A stretch of DNA of 44,485 bases, taken from positions 1 through 44,485 of the forward strand of contig JAFSCD010000004.1 in NCBI GenBank assembly GCA_017436955.1, given 5' to 3'. Made by a program: the position numbers and the translations under genes. The notes under the pieces were generated by a model, which had not been told where the DNA came from, ran no database searches, and saw only the letters and a list, made by a program, of their open reading frames with translations. Of this stretch, positions 1 through 44,485 are shown piece by piece (within the stretch, counting starts at the first letter, position 1; every line of letters begins with the position of its first letter). The DNA comes from Oscillospiraceae bacterium. Its GTDB lineage: Bacteria > Bacillota > Clostridia > Oscillospirales > Oscillospiraceae.

Positions 1-3
1 ATC

Positions 4-28
4 TGAGCAGAGCTAAATGCTCTGCTCA
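4..28. other. Perfect hairpin upstream of tRNA-Phe
   Basis: Arms of nine bases (4-12 and 20-28) enclose a seven-base loop. No T-tract follows, so this is not a clear terminator. It lies five bases before the tRNA-Phe gene and could be a processing or spacer hairpin in a tRNA transcript that begins outside the window. Similar short hairpins sit in the next two tRNA spacers (110-127 and 218-239). Confidence 0.45.
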
Positions 29-32
29 ATAT

Positions 33-108
<76 letters not shown>

Positions 109-131
109 TGGTTCCCTTTGGGAACCAAGAT

Positions 132-207
132 GCGGGTGTAGCTCATCCGGTAGAGCGCCACCTTGCCAAGGTGGAGGTAGCGAGTTCGAGCCTCGTCACC
201 CGCTCCA
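132..207 (+). tRNA. tRNA-Gly (anticodon GCC)
   Basis: The acceptor stem GCGGGTG pairs with the CACCCGC near the 3' end. The anticodon stem CCACC/GGTGG presents GCC at 165-167, the T-arm has the usual GTTCGAG, and CCA is encoded. It lies 23 bases after tRNA-Phe; the spacer holds a GGTTCCC/GGGAACC hairpin. Confidence 0.97.
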
Positions 208-250
208 AAAAAGATGAGGAACGCAGAAAAACGCGTTCCTTATTTCATAC

Positions 251-325
251 GGTACCGTAGCCAAGTGGTAAGGCACGAGTCTGCAAAACTCTGATCCGCC
301 AGTTCAAATCTGGCCGGTACCTCCA
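251..325 (+). tRNA. tRNA-Cys (anticodon GCA)
   Basis: The acceptor stem GGTACCG/CGGTACC, the anticodon loop CTGCAAA (GCA) and the discriminator T before the encoded CCA together identify a cysteine tRNA. It is the last tRNA of the cluster. A GGAACGC/GCGTTCC hairpin lies in the spacer before it and a strong terminator follows directly. Confidence 0.97.
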
Positions 326-326
326 G

Positions 327-360
327 AAAAGACAAGTCGAAAGACTTGTCTTTTCTTTTT
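327..360 (+). terminator. Rho-independent terminator of the tRNA cluster
   Basis: Twelve-base complementary arms (327-338 and 343-354) enclose a GAAA tetraloop and are followed by a T-rich tract to 360. The position directly after tRNA-Cys fits the end of the tRNA transcript. Confidence 0.92.
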
Positions 361-361
361 C

Positions 362-535
362 GATGAAATTCGTTCCTCACGGAACGAGTGGAATACGCTA
401 ACGCGTGTGAAATTGCCTACGGCAGTGAAATACGCCTGCGGCGTGTGAGAGAACGAATTTCATTTCACATTTTGTGACAGCAAAATATTTCATAATCCAT
501 AGGGATTTTTTCATATGGCTTAAGCCATATTTCAT
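362..535. repeat. Modular palindromic element: string of mini-hairpins inside a large inverted repeat
   Basis: A perfect 13-base inverted repeat (363-375 and 451-463) encloses four small hairpins at 371-386, 395-406, 414-424 and 432-444. Three more follow: 465-477, 494-507 and the 18-base perfect palindrome 513-530. Modules on the left are separated by TGAAAT-like spacers and those on the right by TTTCAT, so spacer orientation flips at the centre. No reading frame is present. This looks like an interspersed intergenic repeat of Clostridia; family membership is from memory and not confirmed. Confidence 0.7.
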
Positions 536-541
536 TTATTC

Positions 542-570
542 TTGCACCTTTTCCACATTTATGCTATACT
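542..570 (+). promoter_or_regulatory. Sigma-A promoter for the nicotinamidase-like gene
   Basis: TTGCAC (542-547), a 17-base spacer and TATACT (565-570) with an extended TGC before the -10 box. The predicted start of transcription is about 14 bases before the ribosome binding site AAGGCGGTGA of the gene at 591. Confidence 0.8.
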
Positions 571-590
571 GAAACCAAGGCGGTGATACT

Positions 591-1118
591 ATGAAACACA
601 TTTTGATCGTTGTTGATATTCAAAAGGATTTTGTCGATGGCGCGCTGGGAACGGCGGAAGCGGTTGCGATCCGGGAAAATGCCGCGAAGCTGATCAAAAA
701 CTTTGACGGCGATATTTTCGTTACTTACGATACCCATTTTGAAAATTATATGCAAACAGCAGAGGGCAGCAAGCTGCCTGTTCCGCATTGCATCAAGGGC
801 ACGGCAGGCTGGGAACTGGACAAGACCATAGCAAACGCGCTGGAGGGGAAGGATTACACCAAGGTGGAGAAAGTTACCTTCGGCTCGGTAGACCTGCCCC
901 GGCTGGTGAAGAACGCCGTGAGGGATGCGGATTTTGACATCACGCTGATCGGTCTTTGCACCGATATCTGCGTGGTTTCCAATGCGCTGATCTTAAAGGC
1001 GCATTTCCCTGAAAAGGAGATCTATGTGCCTGCCGATTGCTGTGCAGGCGTAACGGTGGACACCCACAATGCGGCACTGACAACGATGCGTATGTGCCAG
1101 ATCAATGTGATTGAATAA
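591..1118 (+). CDS. Nicotinamidase/isochorismatase-family cysteine hydrolase
   Basis: The 175-residue protein carries the full set of catalytic and metal residues of the family. D9 lies in VVDIQKDF, K94 in VEKVTF and C127 in TDIC, forming the Asp-Lys-Cys triad. D47 and H49 (YDTH) and H66 fit the metal site of PncA-type nicotinamidases. The segment HCIKGTAGWEL is typical of enzymes that convert nicotinamide to nicotinic acid in NAD salvage, although other amides are possible. It is a cytoplasmic protein of normal family length. The gene is monocistronic, with an extended -10 promoter and its own bidirectional terminator. The start is fixed by AAGGCGGTGA nine bases upstream. An NAD-salvage role is inferred from motifs only. 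Confidence 0.85.
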   Translation: MKHILIVVDIQKDFVDGALGTAEAVAIRENAAKLIKNFDGDIFVTYDTHFENYMQTAEGSKLPVPHCIKGTAGWELDKTIANALEGKDYTKVEKVTFGSVDLPRLVKNAVRDADFDITLIGLCTDICVVSNALILKAHFPEKEIYVPADCCAGVTVDTHNAALTTMRMCQINVIE

Positions 1119-1119
1119 C

Positions 1120-1147
1120 AAAAAGACCTCACTTGTGAGGTCTTTTT
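1120..1147. terminator. Bidirectional rho-independent terminator
   Basis: AAAAAGACCTCA and its exact complement enclose CTTG. An A-run on one side and a T-run on the other mean it can stop transcription in both directions. It isolates the hydrolase gene from the accessory block that begins at 1255. Confidence 0.9.
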
Positions 1148-1254
1148 GTGCTCTTCTTTTTATTTTTTATCATCCCCCCCTGCGAAAAAGCGAAGCTTGG
1201 GCTGTTCTGGTTATTACAGCAGAAAAATCCATCCCATAAGAACAGGAGGCACGG

Positions 1255-2916
1255 ATGAAGAAAACCATTGACCTTCATATCCCATTCGGTTTCCGTTTGG
1301 ACGATGAAATTGAATATATGAAAGTTTGGGAAGCGGAGAAATATCTGCTTTCCAAAAGAATCAGACGCTATACCAAGGCTATGCGGCACGGCGAGAATGC
1401 CGAGCTGCACGCAAGATGGCTGACCTGTCCCCATTGCGCAAGCCGTTACGCGGCCAACGCGGATTCACCCCTTTTCAACCGCTCGGCTGTCAGCGGTGTC
1501 TTTTCCGCACGGCTGACCAAAGCGCAGATCAGCAACTGGGCGTCGCTGCAAATGTCCATCTTTGACGAGGCGCAGATGCGTGAGCTGGTGATCGTGCCGC
1601 CCATTATGTCCCTTTCCAGATTCACTTGCCCCAAATGCGAGAATAAATCCTTCAAAAGCGCTGCCACACGGCACGTGCAGCTTTCTGCCGCCGGCAGGAA
1701 GATCATCCTCAAAAGCGAGGTCTCCCAGCTCGATGAGCTGCTGTCCCTGAACTGGGGCAAAATCAGCGAGATCAGGATCAGCTTCCCGATCTACGAGGTG
1801 CTGACCTTTGATCTGGGCAGAGGCGCTGTGTACATCAAAATGGAAAACGCCGAGGGAGAGATCCTGTGCCGGCGTGATATTACGGAAGCACCCGAGCTGC
1901 TTGCGGGCGGCGCTTCCTGTAAGCTCCTGACCCAGAACAAGCTGGTGCAGCGCAATATTTTGCGGCTGTTTCGGGAAATGTGGGGCGGGGAGCTGCCCGT
2001 CACCTGGCGGCAGATGGACGTACAGAAGCTGTTTCAGATGACCGTGTTTGTGGGCTATCCCAGGAGCTTTTACGCCAGTATTCCCTATGCGCAAAATTCC
2101 TTCCGGATCGACAAGGATTTCCGTGCCAGAGCAAGAAGGCTGCATCTGGCGGACAATTTGGATGCGCTCTGCCAGAATTCGGCGCTTCCGCAGATGAAAT
2201 CGTTGCGGCGTGCGCTGTTTGAGGATCCGGGGCTGTTCTTCTATCTTCCCGAAGCGGAGCTGGTCTGGGAAGCCATCGGCGATGCCAATCTGATGGTGCG
2301 CTTCCTGCAGCAGCCGCGTGTATACGAGGTGCTGTCGGAGCTGCATTTGCGTCCCGGCATTTTGCTGTTTCTGCGTGATTTCTGCGCTGTCAAGGGTGCG
2401 CCGGTTTTGCTGGCGAATATTGAGGACAACTGGAGCTTTTTGTGCAACAGAGCAATTGAATATTGCTGTATGAGTGAGCGGATGCGCCTGCAGACGCGGC
2501 AAAAGTGGGAGCATAATGGCGATCAGAAAAATTCGGACAGTATTTACTCCCTTCCTATGCGCCGTCCCGATGAGACCATCAAGGACTGCGTGATCGACGG
2601 CTTTACCTTTATGTGGCTGCGAAGCAGCAACGATTATGCTATTGCGGCGGAGCATCTGAACAACTGCCTGAGAGAATGGCGTCCCCACAATTCGCCCGTT
2701 GTGGGTGTCCGCAGGAAGGATAGGCTCGTGGCTGCCATTGAAATGTTCGAGGGAAAGATCGCCCAGGCACGGACCTATGACAACGGCGACATCAGCGCCA
2801 CGCCCGCTCTCAACGGGGCGTTTCAGAAATGGATACAGCGCTACAACTTAACGTGGTTTACCGAGGAAGATGATCTGCACCTGCGGCTGCCCGAGGACGC
2901 CGCCATACCGTTCTAA
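1255..2916 (+). CDS. PcfJ-domain-like protein with two N-terminal CxxC zinc pairs
   Basis: The 553-residue soluble protein has two CxxC pairs (C58/C61 and C125/C128), which suggests a split zinc ribbon. A long middle region has no motif I recognise. The C-terminal part (about 445-520) resembles PcfJ domains: an HLNNCL segment near 467-472, a basic strand, an AAIEMFEG strand, then IAQARTYDN near 502-510, matching the family's Cys...T-x-E...Q-x-x-x-x-N layout. PcfJ-like proteins occur on conjugative plasmids and other mobile DNA; their biochemical role is not known to me. The start has AGGAGGCACGG just upstream. A hairpin follows and the next gene has its own promoter, so it is probably a separate transcription unit at the edge of the accessory block. 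Confidence 0.6.
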   Translation: MKKTIDLHIPFGFRLDDEIEYMKVWEAEKYLLSKRIRRYTKAMRHGENAELHARWLTCPHCASRYAANADSPLFNRSAVSGVFSARLTKAQISNWASLQMSIFDEAQMRELVIVPPIMSLSRFTCPKCENKSFKSAATRHVQLSAAGRKIILKSEVSQLDELLSLNWGKISEIRISFPIYEVLTFDLGRGAVYIKMENAEGEILCRRDITEAPELLAGGASCKLLTQNKLVQRNILRLFREMWGGELPVTWRQMDVQKLFQMTVFVGYPRSFYASIPYAQNSFRIDKDFRARARRLHLADNLDALCQNSALPQMKSLRRALFEDPGLFFYLPEAELVWEAIGDANLMVRFLQQPRVYEVLSELHLRPGILLFLRDFCAVKGAPVLLANIEDNWSFLCNRAIEYCCMSERMRLQTRQKWEHNGDQKNSDSIYSLPMRRPDETIKDCVIDGFTFMWLRSSNDYAIAAEHLNNCLREWRPHNSPVVGVRRKDRLVAAIEMFEGKIAQARTYDNGDISATPALNGAFQKWIQRYNLTWFTEEDDLHLRLPEDAAIPF

Positions 2917-2942
2917 ACCGGCTGCAAAGCAGCCGGTTTCCT
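2915..2942 (+). terminator. Terminator-like hairpin after the PcfJ-like gene
   Basis: Eleven-base arms (2915-2925 and 2929-2939) with loop AAA begin inside the stop codon. The T-tract is short (TTTCCTT), so read-through into the next gene is possible. Confidence 0.6.
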
Positions 2943-2951
2943 TAATTGCAG

Positions 2952-2980
2952 TTGAGTTTTTCGACCCGAAATGCTATAAT
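2952..2980 (+). promoter_or_regulatory. Sigma-A promoter for the Card1-like gene
   Basis: TTGAGT (2952-2957), a 17-base spacer and a consensus TATAAT (2975-2980) with an extended TGC. The gene at 3013 follows with an AAGGAGAG ribosome binding site at 2998-3005. Confidence 0.85.
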
Positions 2981-3012
2981 AGGACAAAAGCTCGCGTAAG
3001 GAGAGAAATACT

Positions 3013-4269
3013 ATGACGTATATTGAGTTTTTTGACAGGCAATCGACGGAAAACGTCAGTGCCTGCCTGACCTATGCGCCCCAGCGCGTGATCTACATAG
3101 GCGACAATTCCAAGCTGATGAAGCGGTATATTGCCCGGTATCAGCGCGTATTTGCCGACCGGGGTCAGGAAATAGAGTTCCTTTTCAGGACCGTTTCCAA
3201 AAGTAATCTGGACGATGCGGTGGCGCTGCTGACGGAGCTGGTGGAGACCTACGACGATTGCGTGTTTGATATCACCGGCGGTGAGGAGCTGCTGATCCTG
3301 GCGCTGGGCGTCGTCTGCGCGCAGCACCCCGACAAAAACATCCAGATCCATAAGTTCAATCTGCGCAACAACGCCATCTACGATTACGATAAGGACGGAA
3401 AGACCATCTTCCGGGAAACGCCGGTATTGAGCGTGGAGGAAAATGTGCGGATCTACGGCGGCGATGTGGTCTATGGCGGCGTGGAGGAAGCGAAAACCTA
3501 CCGCTGGGACTTAAATGACGGATTTTTGCAGGATCTTTCGGTGATCTGGGAGTTGTGCAGGGACAACGTACGGCTGTGGAACATTCAGATCGGCATTTTT
3601 GCGGTGGCGGCGCTCATCGGCAGCACCGATGCGGATGGGCTGACGGTTACGGTTTCCCGGGCAGACCTGGATCGCTATATGCTCCAGAACAGAAATCAGT
3701 ACAGACCCGTAAAGAGCCTGATCGCGCAGCTGCGCAACGCCGGGCTGCTGACCGGCTACCGGGAGGATGCAACCGCCCTGACGGTCACCTTCAAGGATCC
3801 GCAGGTGAAGCGGTGCTTGACGAGAGCCGGACAAGCTCTGGAAATGAAGGTGTTCGTTACCGCGAAGCAGGTGCTGGACAAGGATGATATCCCGGTCTAC
3901 AACGATGCCATCAACGGCGTGCTGATCGATTGGGACGGCGAATTCCACGATGAGGAAGCCGAGGAATCTGTGGACACGGAAAACGAGATCGACGTGCTGC
4001 TGATGCACGATGTGATCCCGGTGTTCATCTCCTGCAAAAACGGCTACGTGACTTCCGACGAGCTGTATAAGCTGGATTCTGTGGCGGAACACTTCGGCGG
4101 ACAGTATGCGAAAAAGGTGCTGGTGGCCACATCCATCGACAGTATGGGCGAGGCAGGGAAGTACGTGCGCCAAAGGGCGAAGGATATGGATATCCGGCTG
4201 CTGGAGAACATTCAGGAGCTGGATGACGAAGCGCTGTCCAGAGCGCTGAAAAACCTCTGGAGCAACTAA
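3013..4269 (+). CDS. CARF-domain PD-(D/E)XK nuclease, Card1/Can2-like (DUF1887 family)
   Basis: The 418-residue protein shows the layout of Card1-type effectors. An N-terminal Rossmann-like CARF domain (1-135) has the DITGGEEL loop, with ITGG at 87-90, where family members hold cyclic oligoadenylate. A middle winged-helix-like segment spans about 170-280. The C-terminal nuclease fold has NEID (D327) and VFISCKNG (K342), then the helical KLDSVAEHFGG and a terminal RAKDMDI segment also seen in Card1. Known members are switched on by cA4 made by type III CRISPR complexes and cut DNA and RNA. Here the usual Glu of the E-x-K motif is Ser340, so chemistry may differ or another Glu (E325) may serve. 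No cas gene is in the window. It has its own promoter and terminator-like hairpin, directly before the Clp-FtsH fusion. Confidence 0.78.
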   Translation: MTYIEFFDRQSTENVSACLTYAPQRVIYIGDNSKLMKRYIARYQRVFADRGQEIEFLFRTVSKSNLDDAVALLTELVETYDDCVFDITGGEELLILALGVVCAQHPDKNIQIHKFNLRNNAIYDYDKDGKTIFRETPVLSVEENVRIYGGDVVYGGVEEAKTYRWDLNDGFLQDLSVIWELCRDNVRLWNIQIGIFAVAALIGSTDADGLTVTVSRADLDRYMLQNRNQYRPVKSLIAQLRNAGLLTGYREDATALTVTFKDPQVKRCLTRAGQALEMKVFVTAKQVLDKDDIPVYNDAINGVLIDWDGEFHDEEAEESVDTENEIDVLLMHDVIPVFISCKNGYVTSDELYKLDSVAEHFGGQYAKKVLVATSIDSMGEAGKYVRQRAKDMDIRLLENIQELDDEALSRALKNLWSN

Positions 4270-4288
4270 TTGAAAACAGAGCAAAAAA

Positions 4289-4323
4289 CCGGCGGTGATC
4301 GTGGATTTCCGCCGGTGCTTTGC
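4289..4323 (+). terminator. Hairpin after the Card1-like gene
   Basis: ACCGGCGG and CCGCCGGT (ends near 4317) pair around a 13-base loop, with an A-run before and TGCTTTGCC after. The T-tract is poor, so it may attenuate rather than fully stop transcription into the fusion protease gene. Confidence 0.5.
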
Positions 4324-4324
4324 C

Positions 4325-4353
4325 TTGACAAGTAAGCCAATGGAAACTATAAT
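4325..4353 (+). promoter_or_regulatory. Perfect consensus sigma-A promoter for the Clp-FtsH fusion gene
   Basis: TTGACA (4325-4330), exactly 17 bases and TATAAT (4348-4353). Both hexamers match the consensus at every base. The leader to the start at 4446 is about 85 bases long and ends in AAAAAGGAGAG. Such a promoter suggests strong constitutive expression unless a repressor acts. Confidence 0.92.
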
Positions 4354-4445
4354 AAAATGGTAAAAATGTACGATGGGCAGGTTGGGTCGATCCGGCTGAA
4401 AACCATCGCGATTTATGGATACCAACGGAAAAAGGAGAGACAATT

Positions 4446-7400
4446 ATGGCAGAAATGAAAACCAGTAAATTACTGACGATGCTTATGGACGCAGCCAGAA
4501 AGCTGGGCAACGCGAAGAATCCTCCCTTCACTGCGGAGCGGTTTTTGGTGGCGGTTCTGGATCAGATGAATGCCCCTGCGGATCAGGGCGCCGACTGTGA
4601 AGTGGCTGACGAACTGAAGACCTTAAGCGCCAAGATCGGAAAACTGGTGAAGGATACCAAGGCAGCCAGAGAGACCCTGATGTCCTACATCTGCCAGGAA
4701 AGCGGCAGAGTATTCCTGGACGATCTGTATATGAAGAATAAGATGCAGAAGGCGTCTGCCAGCGCGGAAAGCGCCGGATCGCCGCTGCTGGACGCGGTTA
4801 CGCTGATGACCTTTATCGAGGAGGATCCCAGCGAGACGATCCGTGATGCCTTCGCGAAGGAAGCTGCCGCCGCGGCAGAGCCTGCGGAGAAGGCCGATGA
4901 GCCGGCACCTGCCAAGGGCAACAGCATCCAGGCAGATCTGGAAGCGCTGGTCGCCGAAGCCAGGAGAAAAAAGGAAGCCGGTGAGCCGGCACCCGCTGAA
5001 ACGCCTGCGGAGCCGCCGGTAGCACCTCCCGTTGTGCCCAGCGTGGCACCGAAGGTGGAGACGAAGCCTGATGAAGGCGTAAAGACGGAAATGGGCGCCC
5101 TGGTTGCTGAGATCAAGCGCATCCGGTCGCAACTGAAGGAAAGCGTTTACGGTCAGGACAATGCCATCAACGTATTTGTCACCGGCTTTTTCCAGGCAAA
5201 TATGCTGTCGATGATCGACAAGTCCCGCAAGCGTCCCCGTGCGACCTTCCTGTTTGCAGGCCCTCCCGGTGTGGGTAAGACCTTCCTGGCGGAGAAGGTG
5301 GCAGAAACACTGCAGCTGCCGTTCCAGCGCTTCGATATGAGTGAATACTCCGATAAGGAAGCAAATCTGGAATTCTGCGGCTCCGATAAGGTCTATAAGG
5401 GCGCGAAGGAAGGTAATGTTACCGGCTTCGTGGCAGAGCACCCCAAGTGCGTGCTGCTGTTCGATGAGATCGAAAAGGCGCATATTTCCGTTATCCATCT
5501 GTTCCTGCAGATGCTGGACGCAGGCAGACTGCGCGACAACTTTACGGATAAGGAGATCTCCTTCTCCGATGCGATCATCATCCTGACCACCAACGCCGGC
5601 AGACAGCTGTATACCGAGAGCGAGACCGGCGATTTCTCCACCGTTTCCAGAAAGGTCATCATCAAGGCGCTGGAAACCGACGTGAATCCTTCCACCGGTG
5701 TGCCCTTCTTCCCGGGCGCCATTTGCTCCCGCTTTGCTTCCGGTAATGTGGTAATGTTCAACCACATCGGCGCTCACGATCTGCGCGCCATTGCCAAGAA
5801 GGAGATCCAGCGGCACGTAAAGAGCCTGGAGAAGGAATCCGGCATCCATATTGATATTGATGAACACGTTTATACCGCACTGCTGTTCTCGGAAGGCAGT
5901 AATGCCGATGCCAGAACCATTCGCGCCAGAGCGGAGACCTTCTTCAATGACGAGCTTTACGAGCTGCTGCGGCTGATCGCGTCCGATAAGGTCAAAACCA
6001 GTGTGGACAATGTGACGAACATCCGCATCGGCGTGGATCTGAACCAGACGAATGCCGACATCCGCGCTTTGTTTACCGCATCCGAGCGGACAAAGATCCT
6101 GATGGTGGCAAGCCCGGAAACCGTCGCCGCCTGCAAGGAAAAGGCACCGGAATTCGAGTTTGTCGGCGTACAGGATGCCGAGGAGGCTACCAAAGTATTC
6201 AAAAAGCAGAGCATTGATTTTGTTCTGCTGGATATGGCACACGGTGCGCCCGTGGCAGCGATGACGAATCTGAATATCGAGGACGTGGACTCTCCTGCCA
6301 GAGATTTCTTCAAGTTCCTGAAGGAGCAGCAGAGTGCCGTACCCGTATATTTGCTGGAGGATCACGGCATCACCCTGAACGAGGAGGAGCGGATCTCCTT
6401 TATGCGCCAGGGCGTGCGCGGCGTTCTGGGCGTGAGCGACACCGAAGCGCCTTTTGCCGCACAGCTGGATAATATTGCCTCCATTTTGCATCAGCAGGCA
6501 AGTATGGTCAAGCTGGCAAGGGAGAATAAGCTGGTGTCCTTTGAAACGGCGCAGAGCGTCAGCGAGAACGGTCAGTCAGCAGGTATCAAGCTGTTTGACT
6601 TTGCCATGGCAGTTGCCGTGGATTCCGAGGATGCCAAGAATATTATGAGCTCCATGTCCAAGCCCAACGTGCATTTTGCCGACGTCATCGGTGCGGAGGA
6701 TGCCAAGAAAGAGCTTACATATTTCGTTGAATATCTGAAAAATCCCAAGAAGTATATGGGTACCGGCGTGAAAGCGCCGAAGGGCGTTATCCTCTACGGA
6801 CCTCCCGGCACCGGCAAGACGATGCTGGCGAAGGCGATGGCCTGCGAAGCTGGCGTGACCTTTATCGCAGCCGAGGGCAATCAGTTCCTGCAGCGTTGGG
6901 TCGGTGCAGGCCCCGAGAAGGTACACGAGCTGTTCAAGACGGCACGTAAGTACGCACCCTCCATCCTCTTTGTAGACGAGATCGACGCCATCGCCAAGGA
7001 ACGTCAGGGCGGCAGCGATTCCGGCTCCAACGGCGAGGACGTACTGACCGCGTTCCTGGCAGAGATGGATGGCTTTGTGAGCGATCCGTCCAAGCCCGTG
7101 TTTGTGCTGGCGGCCACCAATTTCGATGTGGAGCCCGGCGGAAGAAAAAGCCTGGATCCTGCGCTGATGCGCCGCTTCGACAGAAGAGTGTACATTGATC
7201 TGCCCAACAAGGAAGAGAGAATCCGCTTCCTGAATATGAAGATCGCCAAGAACCAGGCACTGCAGATCTCTGCGCAGCAGATCGACAGCCTCGCTATGAG
7301 ATCCACCGGCATGAGCCTGGCAGAGCTGGACTCCGTGGTGGAGCTGGCACTCCGCTCCGCCATCAGAGAGGGCAGCACCGTCGTAAACGATGACATTCTG

Positions 7401-7985
7401 GAGGAAGCCTTCGAGACCTTCAACGGCGGCGAAGTGAAGAAGTGGGGCATTTCCCAGCTGGAGTGCACCGCAAGACACGAGGCAGGTCATGCGCTGCTGT
7501 ACTGGCTCAACGGCGATACACCTTCTTACCTGACTATCGTTGCCCGTGGCAATCACGGCGGCTATATGCGCCACGCAGACAAGGAGGACAAGCAGCTCTA
7601 CACCATTGATGATATGCTTGGTCTTATCCGAACCTCTCTGGGCGGTCGGGCTGCGGAACTCGTTTACTACGGTGAGCGCAACGGCGTCTCCACCGGTGCG
7701 TCCGGTGACCTTGCCAATGCAACGCGGACGGCGCAGCGGATGATCTGCGCTTACGGTATGGATGCGGACTTTGGTCTTGCTGTCGTACCCACTGCCGCCA
7801 TCACCGACGGCCCTCTGGCCGTTGAGATCAGAGCCGCTGTCAACCGTATTCTGAATGAACAGCTGGCGGAAGCCGTGCGGCTGATCTCCGAAAACAAGAG
7901 CAAGATCGACGCTCTGGTGGAAGCACTGATGTCCAGAAACCATCTGAACGGCGTCGAGATCGACGAAATCCTGTCCAAGGCTTAA
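4446..7985 (+). CDS. Giant AAA+ fusion: ClpB/C-like unfoldase, receiver-like domain and FtsH-type AAA+ M41 metalloprotease
   Basis: The 1179-residue protein joins parts normally found in separate proteins. Residues 1-140 resemble a Clp N-domain, followed by a Pro/Ala/Glu-rich linker (about 140-215). A ClpB D2-like AAA+ module has Walker A GPPGVGKT (272-279), DMSEY and Walker B LLFDEIEKAH (337-346). Residues about 548-690 resemble a response-regulator receiver fold (ILMVAS, VLLDMA596-region, PVYLLED). The last part is a complete FtsH core: GPPGTGKT (785-792), ILFVDEID (840-847), the arginine motif DPALMRRFDRR, protease motif HEAGH (1011-1015) and the third zinc ligand D1088 in GASGDLANAT. FtsH's N-terminal membrane helices are absent, so it is probably cytosolic. 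It heads the strong promoter at 4325, and the membrane protein follows after 33 bases. Role inferred: regulated protein unfolding and degradation. Confidence 0.88.
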   Translation: MAEMKTSKLLTMLMDAARKLGNAKNPPFTAERFLVAVLDQMNAPADQGADCEVADELKTLSAKIGKLVKDTKAARETLMSYICQESGRVFLDDLYMKNKMQKASASAESAGSPLLDAVTLMTFIEEDPSETIRDAFAKEAAAAAEPAEKADEPAPAKGNSIQADLEALVAEARRKKEAGEPAPAETPAEPPVAPPVVPSVAPKVETKPDEGVKTEMGALVAEIKRIRSQLKESVYGQDNAINVFVTGFFQANMLSMIDKSRKRPRATFLFAGPPGVGKTFLAEKVAETLQLPFQRFDMSEYSDKEANLEFCGSDKVYKGAKEGNVTGFVAEHPKCVLLFDEIEKAHISVIHLFLQMLDAGRLRDNFTDKEISFSDAIIILTTNAGRQLYTESETGDFSTVSRKVIIKALETDVNPSTGVPFFPGAICSRFASGNVVMFNHIGAHDLRAIAKKEIQRHVKSLEKESGIHIDIDEHVYTALLFSEGSNADARTIRARAETFFNDELYELLRLIASDKVKTSVDNVTNIRIGVDLNQTNADIRALFTASERTKILMVASPETVAACKEKAPEFEFVGVQDAEEATKVFKKQSIDFVLLDMAHGAPVAAMTNLNIEDVDSPARDFFKFLKEQQSAVPVYLLEDHGITLNEEERISFMRQGVRGVLGVSDTEAPFAAQLDNIASILHQQASMVKLARENKLVSFETAQSVSENGQSAGIKLFDFAMAVAVDSEDAKNIMSSMSKPNVHFADVIGAEDAKKELTYFVEYLKNPKKYMGTGVKAPKGVILYGPPGTGKTMLAKAMACEAGVTFIAAEGNQFLQRWVGAGPEKVHELFKTARKYAPSILFVDEIDAIAKERQGGSDSGSNGEDVLTAFLAEMDGFVSDPSKPVFVLAATNFDVEPGGRKSLDPALMRRFDRRVYIDLPNKEERIRFLNMKIAKNQALQISAQQIDSLAMRSTGMSLAELDSVVELALRSAIREGSTVVNDDILEEAFETFNGGEVKKWGISQLECTARHEAGHALLYWLNGDTPSYLTIVARGNHGGYMRHADKEDKQLYTIDDMLGLIRTSLGGRAAELVYYGERNGVSTGASGDLANATRTAQRMICAYGMDADFGLAVVPTAAITDGPLAVEIRAAVNRILNEQLAEAVRLISENKSKIDALVEALMSRNHLNGVEIDEILSKA

Positions 7986-8018
7986 TTGCCTGTATCAAGA
8001 TAAAAAGGGGACACAACG

Positions 8019-10862
8019 ATGGATTTAACACAGAAAATATTTGCAGGAGCCTTTGTGATCGCGTCCTGGCTGGTACTGGTCGCGGCCATCATTTGGCTAT
8101 GCAAGCGAACCGCGAAAAACAGGCAAGCGCCTGAAAAACAAAGCAGGACCGGAATCAATACCGCCCTGGCGGTGGCCGGGTGGCTCTTGTTGTCGATTTT
8201 CCTGCTTCGGTTTGCTGTTGGATACTATTCTGTCGTTGTGTCCGAAAACCCGTCACAGGAGCTGGAGCCGGCAGAAAAATTTGCAGAAAGTATTTTCAAA
8301 GCCATCCGGACATTCAGCCTGGAGGAAGAATACGACGCATATATCCTTGGAATCAAGGGCTTGCTTGCCGCGCTGATCCCTGCCGGCTGCTGGTTTTTGC
8401 CCGTTGCCCAAGCGATCATGGTCGTGTTCGCTACGCTGCAGAATCTGGCTGCGCCCGTTTTCGGCGGCGCCATCATTCTGGAAATACTGGCAAGCAAATT
8501 CCCCAAAATCCAGCTGTGGTTCGTCAATCATTTCAGCAAGCGCCTGAAATGCTATTTCAGCGAATTGAATCCGGCGTCTCTAGCGCTGGCAAAAAGCCGT
8601 TATTATGCGAAAGAGGGCAAAAAGCCCATCCTGATCTTCACGGACACCTATGTGGATGACGAGGAGGAAAAGGAATCGGAGCTGTTGCTGGAAGCAAAAA
8701 AGTTCGGCGCGATTTGCCTTCAGGATGACCTGATCCATGTTGCCAAGACGGAAAAAGGCGACCGCGAATTCTACCTGATGGACCAAAACGAGCTTGGAAA
8801 CCTGCAAACCCTGATGGGTCTGGTGGAAGAGCAAAATGCGAAATATCTCAAGAATGCCGTAGTTTATCTGTTCGTCCAAACCGATACCTACGTGAAAATT
8901 GAAAAACAGATCAACAAGAAGCTGGGCGAAGAAAAATACGCTTCGCTGTTCAAAGACGGCGAAAAGCCCACCATCATCCCCATCAATGCCTATCGTAATT
9001 TGGTGCAGAATCTGTTTGTGGATCTGCCACTGTTTGAGCCGCTGATCCGCAAGCAGGATAAAACGAAGCTGAACCTGACGATTCTGGGCAACGGCACCAT
9101 CGGTACAGAAGCCTTCTTAAGCGCGTATTGGTTTGGACAGATGCTGATCAGCCGCAGCGAAGGCGGCTGGGCAGACGAGTGCGAACTGACCATCAACATC
9201 GGCTCCAACGACACGGAGGAGGCGTTCTGGTCGAAGATCGACTATATCAATTCCGAGATTCGGGACACTGTCCGGGTGCTTCGGGCAGACGAATGGGAGG
9301 AAACGCCCGATCTGCTTATGTGCGTCGAAAAGCCCAACAAACCCTACTGCAGCGTCCGGTACGTAAAGGTGGACGTGAAGGTGGACGGCTTTTGGGACAG
9401 CAAGGATGCCCGGGAGCAGAAGCTGCTGGAGTCGGATTATTTCATCGTGGCCTTGGGTAATGATGCGGATAATATTTCCATCGCGGAAAAGCTCCGCCGT
9501 TTAATTGGCAAAAAGCATCTGGAAGAGGCCGTATGCGATACGGACACGAAAGACAGCGACGATGTGGTGATCACCTATGCGGTGTTTGATTCCGCACTGG
9601 TGGAAATGCTCAATGAGAAAAAGGCGTACCAGTGCAGGCAGAAGGGCGTTGCGGACATTTATATGTACGCCTTCGGCAGTATCGAGCAGGTGTACAGCTA
9701 CGCCAATATCAATATGACCAAGAGCGCGCTGCTGGCGATCGGAACGGGCAAAGCCTATGACAATGCCCAAAGTCAGCTGATCGTCGACAACAAAAAGCGG
9801 AAGAATGATGAAAGCCGCAATTACAGCTATTGGGCAGACCTGGCAAGAGCGATGCACATCCGCTACAAGGCGTTTTCCCTGGGCTTGATCCGGGAGTCGG
9901 TTTTTGACCATGCCCTTACGCAGCGCGATCACGAAAAATATATCACAGAGCGGTGCAGGCTCTATAAGCAGATAGCGAAAAAAGAGGACGCGCCCGAACA
10001 GGAGCTTGTAGCTGCAGAAGCGAAAAAGCATCTGCTGGCGTGGCTGGAGCATCGGCGCTGGACGGCGTTTACCCGTACGATGGGCTATCAGTTTACCGCA
10101 GAATTCAAGAAGAATCTCCAGCTGAATGGAGCAAATCATAAGAATATGGAGCTGAAGCTCCATCCGTGCCTGGTGGAGGCGGAAAAGCCAAAGCAGGATG
10201 CCGAAAGCACCTACCTGCGGGCGAACCTGGGCGGTCTTTTCGAGGATCTGTCTGTGACCGTAAGCGAAGAACTGCCGGGTGCATACCGGATCACCGTGGC
10301 GGACGTTTTTGGAAAATTGGACGACGCAAAGACAGTAGCCTTTGCCTTAAAGTCAGGAGCATGTGACCCCTACCGGTTTTTGATCGCCGCACTGGAAAGC
10401 AACAGCCGTTTGCAGGAGAAGCTGGAAACACTGCTGAAAACCGAGAAATCCGCTTGCGTTGCTTTGACTGCGCAGCTGCCTGACAGCGGTGAGATCTGGC
10501 CGGTCACGATTCAGGTGAAGGGAAATGGCAACAAGAAGAAGCTGCTTGCCGTATTTAAGGTAGCAGACCTGAATACAAAGCAGCTGATCACCCTGCTGCG
10601 GATGCAAAAAAACCATTTTGAGGCGAAAATGCAGGCTGCTGCGGCGGTGGATCAGACCGGCTTCGATCCCCTGGATCAACTGACGGTAAATTGGTGCCAC
10701 GAAGCCGCGCGCTACAGCCTGGTGCAGATGAAAGATATGCTGAAGCGGCTGGAAAGCAACGAGGATCTGCAGACGCTGAAAGAAACCTACGCTGCAATTT
10801 GGTACGGAGTCGGTAGCTACGACTTTAAGACGTACGACTATTATGCCTTTGATTTTGAATAG
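8019..10862 (+). CDS. Four-helix membrane protein with Rossmann/TrkA-like domains and an RyR-like region
   Basis: The 947-residue protein has hydrophobic segments at about 8-28, 46-66, 112-138 and 141-158, then a large cytoplasmic part. KKPILIFTD (201-209) begins a nucleotide-binding-type fold. GNGTIGTE (357-364) is a glycine-rich dinucleotide-binding loop as in TrkA-N domains, and ESDYFIVALGND (471-482) ends that Rossmann unit. HLLAWLEHRRWTAFTRTMGY (671-690) resembles the core of RyR repeats, which in bacteria often follow TrkA-like or other nucleotide-binding domains. The C-terminal 250 residues are not recognised. GGGGACACAACG precedes the start. I infer a membrane sensor or effector, perhaps a channel gated by a nucleotide ligand. 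The next gene encodes a clean RyR domain and starts ten bases after the stop. Confidence 0.65.
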   Translation: MDLTQKIFAGAFVIASWLVLVAAIIWLCKRTAKNRQAPEKQSRTGINTALAVAGWLLLSIFLLRFAVGYYSVVVSENPSQELEPAEKFAESIFKAIRTFSLEEEYDAYILGIKGLLAALIPAGCWFLPVAQAIMVVFATLQNLAAPVFGGAIILEILASKFPKIQLWFVNHFSKRLKCYFSELNPASLALAKSRYYAKEGKKPILIFTDTYVDDEEEKESELLLEAKKFGAICLQDDLIHVAKTEKGDREFYLMDQNELGNLQTLMGLVEEQNAKYLKNAVVYLFVQTDTYVKIEKQINKKLGEEKYASLFKDGEKPTIIPINAYRNLVQNLFVDLPLFEPLIRKQDKTKLNLTILGNGTIGTEAFLSAYWFGQMLISRSEGGWADECELTINIGSNDTEEAFWSKIDYINSEIRDTVRVLRADEWEETPDLLMCVEKPNKPYCSVRYVKVDVKVDGFWDSKDAREQKLLESDYFIVALGNDADNISIAEKLRRLIGKKHLEEAVCDTDTKDSDDVVITYAVFDSALVEMLNEKKAYQCRQKGVADIYMYAFGSIEQVYSYANINMTKSALLAIGTGKAYDNAQSQLIVDNKKRKNDESRNYSYWADLARAMHIRYKAFSLGLIRESVFDHALTQRDHEKYITERCRLYKQIAKKEDAPEQELVAAEAKKHLLAWLEHRRWTAFTRTMGYQFTAEFKKNLQLNGANHKNMELKLHPCLVEAEKPKQDAESTYLRANLGGLFEDLSVTVSEELPGAYRITVADVFGKLDDAKTVAFALKSGACDPYRFLIAALESNSRLQEKLETLLKTEKSACVALTAQLPDSGEIWPVTIQVKGNGNKKKLLAVFKVADLNTKQLITLLRMQKNHFEAKMQAAAAVDQTGFDPLDQLTVNWCHEAARYSLVQMKDMLKRLESNEDLQTLKETYAAIWYGVGSYDFKTYDYYAFDFE

Positions 10863-10872
10863 GAGAGCGCAA

Positions 10873-11154
10873 ATGTACAAACCGAAGCCAATTGATACCG
10901 GTGCGGTAGAATTGCCCCAGGAGCTGATCGACCTTACGGAGCAGCTGGCAGAGAATGTCCACGAAAACTGGGCTGCCGGTCGGATCGCCGACGGCTGGAC
11001 TTATGGCGAGAAGCGCGATGACGAGAAGCGGACAACGCCCTGCCTGGTGCCTTATGCGGAGCTGACCGAGGAGGAACGGGAGTATGACCGCCATACCGCG
11101 CTGCAGACCCTGAAAATGATTCTGGCATTGGGCTATACCATTGAAAAGAAATAA
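10873..11154 (+). CDS. Stand-alone RyR-domain protein
   Basis: The 93-residue protein is almost wholly one RyR (ryanodine-receptor repeat) domain. The markers are LAENVHENWAAGRI, GWTYG, RDD, the TTPCLVPY strand and the closing EREYDRHTALQTLKMILALGY. Small bacterial RyR proteins look just like this. A ligand role is proposed for the family in nucleotide-centred conflict systems but is not settled. The start at 10873 is chosen because AGGAG lies seven bases upstream and the homology begins there; an in-frame ATG at 10843 would overlap the previous gene. It is closely coupled to the membrane protein gene before it. Confidence 0.85.
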   Translation: MYKPKPIDTGAVELPQELIDLTEQLAENVHENWAAGRIADGWTYGEKRDDEKRTTPCLVPYAELTEEEREYDRHTALQTLKMILALGYTIEKK

Positions 11155-11170
11155 GCATATGATGTGATTG

Positions 11171-11202
11171 GAAATCGCAGTATCGAAAGATCCTGCGATT
11201 TC
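11171..11202 (+). terminator. Hairpin between the RyR and DnaA-like genes
   Basis: GAAATCGCAG and CTGCGATTTC pair around a 12-base loop, and a pyrimidine-rich TTCCTTTCC follows. It may act as a partial terminator or as an mRNA-stability element that sets lower expression of the two distal genes. Confidence 0.5.
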
Positions 11203-11230
11203 TTCCTTTCCAAATATCGGGAGGTGGAAT

Positions 11231-11881
11231 ATGGCGGGTAAGAATAATTTTGACAGCTTTATAGTCAGCGCCTGCAATCGGCAGGCGCATGCGGCGTGTA
11301 TGCAGATCGCCACAGCTGCGGACAGTGGGATCACAGTGCTGTACGGACCGTCCTCCTGCGGCAAGAGCCATCTGCTGGGCGCGCTTGCGGAAAAATATAG
11401 CGAGAATTTTCCGGAGAAAAAAGTGCTGGAAACGACCCCGGAGGCTATTTTCGATGGGTATCTCAAGGCGCTGAAGGAAGGTACATCCTTGGATTATGGC
11501 AAGCGGATTTGCAGCTATGATCTGCTGATCGTGGATAATGCGCAGTTCCTTGCAGGCAAAACGGCGACGCAGGGGGAAATGGCGAACTGGCTCTGCCAAA
11601 TGTACGGCGCAGGAAAGACCGTTGTAATGGCGATGGATTGTCCGCCGGCGTGCTGTGAAACGATGCTGGAGAAAATCAGCAGCAGATGCTTTGACGGGTG
11701 GCGGATCGTGAAACTGCTTGCACCGGATCGGCAGCTTCGGGCAGAATATGTGAAGCGGCTGTGCCGGGAATATTCGATTTCGCTGTCTACCAGGGCGACC
11801 GATCATCTGATTTTCTCCCGGAATATTCCATTTGGCGCCATCAGAGGAGAGCTTATGAAGCTTCGTTTGCTGCAGGAGTAA
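11231..11881 (+). CDS. DnaA domain III-like AAA+ ATPase without a DNA-binding domain
   Basis: The 216-residue protein follows DnaA domain III step by step. NNFDSFIVSACNRQAHAA matches the DnaA entry segment, Walker A is GPSSCGKS (39-46), Walker B region LLIVDNAQFLAGK (98-110) parallels DnaA's LLIDDIQFLAGK, and a late segment FGAIRGELMKLRLL (203-216) parallels the sensor 2 region. It stops where the DNA-binding domain IV should begin, as in Hda/DiaA-type DnaA paralogues. The second acidic Walker B residue is Asn103, so hydrolysis may be weak. Start at 11231 is chosen for the GAGGTGG site and the homology; an earlier in-frame start at 11168 would run through the hairpin. I infer a loader or regulator, not replication initiation. 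Confidence 0.72.
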   Translation: MAGKNNFDSFIVSACNRQAHAACMQIATAADSGITVLYGPSSCGKSHLLGALAEKYSENFPEKKVLETTPEAIFDGYLKALKEGTSLDYGKRICSYDLLIVDNAQFLAGKTATQGEMANWLCQMYGAGKTVVMAMDCPPACCETMLEKISSRCFDGWRIVKLLAPDRQLRAEYVKRLCREYSISLSTRATDHLIFSRNIPFGAIRGELMKLRLLQE

Positions 11882-11977
11882 ATCGGTAAGCCCGTAACCG
11901 GCAGGATCTGCTGGCGCTTCTCGGTCAAGAAAAATAGTGGAAAGATCAACACAAGAATAGGGAAAGGTGGACAGGGT

Positions 11978-12694
11978 ATGCTGGGCTTCAAAATACCGGA
12001 AGAACGCAGGATCGAATGGTTTTGCAAAAAGGCCGCAAGGTGGGATCCCTTCGAGATCCGGAGATATGAGGAATTTTACAAGCGGTTTTTGAAGGAAAAA
12101 GCAGTACCGGAAAAGAAAAAACTGGGCTTAAAGCTGATCGTGATCTCGGATACACACGGCTATCTGGCGTTTGACAAAAGCCGCTTTCCAACCTTTATGG
12201 ATACGGTGGCGGACTTTGATCTGTGCCTGCTGCTGGGCGACGTGACAGCCGCGGAGATGCCGGTGATCCTGGATTGCATACCCCGGGAGAAGATCCTGGC
12301 GATCAAGGGGAACCACGATGCGTTTGATATTTACAGCCGCTTTGGTGTGCAGGAAATATCCGGCAGGGTCTGCGAGTATCAGGGCGTACGCTTTGCCGGG
12401 CTGGACGGCAGCTTCCGCTACAAAAAGGAGCGGTTTCCGTCTCATACGCAGTATGAAAGCCTGCAGTTTGCCCGGGCTATGCCGGAAGCGGACGTACTGC
12501 TTTCCCATGACGTAATGCTGTCGGACTTTTACCGTGACCCTGCACATTCCGGGCTGATCGGAATTACGTACTATGTATTCAAGCGCGGTGTGCAGTGGCA
12601 TTTCCACGGGCATATACATAAGTCTTATGAACGCTGCTACGAAAACGGAACCAGAGAAAAAAGCGTGTATCAGTGCGAATATATAGAGATATGA
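11978..12694 (+). CDS. Calcineurin-like metallophosphoesterase
   Basis: The 238-residue protein has every metal motif of the calcineurin-like phosphoesterase fold: SDTHG (D58, H60), LLGDV (D88), GNHD (111-114), SHD (H177) and HFHGHIH (H212, H214). A 50-residue basic N-terminal segment precedes the domain and is unusual for the YfcE-like group. Substrates of this family are phosphodiesters or phosphomonoesters, including cyclic nucleotides. Placed at the end of a CARF/RyR gene block, it could remove a nucleotide signal, but that is inference. GGGAAAGGTGG precedes the start. It is the last + strand gene of the block and is followed by a perfect palindrome and a repeat. Confidence 0.82.
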   Translation: MLGFKIPEERRIEWFCKKAARWDPFEIRRYEEFYKRFLKEKAVPEKKKLGLKLIVISDTHGYLAFDKSRFPTFMDTVADFDLCLLLGDVTAAEMPVILDCIPREKILAIKGNHDAFDIYSRFGVQEISGRVCEYQGVRFAGLDGSFRYKKERFPSHTQYESLQFARAMPEADVLLSHDVMLSDFYRDPAHSGLIGITYYVFKRGVQWHFHGHIHKSYERCYENGTREKSVYQCEYIEI

Positions 12695-12708
12695 TGCGGA
12701 ATAAAGCA

Positions 12709-12740
12709 AAAGGACTTCACGAAATTTCGTGAAGTCCTTT
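12709..12740. terminator. Perfect 32-base palindrome ending the accessory block
   Basis: Sixteen-base arms (AAAGGACTTCACGAAA and its complement) meet with no spacer. An A-run before and TTT after give some terminator character in both directions. Confidence 0.7.
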
Positions 12741-12806
12741 GCGTTGTATTAGAAAAATGAAAGGCAGGGGCGGAGGGCGCATTCATTATGCTGTGTATTG
12801 CCGGGG

Positions 12807-12928
12807 CAAAGGCTCCCTTGTGTAAAGGGAGCTGGCAAAACCGAAGGTTTTGACTGAGGGATTGTCTTGCAGGAACGATCCTCCCGTCAGCCTGCGGCTG
12901 CCACCCTCCTTTACACAAGGAGGGCTTT
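12807..12928. repeat. Palindromic interspersed repeat between convergent genes
   Basis: The arms 12811-12837 and 12899-12925 are imperfect inverted copies (shared core CTTGTGTAAAGG on one side, CCTTTACACAAGG on the other). The left arm also folds on itself (GGCTCCCTT...AAAGGGAGC). The right end touches the stop codon of spmB. I recognise this as a common miniature repeat of gut Clostridia (from memory, not searched). It may stop transcription from both sides. Confidence 0.8.
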
Positions 12929-13441
12929 TCAGAAGAACAGTCTTGCGGTCAGCGATGCCGCCAGAAAGCCGGTCAGGTCGGCGATCAGGGCGGCAGGGAT
13001 GGTATACCGGGTTTTTTTGATGCCTGCCGCGCCGAAATAGACGCTGATGGTATAAAAGGTGGTCTCCGTTGAGCCCAGCATGATCGCCGCTGTTCTGCCG
13101 ATGAGAGAGTCGGGACCGTACTGCGCCATCAGGTCGGCGCCTACTGCCAGCGCCGCGCTGCCGCTTAAGGGGCGAACCAGGATCAGAATGGCGGTTTCCG
13201 GCGGAATACCGAAGAAGCGGAAAACCGGCGCCAGAAAGGCGCTGAGCAGCTCCACAGCCCCGGAAGCCCGGAGCATCGACACGGCTGTCAGTAGAAATAT
13301 CAGCGCCGGTGTAATGGACAGCAGCAGCTTCAGCCCATCGGCTGCGCCGCTTAAGAGCAGGTCGTAGGTATTCTCCTTTTTGCGCAGCGCCAGTACCGAT
13401 GCCGTCAGCAACAGTAGGGGAACGATGTAATCAAGCATCAC
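12929..13441 (-). CDS. spmB: Spore maturation protein B
   Basis: The 170-residue membrane protein has four or five hydrophobic helices and the signature segments SGAADGLKLLLSITPALIF, LVRPLSGSAAL and MLGSTETTFYTISVYFGAAGIKKTRYT of SpmB, a nucleoside-recognition-domain protein needed for spore core dehydration in Bacillus. Its start overlaps the end of spmA by 11 bases, showing translational coupling. Length is normal. The stop codon abuts the palindromic repeat at 12807-12928. Confidence 0.92.
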   Translation of the reverse strand: MMLDYIVPLLLLTASVLALRKKENTYDLLLSGAADGLKLLLSITPALIFLLTAVSMLRASGAVELLSAFLAPVFRFFGIPPETAILILVRPLSGSAALAVGADLMAQYGPDSLIGRTAAIMLGSTETTFYTISVYFGAAGIKKTRYTIPAALIADLTGFLAASLTARLFF

Positions 13442-14015
13442 GCCACGCCTTTCCCATCAGCCAGGCGGCTGTCAGCCCCAGAGTGGTGGAGCAAAGGGAG
13501 GTGACCCACACCGCCGGCAGTATGTCAAAGGGCGCCTGCGCGCCGAAGGATGCCCTGACAGCAGCAACGTTGCCGGGAATGAGCTGAATGGACGCGGTGT
13601 TCAGCACGATGAGCCGGCACAGCTCATCGGTGGCAAGACCGGGTCTGCCGGGGTCGGCAAGGCGCTGCGCCGCCTGGATGCCCATTGGGGTGGCGGCGTT
13701 GCCCAGCCCGAGAATATTGGCGCTGATGTTGGCGCTGAGCTTTTCACGCAAGATCGTATCCTTTTTTGAGGAGGGAAAGAGCCAATTCAGCAGCGGCCTC
13801 ATCCATAAAGACAGCGTCCGGGTGATTCCCGCGTGCTCCATCAGCTTGCCCACGCCCGTCCAAAGGCAGATAGAGCCCGCGATGGAGATACACAGCGAAA
13901 TACCGCTTTGCGCGCCGCTGATCACCGCTGCGCCAAGCTGCTGTCCGTTACCGAGAAACATTGCGCAGACAACGGAAATTGCCAGAATTATAGTCCAAAC
14001 CCAGCTCATTACCAC
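13431..14015 (-). CDS. spmA: Spore maturation protein A
   Basis: The protein of about 194 residues is SpmA: WVWTIILAISVVCAMFLGN, GAQSGISLCISIAGSICLWTGVGKLMEHAGIT and the NILGLGNAATPMGIQA motif are diagnostic. It works with SpmB in spore maturation. The start is ambiguous. A GTG at 14015 lies eight bases after AGGAGG and is preferred; a TTG at 14021 is too close to the site and an ATG at 14009 is rather far. The pair supports an endospore-forming host. Confidence 0.9.
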   Translation of the reverse strand: MVMSWVWTIILAISVVCAMFLGNGQQLGAAVISGAQSGISLCISIAGSICLWTGVGKLMEHAGITRTLSLWMRPLLNWLFPSSKKDTILREKLSANISANILGLGNAATPMGIQAAQRLADPGRPGLATDELCRLIVLNTASIQLIPGNVAAVRASFGAQAPFDILPAVWVTSLCSTTLGLTAAWLMGKAWRDA

Positions 14016-14110
14016 GGTCAAGCCCTCCTTTTATCACCAGTTTATGTGGGGCAGGAGGGGGGTATTCGTTGAAAAATGCACCAAAATTCGCCAAAATAGT
14101 AAAAAAGTGT

Positions 14111-14139
14111 TTGACAGACGGACATTAACCGATTATAAT
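14111..14139 (+). promoter_or_regulatory. Perfect consensus promoter for the AbrB-like gene
   Basis: TTGACA (14111-14116), 17 bases, TATAAT (14134-14139). A second TATAAT-like box occurs at 14165-14170 just before the ribosome binding site. Confidence 0.92.
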
Positions 14140-14190
14140 GAAAATAACCCGTTAAGAAATTTATTATAATCTGAAGGGATGTATAAATAT

Positions 14191-14433
14191 ATGAAATCCA
14201 CCGGTATTATTCGCAAAGTTGACGAACTGGGCAGAATCGTGCTACCCATTGAGCTGCGCAGAGTCCTGGATATTGCCGAGCGCGACGAGCTGGAAATCTT
14301 CACGGAGAATGATCGCATCATTCTGCAGAAGCACCAGACCTCCTGCGTTTTCTGCAATTCCTCCAAGGGTCTGATCAAGTTCAAGGACAAGCACGTGTGC
14401 GAGGTCTGCGCACGGGGCCTGGGTCGTATGTAA
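14191..14433 (+). CDS. AbrB/SpoVT-type transition-state regulator with C-terminal CxxC pairs
   Basis: The 80-residue protein begins with the swapped-hairpin DNA-binding domain of AbrB: MKSTGIIRKVDELGRIVLPIELRR is shared almost letter for letter with Clostridia and Bacillus AbrB. The C-terminal half carries two cysteine pairs, CVFC and CEVC, which could bind zinc. Start at 14191 is preferred over an ATG at 14179 because GAAGGG (14173-14178) is 12 bases before the former and touches the latter. It has a perfect promoter and its own terminator. A role in repressing stationary-phase or sporulation genes is inferred from the family. Confidence 0.9.
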   Translation: MKSTGIIRKVDELGRIVLPIELRRVLDIAERDELEIFTENDRIILQKHQTSCVFCNSSKGLIKFKDKHVCEVCARGLGRM

Positions 14434-14448
14434 AATTTGCAATAAAAT

Positions 14449-14478
14449 TCCCGACTGCGTTTGCAGTCGGGTTTTTAT
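14449..14478. terminator. Terminator after the AbrB-like gene
   Basis: CCCGACTGC and GCAGTCGGG pair around GTTT and are followed by TTTTTATT; an A-run precedes it. It also overlaps the end of the convergent gene on the - strand and can serve both. Confidence 0.9.
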
Positions 14479-15245
14479 TATGCCGCAGGGGCTTTCTTTT
14501 TCGAAGCGGAGCGGACGGCGCAGCACACACCGTAGACCGCCAAAACAGCAATGAAGAAAACGATGGGATTGATGATCATCAGCGACCATTTGGGGATGAT
14601 GCCATTGGCGACCAGCCCGATGTAGAGGGCGTCCTCCTCCAGGAAGAACCAGTTGCGGTCGGTAAACAAAGTGTTACCCAGCTTGGCCCAGAATGTAATG
14701 CCCACCAGGATCAGTCCGCTGTGCCAGCACTTGCGGATATCGGGCTTTACTTCACCCAGAGCGATGTTGAGAATTCCCCAAGCCATCAGTACGCCGTGGA
14801 AGAACATAGTCTGCACAGCCTGATAGCACCAGGGCTCGCCGGTGCCGACACTGGCAGGGTAGCACAGATACATCATCGGGGAAAGCGCGGAAAGGATCGC
14901 GACAGGTTCTTTGAGTTTATGACCGTTGCGGTTAAACTGCGCAAAGCAAACCAGCGGACAAAGCACCGTGCAGATGTGGAAGGGGAGCTTGTCGGAGTTC
15001 AGACCGCCGTAGACAAATTCGTGGAAGAAAAAGTCGGAGATATAGGAGATCACCAGCGCGTACGCCAAAGCGCGCAGCAGTTTTTCCTTCTGCGCAGCGG
15101 TCTTGCCGCGGAAGCACAGCCAGCCCAGAACAATGCTGCCAAAGATCAGCACAAGATAGACAATATGGGCAATGGAAAACGGGGTAATGGAAATGCCGGT
15201 ATTGAAATGGGACATTTCAAACAGCTTAATAAATAAGTTTTTCAT
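14478..15245 (-). CDS. TMEM164/YwaF-like integral membrane protein
   Basis: The 255-residue protein has about seven hydrophobic helices. Conserved polar marks of the YwaF/TMEM164 family are visible, such as DKLPFHICTVLCPLVCF and a later HGVLMAWG. Bacterial members have no firm function known to me. Start at 15245 is chosen because CGGAGGA lies upstream and an upstream extension would be cysteine-rich, non-hydrophobic sequence. It overlaps the preceding gene of the same family by 20 bases, so the two are translated together. Confidence 0.75.
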   Translation of the reverse strand: MKNLFIKLFEMSHFNTGISITPFSIAHIVYLVLIFGSIVLGWLCFRGKTAAQKEKLLRALAYALVISYISDFFFHEFVYGGLNSDKLPFHICTVLCPLVCFAQFNRNGHKLKEPVAILSALSPMMYLCYPASVGTGEPWCYQAVQTMFFHGVLMAWGILNIALGEVKPDIRKCWHSGLILVGITFWAKLGNTLFTDRNWFFLEEDALYIGLVANGIIPKWSLMIINPIVFFIAVLAVYGVCCAVRSASKKKAPAA

Positions 15246-15981
15246 TACGATTCCTCCGGAAAAGTTTTGTATACCAACGCTCTTCCACGGGAAGCCGCAT
15301 TTCGCGCAGGTGCAGGGGGATAAACAGAATGATCGCTGCCAGGAAGCCGAGGTAGATGGGGCAGATGCCGATATATTCATTGCCCTTCAGCCACATACCG
15401 TCCGGAGCTGTCATACCGCAGCGCTCGTAAAGGGTATTTACCGCCTGTCCGCAGGCGATAAACACACCCAGACCGGAGCAGATGCTGACCACATTAAAGA
15501 CACGGAATTTGATGTACCGGCCAAAGAGCATATAAAGACAGCCGAAGAGCATTGTGGAATGGCTCAGCAGACCCTTAAGCACATAGTAATCGGTAAGGGT
15601 GGGGTTATTGTCAAAATTAAAGTTCAGGACAATGCCTATAATGCCGCAAAGCGTGCCCACATAAAAGCAGAACTCGCTTAAAATGCGGAAAAGAAGCCGC
15701 TGCTTATTTTTGATCAGCGCGCTGACCAGCAGCATCCACATAACAACATTGCAAGGATAAACGGGCAGAATGTGGTTGTTTTCCACGGTTGCTGTTCCTC
15801 CGGTAGCAAAGTAATCCACCCACAAGTTGCTGTAATGGAGCATCACGGTCAGTACAGCAGAGAAGAGGAGTATTCTGTTTTTGTTTTTCTCATCATGAAT
15901 ATGCATCCTGGCAAGCGCAAGGAGCGCAGCGGTCAGGATGCCGGAGATGAGCATATATGAAATGTGTTGTGAATTAAACAT
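15226..15981 (-). CDS. TMEM164/YwaF-like integral membrane protein
   Basis: The 251-residue protein has seven or so helices and the family-type segment NNHILPVYPCNVVMWMLL, followed by a loop with NFNFDNNPTLTDYYVLKGLLSHSTML. It is a divergent paralogue of the gene it overlaps (14478-15245). The start at 15981 has only a weak AGGGG just upstream, and a TATAAT box lies directly before it, so the message may have almost no leader. Confidence 0.72.
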   Translation of the reverse strand: MFNSQHISYMLISGILTAALLALARMHIHDEKNKNRILLFSAVLTVMLHYSNLWVDYFATGGTATVENNHILPVYPCNVVMWMLLVSALIKNKQRLLFRILSEFCFYVGTLCGIIGIVLNFNFDNNPTLTDYYVLKGLLSHSTMLFGCLYMLFGRYIKFRVFNVVSICSGLGVFIACGQAVNTLYERCGMTAPDGMWLKGNEYIGICPIYLGFLAAIILFIPLHLREMRLPVEERWYTKLFRRNRNEKLIY

Positions 15982-15987
15982 ACCCCT

Positions 15988-16015
15988 ATTATACACGATT
16001 CGACAAAAACCGCAA
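15988..16015 (-). promoter_or_regulatory. Putative promoter for the TMEM164-like gene pair
   Basis: On the - strand, TTGCGG (16015-16010) and TATAAT (15993-15988) are separated by 16 bases. Transcription would begin at about the ATG at 15981, which would make a leaderless or near-leaderless message. Confidence 0.5.
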
Positions 16016-16060
16016 CCGAAAGCACCTGTATTTGGCAATACTTAAGAGAATCTTAAAGAT

Positions 16061-16091
16061 AAAAGACCGACCACACCGTGGTCGGTCTTTT
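16061..16091. terminator. Terminator of the citrate-to-2-oxoglutarate operon
   Basis: Perfect 14-base arms (AAAAGACCGACCAC and complement) with a three-base loop, with A and T runs on either side. It lies six bases after the stop codon of the isocitrate dehydrogenase gene on the - strand. Confidence 0.93.
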
Positions 16092-16096
16092 GACGT

Positions 16097-17206
16097 TCAG
16101 AGAATTTGCATCAGTGCGTCTGCGAATTCCTCGCAGGTGGCGCCGTCGCGGTCGCCGGTAACGGTAACGGGGCAGGCGGTCAGCGCTGCTTCCAGCTTTT
16201 CCGCCTCTGCGGTGCAGCAGATGTGCCGCAGCAGCATAGCGGCTGCCTTCAGGATGCTGGTGGGGTTGGCGTAATCACCCAGACCTGCAGCAATCAGACG
16301 TGGAGCAGAGCCGTGGATGGCTTCAAACATGGCGTAGCGGTCGCCGATATTGGCGCTGCCTGCAGTACCCACACCGCCCTGGATCTGGGCAGCCTCATCG
16401 GTAAGGATATCACCGTAAAGGTTGGGCAGCACGAATACCTGGAACTTCTCCCGGAAGCCTTCAATCAGCAGGTTGGCGGTCATAATGTCGATGTAGTAAT
16501 CCTCCACGGTGATCTCGGGGTAATCCCTGGCGATCTCGTGGCAGATCGCGGTGAACTTGCCGTCGGTCTTTTTCATAATATTGGCCTTGGTGACCACACT
16601 CAAATGGGTCTTGCCGTTCTGACGGGCGTACTCAAAGGCTGCCCGGGCGATCCGGCGGGTGCCCAGATCGGTGATGACCTTGAAATCCACCGCCATACCC
16701 GGCAGCTCCACGCCCCGGCTGCCAAGGACATATTCGCCTTCGGTGTTTTCCCGGTAGAAGATCCAGTCGATATTCTTTTCGGGAATACAGACCGGACGGA
16801 CATTGGCATACAGATCCAGCTCCCGGCGCATAGTCACGTTGGCGCTTTCCAGAGTGCCGCCCATGGGCGTCTCGGTGGGACCCTTCAGCAGCACGTCGCA
16901 GGTTTTGATGTTGGCCAGCACATCGTCGGGAATGGGCTTGCCCTGTGCCATACGGTTTTGCAGGGTCAGACCCTCGATCTTCTTCAAAACGATCTTGCCG
17001 GCGGCGATCTTGTCTGCCAGCAGCGTTTCCAGAACACGGGTGGCGTGCCGGGTGATGATGGGGCCGATGCCGTCACCGTCGATCACGCCGATGGTGATGA
17101 CCTCTTTCTTGGTAAAATCGGTCTTTTCGCAGTTCATTTTCTCCAGCCTTACCAGCTGCTCCTCAAGCAGTGTTCGAAAGGCCTCGCTTGCCTGAATGAT
17201 ATCCAT
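16097..17206 (-). CDS. icd: Isocitrate dehydrogenase (isocitrate/isopropylmalate dehydrogenase family)
   Basis: The 369-residue protein converts isocitrate to 2-oxoglutarate. IGVIDGDGIGP opens the fold; SANVTMRRELDLYANVRP supplies the Ser, Asn and Arg residues that bind isocitrate; YRENTEGEY and the LPNLYGDILTDEAA metal segment follow. The cofactor loop reads HGSAPRL, with Arg where NADP enzymes usually have Lys and NAD enzymes Asp, so NADP is more likely but not certain. Start at 17206 overlaps the aconitase stop codon as TAATG. It is the last gene of a four-gene operon, and the operon context (citrate synthase, aconitase) supports isocitrate over isopropylmalate. Confidence 0.9.
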   Translation of the reverse strand: MDIIQASEAFRTLLEEQLVRLEKMNCEKTDFTKKEVITIGVIDGDGIGPIITRHATRVLETLLADKIAAGKIVLKKIEGLTLQNRMAQGKPIPDDVLANIKTCDVLLKGPTETPMGGTLESANVTMRRELDLYANVRPVCIPEKNIDWIFYRENTEGEYVLGSRGVELPGMAVDFKVITDLGTRRIARAAFEYARQNGKTHLSVVTKANIMKKTDGKFTAICHEIARDYPEITVEDYYIDIMTANLLIEGFREKFQVFVLPNLYGDILTDEAAQIQGGVGTAGSANIGDRYAMFEAIHGSAPRLIAAGLGDYANPTSILKAAAMLLRHICCTAEAEKLEAALTACPVTVTGDRDGATCEEFADALMQIL

Positions 17207-19131
17207 TATTGACCGCCCTCCTTGGTGTAGTTCAGCAAACCGCCGCACAGAAGGATCTGCTGCTGACGGTCGGACAGGTTGCAGACCGTGATCGCGGTTT
17301 TGCCGGTGGTTTCATTGACAACGGTGATCCTGCCGTTTGCCATACCTGCCTTGATATCGCTTAAATGCAGGCTGTCGCCCTGATTCAGAATTTCATAATC
17401 TTCGGGATCTTCCAGGGTCAGGGGCAGAATACCGGCGTTGATCAGGTTTGCCACGTGGATACGGGCAAAGCTTTTGGCGATGACGCAGCGGATGCCCAAG
17501 TACATCGGCACGAGAGCCGCGTGTTCACGGGAAGAGCCCTGACCGTAGTTGCTGCCGCCGATGATGATGCCGTCACCGGCTGCCTTGGCACGCGCCGGGA
17601 ACTCCTTGTCACAGACCTCGAAGCAGAACTGGGACAGATGGGGGATGTTGGAGCGGTAGGGCAGGATCTTGGCACCGGCAGGCATAATGTGGTCGGTGGT
17701 GATATTGTCGCCAACCTTCAGTACGGCGGTGGCGGTCAGGGAATCGGCGAAGGGCTTTGCCTTGGGGAATTCCTTAATGTTGGGACCCCGCAGGACTTCT
17801 ACGGTGCTGCCATCCTTGGCAGGCGGCAGGACAGCGGAGTCGTCAATGCGGAACCGGGCGGGCATCTGGATGGGCGCATAGGGCTCCATAGTGGTGGGGT
17901 CGGTGATGTAACCGGTCAGTGCGGAGGCAACGGCGGTCTCCGGGGATACCAGATAGACCTGACCGTCCTTGGTGCCGCTTCTGCCGTGGAAATTGCGGTT
18001 AAAGGTGCGCAGGCTGACGCCGGCGGAATTGGGGCTGAAGCCCATACCGATGCAGGGACCGCAGGCACATTCCAGCAGCCGTGCGCCGCTGGCAAGGATA
18101 TCTGCCAATGCGCCACATTCGGAGAGCATCGTCAACACCTGACGGGAGCCGGGGGAGATGGAAAGGCTGACACTGGGCGCAACGGTCTTGCCCTTGAGCA
18201 TAGCGGCGACCTTCAAAAGATCCTGCAAAGAGGAATTGGTGCAGGAGCCGATGCAGACCTGATCCACCTTGGTGGCGGTGAGACTTTCGGCAGTTGCCAC
18301 ATTGTCGGGGCTGTGAGGGCAGGCGACCAGAGGCTTCAGGGCGTTCAGGTCGATTTCGATAATGCGGTCATACTCCGCATCGGGATCGCTTTCCAGAGCG
18401 GTGAAATCAGCGCCGCGACCCTGCGCCTGCAGGAAGGCTTCGGTGATCTCGTCAGAGGGGAAGATGGAGGTGGTGGCGCCCAGCTCCGCACCCATATTGG
18501 TGATGGTGGCACGCTCGGGTACGCTTAAGGTCGTGACGCCGGGACCGCCCCATTCGATAATGGCGCCCACACCGCCTTTGACGGAGAGGATCCGCAGGAT
18601 TTCCAGGCTCACATCCTTTGCAGTGACGAAGGGCTTGAGCTTGCCGGTCAGGTTGACCTTGAACATCTTGGGCATGGTGATATAGTAGGCACCGCCTCCC
18701 ATAGCCACTGCCACGTCCATACCGCCGGCGCCAAATGCCAGCATACCCAGACCACCGGCGGTGGGGGTATGGCTGTCGGAGCCGATCAGGGTCTTGCCGG
18801 GCTTTCCGAAGCGCTCTAAATGCACCTGATGGCAGATGCCGTTGCCGGGACGGGAGAAATGGACACCGTGCTTGGCGGCCACAGTCTGCAGATACCGGTG
18901 GTCGTCGGCGTTCTCAAAGCCGCACTGCAGGGTGTTGTGGTCAACGTATGCGATGCTGAACTCGGTCTTGACCCGGGGAATGCCCATGGTCTCGAATTCC
19001 AGATATGCCATAGTACCGGTGGCATCCTGGGTCAGTGTCTGGTCGATCCGCAGGGCGACCTCACTGCCGGTGGTCATATCACCGGAAATCAGGTGTGCTG
19101 CGATAATTTTCTGTGCGATCGTCTTTCCCAT
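17206..19131 (-). CDS. Aconitate hydratase, single-chain Aquifex-type
   Basis: The 641-residue enzyme isomerises citrate to isocitrate. It has the [4Fe-4S] ligands in CIGSCTNSS and CACGPCIG, the DSHTPT active-site segment and the swivel-domain GSNYGQGSSREHAAL. Length and sequence fit the short aconitase group found in Aquifex, Clostridia and Deltaproteobacteria rather than the 890-residue AcnA. Its ATG overlaps the stop of gntR as TAATG, and its own stop overlaps the next ATG in the same way. Confidence 0.93.
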   Translation of the reverse strand: MGKTIAQKIIAAHLISGDMTTGSEVALRIDQTLTQDATGTMAYLEFETMGIPRVKTEFSIAYVDHNTLQCGFENADDHRYLQTVAAKHGVHFSRPGNGICHQVHLERFGKPGKTLIGSDSHTPTAGGLGMLAFGAGGMDVAVAMGGGAYYITMPKMFKVNLTGKLKPFVTAKDVSLEILRILSVKGGVGAIIEWGGPGVTTLSVPERATITNMGAELGATTSIFPSDEITEAFLQAQGRGADFTALESDPDAEYDRIIEIDLNALKPLVACPHSPDNVATAESLTATKVDQVCIGSCTNSSLQDLLKVAAMLKGKTVAPSVSLSISPGSRQVLTMLSECGALADILASGARLLECACGPCIGMGFSPNSAGVSLRTFNRNFHGRSGTKDGQVYLVSPETAVASALTGYITDPTTMEPYAPIQMPARFRIDDSAVLPPAKDGSTVEVLRGPNIKEFPKAKPFADSLTATAVLKVGDNITTDHIMPAGAKILPYRSNIPHLSQFCFEVCDKEFPARAKAAGDGIIIGGSNYGQGSSREHAALVPMYLGIRCVIAKSFARIHVANLINAGILPLTLEDPEDYEILNQGDSLHLSDIKAGMANGRITVVNETTGKTAITVCNLSDRQQQILLCGGLLNYTKEGGQ

Positions 19132-19775
19132 TATTTACACCCCGCCATCATATGGATCTTTGCATTTTCAATGTGTTGCTCTGTCAGCTGCGCAGCCAGT
19201 TCCGCATTACCGGAGAGAATGGCGGTGCACATCGCCCTGTGCTCCTGCATCGTGGCGGCAACACGGGTGGGATGGGACATGGAGATGCGGCGGTACCGCT
19301 GGGTCTTGTGGTGCAAGGGACGCAGTGTATCCCGGATCACCGTGCGACCGCTGAGCTCGTAGATGGCCTCGTGGAAGGCATCGTCCATCTCACGCAGCTT
19401 GTCCATATCCTGCTTGCTGTAATAAAAGTCCTGCAGATCGCTGATCTGCTTGAATTTTTCCGCGCTTTCGGGAGTCAGGTTTTTTGTGGCGTGGTAGGCT
19501 GCCAGACCTTCGATCCGCTGGCGGATATTCATAATATCCTCTAAGTCCTCCAGCGTGATGCCCAGCACCAGGCTGCCCTTGGGGCAATCCTGGATCAGAC
19601 GCTCCTGCTCCAAGCGGCGCAGAGCTTCCCGGATGGGAGTGCGGCTGACGCCAAGCTGCTCCACCAGCTTCAGCTCGGTGAGAATCTCACCTCTGGCGTA
19701 CACGCCGGTGATAATATTGTCCTCCAGCTTCTCAAATACCTGATCTGCCAGGGAAATTGCCTTAAATTGTGCCAT
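19131..19775 (-). CDS. GntR-family transcriptional regulator, FCD (FadR C-terminal) type
   Basis: The 214-residue protein has an N-terminal winged helix (GEILTELKLVEQLGVSRTPIREALRRLEQ, about 30-60) and a helical FCD ligand domain with the metal-site pattern D-x-x-x-H (DDAFHEAIYE), then HRAMCTAI and EQHIENAK. FCD regulators often sense carboxylates, so citrate or a relative is a reasonable ligand guess. Start at 19775 is fixed by GGAGG upstream; the start is one base after the stop of the synthase gene. It probably controls its own operon through the palindrome at 21177-21188. Confidence 0.92.
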   Translation of the reverse strand: MAQFKAISLADQVFEKLEDNIITGVYARGEILTELKLVEQLGVSRTPIREALRRLEQERLIQDCPKGSLVLGITLEDLEDIMNIRQRIEGLAAYHATKNLTPESAEKFKQISDLQDFYYSKQDMDKLREMDDAFHEAIYELSGRTVIRDTLRPLHHKTQRYRRISMSHPTRVAATMQEHRAMCTAILSGNAELAAQLTEQHIENAKIHMMAGCK

Positions 19776-19776
19776 A

Positions 19777-21153
19777 TTAAACCTCCTGCAGTCTGCCGGG
19801 GGCAAACTCTTCAATCTTTTCTGCCATCTCATCTCTGGAGATCATAGTCACACGGCCGGCGTCGTATTCGCTGTCCACCCAAGCCTTCAGCGCAACTACC
19901 AAAGGATCGGTCTTTTTCAGCTCATCATCGCCCTTCAGCCGGTAGGTCTGATTGATCCAGTAGGCGATGCCTGCAAGACCGGAGGTCTTGCTGATCTCCA
20001 CGACGGCAGGACGGTTCAGCAGCTTTTCTGTGTCGAAGATGGTGTAGATCTCCGCGTCCTTCAAAAGACCGTCAGCGTGGATGCCGGCACGGGTGGAATT
20101 GAAGTTCTTGCCCACGAAGGGAGTCATAACGGGGATGTTATAGCCGATGTCCTTCTCAAAATACTCGGCGATCTCGGTAATGACCGTGGGATCCATACCG
20201 TCCATAGAGCCACGCAGGGACGCGTACTCAAAGACCATAGCCTCCAGCGGCACGTTACCGGTGCGCTCGCCAATACCCAGCAGGCTGCAGTTAACAGCGC
20301 AGGCGCCGTACAGCCAGGCGGTGGAGGCGTTGGCAACGCCCTTGTAGAAATCGTTGTGACCGTGCCACTCCAGACATTCGCTGGGAACGTCGGAGTAATG
20401 CTGCAGACCGTAGATGATACCGGCAACGCTGCGGGGCATAGCGGCTTCGGTGTAGGGAACGCCGTAGCCCATGGTATCGCAGGCGCGGATCTTAACGGGG
20501 ATCCCGGCTTCGCGGGACAGCTTCTGCAGCTCGTTGACAAAGGGAACCACGAAGCCGTAGAAATCCGCACGGGTAATATCCTCCAAGTGGCAGCGGGGGA
20601 TAATGCCGGCGTCGAAGGCGTCCTTGACGGCAGACAGATAATGCTCCAGCGCCTGGGAACGGGTCATCTTCATCTTGCGGAAGATGTGATAGTCGCTGCA
20701 GCTGACCAAAATGCCGGTCTCACGGATGCCCAGATCCTTCACCAGCTTGAAATCCTCCTTGCTGGCACGGATCCAGCTGGTGATCTCGGGGAACTTCAGG
20801 TCCAGCTCCATACAGCGCTCCAAAGCCTCCCGATCCTTCTTGCTGTACACGAAGAACTCGGATTGGCGGATGATGCCGTAGGGACCGCCCAGCTTGCTAA
20901 GCAGCTTGTAAATGTTTACGATCTGATCCACCGTATAGGGCTCGATGGACTGCTGACCGTCGCGCAAAGAGGTGTCTGTGATCCAGATCTCCTCCGGCAT
21001 ATTCATAGGAACACGGCGGTGGTTGAAGGCGACCTTGGGTACGGTGCCGTAGGAATAAATATCCCGCTGCAGATTGGGCTCTGCCACATCCTGCAGAGAG
21101 TATTTATAGGACTTGTGTTCCAGCAAATTCGTCTTTGGGGAAATCTCAAGCAT
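19777..21153 (-). CDS. Re-citrate synthase (HMGL-like, isopropylmalate/homocitrate synthase superfamily)
   Basis: The 458-residue protein condenses oxaloacetate and acetyl-CoA to citrate with Re stereochemistry. It has the HMGL-like catalytic site: ITDTSLRDGQQ, the metal motif HGHNDF and GIGERTGNVPLEA. The N-terminal lead (LLEHKSYKYSLQDVAEPNL...) and the overall length match the C. kluyveri Re-citrate synthase and not homocitrate synthase (about 380) or LeuA (about 510). Neighbouring aconitase and isocitrate dehydrogenase make citrate the logical product, and no Si-type citrate synthase is seen. First gene of the operon; AAAGGAG precedes the ATG. Confidence 0.85.
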   Translation of the reverse strand: MLEISPKTNLLEHKSYKYSLQDVAEPNLQRDIYSYGTVPKVAFNHRRVPMNMPEEIWITDTSLRDGQQSIEPYTVDQIVNIYKLLSKLGGPYGIIRQSEFFVYSKKDREALERCMELDLKFPEITSWIRASKEDFKLVKDLGIRETGILVSCSDYHIFRKMKMTRSQALEHYLSAVKDAFDAGIIPRCHLEDITRADFYGFVVPFVNELQKLSREAGIPVKIRACDTMGYGVPYTEAAMPRSVAGIIYGLQHYSDVPSECLEWHGHNDFYKGVANASTAWLYGACAVNCSLLGIGERTGNVPLEAMVFEYASLRGSMDGMDPTVITEIAEYFEKDIGYNIPVMTPFVGKNFNSTRAGIHADGLLKDAEIYTIFDTEKLLNRPAVVEISKTSGLAGIAYWINQTYRLKGDDELKKTDPLVVALKAWVDSEYDAGRVTMISRDEMAEKIEEFAPGRLQEV

Positions 21154-21176
21154 AGGTAATACTCCTTTTATGTATT

Positions 21177-21188
21177 ATTGTATACAAT
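21177..21188. promoter_or_regulatory. Probable GntR operator palindrome
   Basis: ATTGTATACAAT is a perfect 12-base palindrome that overlaps the -10 box and predicted start site of the operon promoter. FCD-type GntR proteins commonly bind TTGTATACAA-like sites. The regulator encoded as the second gene of the operon is the obvious candidate. Confidence 0.75.
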
Positions 21189-21214
21189 TATACCGTAAAG
21201 GCAAAAAATGTCAA
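21187..21214 (-). promoter_or_regulatory. Sigma-A promoter of the Re-citrate synthase operon
   Basis: On the - strand, TTGACA (21214-21209) and TATAAT (21192-21187) are 16 bases apart. The start codon of the synthase is 34 bases beyond the -10 box. Confidence 0.9.
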
Positions 21215-21221
21215 GCCTAAA

Positions 21222-21266
21222 AGAAAGAAAAATCGGTATGCTTTGCGACATACCGATTCCTTTTTT
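21222..21266 (-). terminator. Terminator after the third TMEM164-like gene
   Basis: AATCGGTATG and CATACCGATT (21231-21240, 21249-21258) pair around an eight-base loop. Reading on the - strand, a T-rich tract follows the stem. Confidence 0.88.
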
Positions 21267-22099
21267 CAGTTGACAGCGGCAGCGGCTGTGATCTTCTTTT
21301 TGCCGGCGGCAAGGCGGTGAATACCCATGGCTGCCAGCAGAATGATATAGGCGGCAGCGGTGAAGCCGGCGATGTAAATGACCAGCGACCAGGGATAGGG
21401 CACCACCTTCTGCACCTCGGAATAAACCGGCAGGTGGGGATCGCAGTAGGGGCTGATGTAGAACATATTGAAGGCGTTGGCTTCCAGCAGGCCGGTGGCG
21501 TGGGCGATCTCGTTCATAACGGTTGCGATTCCCACCGCCGCGGCGAAAACGCACAGCGCCTTCAAAACGGTCTTATGCTCCAGCTTTACGTGACCGGTGG
21601 ACAACAGATACGCACCGATGGGGAGCATAGAGCCGTGGCAGACCATAGTCTGGATATTGATGCCAACGGTACCTGTAAACACGTCGCCGGGATAGACCAT
21701 CACGCACAGACCGGCGAAAACGGAAAAGGTAGCAAGATAGGCGCACAGCGCATCGTGAACCTTGCCTTTTTTGATGATACCTGCCAAAATGCCGGCATAC
21801 ATGGGTGTGGAGCAGAACTGGAAGGGAAATGCGTACCACGCATATTCAAATTTCAGTCCTTCCTCCGGGAAGGTGAAGCTGAAATTGATCTGCTTGTAGA
21901 TCTCCAGGATCAGCACGATCAGCGAAACGGTGAACACCGCCTTCCGCACCGTTTTGGCAGAGTCATTTTTGCGGAAAACGCAGATATAAACCGTTGCCAG
22001 AAGCATGGCGGCGAAAAATGTGATATGAAATAAGCCGTAGCAAGTGGGTGTTTCCATTTGCATATTGAGCAGCTTTAACAAGTTTGTCAAAAACTCCAT
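21266..22099 (-). CDS. TMEM164/YwaF-like integral membrane protein
   Basis: The 277-residue protein has about seven helices. EIYKQINFSF and WYAFPFQFCSTPMYAGIL are typical of the YwaF/TMEM164 family, and TMVCHGSMLPIGAYLL follows. It is the third family member in the window and the most typical one. Start at 22099 is chosen because AAAGGAGG lies upstream; an in-frame ATG at 22135 would overlap the promoter. It forms its own transcription unit with a promoter at 22126-22154 and a terminator. Confidence 0.8.
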   Translation of the reverse strand: MEFLTNLLKLLNMQMETPTCYGLFHITFFAAMLLATVYICVFRKNDSAKTVRKAVFTVSLIVLILEIYKQINFSFTFPEEGLKFEYAWYAFPFQFCSTPMYAGILAGIIKKGKVHDALCAYLATFSVFAGLCVMVYPGDVFTGTVGINIQTMVCHGSMLPIGAYLLSTGHVKLEHKTVLKALCVFAAAVGIATVMNEIAHATGLLEANAFNMFYISPYCDPHLPVYSEVQKVVPYPWSLVIYIAGFTAAAYIILLAAMGIHRLAAGKKKITAAAAVN

Positions 22100-22125
22100 G
22101 AAAGAAGCCTCCTTTGCCGCCGACC

Positions 22126-22154
22126 AGTATAGCACAGCAAACGGGTTTTGTCAG
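22126..22154 (-). promoter_or_regulatory. Promoter of the third TMEM164-like gene
   Basis: On the - strand, CTGACA (22154-22149), 17 bases, then TATACT (22131-22126) preceded by an extended TGC. Confidence 0.75.
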
Positions 22155-22197
22155 CGGCTGAATCCTTAAGTTTTCTTAAAGATTTCGGAGCTTCGAC

Positions 22198-22229
22198 AAA
22201 AAATCCCCTGCAGCAGCACTGCAGGGGAT
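22198..22229 (-). terminator. Terminator of the envelope glycoconjugate operon
   Basis: ATCCCCTGCAG and its complement (22203-22213 and 22219-22229) enclose five bases, and a T-run follows on the - strand. Confidence 0.92.
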
Positions 22230-22233
22230 CTTA

Positions 22234-23805
22234 TTACTTTTCAATCAGCCGATACAGATAATAGGTGAAGTCCCGACCTTCAAAGTAGAAGGTAGCCTGG
22301 TCGATCAGCTCGTAGCCCAGACCTTCCGGATTCCAGTAATCCGATGAATAGACGGTGCGCGTAATGACGAAGTCAAATTCACCGTTCAGCATGGCGTTGC
22401 GATGGGTCTGCCACATATCCGGATGCTCGATATTCAGCGTGCAGAAGAATTCGCAGCTGGGAAGCACATCCGACGCGTAGTAGAAGCCACCGTCCAGGAA
22501 GCCGTAGTTCAGGATCCTGGCATCCTCTACCGTGTTGATGATCTTGGCGAACCGATAAGCAGGCATATCGTCTTTCTCGTATTCCATCAGGTAGGTGTTG
22601 CTGCTCTTGTCATAGCTGTGGTTCAGCAGCAGAAATACCAGAACGATCATAATGACCGACCGCATACCGGTGGAATTCAGCCATTTTCCAAAGTCAAGGT
22701 TACCCTGCACCAGCTGCAGCGCCTTGCCGATGGCGATCAGACCGAACACGCAGAAGGCAGCCAGGATCAGTCCGTAATAGGTGTAGCCTCTGCCGCCCCA
22801 GTAGGTGCCGATGGCAAGACCGATGAAGGACATAAACGCCATTATCAGCCCCTTCCACTGGGCTTTGATATCCATAGCGAACAGCAGAATACCCAGCCAG
22901 ATCATCCAGCCGTAGGTGGAGTTGTTCTTCAGCGTGGTATCCAGACACTTCTCAATCAGTTCCCATTTGGTGCCCTCGGTTTCCTGGGGGTAGAGGTTCA
23001 GGTTGTTGTAGAAATAAACCTCCATAAAGTCGCCCACAGCACCGTGAATGGCGAAATAGCCGAATACGACGGCGCTCAACGCGCCCACGCCCAGCAAAAA
23101 CTGACCGATGGTGGTGAAAAGCGCTTTCCATTGGAATCCGTCCGACAGATACCACAGCAGCACGAATGCCGCAAGCCCTATATAAAAGCCCACAATGGTG
23201 AACTTGATGTACAGCACCGCAGCGGCAAAGATGCCGTTGACGAAGGCTTCCCGGAAGGTCAGCAGCCGTTTCTCATTCAGCGCCAGCAAAACGCTGTACA
23301 GACTGTAGGTGAGCATAAACAGACACAGCTCCTCACAGCCACCGCCGTGGGAAAATGCCGGAGAAATGGGAATCAGCGCCGCCAGGAATACGATGATGAA
23401 ATACGCCATAGGGGACTTGCCCAGATAGATCTGCGCGATCTTGCCGCTGAAATACAGGAACAGCCCGAAGGTGACCACTTCCAGCATAAATACGCCGATG
23501 AAGCTCTTGTCGCTGATCAGCGCGGCGATGGCGTACATAAAGTACAGCACGGGACCCTTCTGCTCGTAAAGATCCTGGTAGGGAACGATGCCGTGGAGGA
23601 TGGATTTGCCCATGGTAAAGAAGCAGTTGACATCCACCCAGTCGTTCATGGGATACAGCGGCGAGCTTTTGCTGCACACCAGCAGAAACAGCGTACTTAT
23701 CAGGAAGGAGAACAGCAGCAGGGGATCGGCCTTCTGCCACCATTTCTTCACTTCAGCGGTTTGGGCAGGAGCAGCTTTGCGCAAAGGCGCTTTCTTTTTG
23801 CTCAT
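22234..23805 (-). CDS. GT-C type polytopic membrane protein (GT39/ArnT-like glycosyltransferase)
   Basis: The 523-residue protein has a basic cytoplasmic N-terminus and about ten to twelve helices. The first outer loop, YPMNDWVDVNCFFTMGKSILHG followed by PYQDLYEQKGPVLYF, has the acidic and aromatic residues expected in GT-C enzymes, which use polyprenyl-phosphate sugars. The C-terminal 130 residues form a soluble outer domain. It overlaps the preceding GT2 gene by four bases (ATGA). That GT2 is of the polyprenyl-phosphate-sugar synthase type, so it could supply the lipid-linked donor. The acceptor is unknown. Confidence 0.7.
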   Translation of the reverse strand: MSKKKAPLRKAAPAQTAEVKKWWQKADPLLLFSFLISTLFLLVCSKSSPLYPMNDWVDVNCFFTMGKSILHGIVPYQDLYEQKGPVLYFMYAIAALISDKSFIGVFMLEVVTFGLFLYFSGKIAQIYLGKSPMAYFIIVFLAALIPISPAFSHGGGCEELCLFMLTYSLYSVLLALNEKRLLTFREAFVNGIFAAAVLYIKFTIVGFYIGLAAFVLLWYLSDGFQWKALFTTIGQFLLGVGALSAVVFGYFAIHGAVGDFMEVYFYNNLNLYPQETEGTKWELIEKCLDTTLKNNSTYGWMIWLGILLFAMDIKAQWKGLIMAFMSFIGLAIGTYWGGRGYTYYGLILAAFCVFGLIAIGKALQLVQGNLDFGKWLNSTGMRSVIMIVLVFLLLNHSYDKSSNTYLMEYEKDDMPAYRFAKIINTVEDARILNYGFLDGGFYYASDVLPSCEFFCTLNIEHPDMWQTHRNAMLNGEFDFVITRTVYSSDYWNPEGLGYELIDQATFYFEGRDFTYYLYRLIEK

Positions 23806-24758
23806 AACCGATCCTCCGTACGGTCACTGATGATATAACGGGGGCGCTGCTTGACCTCAAGGAAGATCTTGCCCACATAAGCGCCGATAACACCCAGGCA
23901 GATCAGCTGCACACCGCCGATAAAGCAGATGATGCAGGTCATACTTGCCCAGCCGGGAACGGTATTGCCGCACAGCGCCACGATCAATGTCCAGATAACG
24001 CCGATAAAGCTGAACGCGGCGATGATGCCGCCCAGTGTGGTGATCAGGTGCAGGGGCTTGACACTTAATGAGGTAATGCCGTCAAAGGCCAGCGCCAGCA
24101 TCTTGCGCAGGGGATAGTGGCTCTCGCCGGCGATGCGCTCGTGGCGCTCGTAGTACACGCTGGTGCTCTTGAAGCCCACCAGAGGGAACATACCACGCAG
24201 GAACAGATTGACTTCCTTAAAGTTTGCAAATTCCTGCAGCACCCGGCTGGATACCAGCCGGTAATCCGCGTGGTTGTACACGGAATCCACGCCCATGGAT
24301 CTCAGCACCTTGTAGAAGCTCTGGGCGGTGAAGCGCTTGAAGAAGGTATCGGTATCCCGCTTGCTGCGGACACCGTAAACGATCTCACAGCCGTCGAGAT
24401 AGGCGTCTACCATCTCGTCCATGGCGTTGATGTCGTCCTGACCGTCACAGTCGATGGAAATGGTAATGTCGCAGTGATCCTTGGACTCCATAAGACCTGC
24501 CAGAACCGCGTTCTGATGGCCGCGGTTGCGGCTTTGCTTAATGCCCATAAAGTGGCTGTCCTGCCGGGCAAGCGCCTGGATGATCTCCCAGGTCTTGTCC
24601 CTGGAGCCGTCGTCAATAAAGAGGATTTTGCTGCGGCGGCTGATCTTGCCGGCCTCCATAAGGGCGGTCAGCTTTTCGAGGAACATCGGGGCGGTAATGG
24701 GAAGAACTTCTTCTTCGTTATAGCAGGGGATGATGATGCGTAAAACAGGCTTTCCCAT
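23802..24758 (-). CDS. Family 2 glycosyltransferase, GtrB/DPM1-like polyprenyl-phosphate sugar synthase
   Basis: The 318-residue protein has the GT2 core: IIIPCYNEEEVLP, FIDDGSRDKTW, RGHQNAVLAGL and the metal motif SIDCDGQDD. FFKRFTAQSFYKVLRSMG and the later two helices (about 235-300) are typical of GtrB/YfdH and dolichol-phosphate mannose synthases, which move a sugar from a nucleotide donor to polyprenyl phosphate at the membrane. It likely feeds the membrane glycosyltransferase encoded by the next, overlapping gene. Confidence 0.9.
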   Translation of the reverse strand: MGKPVLRIIIPCYNEEEVLPITAPMFLEKLTALMEAGKISRRSKILFIDDGSRDKTWEIIQALARQDSHFMGIKQSRNRGHQNAVLAGLMESKDHCDITISIDCDGQDDINAMDEMVDAYLDGCEIVYGVRSKRDTDTFFKRFTAQSFYKVLRSMGVDSVYNHADYRLVSSRVLQEFANFKEVNLFLRGMFPLVGFKSTSVYYERHERIAGESHYPLRKMLALAFDGITSLSVKPLHLITTLGGIIAAFSFIGVIWTLIVALCGNTVPGWASMTCIICFIGGVQLICLGVIGAYVGKIFLEVKQRPRYIISDRTEDRL

Positions 24759-24771
24759 AGCGACTCCTTTC

Positions 24772-25335
24772 TTACCGGATGAATGTTACCTTGCCGGCGA
24801 TCTTCTTTGCCAGCCAGGTGCTGATGAATGCAAATGCGATACCCAGACCGAGGGATACGATCACGTCGGTGGGGTAGTGAACGTACAGATACAGCCGGGA
24901 AAATGCGATAAGTCCGGCTAAAATCAGGGCAGGAATGCCCAGCTTTTTATGGTGCAGCGCCAACGCGGTGGCGGCTTCAAAGGAAGCAATGGTGTGACCG
25001 GAGGGGAAGGAATAGTCGTGGGGCGTGGCTACCAAAAGCTGCATAGACTGCCCGTAGAAATCGTACGGACGGATCCGGGCGCACAGCGGCTTTAAGGTCA
25101 GGTTGCACACCACGAGTCCCATCAGCAGGGCGATGCCCATGGCAAGACCGGCTCTGCGTGTTTTGGGGATCAGCAGCAGGATCACGGAAACGGCGATCCA
25201 GAAGATACCGGCATCGCCCAGCACCGTGATGAGAGGCATCACCATGTCCAGAAACGGGCAGCGAAGATTCGCGGCGATCCAATCCAGGATAGGCAGGTCG
25301 AAATTCACCGCAAACCAGGCGAAAATTTCAGTCAT
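24772..25335 (-). CDS. PAP2-family membrane phosphatase
   Basis: The 187-residue protein has five or six helices and the three catalytic motifs of lipid phosphatases: KPLCARIRPYDF, FPSGHT and SRLYLYVHYPTDV. Likely substrates are undecaprenyl pyrophosphate or a phosphatidate-type lipid. In this operon, recycling of polyprenyl carrier is the simplest idea. Start at 25335 overlaps the previous gene by eight bases and has AAGGAG upstream. Confidence 0.9.
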   Translation of the reverse strand: MTEIFAWFAVNFDLPILDWIAANLRCPFLDMVMPLITVLGDAGIFWIAVSVILLLIPKTRRAGLAMGIALLMGLVVCNLTLKPLCARIRPYDFYGQSMQLLVATPHDYSFPSGHTIASFEAATALALHHKKLGIPALILAGLIAFSRLYLYVHYPTDVIVSLGLGIAFAFISTWLAKKIAGKVTFIR

Positions 25336-26815
25336 CACGCACCGCTCCTTCTTCGCCGAATACAGCATACAGTGTCATCGGTTCCAAAGTTCCGGAAGGA
25401 ACCGGAGCGGTACCGTTTGCGTCGGGAACGAACAGAATGTTCATAGCGACCTGGCCGTTGGCTGCAACCTCGCGGGTCGCCCAGCCCAGAAGCTCTTTGC
25501 CATCGGCAGCGGTAACCTGGGGCAGGGTGATGGTTGCGGTGTCCGCAGCTACCATCACAGAGTCCACGATCGTGCCGGCACAATCGAAGTCCAGACGCAC
25601 CTGCGCCAGCTGCTCCTGCAGATCCACGTTGGTAATGTTGCTTACCATAAAGGTGCCGGCGGCATTTCTGGCGAAGATGTAGGTGGTATTCATTTCAAGG
25701 CTCTTGACGGTGCCGTTTTTACGGGTGATGTCCAGCTGCAGGGTCACCCGGGCAGAGAACAGATCGTCATTATAGCGGTAGAAATCACTGATCTCGGTTA
25801 CGGACTCGTCAAACTGATAGGACGCAAAGGTCTGGATGAAGGTGGGGGTGTTGCAGATATCCTTGTAGATCTGGGTGGTGTAGTCAAAGTATTTGCTCAG
25901 CTCACCGGTGCCGACAGCGCGGATGGCAAACAGCGCGTTAGCCTTGGCAGCGCCCAGGATCACGTTCTTCTCGGCGTCGGTCATTTCCGCCACCGGAAGA
26001 TCCAGCTGATAGCAATTATCCGCCACACTGAATACAGTGGGGACCGTATGCCCCTCTTCGTTTCTGACCTCCACGATGGGCTCTGCCATCAGACCATCGA
26101 CACACAGCTCCTCGATCACGTAGCCGTGGACGCCTTCGGGCAGATAGTCCTCGGCTTTGGTGGAGATGAGGCGCACGAGATAGGCATCGCTGACCTCCTT
26201 GCCGTTGAGCAGCACCGTATAGCCGGGCAGCCGCTGGATGCGGATGCTTTTGCTGCTGACGATATCCAGCTGCAGGCTGCTGATGGACCATTCGGTCTTG
26301 CCGGACTTTTCATCCACCGTACCGGCAAGGGTGAAGGTGGCAAGTCTGTCCTTGCCTAACTGGACGACGTATTTGTGATCCTTGCTCAAGCCGGCAGAGG
26401 TTTCGTAGAAGGTGATCTCCTTGTCGGCAGCGGCGCTGACCCTGGCCTGCATATAGGTGATGAAGTCATCCCGGGTCTCAAACTCGGTATCTGCCAGCTT
26501 GGCGGCATCGTAGAGCTTGCCCCAATCCTGGCTGGCGAACAGCTGCGTAAAGACCTCCTGGCTCCGATGGTCGGGCTGGGTGGTCTCGAAGCGCACCAGC
26601 CAGCTGTGCAGGGGGATCATCAGCAGCAAAAACAGACACAGCACAACCGCGATGGTAATGAAATAAACACGGTAAAACCGCCTGGCGCCGGCCTGCAGCT
26701 TTTTCTCCCGCTCTGCGGCACGATTGCGGCGCCGGGGGAAGTTACCGGGGCGCAGCCCCTCCTCAATGGTGGGCATTTCCTCGTGGCGGATCTCGGTGGA
26801 AGTTTCCTGATTCAT
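25328..26815 (-). CDS. Membrane-anchored extracellular protein of unknown function
   Basis: The 495-residue protein has a long basic N-terminus, one helix at about 48-70 (VYFITIAVVLCLFLLLMIPL) and a large outer part. Two regions look NTF2-like (SQEVFTQLFASQDWGKLYDAA; then LSKYFDYTTQIYKDICNTPTFI). The C-terminal 70 residues (GKELLGWATREVAANG...TLYAVFGEE) resemble an InlB-type beta-grasp repeat. No enzyme motif is evident. Its ATG overlaps the stop of the glycosidase-like gene as TAATG, so both are probably made in fixed ratio and may act on the same surface polymer. Confidence 0.6.
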   Translation of the reverse strand: MNQETSTEIRHEEMPTIEEGLRPGNFPRRRNRAAEREKKLQAGARRFYRVYFITIAVVLCLFLLLMIPLHSWLVRFETTQPDHRSQEVFTQLFASQDWGKLYDAAKLADTEFETRDDFITYMQARVSAAADKEITFYETSAGLSKDHKYVVQLGKDRLATFTLAGTVDEKSGKTEWSISSLQLDIVSSKSIRIQRLPGYTVLLNGKEVSDAYLVRLISTKAEDYLPEGVHGYVIEELCVDGLMAEPIVEVRNEEGHTVPTVFSVADNCYQLDLPVAEMTDAEKNVILGAAKANALFAIRAVGTGELSKYFDYTTQIYKDICNTPTFIQTFASYQFDESVTEISDFYRYNDDLFSARVTLQLDITRKNGTVKSLEMNTTYIFARNAAGTFMVSNITNVDLQEQLAQVRLDFDCAGTIVDSVMVAADTATITLPQVTAADGKELLGWATREVAANGQVAMNILFVPDANGTAPVPSGTLEPMTLYAVFGEEGAVRDD

Positions 26816-27924
26816 TATTCTACCTCACTCTCTGCCGGGCGCACCATAAAGAAGGTGGGCATTCTTCTGGGATCCTGCTGAAGCAGGGAATAGTTGTTGA
26901 TCATGGCAATATCGTTGCCCCAATGCTTCTTGTCGCTGCCGTATTTGCCGTAGGTATCCCGGTACAGCATAACAGAGGAGGAGCCACCGTCCAGATTGCA
27001 GGCGTTGACGGCTTCGTACTCCACCATAATGTCCACAAGGTCGGAATAGGTGCCGCCCAGGGAGCCTACCTGACGCCCGTCAATGCATACGAAGATGACC
27101 GTGCCGTCGGCACGCTGACCGATGGCGGTACGGGGGTTGAAGCCGGAGTTGGAGCTGTACTCGATGTTGTTGATGCGGCCGTCCATGATCAGCACGGGAC
27201 CGAAGCAGCAGCCGTCACGGATGCCCAGCTCCTTTGCCTTGGCGGCATTCATGGCGCTGGCGACCACCAGCTCGTTCTTCTCGTTGAAGCCGACGAAACC
27301 CTCGTAGATCTGACCGTCATCCCATACCACCTCGCCCTGGGAAAGGACAAGTCCGGTGGGCAGGCTGCCAACATAGCTGCCGCTGGTGCCGTCGTCGTTA
27401 AAGGCACCGGCGTTGATGGCGGCAATAGCGCCTTCGGTCTCGATCTGGTTGTGGATACGGGTGCCGGGGATGTTGATGGAGAAATTCTCCGTAGAGGTTG
27501 CAAGATACACGTCCGCGGGATTGCGGATCAGCATCACGTGGGCGGTGTAGGTGTCGCCCTGAACGGTTTCGATGCGGATGCCGTCGGGATAATCCTTCCA
27601 GGCATCGGCGTTGGCGTTGGAATTGGTGTTGATGGTGATCTGGGAAGAGCCGGAAACATCATCGGGCAGGGCAGTGCCCTTCTTGGCGCGGATCTGCTCC
27701 ACCTTTTCGTCACCCAGGAAAAGACCGGGGATCCACTTGGTGGCGCTGGGCTCCAGCAGGGACATGGTCAAAATGTCCCGGGCACTGTCGGAAGGACCGT
27801 TAAAAACCGTGAACAGCGTCATGATCAGTCCGGCGGCTACCAGCAGCACGGCGGTAAAGATGATGAGCAGACCGCGCAGCAGATAGCGCAGCAGCGGATT
27901 TTGAATTACTTTTCTCTTTTTCAT
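26815..27924 (-). CDS. Phosphodiester glycosidase-family exoprotein (NAGPA-like)
   Basis: The 369-residue protein has one N-terminal helix (about 13-38) and an outer NAGPA domain with AINAGAFNDDGT, TGLVLSQGEV, NPRTAIGQRADGTVIFVCIDGRQ and NACNLDGGSSSVM. The family includes the uncovering enzyme that cleaves GlcNAc from a phosphodiester. Bacterial relatives act on surface phosphodiester-linked sugars, so a role in trimming teichoic or phosphoglycan polymers fits this operon. Start at 27924 is chosen for the AGAGGT site; an upstream ATG at 27963 lacks one. Confidence 0.85.
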   Translation of the reverse strand: MKKRKVIQNPLLRYLLRGLLIIFTAVLLVAAGLIMTLFTVFNGPSDSARDILTMSLLEPSATKWIPGLFLGDEKVEQIRAKKGTALPDDVSGSSQITINTNSNANADAWKDYPDGIRIETVQGDTYTAHVMLIRNPADVYLATSTENFSINIPGTRIHNQIETEGAIAAINAGAFNDDGTSGSYVGSLPTGLVLSQGEVVWDDGQIYEGFVGFNEKNELVVASAMNAAKAKELGIRDGCCFGPVLIMDGRINNIEYSSNSGFNPRTAIGQRADGTVIFVCIDGRQVGSLGGTYSDLVDIMVEYEAVNACNLDGGSSSVMLYRDTYGKYGSDKKHWGNDIAMINNYSLLQQDPRRMPTFFMVRPAESEVE

Positions 27925-27937
27925 TTGGAAATACCTC

Positions 27938-29038
27938 TTATTTTGCGGTGTATTCATTGGCAAAGACCCAGCGCTGCTGTGCCAGGAAGCTGACGATAAA
28001 CAGCGCGGTCATAACGGCGACGTAGATCACGCCACGCAGAAGGATCTGACTTTCGCCGATACCGAAAAGCGCGTAAATGCCATAGGTCAGCGCCAACTGA
28101 CCGACGAAGATGACCACCGCCAGGATCGTGTAGCGCAGCATGGATGTGCCGGTGGACAGCCTGCTCTTAAAGACCATCTTCTGATTCATAAAGAAATTGA
28201 ACAGCGATGAGAGAATACGCGCGACCGTGATGGAAACGGTGGTAAGCAGCGGATCGTTCATTACGCCGCTCAGCAGCCACGCCAGCAGCACGTACACAGC
28301 GGTGTCGATGACGGAGCTGAGCAGGGAAGAAACGGTGTATTTGAAGAAATGCGCCAAAATCAGCTTGTAGATCCGCCAGGAATCCCGGACGGGATGGAAA
28401 TGGGAGCTTTTATTCTCCTCAATGTAGACGGTGCGGATCTTGACCTCGTCGAAGGGGATGCCGTGCTCCTTCAGCGCCAGAAGCATATTGGTCTCGTATT
28501 CAAACCGGTCACCCCAGACGGTGTTCAGGATCTCCAGGTCTGCCCGGGGAATGGCACGCAGACCGGTTTGGGTGTCGGAAATGGTCATACCAACGAAAAT
28601 TTTGAAAACGGCGCTGGTGATGCGGTTGCCGGTACGGCTGCGCAGGGGAACATTCTCCTGGGAAAAGTCCCGGACACCCAGCGTCAGGTGATTGGTCTGG
28701 CGCATATGTAACGCGCAGGCACGGGTATCCTCGCCGTGGTGCTGATTGTCACCGTCAACCGTTACCACGCCGATGGCGTCGGGGCGGTTTTCCAAAAACC
28801 AGGTAAACGCGGTTTTCAGCGCGGCACCCTTACCGCGATTGACCTCGTGGTGCAGCAGCTGCACCTCGGGATGGGTGGCGGCGGTTTCAAAATAATGCAT
28901 ATTCTCGGCAGCGCTGCCGTCGTTGACAAGAATAATATCCGTAAAGCCATATTGCAGCAGACCGTCAATGACAGCCAGCAATTTTTCATCCGGGTTCAAA
29001 GAGGGGAGGACAACGGAAATACCGGACAAATCGGACAT
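27938..29038 (-). CDS. Fusion of a family 2 glycosyltransferase and a GtrA-like membrane domain
   Basis: The 366-residue protein starts with a GT2 domain (ISVVLPSLNPDEKLL, ILVNDGSA, NRGKGAALKTAF, VTVDGDNQHH, DTQTGLRAI). At about residue 230 a GtrA-like domain with four helices begins (LILAHFFKYTVSSLLSSVIDT...NFFMNQKMVF...QQRWVFAN). GtrA proteins help flip polyprenyl-phosphate-linked sugars, so synthase and putative flippase are joined here. ATG at 29038 is preferred over GTG at 29047 because AAGGAAG is eight bases upstream. It is the first gene of the six-gene envelope operon. Confidence 0.88.
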   Translation of the reverse strand: MSDLSGISVVLPSLNPDEKLLAVIDGLLQYGFTDIILVNDGSAAENMHYFETAATHPEVQLLHHEVNRGKGAALKTAFTWFLENRPDAIGVVTVDGDNQHHGEDTRACALHMRQTNHLTLGVRDFSQENVPLRSRTGNRITSAVFKIFVGMTISDTQTGLRAIPRADLEILNTVWGDRFEYETNMLLALKEHGIPFDEVKIRTVYIEENKSSHFHPVRDSWRIYKLILAHFFKYTVSSLLSSVIDTAVYVLLAWLLSGVMNDPLLTTVSITVARILSSLFNFFMNQKMVFKSRLSTGTSMLRYTILAVVIFVGQLALTYGIYALFGIGESQILLRGVIYVAVMTALFIVSFLAQQRWVFANEYTAK

Positions 29039-29089
29039 AAAGCTCACTTCCTTTGGCGTGTTTTGGCATTTTACAATATACCAACATAA

Positions 29090-29095
29090 AGTATA
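29090..29095 (-). promoter_or_regulatory. Possible extended -10 box of the envelope operon
   Basis: On the - strand TATACT is preceded by TGA, an extended -10 element, about 52 bases before the first start codon. No good -35 box was found, so this is tentative. Confidence 0.4.
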
Positions 29096-29170
29096 TCACA
29101 TCTTTGCGAAAAAGGGAAGAAACAAATATAAAAAATCGGATGCAAAAGCGGAAGGAAATATGGCTACTTT

Positions 29171-29329
29171 CGCAGGGGCGATTCACGAATCGCCCGAAAA
29201 GCCCCTGCCGCTTATGCATGGACCGGCAAGTAAATTCTGAATCCTGAAACAGCAAACCGCAGCACCGTTCTGTTTTGGTGCTGCGGTCGATGATTCAGTT
29301 TACAGGCGATTCGTGAGACGCCCCTGCGA
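29171..29329. repeat. Palindromic interspersed repeat with nested hairpins
   Basis: The arms (29171-29194 and 29305-29328) are inverted copies with one two-base mismatch. The left arm folds alone as GGGCGATT/AATCGCCC around CACG. The centre holds an 11-base-pair hairpin (29256-29266/29277-29287). The GGGGCGATTC-type arm is a motif I associate with interspersed repeats in Clostridia (from memory). Confidence 0.78.
29248..29287 (-). terminator. Likely terminator of the NahK-like gene
   Basis: ACCGCAGCACC and GGTGCTGCGGT pair around ten bases, and TTGCTGTTTC follows on the - strand. It lies inside the palindromic repeat, about 70 bases after the kinase stop codon, so the repeat may double as the terminator. 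Confidence 0.6.
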
Positions 29330-29359
29330 TGGGCTGTTTGGCGTGTATCCGTTTTGCGC

Positions 29360-30424
29360 TTACTGCGCCTTGACGATCGCCATCATCTTGTCCCACTTTT
29401 GTTCCATATCTGCCACCAGCTTGAACTGGGTGCGGCAGCGGTCCAGGTTGTGACCCTCACGGTGGACACTGAAATAGTGATCGCCGTCCAGATAGTCCGT
29501 CAGGAAGCGGACACCGCACTCCAGGGTCATCAGCTTGGCACCCATAGGCAGCGTCTCTTTTTCCAGTTCGGTCAGACCCGGGCAAGCCTTCAGGAAACCC
29601 TTGGTGAAGATCTCAAACAGCTCCAGGCTCATTTCCATCTTGGTCAGATCCTTCTCATCCTCGGCAGCGGTGGCTGCGCCGAAGCGGATGGAATCGCCGA
29701 AATCATAGGCGCAAAGACCCGGCATAACCGTATCCAGGTCGATGACGCACAGGGGTGTACGTGTGGCGGCATCCAGCATAACATTGTTGAGCTTGGTATC
29801 GTTGTGGGTGACACGCAGGGGCAGCTTGCCCTCGGAAAGCAGACGTACCAGCGTGCCGGCCTCAGCTTCGTGTGCCAGAACGAAGTCGATCTCCGCCTGA
29901 ACATCCTTGGCTCTGCCCATAGGATCAGCGGCGAGGACTTCGTGGAAAATGCGGTAGCGGTCAACGGTGTTGTGGAAATTGGGAATGGTCTCGGAAAGGG
30001 TGTCAGCAGGGAAGGCGGTCAGCTGCTGCTGGAACTCGCCGAAGGCAACGGCGCTCTGGTAGAAATCCTCGGGGGTCTCCGGCTGCTGCAGGCAAAGGCT
30101 GTCCTCCACAAATTCATATACACGGTAGTAGCCCTCTTCGCCGTGGTAGCAGGAAGCGCCGCTTGTGGTGCGCACAACGGTCAGCACCCGGCGGGGGTCG
30201 CTCATCAGCGTCCGCAGATATTCCGTAACGGAGCAGATGTTCTCCATCAGGGCTTCCACGTTCTTGAAGATGTGATTGTTGATCTTCTGCAGGATATAGC
30301 GGTGACCGGTGGCGCAGACCACCAGGTAGGTAACATTGATGTGACCGCAGCCGTAGCGCTCACAGCTTGTGACGTCGCCATCCAGCGGAAATTGCTTGAG
30401 AATGTTGGCAAGTGTAGCGTCCAT
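29360..30424 (-). CDS. NahK-like sugar 1-kinase (aminoglycoside/choline kinase superfamily)
   Basis: The 354-residue protein belongs to the APH/choline kinase fold. GHINVTYLV is the nucleotide loop, YILQKINNHIFKNVEALMENI is typical of N-acetylhexosamine 1-kinases, and the catalytic loop is THNDTKLNNVML (D209, N214) with metal residues in IDLDT (D229, D231). NahK phosphorylates GlcNAc or GalNAc at C1 for lacto-N-biose and mucin sugar use in bifidobacteria; related proteins in Clostridia are often alone. The neighbours do not reveal the sugar. It is monocistronic, with AAAGGAG before the start and a good promoter. Confidence 0.78.
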   Translation of the reverse strand: MDATLANILKQFPLDGDVTSCERYGCGHINVTYLVVCATGHRYILQKINNHIFKNVEALMENICSVTEYLRTLMSDPRRVLTVVRTTSGASCYHGEEGYYRVYEFVEDSLCLQQPETPEDFYQSAVAFGEFQQQLTAFPADTLSETIPNFHNTVDRYRIFHEVLAADPMGRAKDVQAEIDFVLAHEAEAGTLVRLLSEGKLPLRVTHNDTKLNNVMLDAATRTPLCVIDLDTVMPGLCAYDFGDSIRFGAATAAEDEKDLTKMEMSLELFEIFTKGFLKACPGLTELEKETLPMGAKLMTLECGVRFLTDYLDGDHYFSVHREGHNLDRCRTQFKLVADMEQKWDKMMAIVKAQ

Positions 30425-30453
30425 AATTTAACACTCCTTTGGCAGTTTTCTCC

Positions 30454-30482
30454 ATTATAAGCTCGTTGCCATCAAAAAGCAA
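30454..30482 (-). promoter_or_regulatory. Promoter of the NahK-like gene
   Basis: On the - strand, TTGCTT (30482-30477), a 17-base spacer and TATAAT (30459-30454). Confidence 0.82.
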
Positions 30483-30528
30483 CACAAAACTGTTTTGTTC
30501 ATAAAAAGTAGTGGAATTTTGCAAAAGC

Positions 30529-30540
30529 TTGTGCTATTAT
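30529..30540 (+). promoter_or_regulatory. Extended -10 promoter of the RDD gene
   Basis: TATTAT at 30535-30540 is preceded by TGC (extended -10). The -35 region is weak. It is divergent from the kinase promoter. Confidence 0.5.
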
Positions 30541-30589
30541 GGTACATAATCAGCAAGATGTGAAGGCATCGGGAAAGGAATGTTTCAAA

Positions 30590-31351
30590 ATGTCAGACTT
30601 TTTTAAGGCGCCGCCCATTAAGCGGTTTGCCGCTTATTTAATTGATTTGGTGCTGCTGGTGGCGATCACCGCCGGCGTTGCCGTCGGTATGTTTTCCGTT
30701 ATGAACTACAACGGCTATATGGAGGATCTGAACGCGCATTTTGAGAAATACGAGCAGAAATACGGCACAGACCTGGACGGAATGACCCAGGAGATGTATC
30801 AGTCTCTGTCCCAAAGCGAGCGGGACAATTACGACAAGGCCTATGAAGAAATGGACAACGATGATGCCGCCCGGTTTACACTGAATATGGTGGTGTTCAT
30901 CCGCATTGTTGCGCTGGGCGTGGGCTTTTTGGTGGGCTATGTGATCCTGGAGGTCATCCTGCCGCTGATCTTCGGAAACGGACAGAGCCTGGGCAAGAAG
31001 ATCCTGGGGCTTTGCGTAATGCACAAGCACCATGTCCGCATCAGTGTATGGCAGGTGATCTTCCGTGCCATCCTGGGCAAGTTCTTTGTGGGTACGCTGA
31101 TCCCTATGGCGCTGCTGATGCTGCCGAATTTCAGCATCTGGATCATCAGCGGTTCCACCATCGTGGCGGTGATCGCCATGACCCAGGCGTTTATCGTCAT
31201 GTTCAGCCAGGCGAACTGCGGCATTCACGACAAGCTGTTCAACACGGTAGTGGCGGACTTTAACCAGCAGTATATCTTTGACTCGGTGGAAGAGCGCAGA
31301 GCCTACGACCGGGAGCTGCAAAGACGGGAAGAAGCCTACGGCACGGAATAA
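30590..31351 (+). CDS. RDD-family membrane protein
   Basis: The 253-residue protein has the RDD signature in its first helix (RFAAYLIDLVLL), a long hydrophilic loop rich in acidic residues (about 40-95), three further helices and the QSLGKKILGL segment that RDD proteins share. FSQANCGIHDKLFNTVV near the end is also typical. RDD proteins are proposed to be transporters or exporters; the substrate is unknown. Start at 30590 is preferred because AAAGGAATG lies upstream and the homology begins there. It has its own terminator. Confidence 0.85.
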   Translation: MSDFFKAPPIKRFAAYLIDLVLLVAITAGVAVGMFSVMNYNGYMEDLNAHFEKYEQKYGTDLDGMTQEMYQSLSQSERDNYDKAYEEMDNDDAARFTLNMVVFIRIVALGVGFLVGYVILEVILPLIFGNGQSLGKKILGLCVMHKHHVRISVWQVIFRAILGKFFVGTLIPMALLMLPNFSIWIISGSTIVAVIAMTQAFIVMFSQANCGIHDKLFNTVVADFNQQYIFDSVEERRAYDRELQRREEAYGTE

Positions 31352-31359
31352 CAAAATGA

Positions 31360-31386
31360 AAGGCTGCCCTGCCGGGCAGCCTTTTT
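31360..31386 (+). terminator. Terminator of the RDD gene
   Basis: AGGCTGCCC and GGGCAGCCT pair around TGCC and are followed by TTTTTC. Confidence 0.93.
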
Positions 31387-31389
31387 CTA

Positions 31390-31454
31390 AAACAAAATAG
31401 AAATGACCCTTGACCGATCGTGTCTTGCAACCACTTTCAGCCAAGGGTCATTTC
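31390..31454 (-). terminator. Terminator of the tiny-ORF transcript
   Basis: Thirteen-base perfect arms (31442-31454 and 31400-31412) enclose a 29-base loop; on the - strand TATTTTGTTTT follows. The long stem contains the stop codon of the last tiny frame (31448). Confidence 0.88.
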
Positions 31455-31463
31455 TGTTCTGTC

Positions 31464-31499
31464 TTAGTATCTAACATCATTGGTTAACCTCTCTTTCAT
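31464..31499 (-). CDS. Tiny ORF, 11 residues (third of overlapping chain)
   Basis: MKERLTNDVRY. Its ATG shares one base with the stop codon of the previous tiny frame (TGATG). Within it, AGAGG plus seven bases precedes another ATG at 31480 for a ten-residue frame, MMLDTKTEQK, which ends in the terminator stem. Coding status is unproven. Confidence 0.35.
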   Translation of the reverse strand: MKERLTNDVRY

Positions 31500-31552
31500 C
31501 AGGCTGGACGCGTTTCCTTCGGATTGTCGAAATGCATTCTGCACCACTTCAT
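31499..31552 (-). CDS. Tiny ORF, 17 residues (second of overlapping chain)
   Basis: MKWCRMHFDNPKETRPA. Its start overlaps the previous stop as ATGA, and its stop overlaps the next start as TGATG. The composition (Trp, Cys, His, Phe in the first half) looks peptide-like, but no family is recognised. Confidence 0.4.
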   Translation of the reverse strand: MKWCRMHFDNPKETRPA

Positions 31553-31632
31553 CTTTTCTTCTGTCCCGTCAGTGGGATGACCTTATGTGTCAGAATATTT
31601 CCCTTAGTCGAAGGTGCGTCTTGTTCGCTCAT
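31549..31632 (-). CDS. Tiny ORF, 27 residues (first of overlapping chain)
   Basis: The frame starts MSEQDAPSTKGN and ends TGQKKR. No clear ribosome binding site precedes it, and the ATG lies in a CGCTCA/TGAGCG stem. A three-residue frame (MYR, 31665-31654) with a strong AAGAGGTG site lies upstream and could couple translation. Confidence 0.4.
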   Translation of the reverse strand: MSEQDAPSTKGNILTHKVIPLTGQKKR

Positions 31633-31687
31633 TTACTGTTTTGAGCGGTAGGTTTACCTGTACATTGGTATCACCTCTTGTGTCTAT

Positions 31688-31716
31688 ATAATAGCACAGA
31701 AAAAATGAATAATCAA
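31688..31716 (-). promoter_or_regulatory. Promoter of the tiny-ORF transcript
   Basis: On the - strand, TTGATT (31716-31711), 17 bases, TATTAT (31693-31688). Transcription would start near 31681, just before AAGAGGTG. Confidence 0.75.
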
Positions 31717-31791
31717 TATGCAAACTTGCATAAAGTTGAAGGCTTCAAATTGTGTAAAATACAGATTTACATTTTATGGAACGAAAAAATG

Positions 31792-31820
31792 TTGACATTG
31801 AATTTAAGATTTGATACAAT
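31792..31820 (+). promoter_or_regulatory. Distal promoter upstream of the NUDIX gene
   Basis: TTGACA (31792-31797), 17 bases, TACAAT (31815-31820). It would give a leader of about 100 bases. Confidence 0.82.
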
Positions 31821-31864
31821 AATTTTCTTGGGCGGCTTTTTTGGCTGCTCATTTTTTGTTGTAG

Positions 31865-31893
31865 TTGCCAAGGGGTTTTCTTTGTGCTATACT
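31865..31893 (+). promoter_or_regulatory. Proximal promoter of the NUDIX gene
   Basis: TTGCCA (31865-31870), 17 bases, TATACT (31888-31893) with extended TGC. Two promoters 73 bases apart thus serve this gene, or the first makes a short RNA. Confidence 0.75.
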
Positions 31894-31924
31894 CCATTAT
31901 ATATAGAGCGAAGAAGGGATCAGT

Positions 31925-32431
31925 GTGGAGATTAACGATATCTATGATGAAAACCGGCAGCTTACCGGAAGAGTCCACCGCCGTGGCACGCCATGGAAGA
32001 AGGGTGAGTACGGTCTGGTGGTCTGCGTTTGGGTCTACGATGGCAACGGCAAGGTGCTGCTGACCCGCAGAGCCAAGGGCAAAAGCTTTGCCGGCACCTG
32101 GGAAAACTCCGGCGGCAGCGCCCAGGCAGGGGAGACCAGCCTGCAGGCCATCCGCAGGGAGCTGCGGGAGGAGACTGGCATTGAGGCGCAGGAATCGGAA
32201 TTCCGGCTTCTGTACTCGGAGCGGGATAACTGCGTTTTCTACGATTTTTACGCCCTGCGCCGGCAGGTGGCGCTGGAGGATATCAAGCTGCTGCCCGGGG
32301 AGACCGATGACGTGCAGTGGGCGACCTTCGCCCAGGTACACGAGCTGATCCGCCGGAAAAAGATCTGCCACATCATCGCTGCCCAGTTCCTGCGGCAGGA
32401 GCCGATGCTTAAGCAGTTTGCACAAGAATAA
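31925..32431 (+). CDS. NUDIX hydrolase
   Basis: The 168-residue protein has an exact Nudix box: G64-x5-E70-x7-R78-E79-L-x-E82-E83-x-G85-I86. The N-terminal DENRQLTGRVHRRGTPWKKGEYGLVVCVWVYD resembles the isopentenyl-diphosphate-isomerase-like Nudix group (YfcD type), which acts on varied nucleoside or isoprenoid diphosphates. The start is GTG at 31925, five bases after GAAGGGA. It is preceded by two promoters; no clear terminator follows, and the phosphoribosyltransferase-like gene has its own promoter. Confidence 0.88.
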   Translation: MEINDIYDENRQLTGRVHRRGTPWKKGEYGLVVCVWVYDGNGKVLLTRRAKGKSFAGTWENSGGSAQAGETSLQAIRRELREETGIEAQESEFRLLYSERDNCVFYDFYALRRQVALEDIKLLPGETDDVQWATFAQVHELIRRKKICHIIAAQFLRQEPMLKQFAQE

Positions 32432-32467
32432 AAGCGAAATTTTGGAAGATTCTGCCGGGATTTGTGC

Positions 32468-32496
32468 TTGCAAATTTTGGCGTAATGGGTTATTAT
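32468..32496 (+). promoter_or_regulatory. Promoter of the phosphoribosyltransferase-like gene
   Basis: TTGCAA (32468-32473), 17 bases, TATTAT (32491-32496), about 90 bases before the start codon. Confidence 0.75.
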
Positions 32497-32502
32497 GAAA
32501 AA

Positions 32503-32567
32503 AAGCGTTTTTAGAGTTCTCCGGCGAAAACGCTTCTGCCGGAGCTTGGAAACGCTCTTTTATTTTT
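32503..32567 (+). promoter_or_regulatory. Putative transcription attenuator in the leader
   Basis: Two exclusive folds are visible. In one, AAGCGTTTT (32503-32511) pairs with AAAACGCTT (32527-32535). In the other, CTCCGGC (32519-32525) pairs with GCCGGAG (32538-32544), closed by AGCGTTT (32504-32510) with AAACGCT (32550-32556) and followed by CTTTTATTTTT, a terminator form. The ligand or trigger is unknown. Confidence 0.6.
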
Positions 32568-32586
32568 CCACAAGGAGGATACTTTT

Positions 32587-33222
32587 ATGATCGAAATTCA
32601 GGAATTGCCCGTAATGCGTGGAGGTGTGCCGCTGCGCTATGCCAAGGGTCACTTTGCAACCAATCACAGCCATATCAATTACTATATTGATATTACATAT
32701 CAAAAGACCCGTCTTTCCGAGGCCAAGGAAAGCGCCAAGGAGCTGGTGTCCCACTTTATCAACAATACCCCCGTGGATACCATTCTGTGCCTGGACGGCA
32801 CCGCGGTGCTGGGCACCTGCGTTGCGGAGGAGCTGACCAAGACCGGCTTCTGCACCCTGAATCAGCACCAGACCATTTATGTGGTGGAGCCGGAATACAA
32901 CGCCAACTCCCAGATCATTTTCCGTGAGAACATCGTGCCTATGATCCGCGGCAAGCACGTTCTGGTGCTGATGGCATCTGTTACTACCGGCTTTACCGCC
33001 GAGCGCAGCATGGAAGCCATCAACTACTACGGTGGCACCGCCGTGGGCATCGCCGCTCTGTACAGAGCGGTGGATGAGGTTGCGGGTCACGTTGTCCGCT
33101 CTGTCTATTCCGTCAACGATCTGCCGGACTACGAAAGCTATGATTACCGTGACTGCCCCTACTGCAAGAGAGGCCGCAGAATCGAAGCGCTGGTCAACAG
33201 CTTCGGCTACTCTGCGCTGTAA
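32587..33222 (+). CDS. Orotate phosphoribosyltransferase-like protein lacking the PRPP-loop acidic pair
   Basis: The 211-residue protein has the type I phosphoribosyltransferase fold: LCLDGTAVLGTCVAEEL (69-83) and the PRPP loop VLVLMASVTTGFTAE (125-139). In active enzymes two acidic residues stand just before V-x-TTG; here they are Met129 and Ala130. A CxxC pair (C190, C193) lies near the C-terminus (CPYCKRGRR). The protein may bind PRPP or a nucleotide without full catalysis, or use an unusual mechanism. The start is clear (AAGGAGG). A probable attenuator precedes it and the flavin-barrel gene begins three bases after its stop. Confidence 0.75.
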   Translation: MIEIQELPVMRGGVPLRYAKGHFATNHSHINYYIDITYQKTRLSEAKESAKELVSHFINNTPVDTILCLDGTAVLGTCVAEELTKTGFCTLNQHQTIYVVEPEYNANSQIIFRENIVPMIRGKHVLVLMASVTTGFTAERSMEAINYYGGTAVGIAALYRAVDEVAGHVVRSVYSVNDLPDYESYDYRDCPYCKRGRRIEALVNSFGYSAL

Positions 33223-33225
33223 CAA

Positions 33226-33651
33226 ATGGCGAAATTAACGAAAGAAACAGAAGCAATCCTGACCGACCGTTTTGGTAAGGACAGCATTATTGCACTGGCG
33301 ACCTCTGTAGACGGCGTGCCGTATGTGCGAAATGTGGATGCTTTCTATTCTGACAGCGCGTTTTATGTGCTTACACACGGTCTGTCCGGCAAGATGAAGC
33401 AGATTGAGATCAATCCCACAGTTGCGATCGCGGGGGAATGGTTTACGGCGCAGGGACAAGGCGTGAATCTGGGGTATTTCGGAAGCGAAGAGAACAAGAA
33501 GATCGCAAACAAGATGCGCGCGGTGTTCGCGCAGTGGATTGATAACGGACATAACGATTTTAGCGATATCAATACTTGTATACTGCAGATCAAACTGTCC
33601 CGGGGCGTTCTGTTTTCCAACGGAACCCGGTATGATATTGATTTTGCCTGA
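33226..33651 (+). CDS. Pyridoxamine 5'-phosphate oxidase-like flavin split-barrel protein
   Basis: The 141-residue protein has the split-barrel pattern: IIALATSVDGVPYVRNVDAFY, FYVLTHGLSGKMKQIEINPTVAIAGEWFTAQGQGVNLG and a final barrel strand. Such small proteins bind FMN, F420 or haem; the substrate cannot be told. There is no clear ribosome binding site and only three bases separate it from the preceding stop, so translation is probably coupled. Confidence 0.82.
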   Translation: MAKLTKETEAILTDRFGKDSIIALATSVDGVPYVRNVDAFYSDSAFYVLTHGLSGKMKQIEINPTVAIAGEWFTAQGQGVNLGYFGSEENKKIANKMRAVFAQWIDNGHNDFSDINTCILQIKLSRGVLFSNGTRYDIDFA

Positions 33652-33676
33652 TTGAAACACGCTACAGCCCGGAAAG

Positions 33677-34096
33677 GGCGCAGTATCAGTAGATTTATTT
33701 GCACCGGGAGAGGGAATCCGAATGGCTACCAACGATGGGAGTTACACAACAGCGGAGGTAGTACTTGCAAATTCAGGAACGTCTTTTGCAGCACCCCATG
33801 TAGCCGGCGTTGCTGCCCTTATGCTGTCAGAATGCAGCGTAGTTTCGAGATCGCGTATGAAATCTGTAATTATGGGAACTGTGGATTATGTTAGTGCGCT
33901 GTCATCCTACTGTGTCAGCGGTGGCCGGTTGAATGCGTATAAGGCGTTAAGCAACGTGCATTCTTACACCCACACTTATATGAACGCAAGTTATCACACC
34001 TCTACTTGTGCTTGCGGAACGACAAAGACTCTGGCACACTATTTTATCGCTATGGGCCATAGGCAGATGTGTGCCGACTGCGGCTATATGACATAG
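33677..34096 (+). pseudogene. C-terminal remnant of a subtilase (S8 serine protease)
   Basis: Read in the frame of the ATG at 33722, sequence from 33677 gives GAVSVDLFAPGEGIRMATNDG and then SGTSFAAPHVAGVAALML with the catalytic Ser of subtilases. The Asp and His parts of the triad and the signal peptide are absent; the frame begins right after the upstream gene. The tail (HSYTHTYMNASYHTS...CACGTTK...CADCGYM) is a Cys/His-rich repeat-like C-terminus. No ribosome binding site is evident at the ATG. A deletion has left about 140 residues. Confidence 0.8.
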
Positions 34097-34142
34097 GACT
34101 AATAGGCCTAATGTGCATCGTTCCAACGAGAGGAAATTCGTT

Positions 34143-34583
34143 ATGAAGAAAGTAATTATAATTTCAGTTGTGGTATTTCTCCTTATTGCTTTGGCGTTGG
34201 GAGTATCCGCCATGCTTATCGAGCGACTTCCTGCACCGATTACACCGTGGGAGAAGAAGCAACTGGAGAAAGAATACGGTAAGTATGGTATTTCTCCGCC
34301 CCAATGGATGGACAAGAACGGTGAGGGCGGATGTACCTTTTACTACGGAAAATATAACGGATATTACATTATTTGCGATACAATAGAGATTCAAATAAGC
34401 AATAGAGAAGAGGTTGGAGACTATATTTTCAAGCTGGGTTCCCGTACGCTCTACGCACTGAAAAATGGTGAATCTTATAAGCTGGGGGACTTGTATGTAA
34501 ACGGGGAGATCTCCGACAAAGAAATTGCAAAGATCTATGAATATCATAAAAATACATTTGACCAGTATTATGATGAGGAATAG
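34143..34583 (+). CDS. Small membrane-anchored protein of unknown function
   Basis: The 146-residue protein has an uncleaved-looking N-terminal helix (about 3-24, VIIISVVVFLLIALALGVSA) without a lipobox, then a mostly polar outer domain rich in Tyr and Lys (CTFYYGKYNGYYIICDTIEI; TLYALKNGESYKLGDLYVNGEI). AGAGG lies ten bases before the start at 34143. Base composition is lower in GC than that of the neighbours, and together with the subtilase remnant this suggests a recently gained or decaying segment. No function is proposed. Confidence 0.65.
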   Translation: MKKVIIISVVVFLLIALALGVSAMLIERLPAPITPWEKKQLEKEYGKYGISPPQWMDKNGEGGCTFYYGKYNGYYIICDTIEIQISNREEVGDYIFKLGSRTLYALKNGESYKLGDLYVNGEISDKEIAKIYEYHKNTFDQYYDEE

Positions 34584-34656
34584 CAGGATGCGTGAAGCTC
34601 TGTAAAACTGGGACAAAAGCAAACATTGCGACAGCGTTTGTTTCGCCGCTTTTGCA

Positions 34657-34685
34657 TTGACGAAAGTTCTGCGCCGTGATAAACT
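34657..34685 (+). promoter_or_regulatory. Promoter of the glycerol-1-phosphate dehydrogenase gene
   Basis: TTGACG (34657-34662), 17 bases, TAAACT (34680-34685). Confidence 0.65.
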
Positions 34686-34716
34686 ACCGGTGAGAATACG
34701 AAAGGTGGGCAATGCT

Positions 34717-35970
34717 ATGTCTGCGATTATGGAGATCATCAACGCCACACGGGGCAACTGTGCCTGCGGCGTTAAGCACGAAACGACGATCAAGGATATT
34801 CGCATCGGCTCCGGGCTGGTGCATCAGGTGGGAGCAATTCTGAAAGAGAACGGTTTCCCCAAGAGCATCCTGCTGGTGGCGGATCAAAATACTCTGAAGG
34901 CGGCTGACGGCATCCTGGAAAGCCTGGAGGGTTTTGCTGTTGAGCTGCATATTTATGATAACCTGCGTGTGGCGGATATGATCCACGTAGCGGAGCTGGA
35001 GGAAAAGATCAAGGGCAGGGAAGTGGCGATCCTTTCCGTTGGCACCGGCTCTGTGAATGACCCCTGCCGTCTGGCGGCTGCACGGCAGAATAAAATGCTG
35101 TGCATTTTTGCGTCGGCGCCCTCTATGGACGGCTTTGCCTCCTACAGCTCGCCGCTGGTGGAGAAGGGCTTTAAGGCCAGCTATCCGGCGAAAAGCCCGG
35201 AGGTCATCATCGGCGATACCAAAATTCTCGCCAATGCGCCGGTGGCGCTGAAATCTGCCGGCTTTGGCGATATGGTGTCGAAATATGTGGCGCTGATCGA
35301 CTGGCAGGTGTCTACCCTCATTACCGGCGAATATTACTGCGAGAAGGTGGCGGCGCTGACCCGGCAGGCCATCGACGAGCTGATGGTGCTGGCGGATAAG
35401 GTCACCGAGAATGACGAAGAAACCGCCGGCAAGATCTTCGAGGCGCTGCTCAAGACCGGCATCGGTATGAGCTACACCCAGAATTCCCGTCCTGCCAGCG
35501 GCGCGGAGCATATCATTTCCCACGTGATCGAGTGCAAGGAGCTGATCGACGGTATCATCCCCAATTACCACGGCGACGATGTGGGCGTATGCACGCTGGA
35601 AACACTGAAATTCTATGACGCGCTGGCGCAGAGAGCGCAGATCGACACCCGGTATGAGGATGTGGACTGGGATGCCGTCTACCGCTTCTACGGACCCATG
35701 GCGCAGGATGTGCGCAAGCTCAACGAGCCGGAAAATATCATTGACCTGGTAGACCCCAAAAAGCTGAAAGAAAGCTGGGATCAGATCAGAAAGATCATCC
35801 GCAGCGTGCCTTCCTGCGAAGAATGCAAGACGGCAATGAAAAAGGCGGGCTGCAAAATTACCGTGGCAGACATCAGCAAGAATGAAGCCTTTTTCCGCGA
35901 ATGTATGTACTATTCGCCCTTTATGCGCAAGCGGATGACACTGCTGCGGATGAGGTATATGATCATATAA
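34717..35970 (+). CDS. sn-glycerol-1-phosphate dehydrogenase, AraM/EgsA family
   Basis: The 417-residue protein reduces dihydroxyacetone phosphate to sn-glycerol-1-phosphate in this family. It shows the dinucleotide segment VGTGSVND (108-115), FASAPSMDGFAS, and the metal ligands D185 (GFGDMVSKY), H265 (GAEHIISH) and H285 (PNYHGDD). In Bacillus the product feeds heptaprenylglyceryl phosphate made by PcrB. No pcrB-like gene is in the window. The C-terminal 60 residues carry a CEECKTAMKKAGC segment. Start at 34717 is chosen for AAAGGTGG eight bases upstream. Confidence 0.88.
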   Translation: MSAIMEIINATRGNCACGVKHETTIKDIRIGSGLVHQVGAILKENGFPKSILLVADQNTLKAADGILESLEGFAVELHIYDNLRVADMIHVAELEEKIKGREVAILSVGTGSVNDPCRLAAARQNKMLCIFASAPSMDGFASYSSPLVEKGFKASYPAKSPEVIIGDTKILANAPVALKSAGFGDMVSKYVALIDWQVSTLITGEYYCEKVAALTRQAIDELMVLADKVTENDEETAGKIFEALLKTGIGMSYTQNSRPASGAEHIISHVIECKELIDGIIPNYHGDDVGVCTLETLKFYDALAQRAQIDTRYEDVDWDAVYRFYGPMAQDVRKLNEPENIIDLVDPKKLKESWDQIRKIIRSVPSCEECKTAMKKAGCKITVADISKNEAFFRECMYYSPFMRKRMTLLRMRYMII

Positions 35971-35979
35971 ACAAAATAC

Positions 35980-36014
35980 AAAAGCAGGGCAGCCGGTGCT
36001 GTCCTGCTTTTATC
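35980..36014. terminator. Terminator between the dehydrogenase and rpoB
   Basis: AAAGCAGG-G-CAGC and GCTG-T-CCTGCTTT pair (one G-T pair) around CGGT, followed by TATC. It separates the dehydrogenase from the RNA polymerase operon. Confidence 0.85.
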
Positions 36015-36067
36015 ATAGAAAAAACAAAAAACCGAGAAAATTTCCCGGTCAAAATGAAAAATATGGA

Positions 36068-36096
36068 TTGACAAAGCTTGGAAAATGGTATACAAT
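36068..36096 (+). promoter_or_regulatory. Promoter of rpoB-rpoC
   Basis: TTGACA (36068-36073), 17 bases, TACAAT (36091-36096). It drives a leader of about 160 bases. Confidence 0.9.
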
Positions 36097-36100
36097 GTTC

Positions 36101-36261
36101 TTCATACTGTGATAATATGCCCTTTTAGGCGATTCGCCCCATCGTGGACATCGTATCACGGTATGAAGCGTTTGTCAAGTGCTAAGTTGCAAGTATTTGA
36201 CAACTTAGCCGTGCGTATCAAAATCCAAGTAGGCAACACACAATTCGAAAGAAAGGCTGTG
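36101..36261 (+). promoter_or_regulatory. Structured 5' leader of rpoB
   Basis: Two hairpins are visible: TTCATAC-T-GTGATA (36101-36114) pairs with TATCAC-G-GTATGAA (36154-36167), and GCTAAGTTG (36181-36189) pairs with CAACTTAGC (36201-36209). Neither has a T-tract, so RNA stability or translational control is more likely than termination. It does not match the ribosomal L10 leader as I know it. Confidence 0.6.
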
Positions 36262-39200
36262 ATGATCCATATGGCAATGGTCAAGGACGTAAAGTTCGGC
36301 AAGACCATGCGTAAGTCTTACGCAAAGTACGACGAGATCCTGGAGATCCCCAATATGCTGAAGATCCAGAAAGACTCTTATGAGTGGTTCCTGGAGACCG
36401 GTCTGCGGGAAGTATTCAAGGATGTCGGCACAATCACTGACTTCTCCGGTAAGCTGGAGCTCAGTTTCCTGGATTACTCCATGGACGAGAAGCCCAAGTA
36501 TACCATCGAGGAGTGCAAGGAGCGGGATGCTACCTATGCAAAACCCATTAAGGTAAGGGTGCGTCTGCGCAACACCGAAACGGACGAAATCAAGGAACAG
36601 GAAATCTTCATGGGTGATTTCCCCATCATGACCAACGGCGGTACCTTTGTTATCAACGGTGCTGAGCGTGTCATCGTTTCCCAGATCGTCCGCAGCCCCG
36701 GCATGTACTACGGACACGAGGTGGACAAGGCGGACCAGCATACCTACACCGCTACCGTCATTCCTTACCGTGGCGCCTGGCTGGAGTATGAGACCGACAA
36801 TTCTGACGTGTTCTGGGTTCGCATTGACAAGAACCGCAAGCTGCCCATTACCTGCCTGATCCGGGCGATGGGTGTGGACACCGATGAGAAGATCAAGACC
36901 ATGTTCGGCGAGGATGCCAGAATTCTGGCAACCATGGAGAAGGATACCTGCAAGACCCGTGAGGAGAGCTTGCTGGAGATCTACCGCCGCCTGCGTCCCG
37001 GTGAGCCTCCCACGGTGGAGACCGCTATTGCACATCTGGAAGGTCTGCTGTTTGACGCACACCGCTACGATGTCAGCAAGGTCGGCCGCTATAAGTTCAA
37101 CAAGAAGATGGACATTGCTGCCCGTCTGGCAGGCCGTATTCTGGCGCAGCCCATCGCGGATCCCATGACCGGTGAGATCCTGAATATGCCCGGTGACCTG
37201 ATCAGCCGTGAGCGTGCCCGCGAGCTGTCCGATCTGGGCGTCAACGAGGCAACCGTCAAGGTCGACGATAAGGAAGCCAAGATCTTTGCCAACGGTATGG
37301 TAGATATGGCTCGCTTTGTGGACTTCGATCCCAGAGCATACGGCATCACCGAGAAGGTCTGCTTCGCTGTGCTGCAGGAAATGCTGCAGACCGTGCCTGC
37401 CGATGGCTGGAAGGATGCTATCGCCGAGCGTTTTGATGACCTGATCCCCAACCACATCACTGTGGATGACATCATGGCATCCATCAACTACCTCAACTGC
37501 GTAGCGATGGGTCTGGGTGTCGCTGACGATATCGACCATCTGGGTAACCGTCGCCTGCGTTGCGTCGGCGAGCTGCTGCAGAACCAGTTCCGCATCGGCT
37601 TCAGCCGTCTGGACCGCGTGATCCGCGAGCGTATGACCGTGCAGGATCTGGATGCTGTCACGCCCCAGAGCCTGATCAACATCCGTCCCGTTACCGCGGT
37701 CATCAAGGAGTTCTTCGGCTCCAGCCCCCTGAGCCAGTTTATGGATCAGAACAATCCTCTGGCTGAGCTGACCCACAAGCGCAGACTGTCTGCTCTGGGT
37801 CCCGGCGGTCTGAGCCGTGAGCGCGCATCCTTCGACGTGCGTGATATTCACTACACCCATTACGGCCGTATGTGCCCCATTGAGACCCCCGAAGGTCCCA
37901 ACATCGGTCTGATCAACTATCTAGCTACCTTTGCCAAGATCAACGAGTACGGCTTTGTGGAAGCGCCCTACCGCAAGGTGGACAAGGCTACCGGCAAGGT
38001 TACCGACATCGTTGAGTATATGACCGCGGATGTGGAAGACGATTTCTACATCGGTCAGGCCAACGAGCCTCTGGACGAGAACGGCTGCCTGGCAAACGCC
38101 CGTATTACCTGCCGTCACCGTAACGAGATCATCGAAGTCGACCGTGAGCTGATCGACTATATCGACGTTTCTCCCAGAATGATGATCTCCATCGCCACCT
38201 CTTTCATTCCCTTCCTGCAGAACGACGACGCAAACCGTGCCCTGATGGGCGCGAACATGCAGCGTCAGGCTGTGCCGCTGCTCACCACCGAGCCTCCTGT
38301 GGTCGCTACCGGTATCGAGCATAAGGCCGCTGTGGATTCCGAGGTATGTATCAAGGCTGAAAAGCCCGGTACCGTTACCGCTGTTTCCGCTGACGAGATC
38401 ACCGTCCGTTATGATGACGGCGATGTGATCGACTATCGTCTGACCAAGTTTGCCCGTTCCAACGCCGGCACCTGCATCAACCAGAGACCCATCGTCGAGG
38501 TTGGCGAGCGTGTTGACGTTGACCAGATCATCGCTGACGGTCCTTCCTGTTCCGGCGGTGAGATCGCCCTGGGTAAGAACGTGCTGATCGGTTTCGTTAC
38601 CTGGGAAGGCTACAACTACGAGGACGCCATTCTGCTGAACGAGCGCCTTGTTAAGGAGGACGTATTTACCTCCATTCACATTGAAGAGCACGAGACCGAA
38701 GCCCGTGACACCAAGCTGGGACCGGAAGAGATCACCCGTGACATTCCCAATGTGGGTGAGGATACCCTGAAGGATCTGGACGAGGATGGTATCATCCGCA
38801 TCGGTGCCGAGGTTCGCTCCGGCGACTATCTGGTCGGTAAGGTCACCCCCAAGGGCGAGACCGAGCTGACCCCCGAAGAGCGCCTGCTGCGTGCCATCTT
38901 CGGTGAGAAGGCAAGAGAAGTCCGTGACACCTCTCTGAAGGTGCCCCACGGTGAAAGCGGCATCGTTGTGGATGTCAAGGTATTCACCAAGGAGAACTCC
39001 GATGAGCTGGCTCCCGGTGTTACCAAGTCCGTCCGCGTCTATATCGCACAGAAGAGAAAGATCTCCGTGGGCGATAAGATGGCCGGCCGTCACGGTAACA
39101 AGGGCGTCGTTTCCCGTGTTCTGCCCGAGGAAGATATGCCCTTCCTGCCCGACGGCACGCCGCTGGACGTGGTGCTGAACCCCCTGGGCGTTCCTTCCCG

Positions 39201-39948
39201 TATGAACATCGGTCAGGTTCTGGAGGTCCATCTGGGCTACGCCGCAAAAACGCTGGGCTGGAACGTTGCCACCCCCGTATTCGACGGCGCCAACGAGAAG
39301 GACATCCGTGAGACCCTGAAGCTGGCAGGTCTGCGTGAGGACGGCAAGACCGTTCTGTACGATGGCCGTACCGGCGAGCCCTTCGATAACCTGGTTACCG
39401 TTGGTTGCCCCTACTATTTGAAGCTGCACCATCTGGTCGATGACAAGATCCACGCACGTTCCACCGGTCCTTATGCTCTGGTTACCCAGCAGCCTCTGGG
39501 CGGTAAGGCACAGTTCGGCGGTCAGCGCTTCGGCGAAATGGAAGTCTGGGCGCTGGAGGCTTACGGCGCTGCTTACACTCTGCAGGAGATCCTGACCGTC
39601 AAGTCCGACGACGTGACCGGCCGTGTCAAGACCTACGAAGCGATCGTCAAGGGCGCCAATATTCCCAAGCCCGGTGTGCCGGAATCCTTCAAGGTTCTGG
39701 TTAAGGAGCTGCAGGCTCTGTGCCTGGATGTCCGTGTTCTGGATGAGGACGGCAACGAGATCGAGCTGCGTGACGAGGACGAGGATGATGGCGTGACCTA
39801 CACTGCCGATCACCGCAGTGAGCTGGTAGTGGGCAGCACCGAAGAGGTGCTGGATGCCGGCTTCGTCATTGACGAGGACAGCCCGGAAGACATTATGGAC
39901 GTGTTTGGCGCAGCGGAGGATTCCGATGCCGACACTTACGAAGATTAA
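36262..39948 (+). CDS. rpoB: DNA-directed RNA polymerase subunit beta
   Basis: The protein of about 1228 residues is Rpo[27 protein letters not shown] opens the protrusion; the rifampicin region [37 protein letters not shown] is wild type, with Asp, His and Ser at the common resistance positions; [29 protein letters not shown] and [24 protein letters not shown] follow. The start is set at 36262 because AAAGG lies five bases upstream; ATGs at 36271 and 36277 are also possible. The open frame extends upstream to 36085, but that part is leader. rpoC follows after 14 bases. Confidence 0.97.
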
Positions 39949-39962
39949 GGAGGCGATACTAT

Positions 39963-42900
39963 ATGGCAGATGCAACATTTGATGCAATTAAAATTGGTAT
40001 TGCTTCGCCGGAAATGATCCGGCAGTGGTCCTTCGGTGAGGTCAAGAAGCCGGAGACCATTAACTACCGCACCCTGAAGCCCGAGCGTGACGGCCTGTAC
40101 TGCGAGCGCATCTTCGGACCCACCAAGGACTGGGAGTGCCACTGCGGCAAGTACAAGAAGATCAAGTACAAGGGCAAGGTCTGCGACCGCTGCGGCGTCG
40201 AGGTTACCAAGGCCAAGGTTCGCCGTGAGCGGATGGGTCACATTGAGCTGGCCGCTCCCTGCAGCCACATCTGGTATTTCAAGGGTATTCCTTCCCGTAT
40301 GGGTCTGATCCTGGATATCAGCCCCAAGATCCTGGAGAAGGTGCTGTACTTTGCTGCGTATATCGTAACCGATCCCGGTGACGCACCCCTGACCCTGAAT
40401 CAGGTGCTGTCCGAGAAGGAATACCGGGATATGCGCGAAAAGTACGAGGACGATTTCCAGGCAGGTATGGGTGCCGAGGCAGTTAAGAAGCTGCTGCAGC
40501 AGATCGACCTGGACGCACTGTCCGCACAGCTGCGTGAGGAGCTGAAGACCGCGTCCTCCCAGAAGAAGCTGCGCATCGTCAAGCGTCTGGAGGTCGTTGA
40601 GGCTTTCCGTGAGTCCGGCAACGATCCCAGCTGGATGATCATGGACGTGCTTCCCGTCATTCCTCCCGATATCCGGCCTATGATCCAGCTGGACGGCGGT
40701 CGCTTTGCCACCTCCGACCTGAACGATCTGTACCGCCGTGTTATCAACCGTAACAACCGTCTGAAGAGACTGATCCAGCTCAATGCGCCCGACATCATTA
40801 TCCGTAATGAGAAGCGTATGCTGCAGGAGGCTGTTGACGCCCTGATCGACAACGGTCGCCGTGGCCGCGCCGTTACCGGTGCCAACAACCGTGCGCTGAA
40901 GAGCCTTTCCGATATGCTCAAGGGTAAGCAGGGTCGCTTCCGCCAGAATCTGCTGGGTAAGCGCGTTGACTACTCCGGCCGTAGCGTTATCGTTGTCGGT
41001 CCCGAGCTGAAGCTGTATCAGTGCGGCGTGCCCAAGGAAATGGCCATCGAGCTGTTCCGCCCCTTCGTTATGAAGAAGCTGGTTGCCGACGGTCTGGCGA
41101 ACAACATCAAGTCCGCCAAGAAGATGATCGACAAGGGCAAGACCGAGGTTTGGGATGCTCTGGACGAGATCATCAAGGATCGCCCCGTTATGCTCAACCG
41201 TGCGCCTACGCTGCACCGTCTGGGTATTCAGGCGTTTGAGCCCATTCTGGTCGAGGGTCGCGCGCTGAAGCTGCATCCGCTTTGCTGTACCGCGTTTAAC
41301 GCCGACTTTGACGGCGACCAGATGGCTATCCACGTACCTCTGTCCGCAGAGGCGCAGGCGGAAGCAAGACTGCTGATGCTGTCTGCCAACAACCTGCTGC
41401 GTCCCCAGGACGGCAAGCCCGTTACCGTTCCTACCCAGGATATGATCCTCGGCGCTTACTATCTGACCTATACCCGTCTGGGCAAGGCAGAGAAGGGTGC
41501 AGAGGAGGTCGTGATCGCCGATCCCGGCGATACCGCATGGGAGAAGGGTCAGATCGTGGATGCCGACGAGTTCCTGGCTGTCAACAAGCAGCTGAAGGCG
41601 GAAGGCAAGGCAGAAGCCACCTTTACTCCCCGTCACGCTTATTCCAGCGTGGACGAAGCCATCGCAGCCTATGCAGATGGCAACATCGGTCTGCACGCGC
41701 CCATCCTTGTCCGCTACGGCAAGGAGATCGACGGCGAAATGCAGTACCGCATCATCACCGCTACTGTCGGTCGTTTGATCTACAACGAGCCCATTCCCCA
41801 GGATCTGGGCTTTGTTGACCGGAGCGATCCCGAGCATGCTTTCGATCTGGAGGTTGACTTCCTGGTCGGCAAGAAGCAGCTGGGTAAGATCATCGACAAG
41901 TGTATCCGCCGTCACGGCTTCACCATCGCAACCGAGATGCTGGACCGTGTCAAGACCCTGGGCTACAAGTACTCCACCAAGGGCGCTATCTCCGTATCCA
42001 TCGCGGATATGGTGGTTCCCGAGATCAAGTACCAGCTGGTCCGTGAGGCAGAAGAGCGGGTCGTTGAGATCGAGCAGTTCTACCGTCAGGGCTATATCAC
42101 CAATGAAGAGCGTTACCGTCTGGTGGTTCAGCAGTGGGAAAAGACCACCGCTGATGTTACCGGCGCTCTGCAGGGCAATCTGGATCAGTTCAACCCCATC
42201 TATATGATGGCGGACTCCGGCGCCCGTGGCTCTATGGCACAGATCCGTCAGCTGGCCGGTATGCGTGGTCTGATGGCCGATACCGCAGGCCGTACCATCG
42301 AGATCCCCGTTAAGGCAAACTTCCGTGAAGGTCTGTCTGTTCTGGAGTACTTCATTTCCAGTAGAGGCGCACGTAAGGGTATGACCGATACCGCTCTGCG
42401 TACCGCTGACTCCGGTTACCTGACCCGTCGTATGGTCGACGTTTCCCAGGATGTTATCATCCGTGAGCACGACTGCGGCACCGCCAACGGCATCTGGGTA
42501 GGCGCTGTCTACGATAAGAACGGCGACGTTGTGGATTCCTTCGGCAACCGTATCCGTGGCCGTTATCCCGTCAATGATGTGCTGCATCCCGAGACCGGTG
42601 AGCTGCTGCACGCCAAGAACGTGATGATGATGCCCGAGGATGCCCAGAAGTTCGAGGATGCCGGCATCGAGAAGATCTATATCCGTACCATCCTTGGCTG
42701 CCGCGCCCGTGTGGGTGTCTGCGCCAAGTGCTACGGTATGAACCTGGCTACCTCCAAGGAAGTCGACCTGGGCGAGGCTGTCGGTATCATCGCCGCACAG
42801 TCCATCGGTGAGCCCGGCACCCAGCTGACCATGCGTACCTTCCACTCCGGCGGCGTCGCGGGTGACGATATCACCCAGGGTCTGCCCAGAGTTGAAGAAC

Positions 42901-43661
42901 TGTTTGAGGCACGCCGTCCCAAGAAGATGGCACAGATCTCCGAGATCACCGGTATGGTATCCATTGACGATACCCACCGCAGCGCACTGCGCTCAATCAC
43001 CGTTACCGCGGAGGATGGTGAGGTCAAGGTCTACCAGGTGCCTTACTCCATCGGTCTGAAGGTCACCCACGGCAAGCGCGTTCAGAAGGGCGAGCCCATC
43101 ACCGACGGCGCACTGTATCCCCAGGATGTGCTGCGTATCTCCGGTGTGGAGGCTGTTCAGGATTACCTGGTGCAGTCTGTTCAGGCTGTGTACCGTCAGC
43201 AGGGCGTTGAGATCAACGATAAGCATATCGAGGTCATTATCCGCCAGATGATGCGTAAGGTTCGGGTGGAAGAGCCCGGCGATACCGCATTGCTGACCGG
43301 CACTGTCATTGACACCTTCGAGTTTGAGGATGCCAATGCCGCCATCCAGGCACGGATCGACGCCGGTGAAGAGGAGCTGCAGCTGGCGCAGGCAGCACCT
43401 GTGCTGCTGGGTATCACCAAGGCCGCTCTGGCTACGGATTCCTTCCTGTCCGCCGCATCCTTCCAGGAGACCACCAAGGTGCTGACCGATGCCGCTATCC
43501 GCGGTAAGGTTGACCGTCTGGTGGGTCTGAAGGAGAACGTGCTGATCGGTAAGCTGATCCCTGCCGGTTCCGGCATGATGGCATACCGTGACTACGCACC
43601 CGGTATCACCCCCGAATCCCGGCTGACCGCGGATGACGAGGAAACCGAGGAAGCTGAATAA
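39963..43661 (+). CDS. rpoC: DNA-directed RNA polymerase subunit beta-prime
   Basis: The 1232-residue protein is RpoC: the N-terminal zinc site CHCGKYKK...CDRCGVEV, the catalytic NADFDGDQM with three Asp residues that hold Mg2+, the bridge and trigger helices ([51 protein letters not shown]) and the second zinc cluster [13 protein letters not shown]. Length fits Clostridia, with no large insertion. AAGGAGG overlaps the rpoB stop codon, so translation is coupled. Confidence 0.98.
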
Positions 43662-43666
43662 AAACA

Positions 43667-43703
43667 AAGGCCGCTGCCCAAGGGCAGCGGCCTTATGTTT
43701 TTG
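43667..43703 (+). terminator. Terminator of rpoB-rpoC
   Basis: AAGGCCGCTGCCC and GGGCAGCGGCCTT pair around AA; ATGTTTTT follows. Confidence 0.93.
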
Positions 43704-43759
43704 CCGAGTGGACAGGGCAGGGGAGTATCCAATTTGTAGAAAAAATTACATAAAATTTG

Positions 43760-43787
43760 TTGACTTTTCAAAAAAACAGAGTATAAT
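43760..43787 (+). promoter_or_regulatory. Promoter of the L7Ae-like gene and rpsL
   Basis: TTGACT (43760-43765), 16 bases, TATAAT (43782-43787). The start of transcription is expected near 43794, four bases before the ATG at 43798. Confidence 0.85.
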
Positions 43788-43797
43788 AAGGTCTTGT

Positions 43798-44079
43798 ATG
43801 GACACTAAAAAAGATAGTAAAATCCCAAAATGCGGGAATTTGGCCGATTTGCGCAAATCAAAGACGGTCGTAGGGGCAAAACAGCTCCGCAAAGCGCTCC
43901 AAAACGGCAGCGCGAGAGCCGTGTTTCTTGCCCAAAACGCTGACCCGTTCCTGACCGAGCCGATTGCCGCTCTGTGTCAGCAGTACCACATTCCCATCCG
44001 CTGGGTCGACACCATGCTTGCGCTGGGTGCAGCCTGCGGCATTGATGTGGGTGCGGCAGCTGCCGCCATTGTGGAATAA
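43798..44079 (+). CDS. Ribosomal L7Ae-like K-turn RNA-binding protein
   Basis: The 93-residue protein matches the YbxF/YlxQ-type L7Ae family found between rpoC and rpsL in Firmicutes: KTVVGAKQLRKALQNGSARAVFLAQNADPFLTEPIAALCQ and MLALGAACGIDVGAAAAAIV. It has about 15 extra N-terminal residues (MDTKKDSKIPKCGN) compared with Bacillus. The ATG follows the -10 box so closely that the message would be leaderless, or translation starts at a later TTG/GTG codon. Confidence 0.88.
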   Translation: MDTKKDSKIPKCGNLADLRKSKTVVGAKQLRKALQNGSARAVFLAQNADPFLTEPIAALCQQYHIPIRWVDTMLALGAACGIDVGAAAAAIVE

Positions 44080-44150
44080 CCCCGGTTCTAACGGATCTTC
44101 CGTAGAATATATGCCACCTTTAGGTGAGAACAAAAGAAAGGAGAAATTTG

Positions 44151-44485
44151 ATGCCTACTTTTAATCAGCTCGTTAAGTATGGCCGCCAGCAGGTCACCTA
44201 CAAGTCCACCGCTCCTGCTCTGCAGAGAGGTCTGAACACTCTGGAGAACAAGGCTACCAATCTGCCTTCCCCCCAGAAGCGCGGTGTTTGCACTGCTGTC
44301 CGTACCACCACTCCCAAGAAGCCGAACTCCGCTCTGCGTAAGATCGCCCGTGTGCGTCTGACCAACGGTATGGAAGTTTCCGCTTATATCCCCGGTGTTG
44401 GCCATAACCTGCAGGAGCACTCTGTGGTGCTGATCCGCGGCGGTCGTGTTAAGGACCTTCCCGGTGTGCGTTACCACATCATCCG
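44151..44485 (+). CDS. rpsL: 30S ribosomal protein S12, 3' end cut by window
   Basis: The first 111 residues are present: [76 protein letters not shown]. Both Lys residues tied to streptomycin response (in PKKPNS and GRVKDL) are wild type. AAAGGAG precedes the start. Translation must continue beyond 44485. Confidence 0.97.

Follow-up and report, generated by a model that had tools for sequence, protein, structure and literature searches.

In CalpL-CalpT-CalpS, a SAVED-Lon protease is teamed with an anti-sigma and a sigma factor, and Can2 and Card1 serve type III CRISPR systems as ancillary nucleases. FtsH ternary systems, according to the part of the source available to us, have MoxR-vWA genes and a first AAA domain that is of the FtsH type but inactive (Kaur et al. 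2020, PMC7159879). Phage RyDEP are RyR-domain anti-Thoeris proteins that destroy or sequester TIR-made immune signals, and the portion of the preprint at hand poses the same question for animal RyRs (bioRxiv 2026, PMC13232231). For bacterial cells, the available parts of the literature searched gave no stated role for RyR proteins. Ryanodine is named only in two references in what could be seen of PMC8195603, and not at all in the corresponding part of PMC9503650.

Results

The stretch of DNA analysed here (the window) comprises the 44,485 nucleotides of an Oscillospiraceae contig (JAFSCD010000004.1). An earlier note had described six collinear genes, joined by short gaps, as a candidate system. 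All six open reading frames lie on the + strand and carry the domains it named (Pfam, PADLOC); the gaps are not short throughout, since 176 bases separate the CARF gene from the protease fusion. The features are as follows.

2952..2980, + strand: promoter-like site (TTGAGT-17-TATAAT) upstream of the CARF nuclease, 10/12 matches, consensus match only
3013..4269, + strand: CARF-PDDEXK nuclease of the Can2/Card1/DUF1887 type (P0001), by Pfam, PADLOC and family profile
4325..4353, + strand: sigma-70-like promoter site upstream of the fusion protease, 12/12 matches
4446..7985, + strand: fusion protease, one soluble chain (P0002), Pfam AAA_2, AAA and Peptidase_M41
6078..6521, + strand: receiver-like domain flanked by the fusion's two AAA motors, residues about 545-692, by profile and model
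8019..10862, + strand: membrane protein (P0003) with N-terminal membrane helices, tandem RCK (TrkA-like) domains, a RyR-like domain and a low-confidence extra C-terminal region
10026..10178, + strand: RyR-like domain of P0003, residues about 670-720, by family profile and alignment
10873..11154, + strand: stand-alone RyR domain protein of 93 aa (P0004), Pfam RyR E 3.8e-37, aligned to RyR1/RyR2 repeats
11231..11881, + strand: DnaA-ATPase-like protein (P0005), Pfam Bac_DnaA E 8e-29
11978..12694, + strand: calcineurin-like phosphoesterase (P0006), Pfam Metallophos_2 E 2.4e-9
12709..12740, no strand assigned: bidirectional terminator-like hairpin that closes the block, by sequence scan

Because the four promoter-like sites in the scan do not exceed the 6.9 (sd 2.5) of shuffled sequence, so that the class is not enriched, it is only the quality of the 12/12 site that speaks for the CARF gene and the fusion forming two transcription units. 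Ribosome-binding-site spacing makes 10873 the more likely start of the RyR gene (longer frame from 10843) and 11231, giving 216 aa, that of the DnaA-like gene (longer frame from 11168). What looked like another copy of the locus elsewhere in this genome was rejected: contig C12 overlaps the window, its final 11,386 bases being window positions 1-11,386 at 99.94% identity. The base composition of the block resembles that of its surroundings.

P0001, a nuclease of a kind activated by nucleotides, matches the PADLOC CARF4-PDDEXK model at E 4.6e-30 and the Pfam Card1-like nuclease at E 1.3e-5, just below the cut-off. Against the PDB, the family profile matches Can2 best (7bdv, E 5e-11) and also VC1899; N324, E325, D327 and S340-C341-K342 are invariant in 14/14 aligned sequences. 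Cas10 (PF22335) was found neither in the window's genome (G000, 82% complete) nor in six of the seven genomes tested, and was detected in 5 of 14 control genomes. Type III CRISPR as the signal source was rejected because the genome lacks Cas10.

The fusion has an unusual design for a protease: an N-terminal helical domain (Clp-N-like in our reading), a ClpA-like AAA with intact Walker motifs, a pseudo-receiver, an FtsH AAA and an M41 zinc protease, in a structure model with a mean pLDDT of 81.9. Its catalytic residues (HExxH and a distal Asp) are kept in all 20 sequences, the window's included, of an alignment (A2) that leaves out one truncated fusion (G675). Hydropathy gives no membrane segment in P0002, and two of the 20 sequences show a single marginal one (residues 276-294 or 334-352). 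The receiver-like domain, which the earlier note overlooked, has five beta-alpha units in the model; the profile of this region (A4) has ArcA as its top match at E 0.007, and hhalign against a single response regulator was not significant (probability 0.8%). The best stretch of an NCBIfam Lon match, residues 265-384, is an AAA part, the peptidase being M41. The 25 best-ranked of the 48 Pfam families for P0002 include no SAVED domain, and MoxR and vWA are absent from the seven window proteins scanned, P0002 by those same 25.

No plasmid match to the fusion was found at the E 1e-80 level; among 600 stretches of viral contigs (best 80 of 151 relatives) the best match spans only residues 739-1177, the FtsH part; a genome-contig scan of 589 stretches gave two long fusion matches among the best 80. 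The membrane protein had no match in phages, and none of 28 pattern matches to it in viral contigs was confirmed.

The membrane part of P0003 has no Pfam match above cut-off, and none of 19 membrane-protein sequences contains the potassium selectivity filter pattern. Its model has a tandem RCK fold of the gating-ring type, and the GxGxxG of the second RCK domain is kept at G357 (19/19), G359 (18/19) and G362 (17/19). The RyR part, a small domain also present in the calcium-release channels of animals, is divergent and has no Pfam RyR match; with the family profile, RyR structures are recovered (best E 1.7e-5). H678 is kept in 18/19 sequences and W681 and H715 in 19/19, and the aligned Asp is Gly in the window's protein, at a place where the alignment is unreliable. 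In the stand-alone RyR protein, H40, W43, R47 and D82 are kept in 14/14 sequences. The spacing of H40, W43 and D82 equals that of RyDEP H75, W78 and D117, and the protein also matches RyR1 W881 and R885, by alignment to the RyR1 chain of 4uwa with what we read as a one-residue numbering offset. The position of the phosphate-coordinating His of RyDEP (H100) is Thr in P0004 and in 11 of the 14 sequences, and His in the other three. None of the 14 control genomes has PF02026.

The fusion was found in 13 of the 394 genomes of the order surveyed. By Fisher tests that ignore relatedness, it shares 12 genomes with the 26 that have any membrane-protein relative (p 5e-15) and 8 with the 32 that have any RyR match (p 8e-7). 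With "strong" cut-offs, which were fixed after the lists had been viewed, and again with relatedness ignored, fusion and RyR share 7 of 13 and 15 genomes (p 3.6e-8), these seven coming from six families, and membrane protein and RyR share 6 of 8 and 15 (p 2.7e-8).

The core genes also meet as neighbours. Two genomes (G560, G700) have a cluster of CARF, membrane protein and RyR that lacks the fusion, one (G553) has CARF with RyR, two (G527, G062) have CARF with the fusion, and two (G075, G080) have RyR with fusion and membrane protein; fusion and membrane protein are joined in G629, and all four stand together in the window only. The earlier note had taken rarity of such linkage as the sign of a chance cluster. 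Here the evidence divides: CARF, membrane protein or RyR lies within three genes at 6 of 21 fusion loci and not at the other 15, where some contigs end early. Those 15 include all 10 of the more distant fusions, near which none of the three was recognised. No partner was recognised at 15 of the 23 CARF loci looked at, in a comparison that leaves out the matches in 8 of the 28 genomes with CARF. For four of the six genes, the recurrence of pairs and triples in differing families and gene orders bears out the view that the block is not a chance cluster.

The two remaining genes, proposed as system parts in the earlier note, find no such support. At the 38 other loci compared, neither P0005 nor P0006 has a BLAST match (E 1e-3). 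As P0005 otherwise has matches of only 23-30% identity, which occur in 10 of the 13 further genomes searched, the DnaA-like gene was rejected as a module part, and it is probably a passenger, judging from sequence comparison. G075 and G553 encode the closest relatives of P0006, in both cases on a contig without the module. In G585 there is a weak match to P0006 (30% over 66 aa) at a distance of four genes from a CARF gene, and by our reading of motifs calcineurin-type look-alikes occur near RyR in G697 and near CARF in G629 (C44), two genes away each time, so a phosphoesterase could still have a reset role.

Neither a TIR gene nor a sigma/anti-sigma pair is present in the window's block; TIR genes occur at four places in its genome, none on the window's contig or on C12. 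In relatives, TIR adjoins RyR in G080, G805 and G697, lies two genes from RyR and next to the membrane protein in G519, and adjoins the membrane protein in G711 or lies two genes from it in G810; NADAR adjoins RyR in G062. Of the 15 strong-RyR genomes, 4 have a TIR gene no more than three genes away from RyR; this is a raw count, uncorrected for background, for a common gene that 4 of 14 control genomes have as well. A sigma/anti-sigma-like pair lies near the fusion in three relatives (G062, G629, G423), beside a membrane-protein relative in G527, and also elsewhere in the window's genome. All NCBIfam matches of these genes are below curated cut-offs: four of five sigma-like genes match sigma70-ECF (E 1.6e-5 to 0.02) and the fifth SigM (0.02), and three of three anti-sigma-like genes match at E 0.002 to 0.15. 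Pfam matched none of three sigma-like genes, and its anti-sigma families none of four anti-sigma-like genes; the best PDB match of the sigma-like genes is SigW, at E 0.25. Four small genes scanned upstream of the fusion in G681, G711 and G423 gave no family at the limits applied (best DUF4250, E 0.02), and one scanned neighbour of a distant fusion matched PF10722 YbjN.

Discussion

The pairs and triples that recur in other bacterial families point to a defence or stress system, not yet described and driven by a nucleotide signal, and we judge the nucleotide signal suggested earlier to be likely. Tentatively, and at somewhat less than even probability, we take the CARF nuclease, the fusion, the RCK–RyR membrane protein and the RyR protein to exemplify a modular network for conflict or stress response that senses nucleotides, with the following order of events. 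TIR enzymes, encoded elsewhere in the genome and adjacent in some relatives, would convert NAD+ to an ADP-ribose-type signal, which would be bound by the RyR domains in both the membrane protein and the small RyR protein; paired as a heterodimer, these two domains may imitate R12 of animal RyRs, a unit built from two repeats. In the manner of nucleotide-gated RCK channels, the tandem RCK ring would then bring the membrane part into another state, and the small protein, like phage RyDEP, may also terminate the signal. The fusion would carry out the ATP-driven, regulated removal of a protein substrate, the best candidate being a small anti-sigma-like protein with a zinc finger, whose gene lies near that of the fusion in relatives and whose loss would release the sigma factor. 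The CARF nuclease would be a second effector responding to a nucleotide ligand. The co-occurrence, the recurrent neighbours (TIR, NADAR and the sigma/anti-sigma-like pair), the conserved RyR residues, the RCK fold and the missing Cas10 favour this reading. Against it speak the partial linkage, the many solitary CARF genes, the lack of TIR and of the pair in the window's block, the commonness of TIR genes, the Thr in place of the RyDEP phosphate-binding His, the Gly at the aligned Asp of the window's membrane protein, the potassium filter missing from all 19 sequences, the sigma and anti-sigma matches below cut-off, and limited searches that gave no phage or plasmid association.

A more specific version is doubtful: an RyR-type immune channel in bacteria, with a putative antiviral purpose, in which TIR-made cyclic ADP-ribose opens or closes the tandem-RCK protein through its RyR domain, the small RyR protein is partner or off-switch, and the Clp–receiver–FtsH protease frees a dedicated sigma factor. 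If true, it would be a prokaryotic counterpart of animal cADPR-to-ryanodine-receptor signalling. Bacteria's own RyR genes, beside TIR, NADAR and the RCK–RyR protein, make the question raised for animal RyRs testable in a small system, and the sigma/anti-sigma-like neighbours of the fusion suggest a protease-driven transcriptional arm.

An unlikely alternative, though one to be taken seriously, is that two unrelated modules share a neighbourhood, namely a proteolytic sigma switch (sigma-like, zinc anti-sigma-like and small proteins, the fusion and in some cases CARF) and an independent RCK–RyR–TIR membrane module. The sigma/anti-sigma-like pair does accompany the fusion without RyR in G423 and G062, RyR or the membrane protein accompanies TIR without the fusion in G519 (C116), G711 (C3) and G810, and G629, G681, G519 and G062 each carry the fusion on one contig and RyR on another. 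However, the window, G075 and G080 unite both sets, and G629 does so in part (fusion with membrane protein); CARF bridges them, clustering with RyR in three genomes and with the fusion in two; the pair stands beside a membrane-protein relative in G527; and 12 of 13 fusion genomes have such a relative.

We consider it rather improbable that the genes form a housekeeping or envelope-stress system with no defence role, in which an RCK-gated ion or osmotic regulator senses NAD or ADP(-ribose) alongside a soluble FtsH-like quality-control protease, a stress sigma factor and a metabolite-sensing CARF protein. The patchy occurrence of the fusion across many families, the TIR and NADAR neighbours in relatives and the CARF nuclease itself argue against it, whereas the unexceptional base composition and the lack of a phage or plasmid link, in limited searches with fusion and membrane protein, suit it. 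Sigma factor and zinc anti-sigma genes are, moreover, typical of stress regulons, and the PDB entries of GsuK and TrkA are, by title, NAD, ADP or ATP complexes. That six independent genes met by chance is very improbable: it would account for P0005 and P0006 and for the solitary state of most CARF relatives examined, but for four of the six it is largely refuted by the recurrent arrangements and the co-occurrence statistics.

P0001 shares CARF and PDDEXK domains with Can2 and Card1, yet lies in a genome in which no Cas10 was found and has as neighbours RyR, the protease and, in relatives, the sigma-like pair. As in CalpL-CalpT-CalpS, a protease is linked to nucleotide-signalling genes and, in relatives, lies near a sigma/anti-sigma-like pair; here it is an FtsH-type metalloprotease with a Clp motor and a receiver, and in the window the pair is not adjacent. 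P0002 has the AAA and M41 domains of FtsH, with HExxH and distal Asp, but not its N-terminal membrane anchor; FtsH ternary systems, so far as the source could be seen, are likewise predicted conflict systems with an AAA protein of the FtsH type (PMC7159879), but the first AAA of P0002 is ClpA-like with intact motifs. Like the tandem-RCK gating rings of GsuK, KtrAB, TrkHA, BK and CASTOR (PDB), P0003 has membrane helices followed by two Rossmann RCK domains, with GxGxxG in the second; it differs in lacking the potassium filter, in its extra RyR-like domain and in a membrane part without a Pfam match above cut-off. Unlike in Thoeris, TIR is not adjacent to the effector in the window's genome. On the available part of the preprint, P0004 shares with phage RyDEP PF02026 and, at equal spacing, the catalytic His and Asp and the adenine-stacking Trp, whereas the phosphate-binding His is mostly replaced by Thr and P0004 is a cellular gene beside immune and signalling genes, joined to the RCK–RyR membrane protein (PMC13232231). 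Finally, Trp881, Arg885 and Arg896 of human RyR1 Repeat12, in the part of the source available, correspond to W43, R47 and R58 of P0004 (PMC12627627); where the animal receptor has tandem repeats in a 5000-residue channel, the bacterial locus has one such domain as a small protein by itself and another, C-terminal one as part of an RCK protein.

Layout of the block

The six genes that the earlier note read as one collinear block do all lie on the + strand, and the gene for the CARF nuclease (P0001) is set apart, 176 bases from the gene for the Clp-FtsH fusion protease (P0002). The fusion gene has its own sigma-70-like site, matching the consensus at 12 of 12 positions, and the region shows no surplus of promoter-like sites overall (4 versus 6.9 in shuffles). 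Base composition in the block is similar to that of its surroundings. The region comprises:

591-1118: isochorismatase-like gene, by our own reading of the frame
1255-2916: gene shortly before that for CARF; its 553-residue product has zinc-ribbon-like cysteines
Block, + strand: six genes, from CARF nuclease to phosphoesterase
12709-12740: terminator-like hairpin, closing the block

A family scan gave no match above cut-off for the 553-residue protein. The draft genome (G000) is 82% complete, and positions 1-11386 of the window are 99.94% identical to the end of another of its contigs, C12. A second genomic copy of the locus was considered and rejected in favor of an unjoined contig overlap; C12 therefore carries the sequence upstream of the window.

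The DnaA-like ATPase, counted as a component in the earlier note, is probably a passenger. The phosphoesterase (P0006), also counted, had no match at 38 other loci, and its relatives sit elsewhere, away from the module; in its favor, a gene near CARF in G585 matches weakly, and there are two look-alikes by motif, near RyR in G697 and near CARF on contig C44 of G629. Its membership in the module is unproven.

Recurrence and co-occurrence

Searches for the fusion gave 13 positive genomes out of 394 from the order and 3 out of 391 from the class, counting its own genome, and further searches brought the collection to at least 21 loci in 20 genomes. Eleven of the 21 are close (47% identity or more), and in six of these (the window, G080, G075, G629, G527 and G062) a CARF, membrane-protein or RyR gene lies within three genes. 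At the 10 distant loci none of the three was recognized within that distance; linkage is partial, seen at 6 of the 21 loci. A TIR gene lies two or three genes from the distant fusion in RUG781 and G762. No locus examined besides the window holds CARF, fusion, membrane protein and RyR together. At one distant locus (L125, 1890-8395) the fusion is followed by protein kinase and PP2C phosphatase genes.

RyR matches occur in 32 of the 394 order genomes (15 below E 1e-20) and in none of 14 control genomes; membrane-protein matches occur in 26 of 394 at E 1e-5, with 8 below 1e-50. Nine of the 15 genomes with strong RyR carry a same-strand gene for CARF, fusion or membrane protein no more than three genes away, and in G724 the third gene, on the opposite strand, is a weak membrane-protein relative. 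TIR lies near strong RyR in four (G080, G519, G805 and G697), the first two being also among the nine; for G745 and G528 no neighbor of these kinds was recognized. The seven genomes with both fusion and strong RyR span six families.

Genomes shared by gene pairs (one-sided Fisher tests over 394 order genomes, kinship ignored; "strong" cut-offs for RyR and membrane protein chosen after the lists were seen)
Fusion and any membrane-protein match: 12, p 5e-15
Fusion and strong membrane-protein match: 6, p 9e-9
Fusion and any RyR match: 8, p 8e-7
Fusion and strong RyR: 7, p 3.6e-8
Strong membrane protein and strong RyR: 6, p 2.7e-8

TIR enzymes are encoded at four places in G000, and at two loci elsewhere the RyR gene has these neighbors:

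L221 (G805), 7071-8186: tubulin/FtsZ-like domain fused to TIR, adjoining the RyR gene, which has another TIR gene on its far side
L217 (G062), 7170-8114: strong RyR gene, then directly a DarT1-type NADAR (ADP-ribose) antitoxin gene

In G724 (L215, 4278-8795) the gene for a 1505-residue DUF4062/NACHT-type STAND protein adjoins the RyR frame. One TIR protein of G000 has about 2000 residues (L262, 6395-12865); adjoining it on the opposite strand is a relative of the YbjN gene found ahead of distant fusions.

The CARF nuclease and the sigma arm

A profile from 14 CARF proteins matches Can2 (E 5e-11) and VC1899, and N324, E325, D327 and S340-C341-K342 are invariant among the 14. Cas10 was not found in G000, at its 82% completeness, nor in six of seven genomes tested. 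CARF relatives occur in 28 of 245 genomes; in 23 neighborhoods, from 20 of those 28 and G700, eight have a module partner within three genes, sigma/anti-sigma-like genes counted, and 15 have none recognized. G000 encodes a second CARF nuclease, 33% identical (C8:46526-47734), with no recognized partner.

A pair made of a divergent sigma-like gene and, behind it, a gene for a small H-x3-C-x2-C protein was seen ahead of the fusion in G629, G062 and G423; such a pair also precedes CARF in G576 and G062 and a membrane-protein relative in G527. On C44 of G629 the small protein alone precedes CARF. In NCBIfam, four of five sigma-like genes matched sigma70-ECF (E 1.6e-5 to 0.02), and all three small proteins submitted matched anti-sigma models (E 0.002 to 0.15), all below curated cut-offs; neither kind had a Pfam sigma or anti-sigma match. 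By profile search the sigma-like gene is in 9 of 20 chosen genomes, G000 included:

L359 (G000 contig C18), 1-7737: in a row, a gene for a sigma-like protein, a zinc anti-sigma-like frame, two unassigned genes, a vWA-like gene and a Tubulin_2 gene

The C18 sigma-like gene is 54% identical over 266 residues to that upstream of the fusion in G629, and the two genes after the zinc protein belong to the family preceding the fusion in G423, G681 and G711; the next gene appears vWA-like by motif, in our own reading. Since this set sits on C18, G000 holds both arms, apart. Genes that look vWA-like and tubulin-like, resembling those on C18, also come after a weak membrane-protein relative in G724 (L215, 10513-16998). 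In G560 and G700 the sigma/anti-sigma-like pair has behind it a gene for an AAA protein of 659-671 residues, and in G576 such a gene comes after both the pair and CARF (L244 5083-9416, L361 3853-6969 and L362 1202-4837 for this set); it occupies the place held by the fusion at other loci, and the one protein scanned matched Pfam AAA and AAA_lid_6.

Working model and comparison with known systems

In our working model, TIR enzymes would make a signal that RyR domains would sense and relay to the tandem-RCK membrane protein; the fusion would carry out regulated proteolysis, with the zinc anti-sigma-like protein as its most likely substrate, and the CARF nuclease would be a further nucleotide-controlled effector. 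The evidence for this is solely anatomy and association. We file the block as a putative nucleotide-centered conflict or stress system; in the open literature searched, no description of its gene set or of a cellular RyR–TIR–RCK system was found.

P0002 has a helical domain at its N terminus, which we read as Clp-N-like from its arrangement, then a disordered linker, a ClpA-like AAA, a receiver-like domain, an FtsH AAA and an M41 protease. All 20 aligned fusions, the window's included, retain the two Walker sites, R909/R910, HExxH and the distal Asp, and the residue at Asp596 of the receiver is Asp in 18. The domain between the two AAA motors is called receiver-like from PDB profile matches (ArcA first, E 0.007; another response regulator third, 0.015; designed proteins also among the top six) and from five beta-alpha units in the predicted model; a single hhalign comparison was not significant. 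Unlike FtsH, P0002 has no membrane segment by hydropathy.

The RyR protein (P0004) can be aligned to animal RyR repeats across nearly its whole length. In one report (PMC12627627) the adenine in RyR1 is placed against Trp881 and the phosphates against Arg885 and Arg896, which correspond to W43, R47 and R58 of P0004. H40, W43 and D82, conserved in 14 of 14 RyR proteins, stand at the spacing of the phage anti-Thoeris RyDEP proteins, but the RyDEP His100 position is Thr in P0004 and in 11 of the 14. Because six of eight homologs tested in PMC13232231 bound the signals and none cleaved them, and Thr replaces His100, ligand binding by P0004 is a safer guess than cleavage.
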